Assembly (NCBI GenBank): GCA_902591925.1
Contig: CACJCN010000003.1
Coordinates: forward strand, 1-64,000
Length of the DNA stretch: 64,000 nt
Reading direction: 5' to 3'
Source of the DNA: an uncultured SAR86 cluster bacterium
GTDB taxonomy: Bacteria > Pseudomonadota > Gammaproteobacteria > Magnimaribacterales > D2472
In this document: in pieces, positions 1 to 64,000 of the stretch
Layout of the letters: each line of letters starts with the position of its first letter
How positions within the stretch are numbered: position 1 is the stretch's first letter
Position numbers and translations under genes: made by a program
The notes under the pieces: generated by a model
What the model saw: only the letters and a program-made list of their open reading frames with translations
Told to the model about the DNA's origin: nothing
The model's database searches: none

Positions 1-343
1 ATTTGAACTAAATTTTTATAGACAGATATTTGATGGCAGCACAATTAAGAAAGATATTTTATTTAAGTCTCATATAGATAAGTCCTTTTATAATAAAATT
101 TTCTTACCAATTTCATCTTTAATCTTAATATTATTTTTTGGATCGTTTATATTCACTTCACTGAGAGACTCTACAATTGGAAATAGGGTGGTTGTATCTG
201 TAGTAGGAGCTTTTATATATCAATTAATTCAAGACTTATCATCAGGTATATTTATTTCATATGGATTAACTACAATCTTAGGAATTATTCTTCCCTCAGT
301 TTTACTGATAGTAGCAAGTATGATTTCTTACAAAAAGATTTAA
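1..343 (+). CDS. lptG: LptG, C-terminal part of LPS export permease (partial)
   Basis: The gene enters from the left edge; the frame starts at base 2 and stops at 341-343, leaving about 113 C-terminal residues. LptG is one of the two inner-membrane permeases that pair with LptB2 to drive lipopolysaccharide from the inner membrane to the LptA bridge. The visible part has the family's closing pattern: a hydrophobic segment (ILILFFGSFIFTSL), the LRDSTIGNRV turn, then two more membrane segments ending SMISYKKI. LptF is a related paralog; LptG is preferred because an RDD protein commonly lies next to lptG in pseudomonads. The stop overlaps the convergent RDD gene by 4 bp. Confidence 0.8.
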   Translation, partial: FELNFYRQIFDGSTIKKDILFKSHIDKSFYNKIFLPISSLILILFFGSFIFTSLRDSTIGNRVVVSVVGAFIYQLIQDLSSGIFISYGLTTILGIILPSVLLIVASMISYKKI

Positions 344-750
344 ATTTTTTTATAAGAAGTTTTAGATAAATAATCACTCAAAGATAAATTATCTTTTGAG
401 AAATATATTAACGCTAAAGGCAGTCCTGCTAAAAAAATTGTAAAAATATTAGAAAAAAACCTAATAGTTACTTTTTTCAATGTTATTTCGCCACCATCTG
501 TACTATATATCTCAAAATTCCAAACAGCCATACCTAATGTCTTACCACCATTCATCCAAAAATAACCATAAAAAATCCATGTACTCAAAATAACAAGTAA
601 TGGTCCAACCCATTTTGTCTGAATAATGCCTCCATTGATCCATACAGCAAATGATCCAACAGCAAACCAAACTCCTAACAATAAAAATAAATCGTATACA
701 GATGCAGCGATTCTTTTAATAGGAAATACGATATACGATTTATTATTCAT
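340..750 (-). CDS. RDD family small membrane protein
   Basis: A 136-residue integral membrane protein of the RDD family (function unknown; proposed transport role in some members). The family signature is visible near the N-terminus (KRIAASVYDLFLL, residues 12-24), and the second conserved block NGGKTLGMAVWNFEI lies mid-protein. Three hydrophobic segments are recognisable. It is convergent with lptG (4-bp overlap) and divergent from the peptide transporter at 790, with only 39 bp between the starts. Upstream of the ATG on the minus strand is TACTAT-AACAAA-ATG, so the transcript could be leaderless or nearly so. Family assignment is firm; function is unknown. Confidence 0.8.
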   Translation of the reverse strand: MNNKSYIVFPIKRIAASVYDLFLLLGVWFAVGSFAVWINGGIIQTKWVGPLLVILSTWIFYGYFWMNGGKTLGMAVWNFEIYSTDGGEITLKKVTIRFFSNIFTIFLAGLPLALIYFSKDNLSLSDYLSKTSYKKI

Positions 751-789
751 TTTGTTATAGTACTAAATAATTAAAAAAAATAAATTGAT

Positions 790-2265
790 ATGAATACAAC
801 AACCGATTTTTTAGGACATCCAAAGGGTTTATTTGTATGTTTTGCTACAGAGATGTGGGAAAGATTCTCCTATTATGGTATGAGAGCTCTCCTAATATTG
901 TATTTAACAAAGCATTGGGAGTTCACAGACGCTACAAGTTATTTAATTTATGGAGCATATACTTCCCTAGTATATATCATGCCAGTCTTTGGTGGCATGC
1001 TGGCTGATCAAATTTTAGGTTCAAAAAAAGCAGTTACTTATGGTGCGATACTATTAGTGTTTGGTCATTTAGGAATGACAGTTGAGAGTAATGAGCAAAT
1101 ATTTTACTTATCACTTGCTTTAATAGTTTCTGGCGTAGGGTTTTTAAAACCTAATATATCTACCATGGTTGGAGCATTGTATGAAGAGGGTGATCCTAGA
1201 AGAGATTCAGGCTTTACTATTTTTTATATGGGTATAAATATAGGAGCTTTTACTGCAACTCTTTTATGCGGTTATTTAGGAGAGCAAGTGGGATGGGCGT
1301 ATGGATTTGGTGCAGCAGGAATTGGAATGCTATTTGGGCTAATTATTTTCTTGTGGGGCCAAAAATATCTGGAAGGTCTTGCTGAGCCACCATCAAATAA
1401 ATATCTACAAAAGATGAATGGAATAAGCTATGAGTCTTGGGCCTATATTTCAGGTATTTTTATGGTTTTGGTTACCTGGTTTTTAGTTCAAAACTCGCAA
1501 CTAGTTGGTCAACTTTTGGGTGGTTTTGGAGCTATTTTTATCGGAGCATGGTTATTATATGCACTATTTAGATGTGCTCCTGATGAGAGAAATCGATTAA
1601 TTGTTGTTGGGATATTAATATTATTTTCTTTAATTTTTTGGGCGCTTTTTGAACAAGCAGGCTCATCTTTAAATATTCTTACAGATAGAGGTGTAAACAG
1701 AGTAATATTTGGTTGGGAAGTCCCCGCATCGATGTTTCAATCTTTGAATGCTGGCTTTATTTTTACTATAGCGCCACTTTTCGCAATGCTTTGGATAGCA
1801 CTTGCAAAAAGAAATATGGAACCATCTACACCAATTAAATTTTCAATCGGTATCATTTTTGTTGGACTTGGTTTTTTAGCTTTGGTTTATGGTATGAGTT
1901 CATCTGAGGGTCTTCAAACAGGTGTTTTTTGGATAATATTGATTTATCTTCTGCATACCCTAGGTGAGTTATGTTTATCTCCTGTTGGATTGTCATCAGT
2001 GACTAAATTGTCACCTCAAAGAATTGTTGGGTTTATGATGGGAATGTGGTTTTTTGCATCAGCAGCTGGAAATTATGTTGCTGGATTAATTGCTAGAGCA
2101 ACAGCATCAGACTCGTCTGGAGTATCAAATGATGTATTTGATCTTACTCAAAAACAATCATTTATGGATGTTTATACTGATGTTGGTTTGATGGCAATTG
2201 GTTGCGGGATATTTCTAGCTATATTAACTCCTATTCTCAAAAAATTAATGCATGGCGCCAACTAA
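790..2265 (+). CDS. POT/PTR family proton-coupled oligopeptide transporter
   Basis: A 491-residue major-facilitator protein of the proton-dependent oligopeptide transporter (POT/PTR2) family, importing di- and tripeptides. The diagnostic ExxER motif is at residues 21-25 (EMWERFSYYG), followed by the family's GG(M)LADQILGSKKAV loop and about 12-14 hydrophobic segments; the FEQAGSSLN and LHTLGELCLSPVGLS blocks in the second half are also POT-typical. Length matches bacterial DtpT/DtpA-type proteins. It probably supplies amino acids and nitrogen from environmental peptides. The last 14 bases overlap the start of a small basic ORF. The exact subfamily (DtpT-like versus DtpA-like) is not resolved. 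Confidence 0.92.
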   Translation: MNTTTDFLGHPKGLFVCFATEMWERFSYYGMRALLILYLTKHWEFTDATSYLIYGAYTSLVYIMPVFGGMLADQILGSKKAVTYGAILLVFGHLGMTVESNEQIFYLSLALIVSGVGFLKPNISTMVGALYEEGDPRRDSGFTIFYMGINIGAFTATLLCGYLGEQVGWAYGFGAAGIGMLFGLIIFLWGQKYLEGLAEPPSNKYLQKMNGISYESWAYISGIFMVLVTWFLVQNSQLVGQLLGGFGAIFIGAWLLYALFRCAPDERNRLIVVGILILFSLIFWALFEQAGSSLNILTDRGVNRVIFGWEVPASMFQSLNAGFIFTIAPLFAMLWIALAKRNMEPSTPIKFSIGIIFVGLGFLALVYGMSSSEGLQTGVFWIILIYLLHTLGELCLSPVGLSSVTKLSPQRIVGFMMGMWFFASAAGNYVAGLIARATASDSSGVSNDVFDLTQKQSFMDVYTDVGLMAIGCGIFLAILTPILKKLMHGAN

Positions 2266-2380
2266 AAGAAGAAAAGATCCTGTTAAAAAGAATATGGATA
2301 AGTTCCATAAACCAAAAACTCATAAAGATAAAACAAAATATGATAGAAAGAAAAAATCTAAAGACTTTGATTCAAATTAA
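2252..2380 (+). CDS. small Lys/Arg-rich protein (42 aa), unknown function
   Basis: A 42-codon ORF starts at ATG 2252, overlaps the end of the transporter gene by 14 bases and ends TAA 2378-2380, inside the 3' end of convergent dapE. The product is highly basic (begins MAPTKRRKDPVKKNMDKF, then HKPKTHKDKTKYDRKKKSK). It resembles, from memory only, the short basic proteins of unknown function found beside housekeeping genes in other gammaproteobacteria. A DNA-, RNA- or ribosome-contacting role would fit its charge, but this is inference. AT-rich DNA readily yields Lys-rich chance ORFs, so confidence is moderate. The start overlap with the transporter suggests translational coupling if it is real. 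Confidence 0.5.
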   Translation: MAPTKRRKDPVKKNMDKFHKPKTHKDKTKYDRKKKSKDFDSN

Positions 2381-3485
2381 TCAATATCTTTTCGTAAATA
2401 TCTTTTAATTTCCAAAGCTCATCAACACTTACATGCTCATCAATTTGATGAATAGATTTATTAACAGGCCCAAGTTCAACAATTTCGGTATTCATTGCTG
2501 CAACAAAACGACCATCAGATGTACCACCTTTAGCATTTAATTCAGGTTTATATCCAGTTATTTCTTCTGATGAAGTACATACAATATCTTTGAAAAAATT
2601 ATCTTTCGTATAATAAGGATTGCCATTTAGGTCCCAGCTTAATTCATAATCTAATTCAAGATCTTTTAATATTGATTCAAATTCATATTTGAGACTATCT
2701 TCAGTTGACTCAGTTGAAAATCTAAAATTGAATGTTAACTCAAGTTCACCCGGCACTACGTTATGCGCTCCAGTGCCTGAACTTATATTAGATATCTGAA
2801 AACTCGTCGGATCAAAAGCTTCATTTCCATTATCCCAAACCTTGTTTTTTAATATTGAAATTAAATCACCTGATATTAATATTGGATTTATAACCTTTTC
2901 AGGATATGCAACATGTCCTTGTTTGCCAAAAATTTTTAGGTAACCGCCTAGGGAGCCTCGCCTGCCAATTCTTGCACAATCTGCAACTTTTTCACTTGAA
3001 GTCGGTTCTCCAACTAAACAAAAATCAATAATTTCATTATCTTCAATCATTTTTTCAATAATTTTGTCTATAAATCCATCCTTTGATGTACCTTCTTCAT
3101 TTGAGGTGAGCAAGATAGCTAATTTAAAATTAAGTTTTTTATTTGCATTAATAAAATCTTTTGCTGCTTCAACAAATGCAGCTACAGAAGATTTCATATC
3201 TGCAGCGCCTCTGCCATATAGCAAATCTCCTTCAATTGTCGCTGAAAAGGGAGGGTAGCTCCATTTTTCTTCAGGCCCACTAGGAACAACATCAGTATGG
3301 CCTAAATAACAAAAAAGCTTTTCAGAATTTCCTATGGTCGCATATAGATTTTCAACATTTTGATAATTAATTCTTTCGCATTTGAAATCAAGTTTTTTTA
3401 ATTCATCCTCAATAAGATCAAAGCAACCCATATCAGATGGTGATATAGACTTGATTCGTATTAGTTTTTGGAGAAGTTCAATCAT
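2358..3485 (-). CDS. dapE: succinyl-diaminopimelate desuccinylase DapE
   Basis: A 375-residue M20-family zinc peptidase homolog that releases succinate from N-succinyl-LL-diaminopimelate in the lysine/meso-DAP pathway. Metal and catalytic positions are visible: GHTDVVPSGP with H63 and D65, the bridging Asp in YGRGAADMKS (D96), the catalytic Glu pair in TSNEEG (E130/E131), and the late His in SIHQIDEHV. Length matches E. coli DapE (375 aa). It is the last gene of map-glnD-dapD-dapE, and its start overlaps dapD by 8 bases, so the two consecutive succinylase-branch genes are co-translated. Confidence 0.95.
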   Translation of the reverse strand: MIELLQKLIRIKSISPSDMGCFDLIEDELKKLDFKCERINYQNVENLYATIGNSEKLFCYLGHTDVVPSGPEEKWSYPPFSATIEGDLLYGRGAADMKSSVAAFVEAAKDFINANKKLNFKLAILLTSNEEGTSKDGFIDKIIEKMIEDNEIIDFCLVGEPTSSEKVADCARIGRRGSLGGYLKIFGKQGHVAYPEKVINPILISGDLISILKNKVWDNGNEAFDPTSFQISNISSGTGAHNVVPGELELTFNFRFSTESTEDSLKYEFESILKDLELDYELSWDLNGNPYYTKDNFFKDIVCTSSEEITGYKPELNAKGGTSDGRFVAAMNTEIVELGPVNKSIHQIDEHVSVDELWKLKDIYEKILINLNQSL

Positions 3486-4389
3486 TTTCGTGAAGTATTT
3501 TATTTAAAGAGGATTTCGATTTATTAATTTTTGCAATAACTTTTCCAGATAATGAATCTCGAATATATAAAAGATTTGATTTGCCTGATAGCTCTCTAGC
3601 TTTTACAAAGTTATCTCTATTATCTTTATCAATAATAGTCACTTTAGTACCTGCAGTTATGTATAATCCAGCCTCAACTATACAGTCATCACCTAAGGAA
3701 ATTCCAATTCCAGAATTCGCACCTAAAAGACAATTTTTACCAATAGAAATTTTTGTATTATTTCCTCCTGATAATGTTCCCATTGTGCTTGAGCCTCCAC
3801 CAAGATCAGAGTTATCTCCAATTATTACACCTGCAGATATCCTGCCTTCGATCATAGCCTTTCCCAAAGTCCCAGCATTAAAATTAACAAAACCTTCATG
3901 CATTATTGTTGTGCCTTCACTCAAATATGCTCCAAGCCTTACTCTAGATGCATCTGCAATTCTTACTTTATTTGGAATAATATAATCTGTTAGACAAGGA
4001 AATTTATCTAGTGATCTAATGTAAAGATCATTTTTATCAGATTTTGATTTGTTTAACCTTTCCTCTATTTCATCAATTGAAATAGGGCCTTTATTGGTCC
4101 ATACCACATTTGGTAAGGCTTCAAATAATCCATCTAAATTTATAGTATTTGGCAATACAAACTTATTTGATAATAAATGTAATTTAAAATATGCATCTAT
4201 TACTGTTTTAATTGGATTTTTTAGGTTAGTTTCTGTCCAATCAAGTTTAATTATTTGATAATTCGTGGAATCAATTTCAACAGATTTTGTATTAGTTTTT
4301 TTATTATCAAATTCTATATTTGGAAAATAGACCTCAAGAATCTGACCAGATTTAGACTTAGTTGCGATTCCTTCTCCAAATATTTTCAT
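3478..4389 (-). CDS. dapD: tetrahydrodipicolinate N-succinyltransferase DapD
   Basis: A 303-residue enzyme that succinylates tetrahydrodipicolinate with succinyl-CoA, committing to the succinylase branch of DAP/lysine synthesis. The central and C-terminal portion (from about residue 145) carries the left-handed beta-helix hexapeptide pattern (VRLGAYLSEGTTIMHEGFV, then GVIIGDNSDLGGGSSTMGT and GANSGIGISLGDDCIVEAG). The N-terminal half is the long form typical of Pseudomonas-type DapD rather than the short E. coli form, although shorter than the roughly 340 residues of that class. It lies 2 bp after glnD and overlaps dapE, forming an operon. Confidence 0.93.
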   Translation of the reverse strand: MKIFGEGIATKSKSGQILEVYFPNIEFDNKKTNTKSVEIDSTNYQIIKLDWTETNLKNPIKTVIDAYFKLHLLSNKFVLPNTINLDGLFEALPNVVWTNKGPISIDEIEERLNKSKSDKNDLYIRSLDKFPCLTDYIIPNKVRIADASRVRLGAYLSEGTTIMHEGFVNFNAGTLGKAMIEGRISAGVIIGDNSDLGGGSSTMGTLSGGNNTKISIGKNCLLGANSGIGISLGDDCIVEAGLYITAGTKVTIIDKDNRDNFVKARELSGKSNLLYIRDSLSGKVIAKINKSKSSLNKILHEND

Positions 4390-4391
4390 TT

Positions 4392-6902
4392 TTAAACCAC
4401 TTTTCTTAATTCTGAGATAATTTTTTTAACTTTATACTTTGGAACTAATTTTTTATTGAAATTCTCAACTTCAAAAGTGTCCTCAACTCTCTCACCAAGA
4501 GTATTAATTCTTGCTGAATAAATAGAAACATTATTATCGAAAAATACTTTAGCAATATTAGCTAGTAAGCCAGAACTGTCAACAGTTTCAATAGTTATTA
4601 AATTTCTGTTTTTATCTTTAATAATTGATTCATCAATTTTAATGATTTTCTCGAACTTTGAGTTATCTATCATATTCGAATTTGATATTTCAATTTTATC
4701 AAACTTGTTGAAGTTTATTTTAATTTTGGAGGTAAGTTCAATTAACTCAGATTTCTTTAGCACTCTATCGTGTCGAGAATACTTAGTAATAAATGTATTT
4801 GCTGCAAACTCTTTTTTTATTGAAGTAAAAATATTTGCATCTATTACTTCAAGACCTGCATGCTCTAATACTTTTAATAATTTATAAAACAAGCCAGGAG
4901 AATCCTTTGCTTTGATAAATATTTCTATGAGATTATTAAATTTACTTTTACTGCCAATAATAAAATCATCATCATGGTTTTTTATTATTAATTCAGATTG
5001 CCATAGAAGTGTACTCGATGAGTTTTTATTAAAATAGCTATCATCAAAATTTTTAAAATGTTCGATGATGAGACTTTGATGTTCTTTGATATCAATTTGA
5101 TTAATAACATTTTTTTGCCTATCCATAGATATCTGAGATGATGCCTTTACTGGCTCCTTATTTATCTTTGATCTCGTTAGAAGATAGAGATCTCTTAAAA
5201 GCTGGTGTTTCCAACCATTCCAAAGGGCTGGATTTGTTGCCCTGATATCATTTATTGTTAAAAGATATAAATAATCTAATCTTTCATTTCGTTCGACAAT
5301 CTTTGAAAATTCTAGAACAGTATTTGGATCCATAATATCCATTTTTTGAGAAATTGAAGACATTAATAAATGATTTTCTACTAACCATGATATTAAATTT
5401 GCATCTGTATTTGACATTCCAATTCTCTTTGCGAATCTGTAGCTTGTTTTTGCACCAATTTCAGAATGGTCACCGCCTTTACCTTTTCCAAGATCATGAA
5501 ATATTCCAGCAATATAAAGGATCTCTATTTTTCTTATTTTATTTAAAATTTCATACTCGAGCTCAAACCCAGCATGTTCATTTAATTTCATTTGTCTGAT
5601 GTTTCTTACAACTTTAAAAGTATGCTCATCTACTGTATAAACATGAAATAAATCAAATTGCATTTGTCCGACAACTTCAGAAAATTCAGGAATATATTTC
5701 TGAAGCACACCAAGAGATTTCATTGTTTTTAGAATGGAAGATAAATTATATTTAGATCTCAATATATTTTTAAACTGATCTGAATATTGTTGGTTTTTTC
5801 TAAATTCTTTATCTATTAAATTAATATTTTTTCTTATTAGAGCTTTAGTTTCAGTATCAATTGTATTAATCTTTTTATTTTTGCCTATCTCTAAAAATAT
5901 TCCAAATATGAGATCTTTATTCTTCCTGAGAATAGCATTCTTTATGCCAATCTTATTTCTGTATTTATATATTCCTGATATATTTTCATAATGATTTTTA
6001 ATTGGATTTCTTTCATTATATTTTTCATAAACAATTTCGTTAAAGTATGAAATTGAAGAAGCCATTTCATAAAAATTTTTCATCATTTTCTCTACAGATT
6101 TTTTTGCAGTTCTTTTACCAAGTTTTGCCTTTTTAGCAATCTCTACTTGTGCCTCGAAATTTAATCTATTCCTATTTGTGGAAATGTTTGTAGCAAATCT
6201 TAAACATTTAATGAAGTTATAAGCATTTACAGCATTATTTAACTCACCATAAAATAACTTTGAATTACTTATTTCATTAAGTGAACTTAAATTAAAACAA
6301 TGCTGAAGAATCCATAATGCAGACTGAAAATCTCTCAGCGTTCCGGGTGATTCTTTTAGGTCAGGTTCTAAATTATATGCAGTTGAGTAAAAATCGTTAT
6401 GTCGCTTTTGTTGCTCAACATATTTGGCGTTATAAAAATTATTTTTAGTCCATAGTTTTGAGAGGACCATATTAATTTTTTCATCCATTTCATTGTCTGA
6501 AACAATTGTTCGCCTTGTTAAGTAAGATGTGAATTCTTTAAGATCAGTTTTTGAAATTTTTTTTATATCTGATATAGATCTTACTGAATGTCCAACTTTG
6601 TATCCTCGATCCCATAAAAAAGAAATAAACTCATCAAGCTTTGTATAATTTTTTTTAGAATCCTTCTCAATTATTGATATATCAATATCAGAAATAGGAA
6701 AAATTTCCTTTCTTCCAAAGCCACCATTTGCATAAATAACAAAAGTTTTATCAAGTCCAAGATTTAAAAATTTATTTTTTAAATCTTTTTCAATTGCATT
6801 AGAATATTTTTTTAGATATTTATTTACTTTAGAAGGTTTAGAATAGATTTCTGGAAAGCTTTTTAAAAATTCTTTTTTAATCAAACTTAAATTATCTTTC
6901 AT
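4392..6902 (-). CDS. glnD: PII uridylyltransferase/uridylyl-removing enzyme GlnD
   Basis: An 836-residue bifunctional sensor of glutamine that uridylylates or deuridylylates PII proteins. The nucleotidyltransferase motif is at residues 60-74 (GGFGRKE then SDIDI, with D72 and D74). The HD phosphohydrolase motif lies near 469 (HDLGKGKGGDHSE). Two ACT domains follow: one around IEIFIKAKDSPGLFYKLLKV and one at the C-terminus (ITIETVDSSGLLANIAKVF). Slightly shorter than E. coli GlnD (890 aa) but all four domains are present. The stop overlaps nothing and dapD begins 2 bp later; the start touches the map stop codon, as in the conserved map-glnD-dapD order. Confidence 0.96.
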   Translation of the reverse strand: MKDNLSLIKKEFLKSFPEIYSKPSKVNKYLKKYSNAIEKDLKNKFLNLGLDKTFVIYANGGFGRKEIFPISDIDISIIEKDSKKNYTKLDEFISFLWDRGYKVGHSVRSISDIKKISKTDLKEFTSYLTRRTIVSDNEMDEKINMVLSKLWTKNNFYNAKYVEQQKRHNDFYSTAYNLEPDLKESPGTLRDFQSALWILQHCFNLSSLNEISNSKLFYGELNNAVNAYNFIKCLRFATNISTNRNRLNFEAQVEIAKKAKLGKRTAKKSVEKMMKNFYEMASSISYFNEIVYEKYNERNPIKNHYENISGIYKYRNKIGIKNAILRKNKDLIFGIFLEIGKNKKINTIDTETKALIRKNINLIDKEFRKNQQYSDQFKNILRSKYNLSSILKTMKSLGVLQKYIPEFSEVVGQMQFDLFHVYTVDEHTFKVVRNIRQMKLNEHAGFELEYEILNKIRKIEILYIAGIFHDLGKGKGGDHSEIGAKTSYRFAKRIGMSNTDANLISWLVENHLLMSSISQKMDIMDPNTVLEFSKIVERNERLDYLYLLTINDIRATNPALWNGWKHQLLRDLYLLTRSKINKEPVKASSQISMDRQKNVINQIDIKEHQSLIIEHFKNFDDSYFNKNSSSTLLWQSELIIKNHDDDFIIGSKSKFNNLIEIFIKAKDSPGLFYKLLKVLEHAGLEVIDANIFTSIKKEFAANTFITKYSRHDRVLKKSELIELTSKIKINFNKFDKIEISNSNMIDNSKFEKIIKIDESIIKDKNRNLITIETVDSSGLLANIAKVFFDNNVSIYSARINTLGERVEDTFEVENFNKKLVPKYKVKKIISELRKVV

Positions 6903-7669
6903 TACAACTCTTCAGTTCTTTTTGTTAAGATTTCTGACCCAGTTTTTGTAACTGCAATTGTATGCTCCCACTGAGCAGAGTTTCTTCCATCTTTAGTTTC
7001 CACTGTCCATCCATCATTAAGAGTTTTACAGTATTTTGTACCTTGATTAATCATTGGTTCTATAGTGAAGCACATGCCTTCTTTTAGCTGGATACCTGTT
7101 CCAGGCCTGCCATAGTGAAGGATCTGAGGTTCTTCATGATAAATTTTTCCAATACCATGACCACAGTAGTCTTCTACAACACTATAGTAATTTCTTTCTG
7201 CGTGTTTCTGAATGGCATTTCCAATATCTCCAAGATATGCTCCCGGTTTAACAGCCTCAATGCCCTTGTAAAGACATTCCTGAGTTATTTTTACTAATCG
7301 CTGGTTATGAGGAGCACATTTACCTACAAGAAACATCTTTGATGTATCTCCATGCCATCCATCTTTTATAACTGTTACATCAATATTAAGGATGTCTCCA
7401 TCTTTTAGAAATTTTTCATTGTTAGGTATGCCATGGCATATAACCTGATTTATGCTCGAGCAAATAGTTTTTTCATATCCTTTATAGCCAACATTTGCTG
7501 GTATGGCGTCTTGGATATTAACAATGTGATCATGACAAAGTTTATCAAGCTCACCAGTAGAAACTCCAGGTTTGACGAAGGGAGTAATCATTTCAAGAAC
7601 TTCGGCTGCTAATTTGCCAGCTATTCTCATTTTTTCAATGTCTTTAAAATTTTTTATCGAAATATTCAT
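6902..7669 (-). CDS. map: type I methionine aminopeptidase
   Basis: A 255-residue type I enzyme that removes the initiator methionine from nascent proteins. Metal-ligand motifs are in place: the two Asp region NIDVTVIKDGWHGDTS, HGIGKIYHEEP (His), FTIEPMI (Glu) and the final Glu in WTVETKDGRNSAQWEHT. Length is close to E. coli Map (264). It is the first gene of the leftward map-glnD-dapD-dapE unit; in E. coli map is likewise followed by glnD and dapD. No clear Shine-Dalgarno precedes the ATG; the upstream minus-strand sequence contains TATACA 13 nt before the start. Confidence 0.96.
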   Translation of the reverse strand: MNISIKNFKDIEKMRIAGKLAAEVLEMITPFVKPGVSTGELDKLCHDHIVNIQDAIPANVGYKGYEKTICSSINQVICHGIPNNEKFLKDGDILNIDVTVIKDGWHGDTSKMFLVGKCAPHNQRLVKITQECLYKGIEAVKPGAYLGDIGNAIQKHAERNYYSVVEDYCGHGIGKIYHEEPQILHYGRPGTGIQLKEGMCFTIEPMINQGTKYCKTLNDGWTVETKDGRNSAQWEHTIAVTKTGSEILTKRTEEL

Positions 7670-7733
7670 TTTTTTTCATTTTTGTATAGACATTAGATAA
7701 CTTAATCTATAAAGTACAATTTTAATGTCAGCC

Positions 7734-7739
7734 TATAAT
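7734..7739 (+). promoter_or_regulatory. possible -10 box for carAB
   Basis: TATAAT lies 83 bp upstream of the carA ATG in the 153-bp spacer between divergent map and carA. No good -35 hexamer is 16-18 bp upstream, so this rests on the -10 alone. The leader downstream holds a weak inverted repeat (ATTAAAA/TTTTAAT) but no GC-rich attenuator hairpin. The spacer otherwise shows nothing recognisable. Confidence 0.35.
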
Positions 7740-7822
7740 TTTAGCTCATTAAAACAAAAAAATTCTTTTAATAGTCTCCCTAAAATTTTCTCAAAATTTA
7801 ATCTTTCTAAGGTGCAATTCTA

Positions 7823-8944
7823 ATGTCATTCAAAGCCATATTAGCATTTGAAGACGGTAGTGTATTCTATGGAAAGGGGTTTGGGAAAGAAAAATATGAT
7901 GTTGGTGAGCTTGTATTTAATACATCTATGACGGGTTACCAAGAAATTGTTACAGATCCCTCATACAAAAAACAAATAATTACTTTCACACATCCACATA
8001 TTGGAAATACAGGTGTAAATATGGAAGATAATGAATCAAAAACTATTCATGCCTCAGGAATGGTAGTTAAAAACTTTTGTGACAAACCAAGTAATTGGAG
8101 GTCACAAGCCACTTTAGGCGAATTTTTAAAAAAAAATGAAGTTATAGGGATAGCAGACGTTGATACAAGGGAAATAACAACAATTTTAAGAGAAAAAGGA
8201 GCAATGAATTGTTGTATTGCATCGCTTTCAGTAATTTCTGATAAAGAAGCTGTTGCAAAAGCAAAGGCATTTGAAGGTCTAAAAGGAATGGATTTAGCAA
8301 AAGTTGTCTCCACAGATAAAGAATATAAATGGAATGAGGGAGTTTGGCCTGAGAATAATAAATTTAATGATGAATATCCTGTAGTAGCTTACGACTATGG
8401 CATTAAAGAGAATATATTAAGACTTTTAAGTGAGCACGTTGGATCTGTAAAAGTTGTAAATGCTATAACTCCATTCGAAGAAATTATTAAATATAATCCA
8501 AAAGGTATATTTTTATCTAATGGTCCGGGAGATCCTGAGCCTTGTGATTATGCTATAGAAAACATTAAAAAATTTCTAGAAAATAAGATTCCAATTTTTG
8601 GTATCTGTCTTGGTCATCAATTATTAGCTCTTGCTGGTGGGGCTAATACTTACAAAATGAAATTTGGTCATCATGGAGCAAATCACCCTGTTCAAGACAT
8701 GGCCTCCAAAGATGTTTTTATTACTAGCCAAAATCATGGCTTCGCAGTAGATGAAAACACTTTACCTAAAAATATTAAAGTTACTCATGTATCTTTATTT
8801 GACAAATCACTTCAAGGCATTGAATTTATTGATAGGCCGGCATTTAGTTTCCAAGGGCATCCTGAGGCGAGTCCCGGCCCTCAAGAGATACAGATACTTT
8901 TTGAAAAATTTAGTTCTATGGTAAAAGAGTATGCCAAAACGTAA
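7823..8944 (+). CDS. carA: carbamoyl-phosphate synthase small (glutaminase) subunit
   Basis: A 373-residue class I glutamine amidotransferase subunit that hydrolyses glutamine and passes ammonia to CarB for carbamoyl phosphate (arginine and pyrimidine synthesis). The catalytic Cys is in [15 protein letters not shown] and the His/Glu pair in [11 protein letters not shown]. The N-terminal domain carries the usual [17 protein letters not shown] block. A Shine-Dalgarno-like AAGGTG precedes the ATG at suitable distance. The end overlaps carB by 14 bases, so the two subunits are coupled. In pseudomonads dapB often precedes carA; here divergent map does. Confidence 0.97.
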
Positions 8945-11900
8945 AGATATTTCTTCAATTTTAATAATAGGTGCGGGTCCAATCATTATTGGGCAAGCAT
9001 GTGAATTTGATTATTCTGGTGCACAAGCATGCAAAGCGCTCAAAGAAGAAGGATTCAGAGTAATTTTAGTAAATTCTAATCCCGCAACCATAATGACTGA
9101 TCCACTCTTAGCTGATGCAACATACATTGAACCAATTCATTGGGAATCTGTTGAAAAAATAATTGAGAAGGAAAAGCCAGATGCAATCTTACCAACTATG
9201 GGAGGACAAACCGCTTTAAATACTGCCTTAACTTTAGATAAAAAAGGCGTGCTCAAGAAACATAATGTTATCTTAATTGGGGCGAATAGAACTGCAATTG
9301 ATAAAGCTGAAGATAGACAGCTTTTTGATGAAACTATGCAGTCAATTAATTTGGAAACACCCGCATCTGGTATTGCTCATTCAATGAGTGATGCATTGGA
9401 AGTTCAAGAAAAAATAGGATTTCCATGCATCATAAGACCTTCATTCACTATGGGTGGAACTGGCGGGGGGATTGCTTATAACATCTCAGAGTTTAAATCT
9501 ATATGTGAGAAAGGGCTCGAATTATCACCAACAAATGAACTTTTAATTGATGAGTCTTTAATTGGATGGAAAGAGTACGAAATGGAAGTTGTCAGAGATT
9601 GTGAGGATAATTGCATAATCGTTTGCTCAATCGAAAACTTAGATCCTATGGGAATCCATACAGGAGACTCAACAACCATAGCTCCTGCTCAGACTCTTAC
9701 TGATAAAGAATATCAGATCATGAGGAACGCATCTTTTAAAATTTTAAGAGAAATCGGTGTAGATACTGGTGGGTCAAATGTTCAATTTGCTATTAATCCA
9801 GATAATGGAAAAATGGTTGTAATCGAGATGAATCCTAGAGTGAGTAGGTCTTCTGCTCTAGCATCAAAAGCAACTGGATTTCCTATCGCAAAAGTTGCAG
9901 CGCTTTTATCTGTAGGTTATACCCTTGATGAACTAAAGAATGATATTACAGGAGGATTAACTCCAGCATCTTTTGAACCAAGTATTGACTACATCGTTAC
10001 AAAAATACCTAAATTTGCTTTCGAAAAGTTTCCTCAAGCAAGTCCAAAACTTACAACACAAATGAAGTCAGTTGGAGAGGTGATGTCTATTGGATCAAAC
10101 TTTCAAGAATCATTTCAAAAAGCTCTATGTAGTATGGAGGAAGGTTTAAACGGATTAAATTCATTACGCAATAATGGATCTTTTCCATCAGATGACGAAA
10201 TAAAAAGTGAGTTAACAATTCCAGGCCCAAAAAGAATTTTTTATGTGGCTGATGCAATGCGAAAAGGTTGGGATCTAAACAAAATATATTCACTGACAAA
10301 AATTGATTATTGGTTCTTAGATCAAATTAAGGAATTAATTGATATTGAAGATGAGCTAAAAGAAACTAATATTTCAAATCTATCCAAAGAGTATTTACAA
10401 AACGTAAAAGAGAAAGGATTTTCTGACAATAGAATAGCTGAGTTACTTGATACAAATGAATCAAAAATTAGGCAAATCAGAAAAAAAAATAATGTAATGC
10501 CTATTTTTAGAAGAGTTGATACTTGTGCAGCAGAATTCGCTACATCAACATGCTACATGTATTCTTCTTATGGAGGTAGTTGTGAGAGCAACCCTACCAA
10601 AAATAAGAAAATTCTTGTCCTTGGAAGTGGCCCCAATAGAATTGGTCAAGGAATTGAGTTTGATTATTGTTGCGTTCATGCATCTATGGCGATGCAGGAG
10701 GAGGGATATGAATCAATAATGGTGAATTGTAATCCTGAAACTGTATCAACTGACTATGATGTTTCTAATAGGCTTTATTTTGAGCCAATCACTGCAGAAA
10801 AGATCTTGGATATCATTGATATTGAAAAACCAGAAGGGGTTGTTATTCAGTTTGGAGGGCAAACACCTTTGAAACTTGCAGATGTTTTATCTGAAAATGG
10901 AGTTAATATCTTAGGCACTAATGTTGACGCAATTGATAGGTCTGAAGATAGAGAAAGATTTCAAGAATTAGTAAATAAATTAAATTTAAAACAGCCCTCA
11001 AATGCTACTGCAAAAAATGTTGAGGAAGCACTTGTAAAAGCTGATGAAATTGGATTTCCAATTGTTGTAAGGCCATCTTATGTATTAGGTGGAAGAGCAA
11101 TGCAACTGGTTAATAATTTAAAAGAGCTTAATCAGTACTTAAATGAAGCAGTAGAAGTTTCTAATAGTAAACCTATTCTTTTAGATAGTTATCTTACAGA
11201 TGCTATTGAAGTTGACGTAGATGTTGTATCAGATGGAAAAAATATTGAAATTGGTGGGATATTACAACATATTGAACAAGCTGGAATTCACTCTGGAGAT
11301 TCTGCATGTTCTCTACCGCCATATAGCTTATCAAGCACAGTACAGGAAATCATGAAAGAACAGGCCATTGATATAGCAAAAGAATTAGAAGTTATAGGTT
11401 TAATGAATATTCAATACGCTGTTAAGGACGAAAATGTTTTTATTATTGAAGTTAATCCTCGGGCATCTAGGACTGTTCCCTTTATTTCTAAAGCAATAGG
11501 TCACTCTCTTGCAAAAGTAGCCTCCAAAGCAATGATAGGCAAAAGTTTAATACAACAAAAATTTTCTTCAAAACTTCCAAAAGATCTTTCTTTTGTAAAA
11601 GAAGCTGTTATGCCGTTTGATAAATTTCCTCATGTCGATCCTATTCTTGGTCCTGAAATGAAATCAACAGGTGAAGTTATGGGCATTGGTCCAAATTTTG
11701 GTGAGGCATATGCAAAAGCTCAAAAAGGAGCTAACAAGATTCTTAGACGATCTGGTGTGGTATTTATAAGTGTGAAGGCATCTGATAAAAAATATCTTGA
11801 TAAATTTGTACCTGAAATAATAAATGCTGGATTTGAAATTGTAGCAACATCCGGAACTTCCGAATATATTAAAAAACTTGGTTTTAATGTAAAAACCATC

Positions 11901-12143
11901 AATAAGGTAACTGAGGGAAGGCCTCACATAGTAGATAGCTTGCTTAATAATGATATTGACTTGGTGATCAACACGACAGAAGGCTCACAATCAATTGAAG
12001 ACTCAGCATCAATTAGACAAAGCGCTTTAAGAAACAAAATTTTCTGCACAACAACAATGTTTGGCGCATTTGCAATTATCGATGCATTCAAAAGCAAAGA
12101 AGAGAATTGGACTTACAGCACGTTACAAGAAATAAATAATTGA
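8931..12143 (+). CDS. carB: carbamoyl-phosphate synthase large subunit
   Basis: A 1070-residue protein with the duplicated ATP-grasp architecture that makes carbamoyl phosphate from bicarbonate, ammonia and two ATP. The first half opens with [21 protein letters not shown] and the second with [20 protein letters not shown], showing the internal duplication; the ATP-grasp glycine loop [12 protein letters not shown] and its counterpart [11 protein letters not shown] are both present. The C-terminal MGS-like allosteric domain (from about residue 935) ends near [17 protein letters not shown]. Length equals the family norm. It overlaps carA by 14 bases and is followed after 26 bp by greA. Confidence 0.98.
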
Positions 12144-12154
12144 TTCACTAAAAT

Positions 12155-12163
12155 TGATATAAT
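12155..12163 (+). promoter_or_regulatory. extended -10 promoter immediately upstream of greA
   Basis: TGATATAAT is an extended -10 element (TGn-TATAAT) ending at 12163, six bases before the greA ATG at 12170. A start site at the usual distance would fall on the A of the ATG, giving a leaderless transcript. No good -35 is seen, as expected for an extended -10. Confidence 0.5.
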
Positions 12164-12169
12164 GCTTGC

Positions 12170-12646
12170 ATGAGCAGAGTACCTATTACCAAAGATGGTG
12201 AGATTTCTATAAAAGAAAAGCTTTCAAATCTTAAGTTTGTTGAAAGACCTCAGATATCGCAAGCTATTGCTGAAGCAAGAGCACATGGAGATCTTAAAGA
12301 AAATGCTGAGTATCATGCTGCAAAAGAATTACAAGGTTTAGTAGAGGCCAAGATAAGTGAGATGGAAAGCGCATTAGCTAATGCCCAAGTAATTGATGTA
12401 AAAGAAATTCCTGAAACTGGCAGAGTTATTTTTGGTTCAACAATTAAAGTTTATGATATCGAGCAAGACAATGAAGTCGTTTATAAAATTGTTGGGAATC
12501 TTGAGTCTGATCCTGAAAAAGGACACATATCAATTGATACCCCAATTGCAAAAGGATTGGTTGGTAAGTTTGTTGATGACGAAATTAAGATTAATACTCC
12601 TTCAGGTGACCTCCACTACGAAATCATAGAAGTTAAACACATCTAA
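12170..12646 (+). CDS. greA: transcript cleavage factor GreA
   Basis: A 158-residue RNA polymerase secondary-channel factor that stimulates cleavage of backtracked transcripts. The N-terminal coiled coil carries the acidic tip in AHGDLKENAEYHAAKE, where Asp and Glu coordinate the catalytic magnesium, and the C-terminal FKBP-like domain includes TPIAKGLVGKFVDDE. Length equals E. coli GreA (158). It follows carB, as in Pseudomonas. The next gene is normally yhbY, but here rlmE starts 4 bp later. Confidence 0.96.
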   Translation: MSRVPITKDGEISIKEKLSNLKFVERPQISQAIAEARAHGDLKENAEYHAAKELQGLVEAKISEMESALANAQVIDVKEIPETGRVIFGSTIKVYDIEQDNEVVYKIVGNLESDPEKGHISIDTPIAKGLVGKFVDDEIKINTPSGDLHYEIIEVKHI

Positions 12647-12650
12647 CTTT

Positions 12651-13211
12651 ATGCATGCAGACAATTGGGCTCAAAAGGCAAAAAAAAAGGGCTATCGTTC
12701 AAGAGCTGTCTTTAAATTAGAAGAAATTTTAAAAAAAACAAAAATAATAAATTACTCAAATGTTCTTGATCTTGGGTCCTCTCCAGGAGGATGGTCAGAA
12801 TACATAATCAAAAAATATCCAACTTCAAAAGTTTATGCAATTGATATCATAGACATGGAACCAATAGACGGAGTTACCTTTTTCAAAGATAGTATTGAAA
12901 ATTTATATAATTTGGAAGAAATATTAAAATTAAAAGGTTGTTTTAAACTTGTAATTTCAGATATAGCCCCAAACTTAAGTGGCATAAGTGCAGTTGATAG
13001 TGAAAATATTCTTAATTTGAATATGCTTACTGTTAAGATTGCTAATGATTTTTTAGATTCAAGCGGTTCAATGATAATGAAAACTTTTCAAAATAGTAAC
13101 TTAAAAACTTTGCGAAAAAATATGGAATTATCTTTTAAGTTAGTTCAAACTTATAAGCCTGCTGCTTCAAAAAAACAATCAGGTGAAATTTACCTGTATG
13201 GAGTAAAATAA
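12651..13211 (+). CDS. rlmE: 23S rRNA 2'-O-ribose U2552 methyltransferase RlmE (FtsJ/RrmJ)
   Basis: A 186-residue Rossmann methyltransferase that modifies U2552 in the ribosomal A loop during late 50S assembly. The SAM motif is LDLGSSPGGWSEY, the catalytic-tetrad lysine lies in YRSRAVFKLEEI, the Asp in ISDIAPNLSGI, and the later Lys in MIMKTFQ. It lacks about 20 N-terminal residues found in E. coli RlmE (209 aa), beginning directly at the conserved DNWAQKAKKKGYRSRA region. It lies between greA and ftsH with 3-4 bp gaps, matching the conserved order. Confidence 0.94.
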   Translation: MHADNWAQKAKKKGYRSRAVFKLEEILKKTKIINYSNVLDLGSSPGGWSEYIIKKYPTSKVYAIDIIDMEPIDGVTFFKDSIENLYNLEEILKLKGCFKLVISDIAPNLSGISAVDSENILNLNMLTVKIANDFLDSSGSMIMKTFQNSNLKTLRKNMELSFKLVQTYKPAASKKQSGEIYLYGVK

Positions 13212-13214
13212 GAT

Positions 13215-15125
13215 ATGAATAGTTTTATGAGAAATTTAGTTGTATGGGTGGTTCTAGGGTCTCTCATGGTTTATGTTTTTAATAACATTGAGAATTCATC
13301 AGCTAGAGAACAGATTAGTTATAGCCAGTTTAAACAAGAAGTTCTATCAGACAGGGTTGCTAAGGTAGTCTATAAAGGCGATCAAATGACTATTATTGGT
13401 GATCGCTTAGATGGTTCAAAATTTGAAACCACTCATCCTATTTTTAAAAGAGATGAAGCAGTTGAAAATGCAATTGAAGAAAATGGCATTATTGCTGTTT
13501 ATGAGAAAATAGAACAACCTTCATTATTTTCTCAATTACTTGTTGGAGCATTTCCAATAATTCTTTTGTTAGCAATATTTTTCTTTTTTATGCGTCAAAT
13601 GCAAGGCGGTATTTCTGGAAAAGGTGGACCAATGTCTTTTGGTCGAAGTAAAGCTAAATTAATGGAAGGCGGAAAAGTTAAAACTACATTCAAAGATGTT
13701 GCAGGTTGTGAAGAAGCTAAACAAGATGTTCAAGAACTCGTTGACTTTCTTAGAGATCCAACTAAATTTCAGAAACTTGGAGGTAAGATTCCAAGGGGTG
13801 TTTTAATGGTTGGTCCTCCAGGCACCGGAAAAACTTTAATTGCAAGGGCAGTTGCAGGTGAGGCCAAGGTTCCATTCTTTACAATTTCTGGTTCAGATTT
13901 TGTGGAAATGTTTGTTGGTGTTGGAGCATCTAGAGTAAGAGATATGTTTGATCAAGCAAAAAAACAATCTCCTTGTATTGTTTTTATTGATGAGATTGAT
14001 GCCGTAGGTAGGCACAGAGGAGCAGGTCTAGGTGGTGGGCACGACGAAAGAGAACAAACACTTAACCAATTACTTGTTGAAATGGATGGCTTTGAAGGAA
14101 ATGATGGCGTTATTGTAATAGCTGCAACTAATAGACCAGATGTTTTAGATCCAGCACTTTTAAGACCTGGAAGGTTTGACAGGCAAGTAGTCGTTGATTT
14201 ACCAGACATTCGTGGCAGAGAAGCAATCTTAAAAGTTCATATGAGAAAGGTTCCTCTCGCATCTGATGTTGATCCGCTTGTAATTGCAAGAGGTACACCA
14301 GGATTTTCGGGAGCAGACCTTGCTAATTTAATTAATGAGGCTGCACTTTTTGCTGCTAGATATTCTGATAAAAAAATTGATCAGTCGCATCTTGATTTAG
14401 CTAAAGATAAGATAATGATGGGCGCTGAAAGAAAATCAATGATACTAAGTGAGGAGCAAAAAAGAATTACTGCATATCACGAAGCTGGACATGCTATCGT
14501 TGGAAGATTATGTCCCACTCACGATCCTGTATATAAAGTTACCATCATACCTAGAGGAAGAGCATTGGGTGTAACAATGTTTTTACCTGAAGAAGATACA
14601 TATATGCAAAGTAAAGAGTATCTTCTCGGTAGAATAGCTACATTATTTGGTGGCAGAATTGCTGAAAGTATTATTAATGGCAATCAAGGTATTACAACTG
14701 GAGCATCAAATGATATTGAAGTAGCCACAGGCATTGCAACAAATATGGTTACTAAGTGGGGTTTCTCTGATGCACTTGGTACCATAAAATATGGAGAAGA
14801 TGAGGGCAGTCCTTTCTTGGGAAGGTCTGTTTCAAATCCTCCACCAATGAGAAGTGATCAAACTTCAAAATTAATAGACTCAGAGGTCAAAGCTATAATA
14901 GATTCATGCTATAAAAAAGCTGAAGAATTGTTAAAACAAAATTTAGATAAGCTTAATGTAATGGCTGATGCTCTATTAAAATATGAAACAATAGATGCCG
15001 ATCAGATCGATGATATTATGGCTGGTGCTACTCCAAGAGAACCAAAGGGATGGTCAGATGATGATCAACCCAAAGGTAAGTCTTCTAAAAAAACTTCAAT
15101 CAAAGGTGCTGCTGAAGAGTTATAA
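13215..15125 (+). CDS. ftsH: ATP-dependent zinc metalloprotease FtsH
   Basis: A 636-residue membrane-anchored AAA+ protease that degrades misfolded membrane proteins and short-lived regulators such as LpxC. Two N-terminal membrane segments (about 5-23 and 100-123) flank a periplasmic domain. The AAA module has Walker A GPPGTGKT, Walker [12 protein letters not shown] and the second region of homology [19 protein letters not shown]; the zinc site is HEAGH in [11 protein letters not shown]. The tail is Lys/Ser rich. It follows rlmE by 3 bp. folP, which usually follows ftsH, is absent and glmM is next. Confidence 0.98.
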
Positions 15126-15134
15126 TTTTTTCTG

Positions 15135-16460
15135 ATGAACCTAAAATTTGGCACTGACGGTATAAGGGGACCCGTTGAGAGCATAATAACACCCGAAGCT
15201 TGTTTGAGAATAGGCCATGCAACAGGTCTAGCCATGAAAGACCTAGGTTGGAACACTGTTGTTATTGGCAAAGACACAAGAATCTCTGGTTACATGTTAG
15301 AGTCTGCACTGCAGGCAGGTTTTATAGCTGCAGGCGTAAATGTAAATCTTCTTGGCCCAATTCCTACACCAGGAGTAGCCTATCTAACCAAAACACTAAG
15401 AAATAAATTTGGAGTTGTTATAAGTGCTTCACATAATGATTTTTTAGATAATGGAATTAAAATATTTAATGAAGATGGAGAAAAGATTTCAAGAGACATT
15501 GAAAAAAAAATTGAAAAATATCTATCTTCAGATTTATCTCCAGTTGAAACATCTCAAATAGGAAAAGCATATAGATTTGATGAGTCTGGACCAAGATACA
15601 TCGAATTTTGTAAATCTTCAGTTCCATCTGAAATTTCTTTTTCATCTCTTAGGATAGTCGTTGATTGTGCGAATGGAGCTTGTTATAAGGTAAGTCCAAA
15701 AATATTTGAAGAATTAGGAGCTGAAGTATTTGCAATTGGTAATGAGCCAGATGGTTACAACATCAACCAAAACTGTGGCTCTACTCATCCAGAAGTAATT
15801 AAAGAAGCTGTAATTGAACACAGAGCTGATTATGGAGTATCTTTGGATGGTGATGGAGACAGAGTCATTCTTGTAGATGAGAAGGGTAATATTCTTGATG
15901 GAGATGATCTTCTCTATATATTAGCTTTTGCTAATCCAAATAGAACTGGGTCCTGGTCAGGTGTTGTTGGCACTCATATGAGTAATCTAGGTTTTGAAGA
16001 AGGTATAAAGAAACTTGGATATAAGTTTGTAAGAGCTGATGTTGGTGACAAATACGTTAGCGAAACGCTTTCAAATAAGGGTTGGCTGCTTGGAGGTGAA
16101 GCATCGGGACATATTATATGCAAAGATCTTGTTAGTACTGGAGATGGCACTATTGCTGCTTTAAAGGTAATTTCTTCGTTATTGCTTCTTGAAATGAAAC
16201 CAAACGAAGTCTTACGGAACTTTAAAAAAATACCTCAAATTAACATGGCTGTAAATGTAAAAAATAAAGATATTGTTGATGATAAAGAACTTAAATCATT
16301 AATATCGGAAATTGAGTCTGATTTAACTGTAGGTAGAGTTCTTGTTAGGCCATCAGGTACAGAGCCAAAGATAAGAATCATGATAGAGGCTTCTGAGGAA
16401 AAGGTTGCTAAAAAGTTTGCAAATGACATTAAAAAAATTATTGAGTCAAAATTTAAATGA
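15135..16460 (+). CDS. glmM: phosphoglucosamine mutase GlmM
   Basis: A 441-residue mutase that converts glucosamine-6-phosphate to glucosamine-1-phosphate for UDP-GlcNAc, feeding both peptidoglycan and lipid A. The phosphoserine loop is ISASHNDFLDNGIKIF, the metal loop DGDGDR, the sugar-binding loop GGEASGH and the phosphate-binding loop RPSGTEPKIRIMIE. Length matches the family (about 445). It begins 9 bp after ftsH and its stop overlaps tpiA by 4 bases (ATGA), implying translational coupling. Confidence 0.97.
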   Translation: MNLKFGTDGIRGPVESIITPEACLRIGHATGLAMKDLGWNTVVIGKDTRISGYMLESALQAGFIAAGVNVNLLGPIPTPGVAYLTKTLRNKFGVVISASHNDFLDNGIKIFNEDGEKISRDIEKKIEKYLSSDLSPVETSQIGKAYRFDESGPRYIEFCKSSVPSEISFSSLRIVVDCANGACYKVSPKIFEELGAEVFAIGNEPDGYNINQNCGSTHPEVIKEAVIEHRADYGVSLDGDGDRVILVDEKGNILDGDDLLYILAFANPNRTGSWSGVVGTHMSNLGFEEGIKKLGYKFVRADVGDKYVSETLSNKGWLLGGEASGHIICKDLVSTGDGTIAALKVISSLLLLEMKPNEVLRNFKKIPQINMAVNVKNKDIVDDKELKSLISEIESDLTVGRVLVRPSGTEPKIRIMIEASEEKVAKKFANDIKKIIESKFK

Positions 16461-17194
16461 TTATTGCTAATTGGAAATGTAATGGAAGCAAAGCCATGAC
16501 AAATACGTGGGTTAATAATTTTTTAACAAATTATGATGAAACTAAGAAAGCATTTATTGGCATCGCACCACCTTCAATATATATACAAAGGCTTCTTGAA
16601 ACCGAGCTAAATAAGTTAGCAGAAATTAATATAGGATCTCAAGATATTGATATTTCATCTGGTGCAAGAACGGGAGCAATTTCTTCTGATATGATTTTAG
16701 ACTTTGATTGTAAATTTTCAATTATTGGTCACTCAGAAAGAAGACAACTTTTTAACGAGACAAATGAAGAAATTAAACAAAAAATTTTAAAAATTGCAAA
16801 AAAAACAATAACTATTTTGTGTGTTGGTGAAACCAGAGAAGAAAACAAAAATGATCAAACTAGAGATATACTAAAAAAACAATTAGAAGTAGTTAAAGAT
16901 ATTGAATTAAATAACTCATTAGTAATTGCTTATGAGCCAGTTTGGGCAATTGGCACGGGAAATACTCCAACCCCAAATAATATTAATGAAATTCATAAAT
17001 TTATTAAAGATGTTGTACAATCCACCTCATATAATTCTGAATATCCTATGGTTTTATATGGTGGAAGTGTGAACCAAGAGAATGCTAAAAGCTTTTTTAA
17101 AGAAGAATTTGTCGATGGTGCTTTAATTGGTGGAGCTTCTTTGGATGGTAAAGAGTTTGCTAATATTATTAATATTTTTAATGAAACAAACTAA
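16457..17194 (+). CDS. tpiA: triosephosphate isomerase TpiA
   Basis: A 245-residue TIM barrel that interconverts dihydroxyacetone phosphate and glyceraldehyde-3-phosphate. The catalytic Lys is in IIANWKCNGS, the His in IIGHSERRQLF, and the Glu in AYEPVWAIGTG; loop 7/8 phosphate contacts appear as LYGGSVNQEN and GALIGGASLDG. The position between glmM and secG is the Pseudomonas arrangement; in E. coli tpiA lies elsewhere. It overlaps glmM by ATGA and ends 2 bp before secG. Confidence 0.97.
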   Translation: MIIANWKCNGSKAMTNTWVNNFLTNYDETKKAFIGIAPPSIYIQRLLETELNKLAEINIGSQDIDISSGARTGAISSDMILDFDCKFSIIGHSERRQLFNETNEEIKQKILKIAKKTITILCVGETREENKNDQTRDILKKQLEVVKDIELNNSLVIAYEPVWAIGTGNTPTPNNINEIHKFIKDVVQSTSYNSEYPMVLYGGSVNQENAKSFFKEEFVDGALIGGASLDGKEFANIINIFNETN

Positions 17195-17196
17195 AA

Positions 17197-17508
17197 ATGA
17201 TTACTTTTTTGACAATATTTAGTGTTCTTTTAGCAATAATAATTGTTGTAATAGTTCTTCTTCAGCAAGGTAAAGGCTCTGATCTTGGATCAGCATTTGG
17301 AGGTGGGTCTTCAAACTCTATGTTTGGTGCGCTAGGTCCATCAGGTTTTTTAGGAAGGCTTACATACATAATTGTTGCTATATGGTTAATATCATCTTTC
17401 TTGCTAGCATATTTATTAAAAAATGAGAATAAAGAAGTTATTTTTGAAACTCCTCTAATTGAAGAAGCTATTAAAGAAGATTTGTCGGACGAAATACCTA
17501 TCGAATAA
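17197..17508 (+). CDS. secG: protein translocase subunit SecG
   Basis: A 103-residue SecYEG accessory subunit. Two membrane segments (about 2-22 and 53-70) flank the signature cytoplasmic loop LLQQGKGSDLGSAFGGG...MFG. The C-terminus is a short acidic tail. It closes the ftsH-glmM-tpiA-secG run and lies 5 bp from the 3' end of a tRNA-Leu gene on the opposite strand; in E. coli the same neighbour tRNA is co-directional. Confidence 0.93.
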   Translation: MITFLTIFSVLLAIIIVVIVLLQQGKGSDLGSAFGGGSSNSMFGALGPSGFLGRLTYIIVAIWLISSFLLAYLLKNENKEVIFETPLIEEAIKEDLSDEIPIE

Positions 17509-17513
17509 TATCT

Positions 17514-17600
17514 TGGTGCCGAAGGCGGGACTTGAACCCGCACGAGCTTACGCCCACTAGCCCCTCAAGCTAGCGTGTCTACCAATTCCACCACTTCGGC
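17514..17600 (-). tRNA. tRNA-Leu (anticodon GAG)
   Basis: The minus strand folds as an 87-nt class II tRNA: acceptor GCCGAAG/CTTCGGC, anticodon stem CTAGC/GCTAG with loop TTGAGGG giving anticodon GAG, a long variable arm (TGGGCGTAAGCTCG), T arm CGGGTTCAAGTCCCG, discriminator A and an encoded CCA at 17516-17514. E. coli leuU (also GAG, 87 nt) occupies the same slot between secG and metY, but on the same strand as its neighbours; here it is inverted and convergent with secG. Confidence 0.95.
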
Positions 17601-17613
17601 ATAAAAGAGCGAA

Positions 17614-17619
17614 ATTATA
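17614..17619 (-). promoter_or_regulatory. -10 box for the inverted tRNA-Leu
   Basis: On the minus strand a perfect TATAAT ends 13 bases before the mature tRNA 5' end, so transcription would begin at about 17607 with a short 5' leader for RNase P. No convincing -35 at 16-18 bp. This gives the inverted tRNA its own transcription start, independent of secG. Confidence 0.5.
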
Positions 17620-17652
17620 GCAATATTATCCCCCATCTAATACAAAATTAAC

Positions 17653-17681
17653 TTGACCAATTAGTGTTACTTTCATAAACT
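17653..17681 (+). promoter_or_regulatory. strong sigma70 promoter for initiator tRNA and rimP operon
   Basis: TTGACC (17653-17658), a 17-bp spacer, then TAAACT (17676-17681). Transcription would start near 17688, about 9 bases before the mature initiator tRNA. It is the best-matched -35/-10 pair seen in the window, as expected for a stable RNA. Confidence 0.7.
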
Positions 17682-17696
17682 TCATGTTCGCTGCGT

Positions 17697-17773
<77 letters not shown>

Positions 17774-17793
17774 CAGTTAAATAGTTTTTTGTG

Positions 17794-17812
17794 GGGCATT
17801 TGCCCTTTTTTT
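17794..17812 (+). terminator. intrinsic terminator between tRNA-fMet and rimP
   Basis: GGGC-ATTT-GCCC is followed directly by seven T residues, a compact intrinsic terminator about 20 bases after the tRNA. The rimP ATG is only 11 bases past the T run and no second promoter is evident between, so the operon downstream probably depends on readthrough. Confidence 0.7.
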
Positions 17813-17823
17813 GTATAAAAAAT

Positions 17824-18312
17824 ATGAATATAGATGATTTAAAAAATATTATTGAACCTGTAATAACTAGAAATAACTGCTTCTTATGGGGAATTGAAAT
17901 TCTGAGAGGTAAGAAAAAAAATACTCTTAGAGTTTTTATTGATTCAAATAATAATGTTGATATTAATGATTGCGAAAGCATCTCTAGAGACCTTAATTAT
18001 GAGCCTCAAATTGATTTGAATTTAGATGAAGATTATATTCTTGAGGTTTCAACACCAGGTGTAGACAGAAAATTTTTTGATATTAAACAATTAAAAGAGT
18101 ATGTTGGCCAAGAGTTAAATATTAAAACAAAAAGCATTTATGATGGCAAAAGAAAGTTTATTGGCAAATTAATTGAAAGTGACGACTCAAAGCTAACTAT
18201 TGTAGAGTCTGATAATTCTGAGGAAATAATATTTAAGTTTTCTGATATAGACTTATGTAGGCTAAAACCAGATTATAATAATTTATTTAAGGAATATTCT
18301 TATGGAGAGTAA
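17824..18312 (+). CDS. rimP: ribosome maturation factor RimP
   Basis: A 162-residue 30S maturation factor. The start chosen is ATG 17824 (MNIDDLKNIIEPVI); an in-frame GTG at 17791 would lie inside the terminator hairpin and add non-conserved residues. The family core is visible: LWGIEILRGKKKNTLRVFIDS, then DINDCESISRDL and YILEVSTPGVDRKFF. It overlaps nusA by 11 bases in the conserved rimP-nusA-infB operon. Confidence 0.93.
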   Translation: MNIDDLKNIIEPVITRNNCFLWGIEILRGKKKNTLRVFIDSNNNVDINDCESISRDLNYEPQIDLNLDEDYILEVSTPGVDRKFFDIKQLKEYVGQELNIKTKSIYDGKRKFIGKLIESDDSKLTIVESDNSEEIIFKFSDIDLCRLKPDYNNLFKEYSYGE

Positions 18313-19765
18313 TGAAATATTGGCAGTTGTTGATTCAGTTTCAACAGAAAAGGGCCTTGAAAAAGATGTAATTTTTAAAGCAATTGAAGTTGCAATTGCA
18401 TCAGCTTCCCAAAGACATTTTCATGAAGATGCAGATTTATATGTTTTAATAAATAGAGATACTGGGGAATACACTACACATCGAAATTGGATAGTTTTTG
18501 ATGAGTCCGATGAGGAATATCATCATGAGACCCATATATCTGCTGAAGAGTCAAATTTATCAGTTGGAGAAGTTTACTCTAAACAACAGGATAATATTGA
18601 GTTTGGAAGGATTGAGACTCAAGCTGCTAGACAAGTAATGCTTCAAAAAGTTAGAGAGGCTGAGAGAGAAAAGATTGTCGAACAATTTAGATCACAAAAC
18701 AACAAGCTTGTATCTGGTTCAGTTAAAAGAGTCACTAGAGATAATATAATCGTTGATATTTCTCATGAGGCCGAGGCACTCTTACCAAGAGATAAATTAA
18801 TGCCAGGTGAAATTTACAAAATTAATGACAGAATCAGAGCAGTTCTGCAGATTGTTGAGATTGAAGGTCGTGGCCCACAACTTATGTTAAATAGATCATG
18901 TCCCGAAATGGTAACTGAACTTTTTAACATTGAGGTTCCAGAAATAAATGAAGATGTTATTGAAATAAGAGGAATAGCAAGAGATGCTGGGTCAAGATCA
19001 AAGATTGCAGTAAAAACAAATGATGGTCGAATTGATCCTGTAGGTGCTTGCGTTGGTATGAGAGGGTCTAGGGTTCAAGCTGTATCATCAGAGTTAGGCA
19101 ATGAAAGGATTGACATTATTATTTATGACGATAATCCTGCTCAGCTTGTTATAAATGCACTTTCTCCAGCAAAAGTTGAATCTATTGTAATGGATGAAGA
19201 CTCTAGATCAATGGATATTGCTGTTAATGAGGATAATCTAGCTTTAGCAATTGGGTCTAGAGGTCAAAATATAAGACTTGCATCAAGATTAGTTGGATGG
19301 GATCTCAACATTATTAGTAATGAAGAAGCTGAAGCAAAAGTTAAGGTTGATGAAACAGAATTTTTAGCTAAGGTCATCGATACTCTTGAAGTTAAAGAAG
19401 AAGTTGCAGAAAAAATAATATCTTCTGGCTTTTTGTCTTTTGATGAAATTGCTTATGCAGAAGATTCAAAATTAGAAGAGTTTATTGAATCAGATGAGGA
19501 AGTTTTAAGAATTAAGACAGCATCAGAGGATGCAGCACTTCTTGAAGCAATGGGCGCAGTTACTGAAGAAGAAGACAATGTTGAATCATTATCAGATTTA
19601 AATCTTGATGAAGACGACATAGCTAAATTATCTAACAAAGGTATTAAAAATAAAGATGATCTAGCAGAGCTTTCAGTAGATGAACTGCAAGAAATAATTG
19701 AGATTTCTTCAGATGATGCTTCGCAGATGATTATGAAGGCAAGAGAACATTGGTTTAACGAATAG
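18302..19765 (+). CDS. nusA: transcription termination/antitermination factor NusA
   Basis: A 487-residue RNA polymerase-associated factor affecting pausing, termination and antitermination. Domain order: N-terminal RNAP-binding domain (1-130), S1 domain (about 135-200, SGSVKRVTRDNIIVDI), KH1/KH2 (with ACVGMRGSRVQAV and LAIGSRGQNIRLASRLVGW), then two acidic C-terminal helix-hairpin repeats (ending SVDELQEIIEISSDDASQMIMKAREHWF). Length is close to E. coli NusA (495). It overlaps rimP by 11 bases. Confidence 0.97.
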   Translation: MESNEILAVVDSVSTEKGLEKDVIFKAIEVAIASASQRHFHEDADLYVLINRDTGEYTTHRNWIVFDESDEEYHHETHISAEESNLSVGEVYSKQQDNIEFGRIETQAARQVMLQKVREAEREKIVEQFRSQNNKLVSGSVKRVTRDNIIVDISHEAEALLPRDKLMPGEIYKINDRIRAVLQIVEIEGRGPQLMLNRSCPEMVTELFNIEVPEINEDVIEIRGIARDAGSRSKIAVKTNDGRIDPVGACVGMRGSRVQAVSSELGNERIDIIIYDDNPAQLVINALSPAKVESIVMDEDSRSMDIAVNEDNLALAIGSRGQNIRLASRLVGWDLNIISNEEAEAKVKVDETEFLAKVIDTLEVKEEVAEKIISSGFLSFDEIAYAEDSKLEEFIESDEEVLRIKTASEDAALLEAMGAVTEEEDNVESLSDLNLDEDDIAKLSNKGIKNKDDLAELSVDELQEIIEISSDDASQMIMKAREHWFNE

Positions 19766-19774
19766 GTTGATATT

Positions 19775-22039
19775 TTGGCTATAACAGTAAAAGATTTTGC
19801 TAAAACTTTAAAAATTCCAGATAAAGCTCTGATTGAAAGAATGCAAAAAGCAGGCTTAAGTCACTCAAAGAGTTCTGATGAAATTACTCCGAGTGACAAA
19901 CAAGCACTTTTAAAATTTCTTAAAGGCTCCAAAACAACTTCTTCTAAATCTGTAACTTCAGAATCTGGTGTAAAAGTTACTTCAAGGGGTAAAGCTTCCA
20001 ACATTCAATCATCAAATAAAAGTTATTCAGATAATATTGAGGCAAAGAGAGCAGCTGCCTCAGAACAATTAAAAGAACAACAGATTAAAAGACAAGAGCA
20101 GCTAAAAGAAGCTGTAAAAGAAAAGCAATCTCAAAGGAAAAAGAAAACAATAAAAACTAAACAAGAACCTCAACAGAAAAAAGTAGACGTTAAAGATCAG
20201 CTATCAAGTGCAGTCAATGCTTTTAAGAAAAAAGAAGAAAATATTTTTGATGATCAACATCAGTTTGAGGCTCCAACTGAATTCATAAAAAAAGATATAG
20301 AAGTTCCAGAGACCATTAATGTTGGGGAACTAGCAAAGATGATGGCAGTTAAAGGCGGTGAAGTTGTTAAGAATCTAATGTCACTTGGAGTGGTTGCAAC
20401 AATTAATGATGTAATTGATCAAGAAACTGCAATCTTGGTTGTTGAAGAAATTGGACATAATGGAATCGCAATTGAGCAAGAAAATTTAGAAGAGGATCTT
20501 GCAAATTTAATTAAATATAAGGATGAACCAAAAACAAGACCAGCTGTAATTACTGTAATGGGTCATGTTGATCATGGAAAAACTACTCTTCTTGATTTCA
20601 TAAGAAAGACAAAAGTTGTTGATGGTGAGGCTGGTGGAATTACTCAACATATCGGCGCATATGAGGTAGAAACCTCTAAAGGAAGGCTTACTTTTATTGA
20701 TACTCCTGGTCACGCTGCTTTTTCTTCAATGAGAGCGCGAGGAGCAAATACTACAGATATTGTGGTGCTAGTAGTTGCGGCTAACGACGGAATTAAACCT
20801 CAAACAGAAGAAGCCATTAATCATGCTAAAGCTGCCGATGTTTCAATAGTAGTTGCAATTAATAAGGTTGACTTAGATGGAGCAGATATCGATAAGGTAA
20901 AAGGAGATCTTGCAGCCAAAGATTTAACCCCCGAAGATTGGGGTGGCAATATACAAATGGTTCCAATATCAGCTTTAAAAGGTGATGGAGTAGATGAGCT
21001 GTTAGAGAGAATTGCACTTGAAGCAGAGATATTAGAACTTAAGGCTCATCATGATGGAGCAGCTCAAGGTGTAGTTATCGAATCTGAACTTGATAAATTT
21101 AGAGGTTCAGTTGCAACATTTTTGGTGCAAAATGGGACATTGAATGTTGGAGATTTAGTAGTTTCTGGTAATGCAATCGGTAAAGTAAAAAGTATTATAA
21201 ATAGCGATGGTAATAAAATTAAATCAGCTCTTCCTTCTGCCGCTGTTGAGATTCTTGGTTTAAATTTAGTCCCTAATGCTGGCGATCAGTTCATGGTTGT
21301 AAAAAATGAAAAGCAAGCAAGAGAAATTTCTGAGTATAGGTTAACAAAAGAGAAAGAAAGGAAGTTACTTAAACAAAAAGATGAATCTGCTGGAGATCTT
21401 TTTGAAACACTAGGCCAAGAAGCAAAAAAAGTTCTCAACGTAATCATTAAGACTGATGTAGGCGGCACATGTGAAGCAATTACTGCTGCATTAAATGATT
21501 TAGGTACTGATAAAGCTAAAGTTAAGATTGTCTCAAGTGGTGTTGGAGGTATTAGTGAATCTGATGCAAACTTAGCGGTAGCGGTAGATTCAATTATTCT
21601 AGGCTTTAATGTAAGGGCTGATAGCACTGCTAAAAAGATCATAGAATCAGAATCAATTAAGTTAAGTTATCACAGTATAATTTATGAACTTTTGGATGAT
21701 GTTAAGGCGAGAATGAGTGGTCTCTTAGACCCAATTGTTAGAGAAGAAATTGTTGGCACTGCTGAAGTATTAGAAGTCTTTAACTCGCCAAAATTTGGTC
21801 AGGTTGCCGGTTGTAATGTTGTTGAAGGCAACGTGCTTAGAAATAAACCTGTTAGAGTTCTTAGAGACGAAATCGTAATTTTTGAAGGCGAACTAAATTC
21901 TTTAAGAAGATTTAAAGAAGATGTCAATGAAGTAAAAAATGGAAATGAATGTGGTATGGGTATTAAAAATTATAAAGATATTAAACCTGGTGACAAAATA
22001 GAAGTCTTTGATAGAAAGGAAGAAGCCCAGGAAATATAA
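19775..22039 (+). CDS. infB: translation initiation factor IF-2
   Basis: A 754-residue GTPase that brings initiator tRNA to the 30S subunit. The start is TTG at 19775, giving MAITVKDFAKTLKIP, the conserved IF2_N opening. An N-terminal Lys/Glu/Gln-rich linker (about 60-160) precedes a second IF2_N-like segment and the G domain: G1 GHVDHGKT, G3 DTPGHAAF, G4 NKVD. C-terminal domains include VVGTAEVLEVF-type IF2 C2 sequence (IVREEIVGTAEVLEVF). Shorter than E. coli IF2 alpha (890), the difference being in the N-terminal linker. It follows nusA by 9 bp. Confidence 0.97.
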   Translation: MAITVKDFAKTLKIPDKALIERMQKAGLSHSKSSDEITPSDKQALLKFLKGSKTTSSKSVTSESGVKVTSRGKASNIQSSNKSYSDNIEAKRAAASEQLKEQQIKRQEQLKEAVKEKQSQRKKKTIKTKQEPQQKKVDVKDQLSSAVNAFKKKEENIFDDQHQFEAPTEFIKKDIEVPETINVGELAKMMAVKGGEVVKNLMSLGVVATINDVIDQETAILVVEEIGHNGIAIEQENLEEDLANLIKYKDEPKTRPAVITVMGHVDHGKTTLLDFIRKTKVVDGEAGGITQHIGAYEVETSKGRLTFIDTPGHAAFSSMRARGANTTDIVVLVVAANDGIKPQTEEAINHAKAADVSIVVAINKVDLDGADIDKVKGDLAAKDLTPEDWGGNIQMVPISALKGDGVDELLERIALEAEILELKAHHDGAAQGVVIESELDKFRGSVATFLVQNGTLNVGDLVVSGNAIGKVKSIINSDGNKIKSALPSAAVEILGLNLVPNAGDQFMVVKNEKQAREISEYRLTKEKERKLLKQKDESAGDLFETLGQEAKKVLNVIIKTDVGGTCEAITAALNDLGTDKAKVKIVSSGVGGISESDANLAVAVDSIILGFNVRADSTAKKIIESESIKLSYHSIIYELLDDVKARMSGLLDPIVREEIVGTAEVLEVFNSPKFGQVAGCNVVEGNVLRNKPVRVLRDEIVIFEGELNSLRRFKEDVNEVKNGNECGMGIKNYKDIKPGDKIEVFDRKEEAQEI

Positions 22040-22045
22040 AAATTT

Positions 22046-22393
22046 ATGTCATCCAATAGACCCGAGAAAATTGCAGATTTACTCAAAAGGGAAGTTTCAA
22101 AAATACTTAATCAAGAAGTTAAAGATCCAAGGCTTCAGAATATTAATATTACTGCTGTAAAGGTTACCGATGATATTGGGATCGCATACATCTTCTACAC
22201 AATTATTGGCAAGTCAATAAAAAAGGATGAGAGTAAAATAGACAATGAAATTCTTTCAAAACTTTCTGGAATGATAAGATCAAAACTTTCAAAGATAATG
22301 GAAATTAGAAGAGTACCTAAAATCATATTTAAGTTTGATGAAAGTATTGAATATAGTGAAAATATTGAAAAATTATTAAACAATCTAAAGTAG
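22046..22393 (+). CDS. rbfA: ribosome-binding factor A
   Basis: A 115-residue KH-type 30S assembly and cold-adaptation factor. The conserved opening RPEKIADLLKREVSKILNQEVKDPRL and the middle block ITAVKVTDDIGIAYIFYT are present, as is RRVPKIIFKFDESIEY near the C-terminus. Length is slightly under the E. coli protein (133), lacking the disordered tail. It lies between infB and truB with gaps of 6 and 1 bp. Confidence 0.94.
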   Translation: MSSNRPEKIADLLKREVSKILNQEVKDPRLQNINITAVKVTDDIGIAYIFYTIIGKSIKKDESKIDNEILSKLSGMIRSKLSKIMEIRRVPKIIFKFDESIEYSENIEKLLNNLK

Positions 22394-22394
22394 T

Positions 22395-23234
22395 ATGAAT
22401 GGTTTTTTGTTGGTTAATAAAGAAAAAGGCTATTCATCTAATGAAATCGTTCAAAAGATTAAAAAAAAGTTTTCTTTAAATAAAGTTGGCCACTTGGGGA
22501 CTTTAGATCCTGATGCTGAAGGACTATTAATTATTGCAATAAATAGAGCTACTAAATTTTCAAATTATTTCTTAAATTCTGATAAATCATATTATGTTGA
22601 AATAAAGCTTGGAAAATCTACTACTACAGATGATGTTTCAGGAGAAATGATTGAAGAATTTGAGGTTAAGTGCTCAGAAGATGAAGTAAAAAAAGAAATA
22701 AATAATTTTTTAGGAAAATCTTTCCAAAAACCACCTTTTTTCTCTGCTCTTAAATATAAAGGAAAGCCTTTATATAAATATGCTAGGAAAGGCGAATTTA
22801 TAAATAAAGAACCTAGAGAAATTGAAATCAAAGAAATCAAAAATATTTCTTACAAGGATAAAATTTGTTCATTCCAGTTACTTTGTTCAAAAGGTACATA
22901 TATAAGATCGATAGCTAGAGATCTAGGTGAAAATTTAGGGTGTGGTGGATACATGGTTTATCTCAAACGTCTATCTCAGCATAAATTTAATGTTCTTGAT
23001 GCGCATATAATTGAAGAACTCTCGTTGGAAAATACCATTAAGATTGACGACTTTTTTAAAGATTATGAAAAACTATCTCTTAGCGAAGAAGATTTAAAAA
23101 TTTTTTTAAATGGAGGAAAAGTTTTTTTAAACAAAAATATCTCTAAAGATTTAAGAATATATAGTGAAGATAATGATTTTATTGGATTAGGACGTCTAGA
23201 GAATAGTTATCTCAAACATAAACAACTTGTTTAA
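22395..23234 (+). CDS. truB: tRNA pseudouridine-55 synthase TruB
   Basis: A 279-residue enzyme making pseudouridine 55 in the tRNA T loop. The catalytic Asp lies in VGHLGTLDPDAEGLLIIAI; the YYVEIKLGKSTTTDDVSGE and GTYIRSIARDLGE motifs are also typical. The C-terminal domain is shorter than in E. coli (314 aa). The sequence upstream of rpsO promotion (-35 region) falls within its last codons. Confidence 0.95.
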   Translation: MNGFLLVNKEKGYSSNEIVQKIKKKFSLNKVGHLGTLDPDAEGLLIIAINRATKFSNYFLNSDKSYYVEIKLGKSTTTDDVSGEMIEEFEVKCSEDEVKKEINNFLGKSFQKPPFFSALKYKGKPLYKYARKGEFINKEPREIEIKEIKNISYKDKICSFQLLCSKGTYIRSIARDLGENLGCGGYMVYLKRLSQHKFNVLDAHIIEELSLENTIKIDDFFKDYEKLSLSEEDLKIFLNGGKVFLNKNISKDLRIYSEDNDFIGLGRLENSYLKHKQLV

Positions 23235-23253
23235 TATTCGAATAAGTTATAAT
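23227..23253 (+). promoter_or_regulatory. candidate promoter for rpsO-pnp
   Basis: TTGTTT (23227-23232, at the truB stop) is separated by 15 bp from a perfect TATAAT (23248-23253). The spacer is short, but the -10 is exact and the position fits an rpsO-proximal promoter. Transcription would start about 60 bases before the rpsO ATG. Confidence 0.45.
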
Positions 23254-23271
23254 ATTCGCACGCTTACTTTA

Positions 23272-23307
23272 GTAATGTGAGGTTTGCAATTTCATTAATA
23301 ACATTAC
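23272..23307 (+). promoter_or_regulatory. rpsO leader stem-loop, possible S15 operator
   Basis: GTAATGT (23272-23278) is complementary to ACATTAC (23301-23307), which ends just before the GAGG ribosome-binding sequence of rpsO. S15 represses its own translation through leader RNA structures in several bacteria; whether this one is bound is inference. The intervening loop is 22 nt and AU-rich. Confidence 0.35.
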
Positions 23308-23319
23308 GAGGATATAAAT

Positions 23320-23589
23320 ATGGCATTATTAACAGAAGAAAAAGCTATTATAGTCGAGAAATATAAAAGAAATGATGGTGATACTGGATCACCTGAAGTG
23401 CAGATCGCACTTTTAACAGAAAATATTAATAAACTTCAAAATCATTTTAAAAATCATAATAAAGATCATCACTCCAGATCTGGTCTAATCAGGATGGTTA
23501 ACCTAAGAAGGAAATTATTAGCATATCTAAAAAGAAAAGATGCCAATAGTTATGCTGAGATAGTAAAAAAGCTTAACTTAAGAGGTTAA
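23320..23589 (+). CDS. rpsO: 30S ribosomal protein S15
   Basis: An 89-residue primary 16S-binding protein of the small-subunit platform. The family signature [16 protein letters not shown] followed by [23 protein letters not shown] is clear, and length equals E. coli S15 (89). The ATG is preceded by ACGAGGATATAA. It is followed after 29 bp by pnp, the universal pair. Confidence 0.98.
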
Positions 23590-23618
23590 TATCATATATA
23601 ACAAAAAGAAGGAAAATC

Positions 23619-25721
23619 GTGGAAAATAATAAATTAGAATCTACAAGTGTAGTATTTCAGTATGGAAATCAGGAAGTAAAATTAGAAACAAATAAAGTTG
23701 CCAGACAGGCAACAGCAGCAGTAATGGTTACGATCGGTGACTTAGTTGTTCTAACTACTGTTGTTGCAAAAAAAGAAGCAGATCCAAGTAAGGATTTCTT
23801 CCCGTTAGCAGTCTTTTACCAAGAAAAGTTTTATGCAACAGGCAGAATTCCTGGAGGATTTTTTAAAAGAGAGGCTAGGCCAACAGAAAGAGAGACTCTT
23901 ACATCAAGACTTATAGATCGCCCAATTAGACCAATGTTTCCTGACCATTTTACAAATGAAATACAAGTTTTCTGTACAGTTATGTCCTCAGATAAAAAAC
24001 AGAATCCTGATATTGCAGCAATGATTGGAGCATCAGCTGCTTTAACCATTTCGGGTGTTCCATTTGATGGGCCAATGGGAGCAGCTCGAGTTGGATTTAT
24101 AAATGGTGAATATGTTCTAAATCCTAGCTTTGAAGAATTAGAAGATTCATATTTAGACATGGTAGTTGCTGGCACTGATGAAGCTGTTCTTATGGTTGAA
24201 TCAGAAGCTAAAGAATTAAATGAAGATTTAATGCTAGGAGCTGTTTTATTTGGACATCAAGAAATGAAAGCAGTTATTGAAGCATGTAATGAATTGAAAG
24301 AAAAAGCTGGTAATGAAATTTGGAATATTGAAGTTCCTGAAGATCAAAATAATTATTATCAAGAGTTAGAGACAAACTATAAATCACAAATTAGTGAAGC
24401 TTTTAAAATTTCCATAAAATCAGATCGAAATGATGCTTTAAGAGAAATAAGAAGTGAAATTCAAGAACAGCATGAAGATTTAGATGAAACGGAAATGGGT
24501 AAATTAATGGGTGATTTCAAGAAATTAGAAAAAGATATTGTTAGAGGAAATATCTTAAATAATCAGCCACGAATTGATGGAAGAGATCTTGATACAGTAA
24601 GACCAATTTTTGTTGAAACTGATGTATTACCTGGAGCTCATGGATCAGCTCTTTTTACAAGAGGCGAAACCCAAGCAATAGTTGCAGCTACTCTCGGATC
24701 CTCAAGAGATGCTCAAAGAATTGAGTCAATTGAGGGTGAGGGTACTGACAATTTCATGCTGCATTATAATTTTCCCGCTTATAGTGTTGGAGAAATAGGA
24801 ATGCCAATGGGACCAAAGAGACGAGAAATTGGTCATGGTAACTTAGCTAAAAGAGCTATAAAAGCTGTTTTACCAGATGTTGATGAGTTTGGATATACGA
24901 TGAGAGTAGTTTCTGAAATTACAGAATCTAACGGATCAAGTTCAATGGCATCAGTTTGCGGAACTTCTTTATCACTTATGGATGCTGGAGTTCCACTTTC
25001 AAGTCCAGTTGCCGGTATTGCAATGGGATTAATAAAAGAAGGTGATGATTTTGCTGTTTTGACAGATATATTGGGTGATGAAGATCATCTTGGGGACATG
25101 GACTTCAAAGTTGCTGGTACAGAATCAGGTATAACAGCTCTTCAAATGGACATTAAGATATCAGGTATTAATGAATCTATTATGGATACCGCTCTCACAA
25201 AAGCCAAGGCTGCAAGAGATCATATTCTTGGAATTATGAATGAAGCTATATCAAAGCCCAAAGAATTATCTGAAAATGCGCCTGCAATGAAATCTTTTAT
25301 GGTGGATAAAGACAAGATCAAAGAAATTATTGGTAAAGGCGGTGCTACTATTAAATCTATGCAAGAACAAACTGGCGCAACTGTAGACGTAAATGATGAT
25401 GGAGTTGTTTCTGTATTTGGACAAAATCAATCATCCATGAAAGCATGTTTAGCAATTATTGAAGAAATCCTTGAGGAACCTGAATTAAATAAGGTTTATA
25501 AAGGAAAAGTTGTAAAGATTGTTGAATTTGGTGCTTTTGTAAATATTTTGCCAGGTAAAGATGGTTTACTGCATATATCTGAAATTTCTGAGGAAAGAAC
25601 TGAAAACGTTGAAGACGTTCTTGAAGAAGGGCAAAAAGTAGATGTAAAGTTAATTGGTTTTGATAGAGGTAAAATGAAGCTTTCAATGAAAGCTTTGTCA
25701 GAAAAAACTGAAGAATCTTAA
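23619..25721 (+). CDS. pnp: polynucleotide phosphorylase
   Basis: A 700-residue trimeric 3'-5' exoribonuclease of the RNA degradosome that uses phosphate. The start is GTG at 23619 with GAAGGAAAA upstream. Two RNase PH-like domains (catalytic block about residues 480-500, [20 protein letters not shown]), then a KH domain ([22 protein letters not shown]) and an S1 domain ([22 protein letters not shown]). The tail after S1 is very short. Length matches E. coli (711). Expression is probably linked to rpsO through readthrough. Confidence 0.98.
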
Positions 25722-25846
25722 CAATTTCTTACTAATATTCTATAAATTTTAAAAAGTCAAATATTGTGTCCTAATTTTTTTCACATAATTTGATTCATGT
25801 GTTAATTTATGGTTCCATTACACTTGCAAACATAAATAAACCTAAT

Positions 25847-25855
25847 AGGGGGGAG
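25847..25855 (+). promoter_or_regulatory. very strong Shine-Dalgarno for the first small membrane protein
   Basis: AGGGGGGAG lies 5 bases before the ATG at 25861, the most purine/G-rich ribosome-binding sequence in a window where most genes lack one. This suggests high translation of the 73-residue product. The 139-bp spacer upstream shows no clear -35/-10 pair. Confidence 0.6.
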
Positions 25856-25860
25856 TAATT

Positions 25861-26082
25861 ATGAAAGCAATTGATACACTTAAAGGCATAGTATCTGATT
25901 TAACTTCACTATTAATTGGTGTTGTTGGATTAGGTGTTGTTGCTGGTATTGTATTTGGCGGCAATGTTGCATTCTTCAATGACGTTCTTGATGGGCTTCT
26001 TGGAGTAGTCTCAGTGCTTGGCGAAAACGGATTAGTAGGGCTATTAGTAGCTGCTATTCTGATCGGTTTACTGAATAAGTAA
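25861..26082 (+). CDS. small hydrophobic protein A (73 aa), unknown, paralog of the next
   Basis: I do not recognise this family. The product has a short polar N-terminus (MKAIDTLKGIVSDLTS), a long hydrophobic segment (about 17-33), a central IVFGGNVAFFNDVLDGLLG stretch, then GENGLVGLLVAAILIGLLNK, a second hydrophobic helix. No signal peptidase site or Cys. It is about 30% identical over its last 44 residues to the next gene, sharing FG...F..DV and G..GL.GL. The strong Shine-Dalgarno and a hairpin after the stop suggest an abundant mRNA. Position between pnp and tRNA-Met/ychF is not a conserved slot known to me. A two-helix inner-membrane protein is the best description; holin- or toxin-like roles cannot be excluded. 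Confidence 0.7.
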   Translation: MKAIDTLKGIVSDLTSLLIGVVGLGVVAGIVFGGNVAFFNDVLDGLLGVVSVLGENGLVGLLVAAILIGLLNK

Positions 26083-26095
26083 GCTTACTTAAAAC

Positions 26096-26119
26096 AAGAA
26101 GGGCCTTTAGGCCCTTCTT
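26096..26119 (+). terminator. perfect 10-bp hairpin between the two small paralogs
   Basis: AAGAAGGGCC, loop TTTA, GGCCCTTCTT: ten uninterrupted pairs ending 10 bases before the second gene's ATG. The following bases (ACTTTAG) are not a proper T run, so it may act as a weak terminator or as an mRNA 3'-end stabiliser. It is palindromic and could also serve the opposite strand. Confidence 0.6.
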
Positions 26120-26128
26120 ACTTTAGCA

Positions 26129-26359
26129 ATGAAATATAAAACACTTTTAAATTCTATAAAGGACTTCTTACTAAGGCTCACGGATGTTCTTGTTCCAGTA
26201 GTTTCTGTAGCATTATTACTTGGAGTAATATTTGGACCTGAAGCGCCATTTGTTGGAGATGTATACAAAAATATATCTGATTTGTTAAATCTAATTGGGT
26301 CTGATGGTCTTCTTGGGCTTGTAGCTATTATTATTATTCTGGCATATCTTAAAAAATAG
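26129..26359 (+). CDS. small hydrophobic protein B (76 aa), unknown, paralog of the previous
   Basis: A second two-helix protein: polar/basic N-terminus (MKYKTLLNSIKDFLLRLTD), a hydrophobic segment (about 20-34), then VIFGPEAPFVGDVYKNISD and a C-terminal helix (GSDGLLGLVAIIIILAYLKK). The shared layout with the upstream gene and about 30% identity in the last 44 residues indicate tandem duplication with divergence. There is no Shine-Dalgarno before the ATG; the hairpin ends 10 bases upstream, so expression probably differs from that of the first copy. The stop is 3 bp from the 3' end of a tRNA-Met gene on the opposite strand. Function unknown. Confidence 0.65.
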   Translation: MKYKTLLNSIKDFLLRLTDVLVPVVSVALLLGVIFGPEAPFVGDVYKNISDLLNLIGSDGLLGLVAIIIILAYLKK

Positions 26360-26362
26360 ATA

Positions 26363-26439
26363 TGGTGGCTATGGGTGGAATTGAACCACCGACCCCAGCG
26401 TTATGAGTGCTGTGCTCTAACCATCTGAGCTACATAGCC
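26363..26439 (-). tRNA. elongator tRNA-Met (anticodon CAT)
   Basis: Minus-strand 77-nt cloverleaf: acceptor GGCTATG with CATAGCC, anticodon stem CAGCA.. loop with CAT, T arm with GGTTCAATTCC, encoded CCA at 26365-26363. The sequence follows E. coli metT/metU elongator tRNA-Met (GTAGCTCAG.TGGTTAGAGCA), not the initiator or the Ile2 type. It lies downstream of ychF, as in pseudomonads. Confidence 0.92.
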
Positions 26440-26482
26440 AATCGTTGAATGATAATCTTTAAAAATTAAGAGTCAATTATTT

Positions 26483-27571
26483 TTATACATTAAATTTAAA
26501 GTGGATTATGTCTCCATCTTTAACGATATATTCTTTTCCTTCAAGCCTCAATTTACCTTTTTCTTTGGCTCCTTGTTCACCAGAACACTCAATAAAGTCG
26601 TCGTAATCAATAACTTCAGCTTTAATGAATCCTCTTTCAAAATCTGTATGAATGACTCCTGCAGCATTAGGCGCTAATGAGCCACTCTTGATAGTCCAAG
26701 CCTTTATTTCGTTTGGACCAGCAGTGAAAAACGTCTCAAGACCAAGCAATTTGTAACCTTCAAAGATAATTTTGTTTAGAACCGGTTCTTCCATATCCAT
26801 TAATTCAAGGTATTCCTTTTTTTCATCATCATTGAGAAGTGATATTTCCTGTTCTATTTTTACAGATGTTGGTATCACAAAAGAACCTAATTTTGATGCA
26901 ATGTGTTTCAAATTATTTAGATTATTAATAGATGCTTTTGAATCATTTATATTAGCAATATAAAAAGTTGGTTTAGATGATAAGAGTTGAAAGTTCCTAA
27001 CAATTTTTTGTTCATCACTACTAAACTCTTTTATATTAATTAACTCACCTTCTGATAGTTTGCTCTTTATGAATTTTAAAATTTCATAATTATTTTTATT
27101 ATCTTTATCATTAGTTTTAAGTAGTTTTTCACATTTTGATATTCTTTTTTCAACAGATTCAAGATCAGCCATTATTAATTCTAAGTTAATTACTTCAACG
27201 TCTCTTGCTGGATCTATTGAACCATCTACATGCGTAATATTCTCATCATCAAAACAACGAACGACATGTGCCAAAGCAGCCATTTCTCTAATATTTGATA
27301 AAAAAGAATTTCCAAGCCCCTCTCCGGTAGAAGCTCCTTTTACCAAACCTGCTATATCCACTAGATCTAAAGCAGCATGAGTAACTTTATCTGAATTTAC
27401 TATTTTATTAATCTCATAGAGTCTTTTATCAGGAAGAGGTACCTTCCCAATATTAGGATCTATAGTACAAAAAGGAAAATTTTCTGCAGGAATTTGAGAT
27501 TTTGTGAGAGCATTAAATAGAGTTGATTTTCCAACATTTGGAAGTCCTATGATCCCACACTTAAAACCCAT
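26483..27571 (-). CDS. ychF: redox-regulated ATPase YchF
   Basis: A 362-residue OBG-family P-loop NTPase with ATP preference. Motifs: GLPNVGKSTLFNALT (G1), DIAGLVKGASTGEGLGNSFL (G3 region) and the altered G4 position NIND that accounts for ATP use. The C-terminal TGS domain ends RLEGKEYIVKDGDIIHFKFNV. Length matches E. coli YchF (363). It follows pth with a 2-bp gap in the conserved prs-rplY-pth-ychF order. Confidence 0.96.
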   Translation of the reverse strand: MGFKCGIIGLPNVGKSTLFNALTKSQIPAENFPFCTIDPNIGKVPLPDKRLYEINKIVNSDKVTHAALDLVDIAGLVKGASTGEGLGNSFLSNIREMAALAHVVRCFDDENITHVDGSIDPARDVEVINLELIMADLESVEKRISKCEKLLKTNDKDNKNNYEILKFIKSKLSEGELINIKEFSSDEQKIVRNFQLLSSKPTFYIANINDSKASINNLNNLKHIASKLGSFVIPTSVKIEQEISLLNDDEKKEYLELMDMEEPVLNKIIFEGYKLLGLETFFTAGPNEIKAWTIKSGSLAPNAAGVIHTDFERGFIKAEVIDYDDFIECSGEQGAKEKGKLRLEGKEYIVKDGDIIHFKFNV

Positions 27572-27573
27572 TT

Positions 27574-28140
27574 TTATTTGGTATGAAGGATTTTTTGAAT
27601 ATCTTGATATTTTTTTTCGATAAGCAGCTCAAACACTTGCTCAAAAGCAATGTAAGCATTATTAATTGCGATTTTTTCTTCTAGCGAGAACTTATTTAAA
27701 ACCCAATTTGTTACTTCTTCTTTCATACCCGGATGGCCTATACCTATCCTAATTCTATTGAAATTGTTTTTTCCAGTTTTTTCTATAATATCTTTTAGGC
27801 CGTTATGACCTCCATGTCCTCCACCTTCTTTAAGCCTAATTGAGCCTAGATCTAGGTCTAGGTCATCATGAACAACAATACAGTCTTGAATTTCTATATT
27901 TATTGACCTCAATACTTTTGAAATTGTCTTTCCAGAATCGTTCATGTAATTTGTTGGAACAACCCATAAAATTTTATTATCATGTGATTCGGCAATTAAT
28001 GCTTCAAGTTTTGACTTTTCATTAAATTCTATAAAGAATTTTCTGGAGACATTTAGTACCCAGTCTTTTCCAATATTATGTCGAGAGTTATCATATTTTG
28101 GACTAGGATTACCTAATCCAATAATACAAAGGTTGTACAT
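27574..28140 (-). CDS. pth: peptidyl-tRNA hydrolase
   Basis: A 188-residue enzyme that recycles peptidyl-tRNA. The start chosen is MYNLCIIGLGNP at 28140; an upstream in-frame ATG would overlap rplY by over 100 bases and add unconserved residues. Catalytic His and Asn positions appear in SRHNIGKDWV and NYMNDSGKTIS; the Asp is in VVHDDLDLDLG and GGGHGGHNGLKDI is conserved. It begins 4 bp after rplY. Confidence 0.95.
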   Translation of the reverse strand: MYNLCIIGLGNPSPKYDNSRHNIGKDWVLNVSRKFFIEFNEKSKLEALIAESHDNKILWVVPTNYMNDSGKTISKVLRSINIEIQDCIVVHDDLDLDLGSIRLKEGGGHGGHNGLKDIIEKTGKNNFNRIRIGIGHPGMKEEVTNWVLNKFSLEEKIAINNAYIAFEQVFELLIEKKYQDIQKILHTK

Positions 28141-28144
28141 TTGA

Positions 28145-28861
28145 TTATGACTCTTCTGAGTTTTCTGCTGAACTTGATTCATCAGATGAGGAAGTCTCTT
28201 CACTGTCACTATCAGAAGTTGCTTCGCTTTCTGAGACCACGTCATCTTCATGAGCCTCTTCAAGAATTGGATCTTCTTCTACAGCTTTAGGCGCATTTAC
28301 AGAAACTACCATCTGGTCTGTTTCTTCAGTAAGTCCAGGAATTTCTGATCCCTCTGGTAAAGAAATTTCTGTAAGACGAATTGAACTCCCTAAATTAAGA
28401 TTCTCAATATCAATATCTATAGATTCAGGAATATTGCCAGCAAGACACATGATTTCAATTTCTCTAATAGTTTTAGCAACTACACCACCATCTACCTTTA
28501 CACCAACACAATCCTCTTCATTTACAAAATTCACAGGAATAACAACTTTTAGCTTTGTTTTACTTGAAACCCTTTGGAAGTCAGCATGAAGGAATTTACC
28601 TTTAGCAGGATCTTTTTGAAGTTCTTTTAAAACAACTTTTTCTTCGTTATTTTCAGATTTAATTAACAAAACTTGTGTATAAAAGAGCTCGTTTTGGGAA
28701 GCTTTTGTTAACTCATTCAACTTAAGCTTGATATTTAATGTTTCTTTATCATCACCGTATACTATTGCAGGAACCATTCCATCAATATTTCTAATTTCAC
28801 GAGCTTTATTGGTTCCAGTTCTCTCCCTAGTTTCAGCATTTAATATTATTTGTTCTGTCAT
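28145..28861 (-). CDS. rplY: 50S ribosomal protein L25 (CTC form, acidic tail)
   Basis: A 238-residue bL25 of the long CTC type that binds 5S rRNA. The N-terminal L25 domain (1-95: RERTGTNKAREIRNIDGMVPAIVYG) is followed by the CTC beta domain (about 100-190). The last about 45 residues are an unusual run of Ser, Glu and Asp (SESEATSDSDSEETSSSD). The gene is between prs and pth, as in Pseudomonas. Confidence 0.93.
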   Translation of the reverse strand: MTEQIILNAETRERTGTNKAREIRNIDGMVPAIVYGDDKETLNIKLKLNELTKASQNELFYTQVLLIKSENNEEKVVLKELQKDPAKGKFLHADFQRVSSKTKLKVVIPVNFVNEEDCVGVKVDGGVVAKTIREIEIMCLAGNIPESIDIDIENLNLGSSIRLTEISLPEGSEIPGLTEETDQMVVSVNAPKAVEEDPILEEAHEDDVVSESEATSDSDSEETSSSDESSSAENSEES

Positions 28862-28869
28862 AATGTCCT

Positions 28870-29829
28870 CTATAAAAACATCTCGCTTAATGACTCTTCG
28901 TTACTCAAACGAGTTATGCATTCCGCAATTATGCTTGCTATTGAAATGACGCGTATTTTACTGCATTTTTTAGCTTCTTTGTTTAAAGGAATAGAATTAG
29001 TAACAACTATTTCATCAATATCAGAATTATTTAGTCTTTCAATTGCTGGTCCAGATAGAACTGGGTGTGTGATATAAGCTTTTACAGCTTTTGCACCCTT
29101 GCTTTTTAAAGCACTTGCTGCATTACATAGAGTTCCCGCCGTATCAACAATATCATCAGGAACAATGCATACCTTTCCATCAATTTCACCAATGATATTC
29201 ATTACCTCAGATTCATTTGCTGCAGCTCTCCTTTTATCAATAATAGCCAAATCAGTGTCATCTAAATATTTGGCTAATGCGCGTGATCTTACAACTCCTC
29301 CAACATCTGGAGAAACAACAATTACCTCATCTCTTTGATTATTTTCCTTAATATCATCTATCATGAGTTTTGTTGCATATACGTTATCAGCTGGCATATC
29401 AAAAAAACCTTGAATTGTTTCAGAATGTAAATCTATTGTTAAAACCCTATCAATACCTACTGAAGCAAACATATCTGCTACTACCTTTGCGCTTATAGGC
29501 ACCCTTGCTGACCTCACACGTCTATCTTGTCTTGCATATCCATAATAGGGAACAACTGCTGTAATTCTTGAAGCTGAAGATCTTTTTAGAGCATCAGCTA
29601 TTAACATTATTTCCATGACATTCTTATTTGTTGGAGAGCAAGTTGATTGAATAATAAAAGTATCATGTCCTCTTACATTCTCTTCAATCTCAACACGCAA
29701 TTCTCCATCAGAGAAATAACCAACATCAGCATCTGAGATCTTGATTCCAAGTATTTTGGATACTTCATTTGCAAGCTCAGGATTTGCTGTGCCAGTAAAA
29801 ATATCTAGGCCCTTGTTTTGTTTATTCAT
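28870..29829 (-). CDS. prs: ribose-phosphate pyrophosphokinase (PRPP synthase)
   Basis: A 319-residue class I PRPP synthase supplying nucleotide, histidine and tryptophan synthesis. Motifs: [22 protein letters not shown], the catalytic loop [22 protein letters not shown] and the PRPP-binding loop [16 protein letters not shown]. Length equals the usual bacterial size (315-320). It lies 24 bp downstream of tRNA-Gln and 8 bp before rplY. Confidence 0.97.
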
Positions 29830-29853
29830 ATATCCCCTTTAATATATAAAAAA

Positions 29854-29928
29854 TGGCTGGGGTGGTAGGATTCGAACCTACGCATGACGGGATCAAAACC
29901 CGTTGCCTTACCGCTTGGCGACACCCCA
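29854..29928 (-). tRNA. tRNA-Gln (anticodon TTG)
   Basis: Minus-strand 75-nt cloverleaf: acceptor TGGGGTG/CACCCCA, anticodon stem ACGGG/CCCGT around TTTTGAT (anticodon TTG), T arm TAGGTTCGAATCCTA, discriminator G and encoded CCA. It lies 3 bases after ispE and 24 before prs, so it must be processed from the ispE-prs transcript. The same ispE-tRNA-Gln-prs order occurs in pseudomonads. Confidence 0.95.
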
Positions 29929-29931
29929 TTG

Positions 29932-30735
29932 TCAGTTGATATTGCATATCGGCGAATATTGTAATGGTTTACAAGCAAAGAATCTCCAATTAGACGGTAT
30001 TTTTTTGATAAATTTTTTAATATTTTCATTATTATTATAATTTATAAAAAAACATGACCCACTTCCTGAGAGATTAATCTCAAAATCTTCTTTATTTTTA
30101 TTATAAAAATCAGCAACTTCATTATTCTCGTTAAGATAAATTTCTAAGAAATCATTTTTGCTTTTATGATTTTTATAAAATTTAAGTTCATCAAATTTTT
30201 TATACATTTCCTCAGATGAAATAAATATTTTTGGATCAATTATTAAAATATTTCCACTTATCGACTCTTTATATTTAAGCACATCTCCAATACCTTTTGC
30301 GTAAGCATTTTTGCCAAATAAAAAAAAAGGAACATCTGCACCAATACTTTTTGCGAAATTATGCATTTCAATTTTAGTCATACCTAAATTCCATAATTTA
30401 TTCAAGGCGATGATCGTAGATGCAGCATTTGAACTTCCTCCACCAAGACCGGCTCCTATTGGTATTTTTTTGTCTAACTTTATATCAACACCTAATTTTT
30501 TATTAGTTTTTTTTAATCTTTTTGCTACGATCGAGATTATATTTTTGTTGTTATTTAAATTATTCGAATTAGAATTAATGCTTATATTGTTTTTAGAATT
30601 AATAAATTCAATCTCATCAAATAAATCGATAAGTTGAAAGGCTGTATCTATCTCATGATATCCATCGGTAAATTTATTTAAGATTTTTAAATATAAGTTA
30701 ATTTTAGCAGGAGATTTAATGATGATCTTATTCAT
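29932..30735 (-). CDS. ispE: 4-diphosphocytidyl-2-C-methyl-D-erythritol kinase IspE
   Basis: A 267-residue GHMP kinase of the MEP isoprenoid pathway. The N-terminal SPAKINLYLKI and the glycine-rich ATP loop PIGAGLGGGSSNAAS are diagnostic; LSGSGSCFFI is the C-terminal GHMP motif. Very AT-rich with many Asn/Lys codons. Its start abuts the stop of the lipoprotein gene at 30736. Confidence 0.94.
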   Translation of the reverse strand: MNKIIIKSPAKINLYLKILNKFTDGYHEIDTAFQLIDLFDEIEFINSKNNISINSNSNNLNNNKNIISIVAKRLKKTNKKLGVDIKLDKKIPIGAGLGGGSSNAASTIIALNKLWNLGMTKIEMHNFAKSIGADVPFFLFGKNAYAKGIGDVLKYKESISGNILIIDPKIFISSEEMYKKFDELKFYKNHKSKNDFLEIYLNENNEVADFYNKNKEDFEINLSGSGSCFFINYNNNENIKKFIKKIPSNWRFFACKPLQYSPICNIN

Positions 30736-31215
30736 TTATTTTGATGCAGCAGGTGTTTTATCTTTTCTCTCTAATTTTCTGGAAATAGCTAGCTTGATAG
30801 ATATTTCACCTAATCCATATATGTAAATTTTAATATCTCCGAAGTTATCACAATTGACTTCAATTTCTTTATTAATAAATTTAACCTCTTTTTTGTAAAG
30901 ACAATTTTGAATAATTTGAAAATATTTAGCGTCATACAATTCAATAATGGACTTAAAATCGCCATCTTTTTCAATATTTTCTGATAATGTAATGTTTTTT
31001 TCCGTCAATTTAATTCTAGCTATATTCCCAACAAAATATTCATAAAATTGTATAATAATAGTGTCTGGATTTACTGATATGCTTGATTTATATATATTAT
31101 TTTCATTTAAAAGCTTAACTTTGGCATTATAGTTAAATTCTGCTTTGTAAGAACTTTCAATACTCATACAAGAATAAATAGATAAAGAAAACAAAACATA
31201 AAAGCAATACTTCAT
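30736..31215 (-). CDS. putative LolB-like outer-membrane lipoprotein
   Basis: A 159-residue protein with a lipoprotein signal: KY, a hydrophobic run, then LSIYSC with the lipobox Cys at residue 16. The rest is short beta-like segments without enzymatic motifs. Position between hemA (divergent) and ispE is exactly that of lolB in gammaproteobacteria, so I call it a LolB candidate, the receptor that inserts lipoproteins into the outer membrane. It is clearly shorter than LolB (about 205 aa) and similarity cannot be seen by eye. Its ATG is separated by one base from the divergent hemA ATG. Confidence 0.55.
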   Translation of the reverse strand: MKYCFYVLFSLSIYSCMSIESSYKAEFNYNAKVKLLNENNIYKSSISVNPDTIIIQFYEYFVGNIARIKLTEKNITLSENIEKDGDFKSIIELYDAKYFQIIQNCLYKKEVKFINKEIEVNCDNFGDIKIYIYGLGEISIKLAISRKLERKDKTPAASK

Positions 31216-31216
31216 A

Positions 31217-32449
31217 ATGGAACTTCAATTATTTGGCATAAATCATAAAACTTCTAAAGTCTCCGAAAGAGAAAAATTCATTATAAATGAAACAAATCAA
31301 ATTATATTAGATAATCATTTCAAAAACTTTTTTGATTTAAAACTCGAATCATTCTTTGGCATTTCCACATGCAATAGAACTGAAATATATTTATATGGAG
31401 AAAAGGGCATATCAAAAAGAGTTTGTGAAGAGACCTTCAAATATTTAAATATTCAAGATGTTTCACATAAAAACCTATATTTTTTAGATGGACATGATGC
31501 CATGGTTCATATGTGTAAAGTTGCATCAGGAATAGACTCACAAGTTTTAGGCGAACAAGAAATCTTTGGCCAATTCAAAAGAGCTCAAATCATCGCTAGA
31601 AAAAATAAATCTCTAAATAGGCGCTTATTAATCCTTTCAAATAAAGCAATCGAAATATCAAAATTTGTAAGGACTAATACAGGAATAAGTTTGAATCCAT
31701 TATCCGTCAGTGGTTTGGCTTTAAAATTATTCAAGAATATTTTCGAGAGTCCATCTGAACAAAATATACTTATTTTAGGTGCAGGATCTTTAGCAAAAAA
31801 TGTTATAGATAATCTCTATGACAATGGTATAAATAAAATAAAATCTGTTAATAGAAGCAAAAAACAAATTTCAATTAAAAATAACTTTGAAATTATGTCA
31901 TCCTCTTTAGATTCTTTGCATAATGAAATTAAAAAATCTGATGTAGTAATTGCTTCTGCAACTACAGACGTTCCTTTAATTGGAAAAGGAGCAGTTGAGA
32001 ATGCTTTAATAGAGAGAAAAAACAAGCCTATGCTTTTTATAGATCTTGGTGTGCCAAGAAATATTGAAGAAGAGATTAGATCACTTGAGCAAGTCTATTT
32101 ATATTCTATTGATGATATAGAAAAAATTACGCAAGAAAATTATGGTCAACGTACTATTGAGGCTGAAAAGGCTATCAATTTGATTGCTCTAAAGGCATAT
32201 GAGGCGCTCGACGCTATTAACATTAAGTCTAACAAAGACAAAATTAATCTCCAATTGAAACAATTCCTAAAAGGTTTATCTAAAGATGAGATAAATCAAT
32301 TTAAGAAACACGATGATTATTCGGATTTAATTAAATCCATCAGAACAATGGAAATTCAAGATACAAAATTTAATAATTTTAGAGATATAAAAAAATTAGA
32401 TGATCATATTATTGAATCAATGATTAAAAATATTTTTAAAAATGCATGA
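31217..32449 (+). CDS. hemA: glutamyl-tRNA reductase HemA
   Basis: A 410-residue enzyme making glutamate-1-semialdehyde, the first committed step of C5 heme synthesis. The opening ELQLFGINHKTSKVSERE aligns with E. coli LLALGINHKTAPVSLRE; catalytic Cys is in FGISTCNRTEIYLYG; GEQEIFGQFKRA and the Rossmann loop ILGAGSLAKNV follow. Length matches (418 in E. coli). The stop overlaps prfA by 8 bases, as in the conserved hemA-prfA-prmC operon. Its promoter must lie within the opposite-strand lipoprotein gene. Confidence 0.96.
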   Translation: MELQLFGINHKTSKVSEREKFIINETNQIILDNHFKNFFDLKLESFFGISTCNRTEIYLYGEKGISKRVCEETFKYLNIQDVSHKNLYFLDGHDAMVHMCKVASGIDSQVLGEQEIFGQFKRAQIIARKNKSLNRRLLILSNKAIEISKFVRTNTGISLNPLSVSGLALKLFKNIFESPSEQNILILGAGSLAKNVIDNLYDNGINKIKSVNRSKKQISIKNNFEIMSSSLDSLHNEIKKSDVVIASATTDVPLIGKGAVENALIERKNKPMLFIDLGVPRNIEEEIRSLEQVYLYSIDDIEKITQENYGQRTIEAEKAINLIALKAYEALDAINIKSNKDKINLQLKQFLKGLSKDEINQFKKHDDYSDLIKSIRTMEIQDTKFNNFRDIKKLDDHIIESMIKNIFKNA

Positions 32450-33527
32450 TTCAATGATAAAGAAGCTGGATCAGCTTCAAAATAGAATCAATGAAATTCA
32501 AGAACTTCTAGTTGACTCCAAAACAATTGAGGATATTGAAAGATATACTCTTTTAAATAAAGAATTTTCTGAACTAAAACCAATTGTAGAAAAATTTGAA
32601 GAATATAAAAATGTAATCCAAAGCATCAAATATGCAAATGAATTCATGACTTCTGAAGATAAAGACTTAAGGATTCTTGCAGAAGATGAATTAAAAAATA
32701 ACCAAGATATTCCTGAAAAACTTGAGCAAGAATTAAAATTTATGCTTTTGCCAAAAGATTCTGCTGATGATGGTTCTGCTTTTTTAGAGATTAGATCAGG
32801 CGCTGGAGGCGATGAAGCAAGTATTTTTGCTGGCGATCTTTTTAGAATGTATACAAGATTATCAGAGAGACAAGGATGGCAGTTGGATATAATTGATATA
32901 AAACCATCTGAACAAGGTGGACTAAAAGAAGTAGTTGCTAAGTTAAATGGTAAAAGTGTTTTCAAGGTTCTTAAATTTGAATCCGGTGTACACAGAGTTC
33001 AAAGAGTTCCTGAAACCGAATCGCAAGGAAGGGTACATACATCCACGTGTACAGTAGCAGTTTTACCAGAAGTTGAGGAGGTTCAGGATATTGATATTGA
33101 TAAAAATGATCTAAGAGTTGATACCTTCAGGGCTTCCGGTGCTGGAGGTCAGCATGTTAATAAAACTGATTCAGCTGTCAGGCTTACACATATTCCAACG
33201 GGATTAGTTGTAGAGTGCCAAGATGGTAGATCTCAACATAAAAATAAAGAGAAAGCACTATCACTTCTTGCTGCAAAGCTTAAACAGCAAGAAATTGACA
33301 ATCAGCAGGAAAGCATTGCAAGTGAAAGGAAAATTTTAGTAGGAACTGGAGACAGGAGTGAAAAAATAAGAACATATAATTTTCCACAGGGAAGAATGAC
33401 AGACCATAGAATAAAATTAACTCAACATAATCTCGATCAAATAATGGATGGTGATATAAAACAAATCTGTGATGCACTTCTGGCTGAAAATCAACTTGCT
33501 ATGCTCTCGCAGCTTGAGTCAGAATAA
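32442..33527 (+). CDS. prfA: peptide chain release factor 1
   Basis: A 361-residue RF1 that terminates at UAA and UAG. The start MHDSMIKKLDQL aligns residue-for-residue with E. coli MKPSIVAKLEAL. The stop-codon recognition motif appears as RVPETESQG (PxT type, RF1) and the catalytic GGQ in SGAGGQHVNKTDSA. Length matches E. coli (360). It overlaps hemA by 8 bases, and prmC follows with zero spacing. Confidence 0.97.
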   Translation: MHDSMIKKLDQLQNRINEIQELLVDSKTIEDIERYTLLNKEFSELKPIVEKFEEYKNVIQSIKYANEFMTSEDKDLRILAEDELKNNQDIPEKLEQELKFMLLPKDSADDGSAFLEIRSGAGGDEASIFAGDLFRMYTRLSERQGWQLDIIDIKPSEQGGLKEVVAKLNGKSVFKVLKFESGVHRVQRVPETESQGRVHTSTCTVAVLPEVEEVQDIDIDKNDLRVDTFRASGAGGQHVNKTDSAVRLTHIPTGLVVECQDGRSQHKNKEKALSLLAAKLKQQEIDNQQESIASERKILVGTGDRSEKIRTYNFPQGRMTDHRIKLTQHNLDQIMDGDIKQICDALLAENQLAMLSQLESE

Positions 33528-34340
33528 TTGAAAAAACAATTAAGTTATTACATTGATATGCCTGATGGCGCTATTAAAAAAGATTTAATTTTTTTTCTTA
33601 AAGAAAAATTAGGCTTCAATAATAACCAGATTTATATAAATCCAAACATAGTTCTTAAAAATAAAGAAAAAACTTTAATTGAGAATTTCCTAAAACAAAA
33701 AGAAGAGGGTATTCCTTTAGACTACATCTTAAATTCTTCTAAATTCTATGAATATGAGTTCTTTGTTGATTCACGGGTTTTAATTCCAAGACCAGAGACA
33801 GAAATCATAGTCGATTATGTAAATAATCATTTTTCATGTTCAATTAACGTTCTAGATGCTGGCACAGGCTCTGGATGTATTGGTATCTCAATTGCTCTTC
33901 AGAATCCAAGTTTTAAAGTGTATGGTTCAGATTACTCAGAGGATGCTATAGATGTTGCATTTACAAATAAAAATAATCTTGATGTAAAGAATTTTTCACC
34001 AATTCTTGCAGATTGGCTATCCTGTTTTAAAACAAAATGTTTTGACTTGATTGTAAGCAATCCTCCATATATTACAGAGGGAGATCCACATTTAGAAAAA
34101 CTTATTCATGAGCCAAATATTGCTTTAGTATCAAGGGAGGATGGACTTTTTTGTATTAAAAAAATTGTAGAACAATCAACTAAAACCCTAAAAAATGGCG
34201 GAACTTTAATTATTGAACATGGATATCAACAGCAAAATGATGTCGAAGTAATATTTAAAAGAAACAATTTCTCAAAAATAATAAATTTAAAAGATTTACA
34301 ATTACTTCCAAGAATAACTATTGGGACTTTAGAAAAATAA
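33528..34340 (+). CDS. prmC: release factor glutamine methyltransferase PrmC
   Basis: A 270-residue methyltransferase that modifies the GGQ glutamine of RF1 and RF2. The start is TTG at 33528, directly abutting the prfA stop. The SAM motif is VLDAGTGSGCIGIS and the substrate-binding NPPY motif lies in DLIVSNPPYITEGD; RVLIPRPETE is the usual release-factor-binding block. It ends one base before convergent selO. Confidence 0.94.
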   Translation: MKKQLSYYIDMPDGAIKKDLIFFLKEKLGFNNNQIYINPNIVLKNKEKTLIENFLKQKEEGIPLDYILNSSKFYEYEFFVDSRVLIPRPETEIIVDYVNNHFSCSINVLDAGTGSGCIGISIALQNPSFKVYGSDYSEDAIDVAFTNKNNLDVKNFSPILADWLSCFKTKCFDLIVSNPPYITEGDPHLEKLIHEPNIALVSREDGLFCIKKIVEQSTKTLKNGGTLIIEHGYQQQNDVEVIFKRNNFSKIINLKDLQLLPRITIGTLEK

Positions 34341-34341
34341 G

Positions 34342-35781
34342 TTAAGTTCCACAATAAGTTATGTATGGTTCATTAGAGGATGGGGCCAAAGTATATTTTT
34401 CAAATCCTTTTTTTTCAGTAAAAGGTTCTTTTAGTAACTCAGAAATCAAATTAATTTCTTTCATGCTTCCATCAACAGCATTTATAAGTGCATCTTCTAT
34501 TAGATGATTTCTCGGTATGAAGCAAGGATTCTTTAAATTTATTTTCTCAGAAACATTCACAGTATTAATTTCTTTTTTCCAGGATTTGTACCACTTTGGA
34601 AAATCTTTAGATTTGTTGAAGACTGAATCATCTATAGTAAGTGATTGATCAACAATTTTTGCAAGATTTCTAAATGACAACGTAAAGTCTATTGATTCAG
34701 AATGTAATATTTTTAAATAGTCATCAATTATTTTTGAATTATCATTATCAATATTTTCAAGGCCTAATTTTTCACCGAATTCTTTATAGAAATATTCTTG
34801 ATATGACGGCATTGCAAGTTGAAGAACTTCTGTGAGTTTTTTTACTGAAATATCTGTATCTTCATCAACTAATGGTATGAGTGTTTCAGCAAATTTTGCC
34901 AGATTCCATATTAGTATTGCTGGTTGGTTCTGATATGAGTATCTTCCGTTATGATCAATTGAGCTAAATACTGTTTTTGGATCATATGTATTCATGAATG
35001 CACAAGGACCATAGTCAATAGTTTCACCAGAAATCGTCATGTTATCAGTATTCATAACCCCATGAACAAATCCAAGACCCATCCATTTTGATATCAATGA
35101 AGCCTGCTTATCACAAACAGCTGCAAAAAAACTAAGATATTTGTTATCGGTATGCTTTAAATCTGGGTAGTGCCTATCGATAGAGTAATCGGCAAGTGTT
35201 TTAAGTACTTCATTATTTTTTGTTCTTGCATATTCAAATGTACCAATTCTGATATGACTTTTTGCGACCCTAGTTAAAATTCCACCAGGAAGTACTGTTT
35301 CTCTTAAAACATTTTCATTTGTTTTTAATGCAAAAAGAGACCTTGTTGTTGGTATTTTTAATGCATGCATAAATTCACTTATTACATACTCTCTCAAAAC
35401 TGGACTTAAAGCTGATCTGCCGTCGCCTCTTCTAGAATATGGCGTTTGACCAATTCCTTTTAATTGAATATCCATCTTATTAATTTCGCCTAATAAAATT
35501 GCTCTTCCATCACCAAGCTGTGGATTAAAGTGACCAAATTGATGACCAGAGTAGCCTTGAGCAATTGGTATTGAGTCTTTCAGTAGTTTATTCCCAGCGA
35601 ATACATCTAGACAGTCACTAGAGTCTACATAATCTCTGTCAAAACCTAGTTCTTCTGCAAGAGAATAATTTTTTAAAATCATCTCGGCTTGTTTAAAACC
35701 TTCTGGAGGACATTTTTCTGAAATTTCATGAAGTTCTTCGGCATAAGAATTCATAATATTTAGATTTTTGATATTTTTCAC
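34342..35781 (-). CDS. selO: protein adenylyltransferase SelO (YdiU/UPF0061)
   Basis: A 479-residue pseudokinase-fold enzyme that AMPylates protein targets and is linked to oxidative-stress responses. Family blocks: YSGHQFGHFNPQLGDGRAILLGE, the QLKGIGQTPYSRRGDGRSALSP loop, and VMNTDNMTISGETIDYGPCAFM with the catalytic Asn and Asp. The C-terminus is YCGT, keeping the conserved Cys third from the end (Sec in some eukaryotes). A later start at MNSYAEE is possible. It lies 6 bp after the nitroreductase gene and is probably co-transcribed. Confidence 0.93.
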   Translation of the reverse strand: MKNIKNLNIMNSYAEELHEISEKCPPEGFKQAEMILKNYSLAEELGFDRDYVDSSDCLDVFAGNKLLKDSIPIAQGYSGHQFGHFNPQLGDGRAILLGEINKMDIQLKGIGQTPYSRRGDGRSALSPVLREYVISEFMHALKIPTTRSLFALKTNENVLRETVLPGGILTRVAKSHIRIGTFEYARTKNNEVLKTLADYSIDRHYPDLKHTDNKYLSFFAAVCDKQASLISKWMGLGFVHGVMNTDNMTISGETIDYGPCAFMNTYDPKTVFSSIDHNGRYSYQNQPAILIWNLAKFAETLIPLVDEDTDISVKKLTEVLQLAMPSYQEYFYKEFGEKLGLENIDNDNSKIIDDYLKILHSESIDFTLSFRNLAKIVDQSLTIDDSVFNKSKDFPKWYKSWKKEINTVNVSEKINLKNPCFIPRNHLIEDALINAVDGSMKEINLISELLKEPFTEKKGFEKYTLAPSSNEPYITYCGT

Positions 35782-35787
35782 TTTATC

Positions 35788-36453
35788 TCAGTCGATAAAT
35801 TTCACAAAAGAATCTAAATTTTCTCTTCTTGTTCTGTATTTATTGATTGGATGATTTTCATCTTCATAACCAATAGCAACACCACACCAAACAATTTCAT
35901 TGTCTGGATGGTCAATATGTTTTTTTACAGTTTTAGGATAAATTGACCAAGATTCTTGAAGACAAAGACCTAAGCCAAAATGAATAGCACTTAACCATAG
36001 ATTTTCTAGGAACATGCCAACATGTCCCCATCCATTACTTCCAAATGATCTATCTATTGTTATTATCATTCCAATAGGAGCCCCAAAAAAATTGTAGTTT
36101 TCTCTAATTTGTTTAAAACGAGAATCAAGATCATCCTTTTCAATTGATAAAGCATTGTACATATCTGCACCACATTCATATCTTCTTTTTTTGTATTCAT
36201 CTGCAAGTGGTTTTGGATAAATGTCATATTCAATTTCTTCTTGAACTCCAGTATCAAAATTTTGAAGCGTTTCTTTTGCTAAATTATTTTTTACTTGTTC
36301 ATTAAGAACATAAACTTTCCAAGGCTGTATATTTCCTCCTGAGGGTGCTGCATTTGCAGTTTTTAGAATTTCACTTATCAATTTCATATCAGGAACTTCT
36401 TTTGTAAAAGCTCTCACAGAAAATCGTTTTTCAATACCTTCTTTTATATTCAT
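35788..36453 (-). CDS. nitroreductase family FMN oxidoreductase
   Basis: A 221-residue flavoprotein of the nitroreductase superfamily. N-terminal FSVRAFTKEVPD with the phosphate-binding Arg and NAAPSGGNIQPWKVYVL are typical, as is the late GVAIGYEDENHPINKYRTRRE block. Substrate is unknown; the family reduces quinones, nitroaromatics or enoate-type compounds with NAD(P)H. It heads a short minus-strand unit with selO. Upstream, GATAAC lies 5 bases before the ATG, a possible -10 for a leaderless mRNA. Confidence 0.88.
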   Translation of the reverse strand: MNIKEGIEKRFSVRAFTKEVPDMKLISEILKTANAAPSGGNIQPWKVYVLNEQVKNNLAKETLQNFDTGVQEEIEYDIYPKPLADEYKKRRYECGADMYNALSIEKDDLDSRFKQIRENYNFFGAPIGMIITIDRSFGSNGWGHVGMFLENLWLSAIHFGLGLCLQESWSIYPKTVKKHIDHPDNEIVWCGVAIGYEDENHPINKYRTRRENLDSFVKFID

Positions 36454-36460
36454 TATTTTG

Positions 36461-36489
36461 TTATCAAATTTTGTCGGTTCTTATATAAT
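36461..36489 (+). promoter_or_regulatory. promoter for the acyl-CoA ligase gene
   Basis: TTATCA (36461-36466), a 17-bp spacer, then TATAAT (36484-36489). A start near 36496 leaves a 25-base leader containing AAGGGAGC before ATG 36521. This excludes the in-frame TTG at 36458 as the start codon. Confidence 0.55.
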
Positions 36490-36520
36490 TTATAACAAAC
36501 ATCTTAAGGGAGCAATTTAT

Positions 36521-38137
36521 ATGATTGGAGATATGCAAAATTGGAGGCCTAATGTAGCTGGTATTATCGAGCATGCAAGGTCAATGCACCCAAATACCGA
36601 AGTTGTTAGTAGACTTGTATCCGGTGAAATACATAAAACAAATTACGAAGAGGTCTGTATAAGATCTAGGAAATTAGCTTCAGCACTTGAAAAAGATGGC
36701 ATTAAAAAAGGTGATGTAGTTGCGACATTGGCATTAAATACTTATAGACATCTTGAAATGTACTATGGAATTTCTGGAATGGGAGCAATTACTCATACTT
36801 TAAATTTTAGATTACATCCAGAGCAAGCTGTCTACATCATTAATCATGCTGAAGATAAGATGATTTTTGTTGAATTGCCTTTTGTACCTATCCTTGAAGG
36901 ACTTCAAGATAATCTTAGCACTGTGAAAAAATACGTTGTCTTGTGCAATGAAGATGAAATGCCAGAAACCTCATTAAAAAATGCTTTATCTTATGAAGAA
37001 TACATTAAAAATGGTGATGAAAATTATTCATGGCCTGACATGGATGATGATGCAGCCTGTGCACTGTGTTATACATCTGGAACAACGGGTAATCCAAAAG
37101 GTGTATTGTACAGCCACAAATCAAATATTCTCCATGCTCAAGTTGCGTTAACCGCAATGACAATTCAAGCAGATGATTCAATATTAATGGTAGTTCCATT
37201 GTTTCATGTTCTGGCATGGGGGATACCATATTTTGGCCCAATGAATGGAAATAAACTGGTGATGCCAGGCATGCAAATGGAAGGCGAGCCTCTATACGAA
37301 CTTATTGATAAAGAAGATGTAACGCTTGCTTTCGGAGTTCCTACCATATGGATGGGTCTATTAGCATACTGTAGAGATAATAATAAGATTTTAAATTCAG
37401 TAAAAAATACAATTATTGGAGGGTCAGCATTATCTTTATCAACACTGCAAGAGTTTGATGAAGTTCATGATGTAAATGTAATACATGCCTGGGGGATGAC
37501 TGAGATGAGTCCGATGGGTACTACAAATATACCAACACCAGCAATGAAAAATATGTCTAAAGATGAAAAATATTCTGTTCAATTAAAACAGGGTAGGCCA
37601 ATATACGGTGTTGAATTAAAAGTTGTTGACGATAAAGGTAATGAATTACCAAAAGATGGAGAGTCACAAGGACATCTAATGGTAAGAGGGCCTTGGATTC
37701 TTCAAAAATACTTTAAATCAGATGAAGATGCTGTGGATGCAGATGGATGGTTTGACACTGGAGACATATCTGTTCTTGATGAAGATGGATATATGACTAT
37801 AAAAGATAGAGCAAAAGATGTTATTAAATCTGGTGGTGAATGGATCAGCTCTATTGATCTTGAAAATGCTGCATTTGGACACCCAGAGGTTGCAGAAGCT
37901 TGTGTTGTTGGTATTCCTCATCCTAAATGGGATGAAAGGCCAATGTTATTTATTGTCACAAATTCTGGAGATCCAATTGAAAAAGATAGCATTATTGAAT
38001 TTTTAAGTGACAAAGTCGCAAAATGGTGGCTTCCTGATGAAATAATTTTTTTAAAAGAGTTGCCTCATGGTGCTACTGGAAAACTTCAAAAATTTGAACT
38101 AAGAGAAGAATATAACAATTATTATATGGAGAAATAA
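36521..38137 (+). CDS. fatty acyl-CoA ligase (AMP-forming; AlkK/DmdB-like)
   Basis: A 538-residue adenylate-forming enzyme. The start at 36521 is preceded by AAGGGAGCAA and a promoter. The P-loop-like motif is [20 protein letters not shown]5 is [13 protein letters not shown]; the hinge and A8 region is [36 protein letters not shown] and the final Lys lies in [13 protein letters not shown]. The opening ([23 protein letters not shown]) resembles medium-chain acyl-CoA ligases of the AlkK group and the related 3-methylmercaptopropionyl-CoA ligase DmdB; substrate cannot be decided by eye. The next gene encodes a MaoC hydratase, supporting fatty-acid activation and degradation. Confidence 0.9.
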
Positions 38138-38138
38138 G

Positions 38139-38600
38139 ATGTTAAAAGTTGTGAAACCTTCTGAAATTGACTCGGTAATAGGCACCGAGGTAGGCACATC
38201 TGAGTGGGTAACAATCGATCAAGAAAGAATAAACAAATTTGCTGATGCAACCATGGATCATCAATTTATTCATGTTGATCCTGATCAAGCTACTCCTGTA
38301 TTTGGTTCAACAATCGCACATGGATTTTTATCTCTTTCATTAGTAGCTGGTATTCCATTTTCTCAAGAAATTGGAATGGTTCTTGAAGGAACTAAAATGG
38401 GTCTTAATTATGGTTTAGATAAGGTGAGGTTTCTAAGTCCGGTCCCTGTAAATTCAGAAGTTAGAATTCATATGAAATGCTTAGATATTTCTGAAAAGAA
38501 TCCTGGACAATATTTAGCTAAAACTGAAGTTACAATGGAAATCAAAGGTGTTGAAAAGCCTGCTTTTGTAGCAGAAACATTGAGCATGTTTGTAGTTTAA
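38139..38600 (+). CDS. MaoC-like (R)-specific enoyl-CoA hydratase
   Basis: A 153-residue single hot-dog-fold hydratase. The catalytic region is FADATMDHQFIHVDPDQA (Asp and His of hydratase 2 motif), followed by IAHGFLSLSLV. The size matches bacterial PhaJ-type or NodN-like MaoC proteins. Beginning 1 bp after the acyl-CoA ligase, it probably hydrates an enoyl-CoA in the same pathway. It is convergent with gatB, with 2 bp between the stops. Confidence 0.88.
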   Translation: MLKVVKPSEIDSVIGTEVGTSEWVTIDQERINKFADATMDHQFIHVDPDQATPVFGSTIAHGFLSLSLVAGIPFSQEIGMVLEGTKMGLNYGLDKVRFLSPVPVNSEVRIHMKCLDISEKNPGQYLAKTEVTMEIKGVEKPAFVAETLSMFVV

Positions 38601-38602
38601 AT

Positions 38603-40030
38603 CTATTGTAAAAGATCTTTTAAAATTTCATTGACGGCCTTAGGATTAGCTTTGCCTTGAGTTTCTTTCATTATTTGACCAACAAAAAATCCAAAAAGCT
38701 TATCTTTACCGGCTTTATAAGCTGATACCTGATTAGGATTAGACTCTATAACCTTTTTAGCAATATCCTCGAGTATGGATTCATCTTGAATTTGGACTAA
38801 GCCTTTTGATTGAATAATTTCATCAACATCAGATGCTGTTTCCCAGACCTCCTCAAGAACCGACTTTGCAATCTTTCCAGAGATAGTACCATCCGAAATA
38901 CGTTCAATTAGTATTCCAAAATTCTCAGCAGATAAATTTGATTCATCAATATCAATATTGTCTTTATTTAATAAGGCACTGATATCACCTACTAACCACT
39001 TTGCAACTAATTTAGCATCATCTGTTTTAGAAGAGGCTGCTTCAAACATATTTGCCATAGTTTTGGAAGAGGAAATAATTTTTGCTTCTGATTCGTCAAG
39101 GCCTATTTCATTAATGTATCTAATTTCTTTCTCTTCAGGAAGTTCAGGAAGATTTTCCTTAATTTCTTTTAACTCTTTGTCTGAGATTATTACAGGTAAA
39201 AGGTCAGGACATGGGAAATATCTATAATCATTTGCTTCTTCTTTAGATCGCATTGATCTTGTTTCATTTTTTTCACTGTCATAAAGTCTTGTTTCTTGAA
39301 CAACACATTCACCATTTTCAATTAATCTTATTTGCCTATCAATTTCAAAGTTAATAGCTTTTTCAATAAATTTAAAAGAGTTAATATTTTTAAGTTCAGC
39401 TCTTGTTCCAAGTTCCTTGTCATCACTTTTCTTTATTGAAACATTAACATCACATCTCATTGAACCTTGGGCCATATTTCCGTCACAGATATCTAAAAAA
39501 GTTACTAACTGTCTAATAGCTTTAAAATAAGCAACAGCCTCTTTGGCGCTAGAGATTTCAGGCTCAGATACGATTTCAAGAAGCGGAGTACCAGCTCTAT
39601 TTAAATCTACTCCAGTTTCTCCTTCGAACATGTCATGAATTGATTTTCCCGCATCTTCCTCAAGATGTGCTCTCGTTATGTTGATTTCCTTCTCATAATC
39701 ATCGACAGCAATTTTAATCGAACCTTTTTCTACTATAGGTTGCGTCATTTGAGTTATTTGATAACCTTTTGGTAAGTCAGGGTAAAAGTAATTTTTTCGA
39801 TCAAATGATGATGTTTGATTAATATTTGCTCCTGTAGCGAGACCAAATCGTATGGCTTTATAAAATGCTTCTTTGTTTGCAACTGGGAGAACTCCCGGCA
39901 ATCCCATATCTATCAAGTCAACATGTGTATTAGATTCTGCCCCGAATTCTGTTGAGCCGCCAGAAAATAATTTTGACTTAGTTGATAGCTGAACGTGTAT
40001 TTCAAGTCCAATTACTGTCTCCCAGCTCAT
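38603..40030 (-). CDS. gatB: aspartyl/glutamyl-tRNA amidotransferase subunit B
   Basis: A 475-residue kinase-like subunit of GatCAB, which amidates Glu-tRNA-Gln or Asp-tRNA-Asn. The N-terminal VIGLEIHVQLSTKSKLF, the metal-binding NRAGTPLLEIVSEPE and the YRYFPCPDLLP blocks are family hallmarks; the C-terminal YqeY-like tail (ANPKAVNEIL) is complete. Length matches. The start overlaps gatA by 4 bases, completing gatC-gatA-gatB. Confidence 0.97.
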   Translation of the reverse strand: MSWETVIGLEIHVQLSTKSKLFSGGSTEFGAESNTHVDLIDMGLPGVLPVANKEAFYKAIRFGLATGANINQTSSFDRKNYFYPDLPKGYQITQMTQPIVEKGSIKIAVDDYEKEINITRAHLEEDAGKSIHDMFEGETGVDLNRAGTPLLEIVSEPEISSAKEAVAYFKAIRQLVTFLDICDGNMAQGSMRCDVNVSIKKSDDKELGTRAELKNINSFKFIEKAINFEIDRQIRLIENGECVVQETRLYDSEKNETRSMRSKEEANDYRYFPCPDLLPVIISDKELKEIKENLPELPEEKEIRYINEIGLDESEAKIISSSKTMANMFEAASSKTDDAKLVAKWLVGDISALLNKDNIDIDESNLSAENFGILIERISDGTISGKIAKSVLEEVWETASDVDEIIQSKGLVQIQDESILEDIAKKVIESNPNQVSAYKAGKDKLFGFFVGQIMKETQGKANPKAVNEILKDLLQ

Positions 40031-41478
40031 TGTTTTATTCCTTCAGGTGTATACATATGCCAATTCGTTTCATTTTGAAACATGTGAGCGAAGTTGAGAA
40101 TGGTGCTTTCATCTAAAAAGTTTCCAATTATTTGAAGTCCAATAGGTTTATTTTCAATATTACCATTTGGAAGAGACATAGCTGGTAGTCCTGCAAGATT
40201 AGCAGATATTGTGAACAAGTCCTCTAAATACATTTGTATAGGATCATCACCTTTTGATCCTATTTTGAATGCTGGCCCCCTGGTAGTGGGCGTCATTATT
40301 ACGTCAATAGTTTTAAATGCATTATCAAAATCATTTTTTATTAATCTTCTTACTTGTTGAGCTTTTTTGTAATAAGCATCGTAATAACCAGCAGAAAGTA
40401 CATATGAACCAATCAAAATCCTTCTTTTTACTTCATCTCCAAAACCCTCCGAACGAGTTTTTACATATAATTCCTCAAGATCTTTTGCATCTTCTGATCT
40501 CATACCAAATTTAACTCCATCAAATCTTGATAAATTTGAAGAACACTCTGCTGGTGCAACAACATAATAAGTTGGAACTGATAATGATATATTTGGTAAA
40601 GAAATATCAATTAGTTGAGCACCCATGGATTCAAATTCTTTTAATGAATTTTGATATGTTTCCACAACATCATTATTAAGACTAGACAGATCTAAATCTT
40701 TAACAATACCTATTTTTTTTTCTTTTAAAGAGCTATTTAAATTTTCTTCAAAGTCAGGTATGTCATTATCTAAAGAAGTTGTATCTTTTTCGTCATGGGA
40801 GCACATTTCATTTAATAGAAAAGCGCAGTCCTCCGCAGTTCTTGCCATTGGACCAGCTTGATCAAGGCTAGATGCAAAAGCTATCATTCCCCATCTAGAA
40901 ACTCTGCCATAAGTTGGCTTTATACCAGTTATTCCGCAAAGAGAAGCTGGTTGTCTAATTGAACCACCTGTATCTGTTCCTGTAGCTGCAGGAACTAATC
41001 CAGCAGCGACAGCAGAAGCTGCTCCACCAGAACTGCCGCCTGGAACTAAATCTTTACCCCATGGATTTTTTACATTTCCAAAGAAACTTGTTTCATTTGA
41101 GGAGCCCATAGCAAATTCGTCCATATTAGTTTTACCAACTGAAATGCATCCTGCATTTTCAAGATTTTCAATAACAGTTGCTGAATATGGAGGTATGAAA
41201 TTGTTTAATATATTTGAACCGCAAGTTGTTCTTAGACCTTCTGTGCAAAAAAGATCTTTTTGAGCAATAGGAATACCTGCAAGAGGCAAATCAGAAGGAT
41301 TATTATCTAGCTCTTCAGCTTTTTTAATTGAATTTTCTTCATTAAGAGTGATGAATGCATTTAAGTCTTTATACTCATTAATTAGAGAAAATACCTCTTG
41401 AATGACTTCTTTATTGGAAATTTCTTTATGAGAAATCATATTTTTGATTTCTTTTATTGACTTATATTTTATTGTCAC
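40027..41478 (-). CDS. gatA: aspartyl/glutamyl-tRNA amidotransferase subunit A
   Basis: A 483-residue amidase-signature enzyme that releases ammonia from glutamine. The Ser-cisSer-Lys triad is visible: Lys in GIPIAQKDLFCTEG, Ser in GSSGGAASAVAAG and nucleophile Ser in TGTDTGGSIRQPAS. Length is that of the family (about 485). It overlaps both gatC and gatB by 4 bases each, indicating a translationally coupled complex. Confidence 0.97.
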   Translation of the reverse strand: MTIKYKSIKEIKNMISHKEISNKEVIQEVFSLINEYKDLNAFITLNEENSIKKAEELDNNPSDLPLAGIPIAQKDLFCTEGLRTTCGSNILNNFIPPYSATVIENLENAGCISVGKTNMDEFAMGSSNETSFFGNVKNPWGKDLVPGGSSGGAASAVAAGLVPAATGTDTGGSIRQPASLCGITGIKPTYGRVSRWGMIAFASSLDQAGPMARTAEDCAFLLNEMCSHDEKDTTSLDNDIPDFEENLNSSLKEKKIGIVKDLDLSSLNNDVVETYQNSLKEFESMGAQLIDISLPNISLSVPTYYVVAPAECSSNLSRFDGVKFGMRSEDAKDLEELYVKTRSEGFGDEVKRRILIGSYVLSAGYYDAYYKKAQQVRRLIKNDFDNAFKTIDVIMTPTTRGPAFKIGSKGDDPIQMYLEDLFTISANLAGLPAMSLPNGNIENKPIGLQIIGNFLDESTILNFAHMFQNETNWHMYTPEGIKQ

Positions 41479-41756
41479 TCAACAACCCTTGGCACTAAAA
41501 AGTAGTCTTCATTTGCTGAAGGCGCAACTTCTAATAATTCTTTCTTAAGATTTTTAGCAGTAACAATATCTTTTCTTGTTTTAGCTGTTTTCTCAAGAGG
41601 ATTAGTTAAAGGAGTTATCTCAGTGGTATCAACCTCATTCAGCTGGTCAACAAATTCAATGATATTACCTAAATCATTAATAATTTTTTCTTCTTTATCA
41701 TTATCAATTTTAAGTCTTGATAAGTAAGATATAGTTGTTACTGTTTTCTTGTCCAT
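41475..41756 (-). CDS. gatC: aspartyl/glutamyl-tRNA amidotransferase subunit C
   Basis: A 93-residue subunit that wraps around GatA and stabilises GatAB. The pattern VTTISYLSRLKIDNDKEEKI...LGNIIEFVDQLNEVDT...LRKD-like TRKDIV and the C-terminal YFLVPRVVE are typical. It is the first gene of the leftward gat unit. A TATAAT lies on the minus strand at 41774-41769, 12 bases before the ATG, leaving at most a very short leader and no Shine-Dalgarno. Confidence 0.94.
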   Translation of the reverse strand: MDKKTVTTISYLSRLKIDNDKEEKIINDLGNIIEFVDQLNEVDTTEITPLTNPLEKTAKTRKDIVTAKNLKKELLEVAPSANEDYFLVPRVVE

Positions 41757-41839
41757 ATATAGGATATTATTATAGTTTAGTGGGGGGATATTAACCTAAC
41801 TAGCAAATTATTTAAATTGTTTTTATTATTGGATAGCTC

Positions 41840-42889
41840 GTGAAATTTAACTTATTCAAAATAGTTGGAGGATACTTCTCTAATGATCTATCTATAGATT
41901 TAGGTACTGCAAATACATTAATTTATACCAAAGATGTAGGTATAGTTCTAAACGAGCCATCTGTTGTTGCGATTCGTGAATCAAGAGGACAAAAAACTGT
42001 TGTAGCCGTTGGTACAGAAGCAAAAAAAATGCTTGGAAGAACTCCGGGCAACATTAAAGCCATAAGACCTTTGTCTGAGGGGGTAATAGCTGATTTCCAA
42101 GTGACTGAAAAAATGTTGCAACATTTTATATCTAAAGTCCATGAGAAACTTTTTATTAAACCAAGTCCAAGGGTATTAGTTTGTGTTCCGTGCAGATCAA
42201 CCCAAGTTGAAAGAAGAGCTATAAGAGAGTCAGTTCTTGGAGCAGGAGCAAGAGATGTAAAGCTCATTGAAGAGCCAATGGCGGCAGCAATTGGTGCAGG
42301 ACTTCCTGTAGAGGAAGCAAGCGGAAACATGGTAGTTGATATTGGTGGTGGAACATCTGAGATCGCTATTCTTTCTCTGAACGGTGTTGTGTACGCTGAA
42401 TCCGTAAAGATTGGCGGAGACAAAATGGATGAGTCTATTACCTCATGGATTAGAAGAAACTATGGCTGCGTAATAGGCGATTCAACCGCTGAAAAAATTA
42501 AGTATACAATTGGTTGTGCTACGCAAGAGTCTGAAAAGTTAGAGATGTCTATAACCGGAAGAAATTTAGCTGAAGGAATTCCTGAAACATTTACTATAAA
42601 CAGTGAACAGATATTTGAAGCCATGAAGGATCCTTTGTTTGGGATAATAAGAGCTATAAGAAATGCTTTAGAACTCTCACCACCAGAATTAGCTGCAGAC
42701 ATTGCCGAAAGGGGTATCGTATTGACTGGAGGAGGAGCCTTGTTAAGAGATCTTGATAATCTAATTTCAAGTTCAACAGGTATTCCTGTAATTGTGGCAG
42801 AAGATCCATTAACTTGTGTTGCCAGAGGTGGTGGCCAAGCTTTAGAAATAATGGATAAATATAATATTGATCTTTTATCATCTGAATAA
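41840..42889 (+). CDS. mreB: rod shape-determining protein MreB
   Basis: A 349-residue actin homolog that guides the elongasome. The start is GTG at 41840, preceded by TTGGATAG. Actin-fold signatures: [38 protein letters not shown] and [11 protein letters not shown]. Length matches E. coli MreB (347). It heads mreB-mreC-mreD in the conserved order and is divergent from gatC with 83 bp between. Confidence 0.98.
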
Positions 42890-42894
42890 TAGAA

Positions 42895-43728
42895 ATGGCT
42901 AGGATTGCTCCTACCTCTCGTCAGAAATTAAGTTTTTTGATATTTATTTTAATTGGGTCTTTTATTTTATATCTCGATGTAACAACGAATAGTTTTCAAA
43001 ATGTTAAAAATGGATTTAAGGCACTTAAAATTTCAACTTATTTTCTTACCAGAGAATACACTATTGAACCTATTAAGTTTTTTATTAAATTTTCAAAAAA
43101 TAAAAATGACTTAATTAATGAAAATGAAAATCTGAAAAAAGCTCTCGATTTAAGTTATTTAAATAATTATTTAATTTCCAATGAAAATATATTTTATAAA
43201 GATAAAGAAATTATAAAAACTTATGCAGATTATAAATTCTCGTCCTCATATAATATTGCTAAATTAAAAAATATTGATCCAAATATGTATAAATGCTGTG
43301 ATAGACACAGAATGATTTTAGAAATAATTGAAAGTAATAATTATGACTTTATTGAAAGCGTGGTTTTCAATGATCAAGGGATTGTTGGACAAATTATTGA
43401 TGAGAATATATTTTTTGAGGTGCTGCTTTTGACAGATATTTCTCATTCTCTACCAATTAGATCAGAATTAAATAGTTTTTTTTGTAATGCGAAGGGTAGC
43501 GGAAATGCAGATCATATCCAGTGCAGCTACAATCCTTTGATTTGGACTGAAGATATTAAAATAAATCAGACTTTCTATACTTCTGGCCTTGGTGGAGTGT
43601 ATCCAAAAGATATTAAAATTGGCCACGTTAGCAAAATAAAAAAAATAGATTCAAATGAAAATGTAATAGAAATCAAATTAATAACAAATCCGCTTAGAAG
43701 TGATCTTTTTGGAGTTTTAAGAAACTAA
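42895..43728 (+). CDS. mreC: rod shape-determining protein MreC
   Basis: A 277-residue inner-membrane protein with a large periplasmic domain that regulates PBP2/RodA. One membrane segment (about 13-27), a coiled coil (about 65-85, KNDLINENENLKKALDL) and the beta-rich domain containing DQGIVGQIIDENIFFEVLLLTD and PIRSELN are present. It contains four Cys in the periplasmic half (including KCCDRH), unusual for the family. It follows mreB by 5 bp and its stop overlaps the mreD start. Confidence 0.93.
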   Translation: MARIAPTSRQKLSFLIFILIGSFILYLDVTTNSFQNVKNGFKALKISTYFLTREYTIEPIKFFIKFSKNKNDLINENENLKKALDLSYLNNYLISNENIFYKDKEIIKTYADYKFSSSYNIAKLKNIDPNMYKCCDRHRMILEIIESNNYDFIESVVFNDQGIVGQIIDENIFFEVLLLTDISHSLPIRSELNSFFCNAKGSGNADHIQCSYNPLIWTEDIKINQTFYTSGLGGVYPKDIKIGHVSKIKKIDSNENVIEIKLITNPLRSDLFGVLRN

Positions 43729-44201
43729 TGATAAGTTTATTTAAAAAGTTATTTTTAGTTATAGTTATTAATTATATTGACCGCAATATTTTTTCCTTGC
43801 TGTCAGAATATTTTTTAATCTTTCCATTAACTTTTCTTGCCTTCATTTACTATGTTTATAAATCAGATAAAAATGTAGGAGCATTTGAATCCTTCTCGAT
43901 TGGAATTTTTGTTGATTTAATTTCTGATACTTATTTTGGATTAAATGCAATCATCTTTTCCCTTACGACATATTTTATTAATTTAAATTCAAATACATTC
44001 AAATTGTTTTCATATTTACAAATATGTTTATTTTTTGGTTTATCGGCTTCGGCCTATGTTGGGTTTAGCCAGCTAATTCTAAATATTTATAATTTTTCAT
44101 ATCTAACTTTATTTTTAAGTTTAATCGCTAATATTGTTTTTTGTTTTTTAATCGCATTCATTTCTTCATATTTTCCTAAGAAAATAAATATGAGGGTTTA
44201 A
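43728..44201 (+). CDS. mreD: rod shape-determining protein MreD
   Basis: A 157-residue integral membrane protein with about five hydrophobic segments, the third elongasome component. Sequence similarity is low, as usual for MreD, but the LLSEYFLIFPLTFLAFIYYVYK start and GIFVDLISDTYFGLNAIIFSLTTYF block are characteristic. Its first base is the last base of the mreC stop. A YhdP-like gene begins 1 bp downstream; in E. coli maf and rng lie between. Confidence 0.9.
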   Translation: MISLFKKLFLVIVINYIDRNIFSLLSEYFLIFPLTFLAFIYYVYKSDKNVGAFESFSIGIFVDLISDTYFGLNAIIFSLTTYFINLNSNTFKLFSYLQICLFFGLSASAYVGFSQLILNIYNFSYLTLFLSLIANIVFCFLIAFISSYFPKKINMRV

Positions 44202-44202
44202 T

Positions 44203-46554
44203 ATGATTTTTGTCAAAAAAATTATCAAATCTTTGGTAACTTTTTTTATAGTAGTATGTTTGATACTTATATCAATTTACTTCTACTACATAAGTAAGCC
44301 TGAAAGAATAATATTTCTCACTAACAAAATCCTAGATAATAATTATTCGATCCAATTTCAACAAGCAGAATCTTATTCAAAATTCTTTTCACCAGAAATT
44401 TCATACAAAAATATTCAAATAACTGATGTTGATCAAAAAGAAATATTTAAAGCTGACGAATTAAAAATTGGAATAAGTATCTTTAGAACTTTAGTAAATA
44501 ATTACGTTTATTTGAACTCACTCTATTTGGATAATATAAAAATTCTTGATAGTCAAAGTTCTGGGAATCTAGATATCGAATTTAAATACAAAATTAATAA
44601 TATCTTAATTAATTCAGACGAATTAATATTTTCAGCCAAGAATGCTGAAATTATAAATAAAAATGGAGAATTGTCAGTTTTTAACAAAGAGGGGCACATA
44701 GATAATATTCCTTTTTCTGAACTTAGTATCTTTAAAGATAATAAATCTAAAAAATATCTATTCAATACCGAACTAAGACTTGATGAAAATATAATTGAGA
44801 ATGAAGAATTATTGGACTTAACTCAATTCACAAATAAAGTTATAAATTTAAATTTAAAAACTCAAGGTTACTATGATTCCGACACAGGAAAAATTAAAAG
44901 TTTTAGTAAGTATATTTTTAAAGATTCTAGCTTGGTGACTAACACAAATTTAAATATCGATAGAATAAATTCCACTCTTTTTACAAACATTGATGAAAAA
45001 ATAGTAGGCATATTTTCAGCAAAAATACCTGATCAAAGCATTGAGGGATCTATAAAATTAGTTGAAGAAAAAATCACATTTCAATCAAATATTTTAGTTA
45101 ACATGGATGAAATTATTAATTTTGGGCAATACCTTAATTTAGAAGGCAAAGAAAGTTTTGAAATAAAATTAGTAATTCAAGATAAAGTATCTCTTGAATT
45201 AGTAAGCGATCTGAGCAATACATTAGTCCAATCAAATATTAATGAGTTAAATAAGAGTAAAAATGAAAATTTAAAAACTAAAATTTTTATATCCGATATT
45301 TCTTTACCAACCTATTCAATTAAAAATAATAAATTTAAAGCATTTATCGACAGTAAAAATAATGGTTATTTTTCATACGGCTCTTATTTTGACAATGAAT
45401 TAAAACAACTAAATTTTGCAGATGGCTTTTATATATATTTAGAACTAAATGATCTTAATATTGATAATATTTTAATTGAAAATGATAACCAAAATACCAC
45501 TAATTTAAAATTTGTTAAGTTAAAAATAAAAGAACTTGATTTTTTTGATAACAAATATACAGATCAAATATTTGAGATTAATTTTTTAGAAGATGAAACG
45601 TATGCATCATTTTATGGCGATAACTTAAATGGTAATTTAAGAATTGATTCATCAGGGTTTTCAAGAATTGATGTTTATAATACTAAATTTGAATTTAAAG
45701 GTATCGATCTTATTGAGTCAAATAACTCAATTAAATTTGATGACATAAATTTGCGGTTTGTTGGTAAAAATATTCAAACGTTTAATGATATTTTTCAAGA
45801 CATTGATTTTTATCTTTTAAGAAATAAAAGAGTAACCACAGTCGACAACATAAGAATTTCAAGTGAAAATTTTAATATTGGCCCAACATTTGATAATGAA
45901 AAAGCTTATATAAGCTATGACAATCTCAATGATTTATACAAAATAAAAGGATCATATGAAATAAATAATCAAAGTGATCTTTTCGTGAATTTGATCAATT
46001 ATGATTTTAAATACCTATATTCTGACTTAAACATACAATGGAAGAGTATCAACCAATTAAAAGAATTAGAAGGAAAAATAAAATTTAAAATAAAGGATCT
46101 TGAATCTAATGCGAATTTGCCTGATTCAGCATTATTAAGAGCTTTAAGGATACTTAACTTAAATGCTTTAGTAGGAAACTTAAGTAATGATTTAGCTTTT
46201 GAAGGATCAAGCTTGATAGTAAGTAGGGCTGAAGGAGATTTTATAATTGGAAAAAATAGAGCTCTTATGAGTAATCCAATTAAATTAGAAACACCTGAAG
46301 CAAAGATGAATTGGAAGGGTGAAATAATTAAAAATCAAAATGGTCTTCTAGATGAACTCGATCTTGATCTTGAAATGAGATTAAAGTTTTCAGAAAATAT
46401 TCCATGGTATGCAGCACTTTTTGGGGGAATTCCTGCATTGGCGGGTGGCTTTGTTTTAGAAAATATTATTGATGAAAGGGTTGATGATGCCTCAACTTTC
46501 AAATTTAGTGTAACAGGATCAATAGATGATCCAAAAATCATTAGACTAAATTAA
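44203..46554 (+). CDS. YhdP/AsmA-like protein, short form
   Basis: A 783-residue protein with one N-terminal membrane anchor (about 9-27) and a long periplasmic region of beta-rich repeats, as in AsmA-like proteins that bridge phospholipids to the outer membrane. The closing block (EAKMNWKGEIIKNQ...ENIPWYAALFGGIPALAGGF...FKFSVTGSIDDPKI) is the YhdP/TIGR02099 C-terminus. It is much shorter than E. coli YhdP (1266). It follows mreD by 1 bp; in many gammaproteobacteria yhdP follows mreBCD-maf-rng, so the position agrees. The end overlaps convergent mgtE by 9 bp. Confidence 0.85.
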   Translation: MIFVKKIIKSLVTFFIVVCLILISIYFYYISKPERIIFLTNKILDNNYSIQFQQAESYSKFFSPEISYKNIQITDVDQKEIFKADELKIGISIFRTLVNNYVYLNSLYLDNIKILDSQSSGNLDIEFKYKINNILINSDELIFSAKNAEIINKNGELSVFNKEGHIDNIPFSELSIFKDNKSKKYLFNTELRLDENIIENEELLDLTQFTNKVINLNLKTQGYYDSDTGKIKSFSKYIFKDSSLVTNTNLNIDRINSTLFTNIDEKIVGIFSAKIPDQSIEGSIKLVEEKITFQSNILVNMDEIINFGQYLNLEGKESFEIKLVIQDKVSLELVSDLSNTLVQSNINELNKSKNENLKTKIFISDISLPTYSIKNNKFKAFIDSKNNGYFSYGSYFDNELKQLNFADGFYIYLELNDLNIDNILIENDNQNTTNLKFVKLKIKELDFFDNKYTDQIFEINFLEDETYASFYGDNLNGNLRIDSSGFSRIDVYNTKFEFKGIDLIESNNSIKFDDINLRFVGKNIQTFNDIFQDIDFYLLRNKRVTTVDNIRISSENFNIGPTFDNEKAYISYDNLNDLYKIKGSYEINNQSDLFVNLINYDFKYLYSDLNIQWKSINQLKELEGKIKFKIKDLESNANLPDSALLRALRILNLNALVGNLSNDLAFEGSSLIVSRAEGDFIIGKNRALMSNPIKLETPEAKMNWKGEIIKNQNGLLDELDLDLEMRLKFSENIPWYAALFGGIPALAGGFVLENIIDERVDDASTFKFSVTGSIDDPKIIRLN

Positions 46555-47886
46555 GTAAATAGTTGCCAAACCTAAGAATGACAAAAATCCAACAACGTCA
46601 GTTATCGTAGTAACTACAACGCTTCCCCCAATTGCAGGATCTTGATTAAATTTTCTTAAAATGAGAGGAACTAAAATTCCAGCAATTACTGAACTAATGA
46701 GATTAATTACCAATGCACAAGATATTAAAATAGCTATAGTAATATCTTTAAACCAACCAAAGGTAACAAGTCCAACTAAAATTGATAAAACTATTCCATT
46801 TAATATTGATACCGCCAACTCTCTTTTAAAAAGCCAGCGAATATTTGATGTGTTTATTTGCTCCAATGTTAACCCTCTCAATACAATTGTAAGTGTTTGG
46901 GTTGCAGCGACACCTCCCATACTTGCAACTATGGGCATTAGAACTGCTAGATAGACAATTTTATCGATAACGTCTTGAAATAAATTTATTGTACTAGCAG
47001 CAATGAAAGCTGTAATCAGATTCAAGCTCAACCAAAATACTCTACTTTTTGCTGCTCTCCCAGGTGGGGCAAATGTATCCTCAGCAACACCTGCCATACC
47101 CAAAAGATTTTGATCTGCATCCTCTCTTATTACATCAACAACATCATCAATTGTTATTCTTCCAATTAACTTACCATCCTTATCAACCACTGATGAAGAA
47201 ATCAAATCGTTTCTTTCAAATATAGTTGCAACTTCTTTGTCATCAAGATCTACATCAATTGGAAAAAATTCAGTATCCATTATTTCTCTTACAAGCATCG
47301 AAGGCTTAGAAGTAATTATTTTGCTTATCAAAAGTTCGCCTAAATATTCATTTTCGTTGTTAACCACAAATATCTTGTCAGTATTTTCAGGAAGATCAGA
47401 TTGATCTCTTAAATAACTTATTACTTCATTGATCGAGTTGTTTGGCCTAACACTAATTACATCTGTGTTAAGTAACCCCCCAGCAGTATTATCTGGAAAT
47501 GTAAGACCAATTTCGATTCTTTTTCTATCGACCAAAGACATATTTGATAGGATATTATTCATTCTTTCTTCTGGTAGATTTTGTAAGATATCTACAATTT
47601 CATCTAACTCAAGCTCTTTAACTGCTTCAATTAATTCCTCATTAGAAATATTTGAAACCAAATCTTGCTGAATTTCTTCACCTAATTCAAAGAGAACATC
47701 GCCTTCTTCTTCTGTCTTTAATAATGAAAATAAAAGGTTTCTTTGTTTTGGGGGTGATGATTCTAGAGCATGGGCGATTTCAGACGCAGTCATTTTTTTT
47801 AAAAGTCTTCTGATCTGATTTAGAGATAGATTTGATGCATCATCTAATATTGTTTTGAGACTATCATTACTTTTGCTATCACTCAT
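46546..47886 (-). CDS. mgtE: magnesium transporter MgtE
   Basis: A 446-residue Mg2+ channel. Domain order: N-terminal superhelical domain (about 1-125), tandem CBS domains (about 125-250, including DGKLIGRITIDDVVDVIRE), then the five-helix pore with the conserved PIVASMGGVAATQTLTIVLRGL and PLILRKFNQDPAIGGSVVVTTITDVVGFL. Length matches the family. It is the last gene of the kdsD-lptA-lptB-rpoN-mgtE run, 24 bp after rpoN. Confidence 0.95.
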   Translation of the reverse strand: MSDSKSNDSLKTILDDASNLSLNQIRRLLKKMTASEIAHALESSPPKQRNLLFSLLKTEEEGDVLFELGEEIQQDLVSNISNEELIEAVKELELDEIVDILQNLPEERMNNILSNMSLVDRKRIEIGLTFPDNTAGGLLNTDVISVRPNNSINEVISYLRDQSDLPENTDKIFVVNNENEYLGELLISKIITSKPSMLVREIMDTEFFPIDVDLDDKEVATIFERNDLISSSVVDKDGKLIGRITIDDVVDVIREDADQNLLGMAGVAEDTFAPPGRAAKSRVFWLSLNLITAFIAASTINLFQDVIDKIVYLAVLMPIVASMGGVAATQTLTIVLRGLTLEQINTSNIRWLFKRELAVSILNGIVLSILVGLVTFGWFKDITIAILISCALVINLISSVIAGILVPLILRKFNQDPAIGGSVVVTTITDVVGFLSFLGLATIYLI

Positions 47887-47910
47887 TCATTAATTCTAAC
47901 CTGAAAAGAA

Positions 47911-49182
47911 TTATCTATATCTAGATGATGGAATATTATTTTTTTTTCTATATTTTGAAATTGTTCTTCTAGCCAAACTAAACCCTCTCTTATTTAGCTC
48001 AATTGCAATCTTTTTATCACTTTTTGGTTTGTTTTCAGAATTAACAATATCTTTTATTAGTTTCATGAGTTGAGTTGCAGAAATATCCCTAGTTTTAGAA
48101 ACTGAAGATAATAATAAAGATTTTAGTGGTATAACTCCCTTGGGAGTATCGATATACTTGTTTCTCAATATCCTTGAAACTGTTGAGGGATGAACTCCAA
48201 TTTCATCTGCAATTTCTTTGTTACTTAGAGTATTTAACTTCAGTGGGTTATCTTCAAAAAAAGCTATTTGTTTTGTGCAAATGTATTCACCAACATTTTT
48301 TACCGTATCATTTCTTTTTTTTACAGATGTTAAAAGCCATTTTGCATCGTTAATTTTTTGTAAAATTTCTTCATTTTTCTTTTTCTTTAATTCTTTTTTC
48401 ACATCGTTTATTAAGTCATCATCTAATTTAATTAAAGGAAAATTATTATCATTAAATACAACTTTGAAATTTTTCTCTATAAAGGAGACCTTTAAGTCTG
48501 CTTCAATATAATCAGTTTTTTCAAAGTTGAGGCCAGGACTCAAATCACAATTTTTTATCTCACCTAAAGCTGACTTAAATTCTTTATCTGTATAACCATT
48601 TTTATGAGCTATTTGTTTAATTTCAGATAGGTTATCAAGCCTATCATTTAGTAGGATATCTTCAATTAAAGATCTCTTAGCCTTGGAAATATTTTTCTTA
48701 TTGTCAATTTGAATTTTTATACATTCTTTATGATTTCTGTAACCAATTCCGCTGGGACTTAACTTATGAATTATATTTAAAAGAATATTTTCGATCTCTT
48801 TTTCTGAATAAATATAATTAGATATCTCCTCAATCTGCTCTGTACTTTCAGAAAGTTCACCAGATTCATCAATGCATCCAATAATTAATTTAGCAATTTT
48901 GATTTCTTTTTCATTTAAATGGAAATCATCCAATTGAGTAATTAAAAATTCTCTTAAGTTTACCTTGGACTCTATATCAAAGCTGAAATCAGAGTGATTA
49001 AAATCTTTATAATCATTATTAGTATCATTTTTTTCCAAAAATGGATTTTCTATTATCTCTTTATCAATTTTTTTAATTAATTCAAATCTTGAAAGTTGCA
49101 GCAAATCTATTGATTTTTTCAAGGATGGTGTAAGTTTTACACTTTGCTTTTGTTTTAAGTTTTTTGAAAGAATAATACTCAT
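47911..49182 (-). CDS. rpoN: RNA polymerase sigma-54 factor
   Basis: A 423-residue sigma54. Region I has the glutamine/leucine-rich SIILSKNLKQKQSVKLTPSLKKSIDLLQLSRFEL; the region II is acidic and short; the core-binding and DNA-binding domains follow, with the HTH around NKEIADEIGVHPSTVSRILRNKYI and the RpoN box ARRTISKYRKKNNIPSS at the C-terminus. It directly abuts the lptB stop. It usually is followed by hpf and ptsN; here mgtE follows. Confidence 0.95.
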   Translation of the reverse strand: MSIILSKNLKQKQSVKLTPSLKKSIDLLQLSRFELIKKIDKEIIENPFLEKNDTNNDYKDFNHSDFSFDIESKVNLREFLITQLDDFHLNEKEIKIAKLIIGCIDESGELSESTEQIEEISNYIYSEKEIENILLNIIHKLSPSGIGYRNHKECIKIQIDNKKNISKAKRSLIEDILLNDRLDNLSEIKQIAHKNGYTDKEFKSALGEIKNCDLSPGLNFEKTDYIEADLKVSFIEKNFKVVFNDNNFPLIKLDDDLINDVKKELKKKKNEEILQKINDAKWLLTSVKKRNDTVKNVGEYICTKQIAFFEDNPLKLNTLSNKEIADEIGVHPSTVSRILRNKYIDTPKGVIPLKSLLLSSVSKTRDISATQLMKLIKDIVNSENKPKSDKKIAIELNKRGFSLARRTISKYRKKNNIPSSRYR

Positions 49183-49896
49183 TTATGAATACATGTCTCC
49201 AAGATAGACTTTTTTTACTAAATCATTTTTAATCAAACTTTTTTTATCACCTTCTGCAATTAGCTCACCATTATTGATAATCGCAGCTTGATTACATATT
49301 TCCAGAGTTTCTCTAACATTATGATCTGTAATTAAAATTCCAATATTCTTTTTTGACAACTTTATAAGGACATTTTTAATATCTTCTATTGCAATTGGAT
49401 CAATGCCTGCAAAGGGCTCATCTAATAAGATAATTTTCGGTTTAGATGCAAGAGTCCTAGCAATTTCGACTTTTCTCCTTTGACCGCCTGACAACTGCCT
49501 ACCTTTTAAATTTAAGATTTCTGATAGATCAAATTCCTCAATTGAGGCATCTATAAAATTTTTTATATCATCCTTACTTTTAAAAGAAAGTTCGGCAAGT
49601 CCATATAGGTTATCTTTAACAGTAAGATTAAGAAATATAGAGGGTTCTTGAGGCAAATACTTTAAACCAAGATTAGATCTAAGATGCATTGGCATTATTG
49701 AGATATCTTCATTTTCAAGGATTACTTTCCCATTATCGGCATGTATTAGACCAGCAATTATGTAAAAGGTAGAGGTTTTGCCTGCTCCATTAGGCCCCAA
49801 CAGACCGAAAATTTCTCCGTAATTTACATTAAAAGATATGTCTGAAATAATTTTTTTATCTTTAATCGATTTGAACACATTACTTATTTCTAACAT
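49183..49896 (-). CDS. lptB: LPS export ABC ATPase LptB
   Basis: A 237-residue cytoplasmic ATPase powering LptFG. Walker A GPNGAGKTSTFY, Q-loop YLPQEPSIF, signature LSGGQRRKVEIART, Walker B IILLDEPFAG and switch His ITDHNVRET are all present. Length matches E. coli LptB (241). It lies between lptA (2-bp gap) and rpoN (0 gap); the partner permease LptG is at the left end of this window. Confidence 0.97.
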   Translation of the reverse strand: MLEISNVFKSIKDKKIISDISFNVNYGEIFGLLGPNGAGKTSTFYIIAGLIHADNGKVILENEDISIMPMHLRSNLGLKYLPQEPSIFLNLTVKDNLYGLAELSFKSKDDIKNFIDASIEEFDLSEILNLKGRQLSGGQRRKVEIARTLASKPKIILLDEPFAGIDPIAIEDIKNVLIKLSKKNIGILITDHNVRETLEICNQAAIINNGELIAEGDKKSLIKNDLVKKVYLGDMYS

Positions 49897-49898
49897 TT

Positions 49899-50315
49899 TT
49901 AATTATCCGAAGTTATCTTGCCAGTTTTTGGATTAAAGATGATTAAATTAGAGCTGATAGAGATATTATCGAATTTAATCGAGGCATTTCCAACTAAGTG
50001 TACTTTTTCATCACTAAAAAAAAGTATTGTTTCTGCCTCTCCATCAAAAAAGTTATTTTTTTTGTTCGATCTAATTGAGCTTGGATCACCTGTTATTGAA
50101 ATTACTTCTTTTATTTGGTCATAAATTGCTGAGTTAGCAGAAATTTCAACATAACTAGAATTTATATTTACGTTAGAGAAAAAGCTTACATTTCTCAAAT
50201 TTTTTATAAACTCAACTTTATCAGATTTAATTTTTATGTGATTTATGAGATTGTTTGAACTTACATCAAGCGTAAATAAAAAAATTGAAATTATAATTAG
50301 ATGTTTATTTTTCAA
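49899..50315 (-). CDS. lptA: LPS transport periplasmic protein LptA
   Basis: A 138-residue periplasmic protein with an N-terminal signal peptide (KNKHLIIISIFLFTLDVSS) and the OstA beta-jellyroll pattern (SDKVEFIKNLRNVSFFSNVNI, then GDPSSIRSNKKNNFFDGEAETILFF). It is shorter than E. coli LptA (185), losing C-terminal strands. It lies between kdsD and lptB; lptC and kdsC, which normally precede it, are missing (the kdsD stop and lptA start are adjacent). Confidence 0.88.
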   Translation of the reverse strand: MKNKHLIIISIFLFTLDVSSNNLINHIKIKSDKVEFIKNLRNVSFFSNVNINSSYVEISANSAIYDQIKEVISITGDPSSIRSNKKNNFFDGEAETILFFSDEKVHLVGNASIKFDNISISSNLIIFNPKTGKITSDN

Positions 50316-51281
50316 TTACAATATCCTTGCTTCAATTAAATCATGCATTGATAAAACTCCAATATATCTATTTTTTTTAAGAACAACCAAAGTAAAAATT
50401 TTATTTTCTTCCATTATTTTTGCAGCGTCTACAGCAAGTGCATTTGAATCGATTGTCTTAAAAGTTTTTGTCATAACATCTTTAATCTTTGTTTTTTGAA
50501 TATCTATTTTTTTATTAATACATCTTCTTAAGTCACCGTCAGTAAAAATTCCAACTATTTTTGATTTATTTGTAACCAAAGTAATGCCAAGATTTTTTTT
50601 CGTTATCTCAATTAATGCTTCGTCTAGAATAGTATTTAGATCAACTTTTGGAACTTTGTTGCCTTTGTGCATAAGATCTTGAACTTGTGTAATAAGTTTT
50701 TTTCCTAATTTTCCTGCAGGATGAGATGATGCGAAATCTTTTCTGGTGAAGCCTTTAGCTTCAAGCAGAGCTATTGCCAAAGCGTCTCCAAAAGCTAATG
50801 CATTTGTAGTGGAAGATGTTGGCGCCAAATCAAGAGGACAGGCTTCTTTTTTAGACTTTATTTGTATCTTTATATCAGCAAACTTTGCTATGGTTGATTT
50901 ATTATTACTAGTTAATGAAACTATTTCTTTTGTATGTCTTTTTAATGAAGATAAGATATTTATAATTTCATCTGTTTCGCCTGAATTGGAAATCAGCATA
51001 ACAATATCTTTTTTATTTATTAATCCCATATCTCCATGGGCTGCCTCAGTTGGATGAATAAATATTGATGGAGTACCGGTGCTTGATAAAGTTGCAGATA
51101 TTTTTTGCGCAATATGACCTGACTTCCCAACTCCCATGATTACAAATTTTCCATCACAATTTACCACCTTATCGCAAAGTTTAACAAATGAGCTACCTAA
51201 CTGATTAGATAATGATTTAATTGAATCGGATTCAATCTTTAAGGTTCTCTTTGCAGAGGCTATATAGTTATATTTTTTCAT
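50316..51281 (-). CDS. kdsD: D-arabinose 5-phosphate isomerase KdsD
   Basis: A 321-residue enzyme that makes arabinose-5-phosphate for Kdo. The start is MKKYNYIASAKRTLKIE at 51281; a longer start would run into the mlaC promoter region. The SIS domain contains VGKSGHIAQKISATLSSTGTP and HPTEAAHGDMG; two CBS domains follow (VQDLMHKGNKVPKV and DVMTKTFKTIDSN). Length is close to E. coli KdsD (328). It heads a minus-strand run through mgtE. Confidence 0.95.
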   Translation of the reverse strand: MKKYNYIASAKRTLKIESDSIKSLSNQLGSSFVKLCDKVVNCDGKFVIMGVGKSGHIAQKISATLSSTGTPSIFIHPTEAAHGDMGLINKKDIVMLISNSGETDEIINILSSLKRHTKEIVSLTSNNKSTIAKFADIKIQIKSKKEACPLDLAPTSSTTNALAFGDALAIALLEAKGFTRKDFASSHPAGKLGKKLITQVQDLMHKGNKVPKVDLNTILDEALIEITKKNLGITLVTNKSKIVGIFTDGDLRRCINKKIDIQKTKIKDVMTKTFKTIDSNALAVDAAKIMEENKIFTLVVLKKNRYIGVLSMHDLIEARIL

Positions 51282-51310
51282 ATTAATTAAAAAATTTACT
51301 TTATCTGTAA

Positions 51311-51319
51311 TGTTATAAT
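51311..51319 (+). promoter_or_regulatory. extended -10 promoter for mlaC-ibaG-murA
   Basis: TGTTATAAT (TGn-TATAAT) ends at 51319, six bases before the mlaC ATG at 51326. Transcription would start on the ATG itself, implying a leaderless message. The same nonamer appears upstream of petA. Confidence 0.6.
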
Positions 51320-51325
51320 AGACCA

Positions 51326-52027
51326 ATGTTAGGCACACCTAAAAATTTTTTATTTCTTTTTTTATTTATATTTAATAACTTAACAGCAAATGAATTATCA
51401 GATGATCAAGATTTAAGAGATGCTCATAATAAATCTTTAAAAGCTTTAAAAGAATTTGATCAAGCCATTGAAAATAATCCATATAATTTTATAGATTCTA
51501 ATGCACAACAAATGGTTTTAGTTCTAACAAAAAATGCAGAACTATTTGAGTCTGACAGAGAAGCCTACGAAAACAAAATTAAGGATATTTTTGAACCGAT
51601 GATTGATTTTAGAAGAGTTGCTGCAAGCGTAATGGGCAAAAAATATTATCTTCTTGCAACAAAAGAACAAAGAGCTGAATTTGTTGAAATTTTTAAAGAT
51701 TCACTTCTTGATACTTATGCAGAAACTCTTGCTCAATGGGGAGATTCGACTATATCAACAAAATTTGAAGAGGATTATTCATTTATAGAAAAAAACGCTG
51801 TTGAAGTAAAACAGACTCTTGATACTGGAAGCAGTAAATATCCCATTTCATACAAATTAAGAAGACATGAAGAAGGCTGGAAAATTATTAATATTATTAT
51901 AAATGGTGTAAATTTGGGTTTAACCTTTAGAAATCAATTTCAAGCTCTTGCTATTTCTCATAATGAAGACATTAAACTTACTCTAAAAAATTGGGTTTCT
52001 GATGCAGGTGATGCAGGCATTTCATAA
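51326..52027 (+). CDS. mlaC: MlaC-like periplasmic phospholipid-binding protein
   Basis: A 233-residue protein with an N-terminal signal peptide (LFLFLFIFNNLTANE) and the MlaC/Ttg2D domain: IFEPMIDFRRVAASVMGKKYYLLATKEQRAEFVEIFKDSLL, then YKLRRHEEGWKIINIIINGVNLG. MlaC carries phospholipids between the outer-membrane MlaA and the inner-membrane MlaFEDB complex. In gammaproteobacteria mlaFED precede and mlaB follows it; none is present here. ibaG begins 1 bp after the stop. Confidence 0.93.
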   Translation: MLGTPKNFLFLFLFIFNNLTANELSDDQDLRDAHNKSLKALKEFDQAIENNPYNFIDSNAQQMVLVLTKNAELFESDREAYENKIKDIFEPMIDFRRVAASVMGKKYYLLATKEQRAEFVEIFKDSLLDTYAETLAQWGDSTISTKFEEDYSFIEKNAVEVKQTLDTGSSKYPISYKLRRHEEGWKIINIIINGVNLGLTFRNQFQALAISHNEDIKLTLKNWVSDAGDAGIS

Positions 52028-52028
52028 T

Positions 52029-52244
52029 ATGGAAGAAATAATTAAAAAAATTATTACTGCTAACATTGATGATGCAAAGTGTATCTTTGAGGGTGATTCA
52101 TGTAATTTGAGGGTAATTGTTACTTCTAGTGCTTTTTCAGGTATGTCACTTATAGACCAACATAAAATGGTCATGAGGCTTTTGGAAGATAAATTTCAAT
52201 CAGGCGAATTACATGCTTTAAGTTTAGAGACAAAGACTTTCTAA
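52029..52244 (+). CDS. ibaG: BolA-like protein IbaG
   Basis: A 71-residue BolA/IbaG protein that with monothiol glutaredoxins handles Fe-S clusters. Start ATG 52029 is 1 bp after the mlaC stop; a longer frame would overlap mlaC. The IIKKIITANIDDAKCIFEGDSCNLRVIV and SLIDQHKMVMRLLEDKFQSGELHALSLET blocks are family-typical; the conserved His in HALSL is retained. It precedes murA by 1 bp, as in E. coli. Confidence 0.92.
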   Translation: MEEIIKKIITANIDDAKCIFEGDSCNLRVIVTSSAFSGMSLIDQHKMVMRLLEDKFQSGELHALSLETKTF

Positions 52245-52245
52245 A

Positions 52246-53505
52246 ATGGAGAAGTTGTTAATCAGAGGAGGGAGTCAACTCTCTGGAAAAATCACATGTT
52301 CAGGCGCAAAAAATGCAGCCTTGCCGATGATTGCATCGACGATTTTGTCTGATGAAAAAGTTACTTTAAGAAATCTTCCATATCTTCAAGATATAACAAC
52401 AATGTTTGAGCTTTTAGGGTCTATGGGATCGGATATTATTTTGGATGAAAATATGAACTTCACTATCTCTTCAAAAGATCTTAAAGATACTGAAGCAAGA
52501 TATGAATTGGTCAAAACCATGCGTGCATCAATTTTAGTTTTAGGGCCATTGGTTGCAAAATACGGAAAGGCAAAAATTGCATTACCTGGAGGTTGTGCAA
52601 TTGGGTCAAGACCAGTTAATTATCATCTTGATTCTTTAGAAAAAATGGGAGCAAAAATAAAATTAAAAAATGGATATATTGAGGCATCCTCAAAAAGACT
52701 TAAAGGAGCAGAAATAAAATTTGATGGTATAACTGTTACAGGTACTGAAAATATAATGATGGCAGCAGCCCTTGCAGAAGGTAAAACAACTTTAACAAAT
52801 GTTGCGAAAGAACCTGAGATTATCGATCTAGCCAATATGCTTAACTCTATGGGTGCAAAAATTGATGGTGCTGGTTCAGATCGAATTAAAATAGAGGGTG
52901 TTGATAACTTAACTGGGACGAATTTTGAGATACCAGCTGATCGAATCGAAGCAGGTACTTATCTTGCAGCAGCAGCAGTTACTAAAGGAGATATTACAAT
53001 TGAGGGCATAAATCCAAATAGATTAATGAAAGTTATTGACAAGCTTAAAGATGCTGGGGCCGAAATTGAATATCAAAACAATGCTATTTCAATTTGTATG
53101 AATAAAGATGTTCCAAATCCAGTTGATATAACCACAGCACCATTCCCTGAATTTCCTACTGACATGCAAGCTCAATTTTCAGTAATAAATGCAATATCAA
53201 ATGGAACTGCAAACATATATGAGACTGTGTTTGAAAACAGGTTTATGCACATACTCGAATTAAATAGAATGGGGTGTGATATTTCTGTCAATGGTAACCA
53301 TGCAATCATTAAAGGTGTTAAATCTTTGTCTGGTGCAGAAGTAATGGCTACTGATCTAAGAGCATCCGCAAGTCTAATTCTTGCTGGATTATGTGCAAAA
53401 GGAGAAACAATTGTAGATAGAATTTATCATATTGATAGAGGATATGAACGAATTGAAGAAAAATTAAATTATTTAGGGGCAAACATTGTAAGACTGCCTA
53501 GTTAG
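52246..53505 (+). CDS. murA: UDP-N-acetylglucosamine 1-carboxyvinyltransferase MurA
   Basis: A 419-residue enzyme committing UDP-GlcNAc to peptidoglycan. The opening LIRGGSQLSGKITCSGAKNAALPMIA contains the substrate Lys/Asn; the catalytic loop is PGGCAIGSRPVNYHL, with the Cys that is target of fosfomycin at about residue 115, so susceptibility at that site is expected. FPTDMQAQFS and LRASASLILAGL are also present. Length equals E. coli MurA (419). It ends overlapping convergent degS by 4 bp. Confidence 0.98.
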   Translation: MEKLLIRGGSQLSGKITCSGAKNAALPMIASTILSDEKVTLRNLPYLQDITTMFELLGSMGSDIILDENMNFTISSKDLKDTEARYELVKTMRASILVLGPLVAKYGKAKIALPGGCAIGSRPVNYHLDSLEKMGAKIKLKNGYIEASSKRLKGAEIKFDGITVTGTENIMMAAALAEGKTTLTNVAKEPEIIDLANMLNSMGAKIDGAGSDRIKIEGVDNLTGTNFEIPADRIEAGTYLAAAAVTKGDITIEGINPNRLMKVIDKLKDAGAEIEYQNNAISICMNKDVPNPVDITTAPFPEFPTDMQAQFSVINAISNGTANIYETVFENRFMHILELNRMGCDISVNGNHAIIKGVKSLSGAEVMATDLRASASLILAGLCAKGETIVDRIYHIDRGYERIEEKLNYLGANIVRLPS

Positions 53506-54473
53506 ATTTTTGTCTCAAAATTGATCTTAGTTAACTCACCTTTTTGATTTATAATTTCCATACTTAAATTCTCACCCAATGTTGCAAATTTTAACGAGCT
53601 TGTAAGATTTGCCCAACTGGCATTCTCATTATTAATACTAACCAATATATCGTTTGTCTTGACACCCTTTTCAAAAAGAGGCCCTTTATTTTCCATCTCA
53701 ATAATTCTTAACCCGTCTATAAAATTATTATTTTTTTTGATTCTAACTTTACCCACTCTAAAGTTCCCTATCCAAAAACTTTTTACTTCACCAAACTTAA
53801 TAAGCTGAGATGCAGTTTGAACAACTAAATTTGATGGTATTGCAAATCCAATACCTTGATATGCTCCTGTTCTTGAAAAAATTTTTGAATTTATACCAAT
53901 TAAGTTACCTTTTTCATTTATTAGTGCTCCACCTGAATTTCCTGGATTTATAGCTGCATCTGTTTGTATCAGTTGAAGATATGGATTTCCATAATCTCTT
54001 CCAGTAGCGCTTATAATGCCATTTGAAACTGAAATACCAATTCCGTAAGGATTTCCAATAGCTAGAACTCTATCGCCAATCTTCAAGTCATCAGAGTTTG
54101 AAAATTTTATTGGCTCAAGATCTTCATCTGGTGAGATTTTTAATATTGCAATATCAGTATTTTTATCTAAGCCTATGATTTTTGCTTGAAAAATTTTTCC
54201 ATTCGAGAGTTGCACATTAATATCTTCTCCAGAGATGATATGAAGATTTGTAACAATATATCCATCCTTTGAAAAAATTACGCCAGATCCAATGCCACTC
54301 CTATTTTTTGAAAATGAATAATTGTTTGAAGAAATTGTCACAACAGATGGAATTGATTTTTCTGATGCAGACACTAATTTACTGTTACTATTGGTTATGA
54401 AATACCACGAACATAAAAATATTACTAATATAACTAGTGGGTAATGTATAAATTTTTTTTGAAATAATCTCAT
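53502..54473 (-). CDS. degS: DegS-type site-1 serine protease
   Basis: A 323-residue trypsin-like protease with an N-terminal membrane anchor (about 11-27) and one C-terminal PDZ domain, the DegS/AlgW layout that starts sigma-E signalling by cutting RseA. Catalytic triad: His in VTNLHIISG, Asp in KNTDIAILKI and Ser in NPGNSGGALIN. Length is slightly below E. coli DegS (355). It starts one base away from divergent zapE. rseA/rpoE are not in the window. Confidence 0.9.
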   Translation of the reverse strand: MRLFQKKFIHYPLVILVIFLCSWYFITNSNSKLVSASEKSIPSVVTISSNNYSFSKNRSGIGSGVIFSKDGYIVTNLHIISGEDINVQLSNGKIFQAKIIGLDKNTDIAILKISPDEDLEPIKFSNSDDLKIGDRVLAIGNPYGIGISVSNGIISATGRDYGNPYLQLIQTDAAINPGNSGGALINEKGNLIGINSKIFSRTGAYQGIGFAIPSNLVVQTASQLIKFGEVKSFWIGNFRVGKVRIKKNNNFIDGLRIIEMENKGPLFEKGVKTNDILVSINNENASWANLTSSLKFATLGENLSMEIINQKGELTKINFETKI

Positions 54474-54474
54474 A

Positions 54475-55536
54475 ATGTCAATAACTCAAAATATCATTGA
54501 TGAACTAAAAAACCAAGGAGCTGAGCCAGATTTAAATCAAATTAAGCTCATAAACGCGCTTTCAGATATTAAATTTTTTAAAAAATTTTCTTTAAATAAA
54601 TTTTTTTTAAAAGAGAGTTTTGGAATATATATTTGGGGTGATGTGGGAAGAGGTAAAACTCTAATCTCTAAAACTTATCTAAAATTAAAAAGAAGAAATG
54701 ATAGTAAAAGTTTTCATTATATTGAGCTAATGGACTTCATACACCAAGAACTTGTTTTAAATTCTGGACATAAGAATCCATTAAAAAAAGTCGCAACAAA
54801 ATTAACAAAAAATACGAGTATTATCTTTATTGATGAATTTCAAGTTGAGGACGTTGCTGACGCAATGATCATTGGAGATTTACTACAAATGGTTATTGAG
54901 AATAATACTAAGTTAATGATCACTTCAAACTCTCATCCTAAGAAGTTATATAAAGAAGGTCTTCAAAGAGAAAAATTTATTAAATCTTTTGATAAAGTAT
55001 TAACAAAAATTAAAATTTTTAACTTAGAGGGTGAAATTGATTACAGAACTAGAAATATTATCGAATTTGAAGATTATAAAAAATTTAATGTCATAGATGA
55101 CAATCAAATATTCAAATTTATTGAAAAAAATTTTAGCGTAGAAAATCTCAAACCAAATAAAATCAAAATTAATGGAAGAGAGTTTTCATGCAAACATGTT
55201 TCTAAAAATATTCTATGGATCGAGTTCAACAAATTTTTCAAAGAACCTACTCACTCAAAAGACTATAAATATATTTCCATTGAATTTGACTGGATTTTTA
55301 TAAGTAATTTTATTTCTACTGATGACGAACAAATTGATATTATTCGAAGGTTTATTTCTTTTATAGATATAGCCTATGCAAATAAAACTAAAATAAAATT
55401 CTTCTTCAATAATTTTGATAAAAATAAAATTTATTTGGGAAATAAAATTAATAATCTTTGGTTAAGATGTAATAGCAGACTTGCTGAAATGCAAAACAAG
55501 GAATATTTTTTTAACATAAATAGAAATAAAAATTAA
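54475..55536 (+). CDS. zapE: cell division ATPase ZapE (AFG1-like)
   Basis: A 353-residue AAA-type ATPase that associates with the Z ring. Walker A is [15 protein letters not shown] and Walker [17 protein letters not shown]; the sensor region is [12 protein letters not shown] followed by [20 protein letters not shown]. Length is a little shorter than E. coli ZapE (375). AATAAT lies six bases before the ATG, a possible leaderless start. It precedes rplM, as in pseudomonads. Confidence 0.94.
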
Positions 55537-55546
55537 CATATTTATA

Positions 55547-55575
55547 TTGATATATTTGTGTCTAAACATTAATAT
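55547..55575 (+). promoter_or_regulatory. sigma70 promoter for rplM-rpsI
   Basis: TTGATA (55547-55552), 17-bp spacer, TAATAT (55570-55575). Start would be near 55582, leaving about 16 nt of leader. Good -35 and spacing; the -10 has four of six consensus bases. Confidence 0.6.
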
Positions 55576-55597
55576 TCGCTTCTTAAATAAAATGATT

Positions 55598-56029
55598 ATG
55601 AAAACATATTCTCTCAAAAAAGAAGATATTCAAAGAAATTGGTTTGTATTGGATGCAACTGATCTTGTTCTTGGAAGAATGGCAACAAAAATTGCTGATA
55701 GAATTCGAGGTAAAGATAAGCCAACTTATACTCCTCATGTAGATAGCGGTGATTATGTTGTTGTTATTAATGCCGAAAAGATATGTGTAACAGGTTCTAA
55801 GTTTGAAAATAAAAAATACTATAAACATTCTCTTTATCCAGGCGGTTTAAAATCTCAAACATTTAAAGAACTTAATGAGAAACATCCTGAAAGAATTATA
55901 GAAGAGGCGGTCAAAGGAATGCTTCCTAAAAATAAATTAGGTAAGTCAATAATAAAAAAACTTAAAGTTTTTAGGGGGCCTAAGCATGATCATGAGTCTC
56001 AACAGCCATCTAAATGGAACTTGAGCTGA
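55598..56029 (+). CDS. rplM: 50S ribosomal protein L13
   Basis: A 143-residue early-assembly 50S protein. The start is ATG 55598 ([20 protein letters not shown]), matching E. coli [20 protein letters not shown]; an earlier in-frame ATG (55592) adds two residues, and a longer frame would include the promoter. [32 protein letters not shown] is diagnostic. Its TGA overlaps the rpsI ATG by one base. Confidence 0.97.
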
Positions 56030-56421
56030 TGAGTAAAGATATTTTTTATGCTACAGGAAGAAGAAAGACTTCTTCTGCAAGAGTTTATTTAAAAAAAGGA
56101 AAAGGAAATATTTCTGTAAATGATAGGAAATTAGAGGACTATTTTGGCAGAAAAGTTGCACAAATGTTAGTAATGGAACCCCTGGAACTTGTTGAGCTAA
56201 GTGAAAAAATTGACATTGACGTAAAAGTTAAAGGCGGTGGAAGTTTTGGTCAAGCAGGCGCAATTAGACATGGTATTTCAAGGGCTCTTACATCATATGA
56301 TCAGGAATTGAGGCCTCAATTAAAGAAGGCTGGATTGCTTACTAGAGATTCAAGAAAAGTCGAAAGAAAGAAACCTGGATTAGCAAAAGCAAGAAAAAGT
56401 AAACAATTTTCTAAAAGATAA
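56029..56421 (+). CDS. rpsI: 30S ribosomal protein S9
   Basis: A 130-residue protein of the 30S head whose C-terminal tail reaches the P site. Start ATG 56029 ([20 protein letters not shown]) overlaps the rplM stop by one base (TGATG), favouring coupled translation. [15 protein letters not shown] and [22 protein letters not shown] (with the terminal SKR contacting P-site tRNA) are conserved. Length equals E. coli S9 (130). Confidence 0.98.
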
Positions 56422-56479
56422 TTTACTAATATAGATATACTTATTTTTAATTATAAGTGAATTTTATATTACATTATTA

Positions 56480-56488
56480 TGTTATAAT
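56480..56488 (+). promoter_or_regulatory. extended -10 promoter for petABC
   Basis: TGTTATAAT (TGn-TATAAT) in the 98-bp rpsI-petA spacer, identical to the nonamer before mlaC. Start near 56495 gives a 25-base leader. No strong -35 is visible. Confidence 0.55.
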
Positions 56489-56519
56489 GCTGTCGTTATT
56501 TGAGTGGCACACATCCTAA

Positions 56520-57101
56520 ATGCAAGAAAAAGATAAAACTAGAAGAAAAGTGTTAATTGGCTTAACTAGCACTGTCGGCTTATCTGGATTACCTTTCGCA
56601 GCTACTCCTTTTATAGCTGCTTGGAACCCTAGTGCTAAAGCAAAAGCGGCGGGTGCTCCAGTAAAATTAGATGTATCAAAAATGCAGTTTGGACAGCAAA
56701 TTCAAGTTTCTTGGAGAAAACAACCAGTTTTTATTGTGAGACATACCAAAGAAAGCATAGCAAATTTAGATATTGCGATACCAAAGTTGGCAGACCCTAA
56801 CTCAGACCTAATAGATGAGCCTTACAAAGGTATTAATGCTTCTAGATCTAAAAGTCCTGAATACTCAGTTTTTTCAGGTGTTTGTACTCATTTGGGTTGT
56901 GCACCAAAATATTTTCCAGAGGTTGAACCAAAGCCATGGGATGCAACTTGGAATGGTGGTTTTTTTTGTCCATGTCACGGTTCAATGTTTGATATTGTTG
57001 GAAGAGTTTTCAAGGGAGTTCCTGCACCAACTAATTTGCTTGTACCACCACATATGTTTGAAGGAAGTATTCTAACCATAGGAGAAGATAAGGAGTTATA
57101 A
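56520..57101 (+). CDS. petA: ubiquinol-cytochrome c reductase Rieske iron-sulfur subunit
   Basis: A 193-residue Rieske protein of the cytochrome bc1 complex. The N-terminus has a twin-Arg-type signal anchor (TRRKVLIGLTSTVGL). Cluster ligands are CTHLGCAP and CPCHGSMFD, with two His and two Cys for the 2Fe-2S and two disulfide Cys. Length matches proteobacterial PetA (about 195). First gene of petA-petB-petC. Confidence 0.97.
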   Translation: MQEKDKTRRKVLIGLTSTVGLSGLPFAATPFIAAWNPSAKAKAAGAPVKLDVSKMQFGQQIQVSWRKQPVFIVRHTKESIANLDIAIPKLADPNSDLIDEPYKGINASRSKSPEYSVFSGVCTHLGCAPKYFPEVEPKPWDATWNGGFFCPCHGSMFDIVGRVFKGVPAPTNLLVPPHMFEGSILTIGEDKEL

Positions 57102-57102
57102 A

Positions 57103-58320
57103 ATGAGTGCAATTGCTGGAAAGTTTTTTAATTGGGTCAATGATAGATTGCCTATTGTGAATACTTTTGAAAGGCATCTTTCAAAACATCCTGTTCCATC
57201 AAAAGTTAACTTTTGGTACCTTTTTGGAGCACTTGCTGCGGTAACTTTAATTATTCAGATCGTAACGGGTATTTGGCTTATAATGCCTTACTCAAATACT
57301 GAAGAACAGGCTTTTTCATCGATAGAGTACATCATGAGAGATGTAGACTATGGATGGGTCATTCGTTATATGCATACAACAGGCGCATCATTATTTTTTG
57401 CTGTTGTATATTTACACATGTTTAGAGGATTGCTCTACGGATCATATCAAAAGCCCAAAGAGTTAGTATGGATTTTTGGTTGCACAATTTATCTAGCCAT
57501 GATGGCAGAAGGTTTTTTAGGATATGTTTTACCGTATGGTCAAATGTCTTACTGGGGTGCGCAAGTAATAATTTCACTTTTTGGAGCCATTCCTTATATT
57601 GGTGAGTCACTTGAGCTTTGGGTAAGAGGTGACTATTACATATCTGGAATTACTGTATCAAGATTTTTTGCTTTACACGTTGTTGCACTGCCTTTAGTGC
57701 TTATTGCATTGGTTTTTCTTCATTTAGTTGCTTTACACGAGGTCGGTGCTGGAAATCCTGAAGGAGTAGATATTGAAAAATATTTAGACGAAGATGGCGT
57801 ACCACTAGATAGTGTTCCATTTTTTCCATATAAAGTTTTGAATGCTTTAGTAGCTATTGGCGTTTTTATGACAGTATTTTCAATTATTATGTTTTTTTTC
57901 CCTGAGGGTGGAGGATATTTTATAGAAATGGCAAATTTTCAGGAAGCAAATCCTTTAGTAACACCTGATCATATAGCTCCAGTTTGGTATTACGCACCTT
58001 TTTACACAATGTTAAGAGCAATTCCTGACCCACTTGGTGGCCTAATTGTTATGGCTGCCGCTGTTGCGATTTTTTTTGTAGTTCCATGGCTTGATAGAAG
58101 TAAAGTTGCTTCAATAAGATATAAAGGAATTTTCAGCAAAATTGCCATAACGATGTTTGGTGTTAGTTTTTTAACTCTTGGATATTTAGGCACAGTTGGT
58201 GTTACTGAAGTTAGGAAAACAATGAGCGTCATATGCACAGTCATTTATTTTGCATTTTTTCTTCTAATGCCTATTTACACAAAATATGAAAAAACTGGAG
58301 TGGTTCCTGAAAGATTATGA
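57103..58320 (+). CDS. petB: ubiquinol-cytochrome c reductase cytochrome b subunit
   Basis: A 405-residue membrane subunit with bis-heme four-helix bundle. The heme His pairs lie in YMHTTGASLFFAVVYLHMFRG and RFFALHVVALPLVLIALVFLHLVALH; the Qo motif appears as PVWYYAPFYTMLRAIPD (PEWY equivalent with V in place of E: APVWYY). Length matches bacterial PetB (about 400). It starts 1 bp after petA and overlaps petC by 4 bases. The PEWY Glu change is worth noting: PVWY occurs in some gammaproteobacteria by recollection only. Confidence 0.97.
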   Translation: MSAIAGKFFNWVNDRLPIVNTFERHLSKHPVPSKVNFWYLFGALAAVTLIIQIVTGIWLIMPYSNTEEQAFSSIEYIMRDVDYGWVIRYMHTTGASLFFAVVYLHMFRGLLYGSYQKPKELVWIFGCTIYLAMMAEGFLGYVLPYGQMSYWGAQVIISLFGAIPYIGESLELWVRGDYYISGITVSRFFALHVVALPLVLIALVFLHLVALHEVGAGNPEGVDIEKYLDEDGVPLDSVPFFPYKVLNALVAIGVFMTVFSIIMFFFPEGGGYFIEMANFQEANPLVTPDHIAPVWYYAPFYTMLRAIPDPLGGLIVMAAAVAIFFVVPWLDRSKVASIRYKGIFSKIAITMFGVSFLTLGYLGTVGVTEVRKTMSVICTVIYFAFFLLMPIYTKYEKTGVVPERL

Positions 58321-59147
58321 TTTTAGAAGGAACTTTTAAAGACAAATTTTTACTCTTAACTTTTATTATTTTGTTTTCATATTCTGCGACAGCATTATCT
58401 GCTGAGGGAGGTCCCTGCAAAGATTATGGAGAATGTGATGAATTTAAATATTCACTCAATGACTTTGAATCTCTTCAAAGGGGTGCTTCAACCTATATTA
58501 ATTATTGCTATGGTTGCCATTCACTAAAGTATTCACGATGGGGTAGAGTTGCAAGTGATCTAAAAATTCCAGAAGATATATTTTTTGAAAATCTTGTTTT
58601 TGATAAATCAATTAAATCAGGAGATTTAATGATTGGAGCAATGCCTTCAGAAGAATCTGCAAATTGGTTTGGTGTAACACCCCCAGATCTTACTTTGGTA
58701 TCAAGATATAAAGGAGATGACTGGATTTACTCATACCTGAGAGCTTACTATGAGGACTCATCAAAACAGTATGGCGTTAATAACCTTGTTTACCCAGGAA
58801 CAGCTATGCCAAATGTTCTTCTTGAACTCCAAGGAAACCAAAGACTTGTTTGTAAAAATATTCCAGTAGTTGCTCCTAATGGAGGAGAAAAAAGAGATAC
58901 TAACGGAAATACAATAATGCAAGAAAAATGTGGATTCTTGGAGGTAGAAAATGGTACTGGGAAATTGACAAAAGAGGAATTTGACTCACTAATCTATGAT
59001 CTTACAAATTTCCTGGTTTATGTTGGCGAGCCTATCAAAGCAACAAGAGAGAGAATTGGGTGGTATGTGGTATTTTATTTCTTAATATTTACTGCTCTTT
59101 CTTTACTGCTTTATCGGGAGTTCCATAAAGACTATAATAAAAATTAA
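58317..59147 (+). CDS. petC: ubiquinol-cytochrome c reductase cytochrome c1
   Basis: A 276-residue heme c protein with an N-terminal signal (LLLTFIILFSYSATALS), heme site CYGCHS (about residues 63-68), and a C-terminal membrane anchor (WYVVFYFLIFTALSLLLY). The axial Met lies in PGTAMPNVL. Overlaps petB by 4 bases. Passes electrons to a soluble or membrane cytochrome c in aerobic respiration. Confidence 0.95.
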   Translation: MILEGTFKDKFLLLTFIILFSYSATALSAEGGPCKDYGECDEFKYSLNDFESLQRGASTYINYCYGCHSLKYSRWGRVASDLKIPEDIFFENLVFDKSIKSGDLMIGAMPSEESANWFGVTPPDLTLVSRYKGDDWIYSYLRAYYEDSSKQYGVNNLVYPGTAMPNVLLELQGNQRLVCKNIPVVAPNGGEKRDTNGNTIMQEKCGFLEVENGTGKLTKEEFDSLIYDLTNFLVYVGEPIKATRERIGWYVVFYFLIFTALSLLLYREFHKDYNKN

Positions 59148-59157
59148 TAGGGAAAAA

Positions 59158-59769
59158 ATGATTTTATATTCAGATAGAGACGATCATTACAGTCAAAGAG
59201 TTAGAATTGTTTTAGCTGAAAAAGATATTTCCGCTGAGATAAATGAGGCTAAACCAGAAGAAACACCTGAAGATATTCTATCAATAAGTCCATATATGAA
59301 GCTTCCAATTCTAGTTGATAGAGAATTAGCTATTCATGATCCGACAGTAATGATGGAATATTTAGACGAACGATTCCCTCATCCACCTCTGCTTCCTGTT
59401 TATCCTGTAGCTCGTGCAAATTGTAGGACATTAATGTTAAGAATTGATAGAGAATGGTGCCCAATGATTGATGCTTTAATTATTGCCAATAAGTCTGAAA
59501 AAGAACTTATGAAAATCAGAGAAGAATTACTTTATGAAATATCTTCTGTTGCTCCAACATTTAAAGAGTTTAAGTTCTTTATGAATGATGAGTTTACATT
59601 AGTTGACTGCTGTTTGGGACCTATTCTTTGGCGTCTTCCATCCCTGGGGATAAAACTTCCAATAAACAGACATCTCAAACCTATCATTGATTATCAAAAT
59701 ACTGTATTTGATAGACCAGGATTCCTTGACAGTTTGTCATCAATAGAGAGAGATCTTAAATCTGAATAA
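59158..59769 (+). CDS. sspA: stringent starvation protein A
   Basis: A 203-residue GST-fold RNA polymerase-associated regulator. Opening LYSDRDDHYSQRVRIVLAEKDIS, the PYMKLPILVDRELAIHDPTVMMEYLDERFPHPPLLP block and C-terminal helical domain match SspA. Length is close to E. coli SspA (212). It follows petC, as in pseudomonads; sspB, its normal downstream partner, is absent and the next gene is convergent with 14-bp overlap. Confidence 0.93.
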   Translation: MILYSDRDDHYSQRVRIVLAEKDISAEINEAKPEETPEDILSISPYMKLPILVDRELAIHDPTVMMEYLDERFPHPPLLPVYPVARANCRTLMLRIDREWCPMIDALIIANKSEKELMKIREELLYEISSVAPTFKEFKFFMNDEFTLVDCCLGPILWRLPSLGIKLPINRHLKPIIDYQNTVFDRPGFLDSLSSIERDLKSE

Positions 59770-60685
59770 AATTATCAGACGATATCTGCCATAAATTTAA
59801 ATCACGTTTAACACAATTGTTTTTTTTAACGATCTTATTACCTGAGCTTGGTATAAAGTTTTCTCTAAAAAGATTATGTTGATATATTTTTTCAATTTCG
59901 ATGTAGTCATTAATTAGTGTAATTGCAATATTATCTTGGAGGTTGAAACTATTTTTATTAGATAGATTTTTAATCATTTTATCAGTGATGGGTATGTATG
60001 TTTTCTCAAAGTCTAATAATTTTTTAAAATCTAAAGCATCATGAAAAATTTCAGTTGATGAATAAAAATCTAGATTAATAGCATAACTTCTAAAAAAGGG
60101 TACTATTGTTTTCCCTATCTCGTAGTTCATTAAAAAATATATATTTGAGATATTATTTTTAATCCTTGGTGTATGAGAAATTTCAATATTCTTATCAAGT
60201 TGAGATAACTTCAAAAATCTTGAAGAACTTGATCCAATATCAAGTAATTTTTTAATTTGAATTTCATAATCACCCTCTTTCATTAAATAATAATCTTCAT
60301 TTGGATACTTCTCTTTTAATTTTTTTGCTATTGGAGTTTGTTCCTTTGAAAAAATGACTAAAACCTTTTTATCTTTATTAGCTTTATCTTGAAAAATCAA
60401 TTTTTCCAGTATATCTTTTTGATCGTCTAGAAAACCTTTACAGAAATATTTTAGGTTTGAGTTTAGAACATTATTTTCCAGAAGATATGAATTTTCATCT
60501 TGAAAATTAATGTTAAATTTTTGCTTATTTACAAGGAGACTTTCAATAATTAACTCTTTATTTTTATCATTAGTTTCAATACTTAAGTTTATAATTTTTT
60601 GCTTCATACTGCTCGAAGGTGCAGAGCTGCAAGATGAAATAAAAATCATCAAAAGTGTAAAAATTAATGTTAAGCTAATTTTCAT
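59756..60685 (-). CDS. LpoA-position lipoprotein, C-terminal-domain-only
   Basis: A 309-residue lipoprotein: signal MKISLTLIFTLLMIFISSC with lipobox Cys at residue 19. It lies divergent from rsmI, exactly the place of lpoA (yraM), the outer-membrane activator of PBP1A. Length is less than half of E. coli LpoA (678); no N-terminal TPR-like part is visible and the sequence has periplasmic-binding-fold-like alternation (KVLVIFSKEQTPIAKKL, NISNIYFLMNYEIGK, TEIFHDALDF). Similarity cannot be confirmed by eye, so it is a candidate only. Confidence 0.55.
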   Translation of the reverse strand: MKISLTLIFTLLMIFISSCSSAPSSSMKQKIINLSIETNDKNKELIIESLLVNKQKFNINFQDENSYLLENNVLNSNLKYFCKGFLDDQKDILEKLIFQDKANKDKKVLVIFSKEQTPIAKKLKEKYPNEDYYLMKEGDYEIQIKKLLDIGSSSSRFLKLSQLDKNIEISHTPRIKNNISNIYFLMNYEIGKTIVPFFRSYAINLDFYSSTEIFHDALDFKKLLDFEKTYIPITDKMIKNLSNKNSFNLQDNIAITLINDYIEIEKIYQHNLFRENFIPSSGNKIVKKNNCVKRDLNLWQISSDNFIQI

Positions 60686-60702
60686 ATTTTAGATTCTTAA
60701 TA

Positions 60703-61518
60703 ATGTTAAATTTTATCTCAACTCCTATTGGTAATTTAAATGATATATCACTAAGAGCAATTGATGTAATAAGAAATTCTGATTATTTGTATTCTGAGGA
60801 TACAAGAAAAGTTCAAAAACTTTTAAAGTTTATAAAAATCAAAGTCAGGTCTCAAAGTTTTTATGAACACAACGAATTGAAGGTAAACAGAACAATCATC
60901 AAAAGATTAAAACAAAATAAAACTATATCTATTGTTTCTGATGCTGGTACTCCGGTTATTTCTGATCCTGGTTACAAACTCATCCAAGAATGTATTAAAA
61001 ATAATATTAAATACACCCTTATTCCTGGTCCATCTTCAGTGATTAGTGCATTGATAATGTCTGGACTTCCAACAAATAAATTTTCTTTTTATGGCTTTGT
61101 CCCAAGAAAAAAATCAGATCAAGAAAATTTTTTTGAAAGTGTTGCGAATGATGAAAAGACTATAGTCTTTTTTGAGTCAACAAAGAGAATAGAAAAAACA
61201 ATTTCTCACTTAATAGAATTTACTGATGATAGTAGGCTTATCTCAATATGCAAAGAGATGACAAAAATTCATGAAGAAACTTTTAGAGGTAAAATTTCAG
61301 ACATTAATATGTTAATACAAAAAAAACAAATCAACATTAGAGGGGAAATTGTGGTAGTTCTTCAAGGTATAAAAAATAAAAATCATCAATTTTTAATTGA
61401 TAAGGAAATAAAAGATAAGTTTTTATCAAAACTCTCTGCATCAGAATCAGCAAAATTAATTTCTTTGATTACAGGTGAAAATAAAAGAGATATCTATAAA
61501 AAACTCATACAAAGTTAA
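60703..61518 (+). CDS. rsmI: 16S rRNA 2'-O-ribose C1402 methyltransferase RsmI
   Basis: A 271-residue tetrapyrrole-methylase-fold enzyme modifying C1402 at the ribosomal P site. FISTPIGNLNDISLRAIDVI, EDTRKVQKLLK, SDAGTPVISDPGY and PGPSSVISALIMSGLPTNKFSFYGFVPRK are characteristic. Length is near E. coli RsmI (286). It is followed by rnpB and mraZ, matching pseudomonads. TAGATT lies 7 bases before the ATG. Confidence 0.96.
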   Translation: MLNFISTPIGNLNDISLRAIDVIRNSDYLYSEDTRKVQKLLKFIKIKVRSQSFYEHNELKVNRTIIKRLKQNKTISIVSDAGTPVISDPGYKLIQECIKNNIKYTLIPGPSSVISALIMSGLPTNKFSFYGFVPRKKSDQENFFESVANDEKTIVFFESTKRIEKTISHLIEFTDDSRLISICKEMTKIHEETFRGKISDINMLIQKKQINIRGEIVVVLQGIKNKNHQFLIDKEIKDKFLSKLSASESAKLISLITGENKRDIYKKLIQS

Positions 61519-61526
61519 AAAATCAT

Positions 61527-61532
61527 TATAAT
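61527..61532 (+). promoter_or_regulatory. -10 box of rnpB
   Basis: A perfect TATAAT immediately after rsmI; six bases separate it from G61539, where helix P1 of the RNase P RNA starts. Because rnpB normally begins at its transcription start, this calibrates the -10-to-start distance in this genome. Confidence 0.65.
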
Positions 61533-61538
61533 GTACTT

Positions 61539-61869
61539 GAGTTGGTTGGATGATCGCTAATTTTTTTAGAGGAAAGTCCGGACTTCATAGAGCAGGGCGC
61601 CAGGTAACACCTGGGAAGCGTGAGCTTACGGAAAGTGCAACAGAAAATATACCGCCAAATTTTTTGGTAAGGGTGAAAAGGTGAGGTAAGAGCTTACCGC
61701 TTAAATGGTGACATTTGAGGCATTGTAAACCCCAGCCCGAAGCAAAACCAAATAGAAATCTTATAAAGTTGCTCGCTTTAGATTTGGGTAGGTTGCTAGA
61801 GTATTATGGCAACATAATATCGAGATAGATGATCATCTTTAACAGAATCCGGCTTATAAACCAACTCAA
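61539..61869 (+). ncRNA. rnpB: RNase P RNA (type A), minimal P3
   Basis: The catalytic RNA that trims tRNA 5' leaders. Conserved segments: AGAGGAAAGTCCGGAC, CATAGAGCAGGGCGCCAGGTAACACCTGG-like P7-P10 region, AGTGCAACAGAAA, GGTAAGGGTGAAAAGGTG, CCAAATAGAAATC, GGGTAGG and ACAGAATCCGGCTTAT. P1 pairs GAGTTGGTT (61539-61547) with AACCAACTC (61859-61867); P2 pairs GATGATC (61549-61555) with GATCATC (61831-61837). P3 is only CTAA/TTAG with a five-T loop. About 331 nt versus 377 in E. coli. A T run follows. Confidence 0.95.
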
Positions 61870-61879
61870 CTCTTTTTTT
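61859..61879 (+). terminator. rnpB terminator (P1 3' strand plus T run)
   Basis: The 3' strand of P1 is followed by AACTC and seven T residues at 61873-61879. There is no extra hairpin, so the terminator probably uses the closing helix of rnpB itself. Confidence 0.45.
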
Positions 61880-61900
61880 ACGTATTTTTTGCCATCCATC

Positions 61901-61947
61901 ATTGTGTGAAAAAGTGTGTAAAAGTGTTGCAAAGTGTGTAAAAAGTC
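61901..61947 (+). promoter_or_regulatory. MraZ operator: 10-bp-periodic GTGTG repeats
   Basis: Aligned in tens: attGTGTGaa, aaaGTGTGta, aaaGTGTtgc, aaaGTGTGta, aaaaGTC. Repeats start at 61901, 61911, 61921 and 61931, one helical turn apart. MraZ binds upstream direct repeats with 10-bp period: TGGGA-type in E. coli, AAAGTG-type in mollicutes; this array matches the latter. It overlaps the -35 and spacer of the mraZ promoter, so autorepression is expected. Confidence 0.75.
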
Positions 61948-61955
61948 TTTATATT
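61927..61955 (+). promoter_or_regulatory. mraZ-ftsZ promoter inside the operator
   Basis: TTGCAA (61927-61932), 17 bp, TATATT (61950-61955). The -10 ends six bases before the mraZ ATG at 61962, so the mRNA would be leaderless. The -35 lies in the third and fourth repeats of the operator. Confidence 0.55.
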
Positions 61956-61961
61956 TTGAAG

Positions 61962-62429
61962 ATGTTTGGATTTAATACGCCATCTATTGATAGTAAAGGC
62001 AGAATAGCTATTCCTGCAAGATATAGAATTGACTTTAAAACTCAGAATCATAATGAAATTGTAATAACAAAAGATCCTCAATATCCATCTATAAAACTTT
62101 ATCATCATTCAGAATGGCAAAGGATTTCAACAAAACTTCAATCACTTCAGGGCTTAGACCCTATCGTTAGAAACTTGCAATGGACGATACTGGGCAATGC
62201 CTATCAAACAGATATTGATATTGAGGGTAGGATGTTAGTTAGAATTCCCTCAGATTTGCAAAACTATGCCCAAATAAATGAACAGAAACAAGTTGCTTTA
62301 GTTGGAATGGGAAATAAATTTGAAATTTGGAACATTAAAAATTGGGAAATGCGACAAACAGGAGGATCTCTTTCGACAGAGATTTTGGATGTTGTACTGC
62401 CTGAAAGTATTAAAGAGATGTCATTTTAA
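61962..62429 (+). CDS. mraZ: transcriptional regulator/division protein MraZ
   Basis: A 155-residue DNA-binding protein with two SpoVT/AbrB-like domains. Start ATG 61962 (MFGFNTPSIDSKGRIAIPARYR); a longer in-frame start would translate the operator repeats. The first swapped-hairpin motif is SIDSKGRIAIPARYR and the second DIDIEGRMLVRIPSDLQNYA. Length matches E. coli MraZ (152). Usually followed by rsmH; here ftsZ begins 8 bp later with AAAGGGGAG as ribosome-binding site. Confidence 0.95.
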   Translation: MFGFNTPSIDSKGRIAIPARYRIDFKTQNHNEIVITKDPQYPSIKLYHHSEWQRISTKLQSLQGLDPIVRNLQWTILGNAYQTDIDIEGRMLVRIPSDLQNYAQINEQKQVALVGMGNKFEIWNIKNWEMRQTGGSLSTEILDVVLPESIKEMSF

Positions 62430-62437
62430 AGGGGAGT

Positions 62438-63550
62438 ATGATGAATTTTGAAGTAGTTGAAACAAAACAAGAAAACGCAAAAATAAAAGTTGTTGGAGTT
62501 GGTGGCGGTGGCGGAAATGCAATACTTCATATGATCAATCATGATATCAAGGGCGTAGATTTTATTTGTGCAAATACTGATACTCAAGCTCTAAAATCTG
62601 TAAAAACTGCAACTACACTGAAACTTGGCAATGGTTTAACAAAAGGATTAGGTGCTGGAGCAGATCCTGACATTGGAAGAAGAGCTGCTGAAAGTGACAG
62701 AATGGCAATTGAAGAATTATTATCTGGTGCAGATATGGTTTTTATTACTGCTGGAATGGGAGGAGGCACAGGAACTGGAGCTGCACCTGTAATTGCATCA
62801 ATTGCAAAAGAATTAGGAGCGTTGACTGTTGCTGTAGTCACAAAACCTTTTAAATTTGAGGGAAAAAAGAGAATGGGAGCTGCAGAGAAAGGACTTGCAT
62901 CATTAGTTGAAGAGGTAGACAGCCTTGTAACCATTCCAAATGAAAAACTTTTTGAAATATTAGGATTAGATACATCTATGCAGGATGCTTTTGCAAAATC
63001 TGACGACGTTTTAAAGGGAGCTGTTCAAGGAATTTCAGACATAATTATGCAAAGAGGTCATGTAAATGTTGACTTTGCTGATGTAAAAGCTGTTATGTCA
63101 GAAAAAGGAATTGCCATGATGGGTACTGGTATAGCAAGTGGCAAGAATAGAGCAGAAGCTGCAGCAACAATGGCTGTAAAAAGTGAATTGTTGGATGATA
63201 TTAATCTTAAAAATGCTAGAGGTGTTTTGGTGAATATTACAGGTAAAGAACCTACTCTTAGAGATCAAGCTGAGGTTGCAGACATCATTGATGATATTGT
63301 TAGTGAAGATGCAAATATTATTTATGGTCTTGTTTTTGATAAAAATTATAAAGATGAAATTAAAGTAACAATTGTTGCAACAGGTGTGGATCAAAGAGCA
63401 CCTTCTTTAGTAATAGATAACGAACCATCAATAAAATTAAATCCTGTTGGTTTGGATAAAGATAAAACCAGTCAAAAAGTTGGCACGTCGTCTGCAGAGG
63501 AAATTGATTTCCTTGATGTGCCGACTTTTATGAGAAAACAAGTAGATTAA
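62438..63550 (+). CDS. ftsZ: cell division protein FtsZ
   Basis: A 370-residue tubulin homolog that forms the division ring. GTP-binding elements: VVGVGGGGGNAILHM, ITAGMGGGTGTGAAPVIA (tubulin signature GGGTGTG) and T7 region NVDFADVKAVM. A 37-residue linker leads to the C-terminal peptide DFLDVPTFMRKQVD that binds FtsA/ZipA/ZapE. ATG at 62438 or 62441 could be used. It lies between mraZ and rsmH, not at the end of the dcw cluster. Confidence 0.98.
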   Translation: MMNFEVVETKQENAKIKVVGVGGGGGNAILHMINHDIKGVDFICANTDTQALKSVKTATTLKLGNGLTKGLGAGADPDIGRRAAESDRMAIEELLSGADMVFITAGMGGGTGTGAAPVIASIAKELGALTVAVVTKPFKFEGKKRMGAAEKGLASLVEEVDSLVTIPNEKLFEILGLDTSMQDAFAKSDDVLKGAVQGISDIIMQRGHVNVDFADVKAVMSEKGIAMMGTGIASGKNRAEAAATMAVKSELLDDINLKNARGVLVNITGKEPTLRDQAEVADIIDDIVSEDANIIYGLVFDKNYKDEIKVTIVATGVDQRAPSLVIDNEPSIKLNPVGLDKDKTSQKVGTSSAEEIDFLDVPTFMRKQVD

Positions 63551-63551
63551 A

Positions 63552-64000
63552 ATGCTTCATTTTCCAGTTTTACTGGAAGAATCCATTGATTTTTTAGTAA
63601 ATGACATAAACGGTCATTACATTGACTGTACTTTTGGCAGAGGTGGACACTCAAAGTTAATTTTAGATAAATTATCCAAAGATGGACTTTTAACAGGAAT
63701 CGATAAAGATCCTGATGCATTTGAATATGCTTTGAAATTTCAAAATGATAATTTCAAGATTATTAATGATTCGTTTAATAACATTGAGAAATACTTTAAA
63801 GAAGAAAGCATTGACGGAATTATCTATGATCTTGGTACATGCTCGACTCATCTTGATCAACCTGAAAGGGGGTTTAGCTTTAATAAAGATGGCCCACTCG
63901 ATATGCGCTTTAATAATAAAAAAGGTACACCACTTTCTGTATGGTTAGAAAATGCCTCAGAAGAACAAATAAGAGATATTCTTTATAAATTTGGTGATGA
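63552..64000 (+). CDS. rsmH: 16S rRNA m4C1402 methyltransferase RsmH (partial, N-terminal)
   Basis: The first 149 residues of RsmH (MraW), which N4-methylates C1402, the nucleotide that RsmI methylates on the ribose. FPVLLEESIDFLV, the SAM motif DCTFGRGGHSKLIL and DGIIYDLGTCSTHLDQPERGFSFNKDGPLDMRF are diagnostic. It starts 1 bp after ftsZ and continues beyond the window edge. Confidence 0.95.
   Translation, partial: MLHFPVLLEESIDFLVNDINGHYIDCTFGRGGHSKLILDKLSKDGLLTGIDKDPDAFEYALKFQNDNFKIINDSFNNIEKYFKEESIDGIIYDLGTCSTHLDQPERGFSFNKDGPLDMRFNNKKGTPLSVWLENASEEQIRDILYKFGD

Follow-up and report, generated by a model that had tools for sequence, protein, structure and literature searches.

Four 10-bp GTG boxes lie just upstream of mraZ in a DNA stretch of 64,000 nt from an uncultured SAR86 cluster bacterium (hereafter the window, i.e. 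the whole stretch that was analysed), and it is very probable that this array is an autoregulatory operator, at which MraZ would hold RNA polymerase off the mraZ promoter. Judged from the sequence, both the regulator and its site are of an ordinary and known type, and the twists lie in one letter of the core, in the placement of the promoter and in the position of ftsZ. As a regulator of cell division MraZ is widespread, and what it does in walled bacteria is unclear; in E. coli, loss of mraZ was without apparent phenotype, as cited in excerpts of PMC8475190. SAR86 is a common, largely uncultured ocean clade of small genomes. A limited literature search found no earlier description of the SAR86 site; parts of PMC5706307 and PMC1185649 matched both SAR86 and mraZ.

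The GTG array and the putative mraZ promoter

The array, the promoter and the neighboring genes of the window are as follows.

61538..61872, + strand: rnpB (RNase P RNA, class A), the upstream neighbor (Rfam RF00010, 322.5 bits)
61904..61913, + strand: box 1, GTGTGAAAAA, at which the conserved block begins (direct reading, TRF)
61914..61923, + strand: box 2, GTGTGTAAAA (direct reading, TRF, conservation)
61924..61933, + strand: box 3, GTGTTGCAAA, unlike the other three boxes and holding the putative −35 hexamer (direct reading, conservation)
61927..61932, + strand: putative −35 hexamer TTGCAA (promoter scan; columns 0.92–1.00 conserved)
61934..61943, + strand: box 4, GTGTGTAAAA, inside the promoter spacer (direct reading, TRF, conservation)
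61950..61955, + strand: putative −10 hexamer TATATT (six columns all 1.00 in 26 loci)
61962..62429, + strand: mraZ, 155 aa, presumed repressor binding the array (PF02381, 68.3 bits, cut-off 23)
62438..63550, + strand: ftsZ, second gene of the presumed operon (PF00091, PF12327)
63552..64000, + strand: rsmH (mraW), extending past the window's end (PF01795; complete in the window's genome)

The window belongs to family f1; families f2, f3 and f4 are of the same order and were therefore counted as SAR86. The 69 f1-type loci comprise the window and 68 public loci with 62–97% MraZ identity, from which L100 (no upstream part) and L102–L104 (not SAR86-like, 32–39% identity) were excluded. Most MraZ-bearing relatives are titled SAR86, some only Gammaproteobacteria or Proteobacteria. 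Identities were calculated over 26 ungapped loci, the window and 25 close relatives, L057 being excluded for its many N.

As originally read, the units start at 61901 (ATTGTGTGAA), 61911 (AAAGTGTGTA), 61921 (AAAGTGTTGC) and 61931 (AAAGTGTGTA) with an exact 10-bp period, and TRF reports a tandem repeat at 61904–61943 with period 10 and 4.0 copies. The four repeats described in an earlier note on this DNA are thus present, with their start displaced: identity at 61901–61903 is 0.46–0.56 (26 loci), the conserved block begins at 61904, and the unit is therefore better phased as GTGTGNAAAA. All four 10-bp units contain a GTGT core; the GTGTG core that had been assigned to them is correct for the other units and not for box 3, in which the core is GTGTT. 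With four boxes, the window's array belongs among MraZ operators, for which three or more GTG boxes spaced by about 10 bp are required before mraZ. A period-10 run of four GTGT was found once in the window and not at all in 2 Mb of Markov-1 random sequence. In the window's genome (1.2 Mb, 93% complete), GTGTG-N5-GTGTG has a single occurrence, and AAGTG-N5-AAGTG is found at three further places, all within long open frames; for a wider regulon, no second intergenic box pair was obtained with these two exact patterns.

The array lies over the −35 hexamer and the spacer of TTGCAA-17-TATATT, as the earlier note had proposed, and the −10 hexamer ends 6 nt before the mraZ ATG. It is the sole σ70-like site in a scan of 61500–62000; as 1.7 such sites are expected in shuffles, the scan by itself is no evidence. 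The placement of the promoter comes from the 38 of 69 f1-type loci in which TATATTTT is present. In these 38 loci the −10 is downstream of the array, at 6 nt (27 loci), 7 nt (10 loci) or 2 nt (one locus) from the ATG. A −35-like hexamer is found in box 3 at a spacing of 17 nt, with a mean match to TTGACA of 3.87/6 (38 loci), other spacings giving at most 3.0; the −35 is assigned with modest confidence.

Since the −10 hexamer is only 6 nt from the ATG, the mraZ mRNA is probably leaderless. A general leaderless habit was considered from the window's genes and not adopted: a −10-like hexamer (5/6 matches) exactly 6 nt before the ATG was found in 2 of 25 operon-leading genes of the window, mraZ included. 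A Shine-Dalgarno-like motif is present upstream of only 9 of the 58 predicted genes of the window, so that starts without a leader or without an SD motif may be frequent in this genome. No publication combining SAR86 with leaderless was found in a limited search.

Conservation of the array and its absence together with mraZ

When the upstream regions of relatives were aligned, as the earlier note had suggested, mean pairwise identity was 0.96 for 61904–61945, against 0.416 for the 31-nt flank 61873–61903. Identity was 0.935 in the −10 region (61946–61957), fell to 0.48–0.62 in the final four bases before the ATG, and was 0.592 at the third codon positions of mraZ (26 loci in each case). These sharp bounds indicate that a block from 61904, the G of box 1, to the −10 is under strong selection. 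A degenerate fifth repeat, claimed previously, is not borne out: in 61941–61950, G61945 is kept and 61946 varies (0.37), so that no conserved GTG box is formed there.

Alternatively, the block might be nothing but a strong promoter in which A-tracts are in phase (an UP-like element or curved DNA), the GTG period being a by-product. It does span both the −35 and the −10 and is conserved as a whole, and AAAA recurs at 10-bp phase within the array units. However, conservation of the GTG cores is close to that of the promoter hexamers (26 loci), mraZ loci across the class have similar GTG arrays with the promoter elsewhere, and ftsZ of family f4 is preceded by a promoter-like hexamer yet by no array. 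The A-tract explanation is therefore very unlikely, and we return to the array as an MraZ operator.

At least two in-register boxes were present in all 84 SAR86 mraZ loci counted, and at least three in 82; a relative keeping mraZ without the repeats, which would have spoken against the operator, was not seen among these 84. A three-box GTG pattern in register was found in 68 of the 69 f1-type loci. By the chain rule, 67 of the 69 have at least three boxes and the other two have two, and chains of at least three GTG are present in 15/15 loci of f2/f3. The distance from box 1 to box 2 is 10 bp in 68/69 f1-type loci; for boxes 2 and 4 it is 20 bp (36 loci) or 21 bp (32 loci). The 10-bp period, exact in the window, is accordingly not universal in relatives. 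Box 3 or its surroundings can accept an additional base, which would fit a role of this box more in the promoter than in MraZ binding. Two loci may be mentioned separately. In L056, box 2 is altered (ATGTG) and no clean box 2 remains, boxes 1, 3 and 4 being intact. L098, a contig with the title Opitutia bacterium IN48, has mraZ and array of the SAR86 type and is probably a mis-binned or mislabelled record.

In the order-wide sample, MraZ was found in 115 of 151 genomes, more than the 84 loci counted above. Of the 36 MraZ-negative genomes, 20 were listed (14 of f4, 4 of f1 and 2 of f2), and PF02381 had no match in any of the 14 f4 genomes listed. Twelve of these 14 have an ftsZ match, 11 with a readable upstream region (L142–L152). 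At all 11 loci the box chain is absent upstream of ftsZ, the ftsZ ATG lies 24–25 nt past a conserved rnpB 3'-end motif (rnpB identity Rfam-confirmed at 3 of the 11), and rsmH follows ftsZ. The hexamer TA(A/G)A(A/C)T is found 6 nt (10/11) or 7 nt (1/11) before the ATG, giving a leaderless-looking start. Since neither PF02381 nor boxes are found in f4 while rnpB and ftsZ are kept, gene and array are absent together. The mraZ-less family is one lineage, so the joint absence counts as one event, not many. Further SAR86 genomes negative for MraZ (G003, G008, G028; G012, G100, G154, G162, G057, G081; completeness 71–89%) were taken as assembly gaps. An RsmH tree did not date the mraZ loss against the ftsZ move, the position of f4 in it being weak (77/70).

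It is barely conceivable that another regulator controlling mraZ binds the array, for the array is missing together with mraZ, the GTGTG-N5-GTGTG pair is confined to this one place in the window's genome, and the site type is that of the published MraZ sites of mollicutes and Burkholderia, according to parts of PMC5282649 and PMC7761207. The array is tied to mraZ on both sides of the comparison, with mraZ in 84/84 loci and without it in 11/11 readable f4 loci.

MraZ and a putative switch at the head of a presumed operon

The protein encoded at 61962–62429 matches PF02381 in two stretches, as two tandem half-domains. Its predicted model, built from 34 aligned sequences (pLDDT 82), has the MraZ fold, with Z of 17.3–18.7 against the five MraZ entries listed and 4.8 in the next row. 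Z was 18.1 against 9sz7, titled MraZ with a 4-box promoter of M. genitalium, and 17.3 against 9r4j, MraZ with its promoter. FliM, CheC and similar folds scored below 5 and were taken as chance.

Binding, the oligomeric state, repression, the leaderless start and operon transcription are what we infer from these data. A ring-shaped MraZ oligomer would contact successive GTG cores, which at a 10-bp period face one side of the helix. Bound MraZ would cover the −35 and the spacer, and RNA polymerase would be kept off a promoter whose start should lie at or beside the mraZ ATG. When MraZ is scarce, the promoter would open and mraZ, ftsZ, rsmH and the FtsL-like and FtsI-like genes would be made, until newly made MraZ shuts the promoter again. 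Direct repression of mraZ-ftsZ by MraZ may thus fairly be inferred. Box 3 could reconcile the demands of a GTG box with those of the −35 TTGCAA; RNA polymerase alone would be reason enough for the conservation of this box and of the promoter hexamers.

At this site MraZ may instead activate, or switch in both directions, for example by contacting polymerase from boxes 1 and 2. Activators also bind just upstream of the −35, where these two boxes are located. In M. gallisepticum, MraZ overexpression was accompanied by more FtsZ, as cited in a part of PMC8475190, so that the direction of regulation need not be the same in every species. However, boxes 3 and 4 lie on the −35 and the spacer themselves, which favors occlusion, and MraZ of M. 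genitalium represses its own cluster, deletion having raised the cluster (same source, in part). Either of these roles is unlikely on this evidence, and repression by occlusion remains our preferred reading.

The order of genes in the window's genome is mraZ, ftsZ, rsmH, an FtsL-like gene (below the Pfam cut-off) and an FtsI-like transpeptidase gene, with ftsA about 14 kb downstream. A PF00590 gene, which we take to be rsmI-like, is found near the window's end in the same region as rnpB and the array. In the canonical dcw head rsmH stands directly after mraZ, as it does in E. coli; the window departs from it, ftsZ being placed between the two. One f2 and one f3 genome have mraZ, rsmH, other genes, then ftsA and ftsZ (loci compared: window, L140, L141, L162, L163). 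Since ftsZ follows ftsA in these two genomes and is second in the window, the window's family has it at an unusually short distance from the operator.

Comparison with mraZ upstream sites elsewhere

A search of the class gave 242 matching genomes, and 107 non-SAR86 loci were read (L201–L307; 27 returned and 80 taken roughly by rank, some skipped), a choice that is biased to MraZ nearer the query. At least three boxes are present in 95 of these 107 loci (0.84% in shuffles). In their later boxes, GTG is followed by G in 259 of 287 cases, by T in 21 and by C in 7. In the 69 f1-type loci the following base is T in 149 and C in 17 of 166 cases and never G, so that they do not belong to the E. coli-type subtype, which has a GTGG core and an array running downstream from the −10; in f2/f3 it is T in 27, C in 8 and G in one. 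TATAGTG was found within 200 nt upstream in 83/107 of the other loci, and TATA directly precedes the first chain box in 63/107 (0.05 expected in shuffles), against 5/69 f1-type loci. A TTGACA-like hexamer lies 18 nt before TATAGTG (mean 4.27/6; at most 2.12 at other spacings from 8 to 29). In this arrangement a box forms the end of the usual promoter, and the array continues into the transcript. The window lacks this fusion of −10 and box 1 and reads ATTGTGTG.

The earlier note had set a TGGGA-type site of E. coli against an AAAGTG-type site of mollicutes, and remarked that a gammaproteobacterial locus here carries the latter form. The contrast was overdrawn, and AAAGTG as a mollicute form foreign to gammaproteobacteria is not supported. 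E. coli K-12 has GTGGG boxes in the same register; an E. coli box, too, reads AAAGTGGG, and the third K-12 box, at 10-bp phase, is CAAAGTGGGAA. In later boxes of the 107 loci, the two bases before GTG are most often AA (158/298, in a count whose register may shift by 2 within GTGTG). For mollicutes the consensus is (AAAGTGKN3)3, where K is G or T, and it spans both forms (Fisunov 2016, as quoted in a part of PMC5282649). These E. coli boxes and the published consensus rule out the dichotomy. Boxes 2–4 of the window fit the consensus and box 1 (ATTGTGT) does not. As far as the sequences go, the true SAR86 difference is narrower: T (or C) for G after GTG, plus the placement of the promoter.

SAR86 MraZ differs from the others in an insertion after the second GR motif (window 62226–62237), present in 90/90 SAR86 rows, two residues long in those listed, and in 0/107 others; M. 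pneumoniae MraZ is likewise without it in the alignment. Some genomes are represented twice among the 90 rows (e.g. L175 and L200), and the partial L100 stops short of Arg3. Arg3 itself is R in 100/107 others and a gap in every SAR86 row that reaches the N-terminus. Its loss as the cause of the GTGT box is weakened as an explanation by L302, which has Leu there yet GTGG boxes. AT-richness as the cause is not favored either, since L276, with the lowest G+C (0.28) among the loci listed, keeps AAAGTGG; in that G+C comparison 28/108 loci were dropped by the start-finding rule, and the 107-locus box counts were taken from match coordinates.

It is possible, and we put it forward tentatively, that SAR86 has rebuilt the MraZ switch, with a specificity changed from GTGG to GTGT along with the two-residue insertion, the promoter moved and ftsZ brought to second place. 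If so, the promoter would have left the upstream edge of the array for the downstream one, MraZ would occlude the −35 of a leaderless mRNA, and the dose of FtsZ would answer first to MraZ. SAR86 offers clean comparisons in this respect, between families with mraZ and array and a family with neither, through a one-letter box change across the sampled order, and through a promoter shifted against the same operator. With contrasts of this kind, short DNA and a single small protein would suffice to test specificity and how repression works.

Compared with known systems, the SAR86 operator shares with that of mollicutes the 10-bp AAAGTGT units in several copies at the mraZ promoter. It differs in its phylum, in a box 1 without the AAA prefix, and in having, at 32 of 69 loci, one base more from box 2 to box 4; the SAR86 cells also have FtsI-like and FtsA genes. 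Mycoplasma MraZ reportedly binds a motif in which the GTG spacing differs by 1 nt (PMC5282649, in part). The operator of Burkholderia cenocepacia likewise has four GTG repeats in a 10-bp layout (7-nt repeats with 3-nt spacers), for which a gel shift is reported, but it sits past the −10, where it overlaps the transcription start, and the position downstream of the −10 is stated for E. coli as well (PMC7761207, in part). E. coli and other gammaproteobacteria also carry 10-bp GTG boxes just upstream of mraZ; theirs are of the GTGG type with TATAGTG, whereas those of f1-type SAR86 are GTGT or GTGC, with the −10 after the array where it could be resolved.
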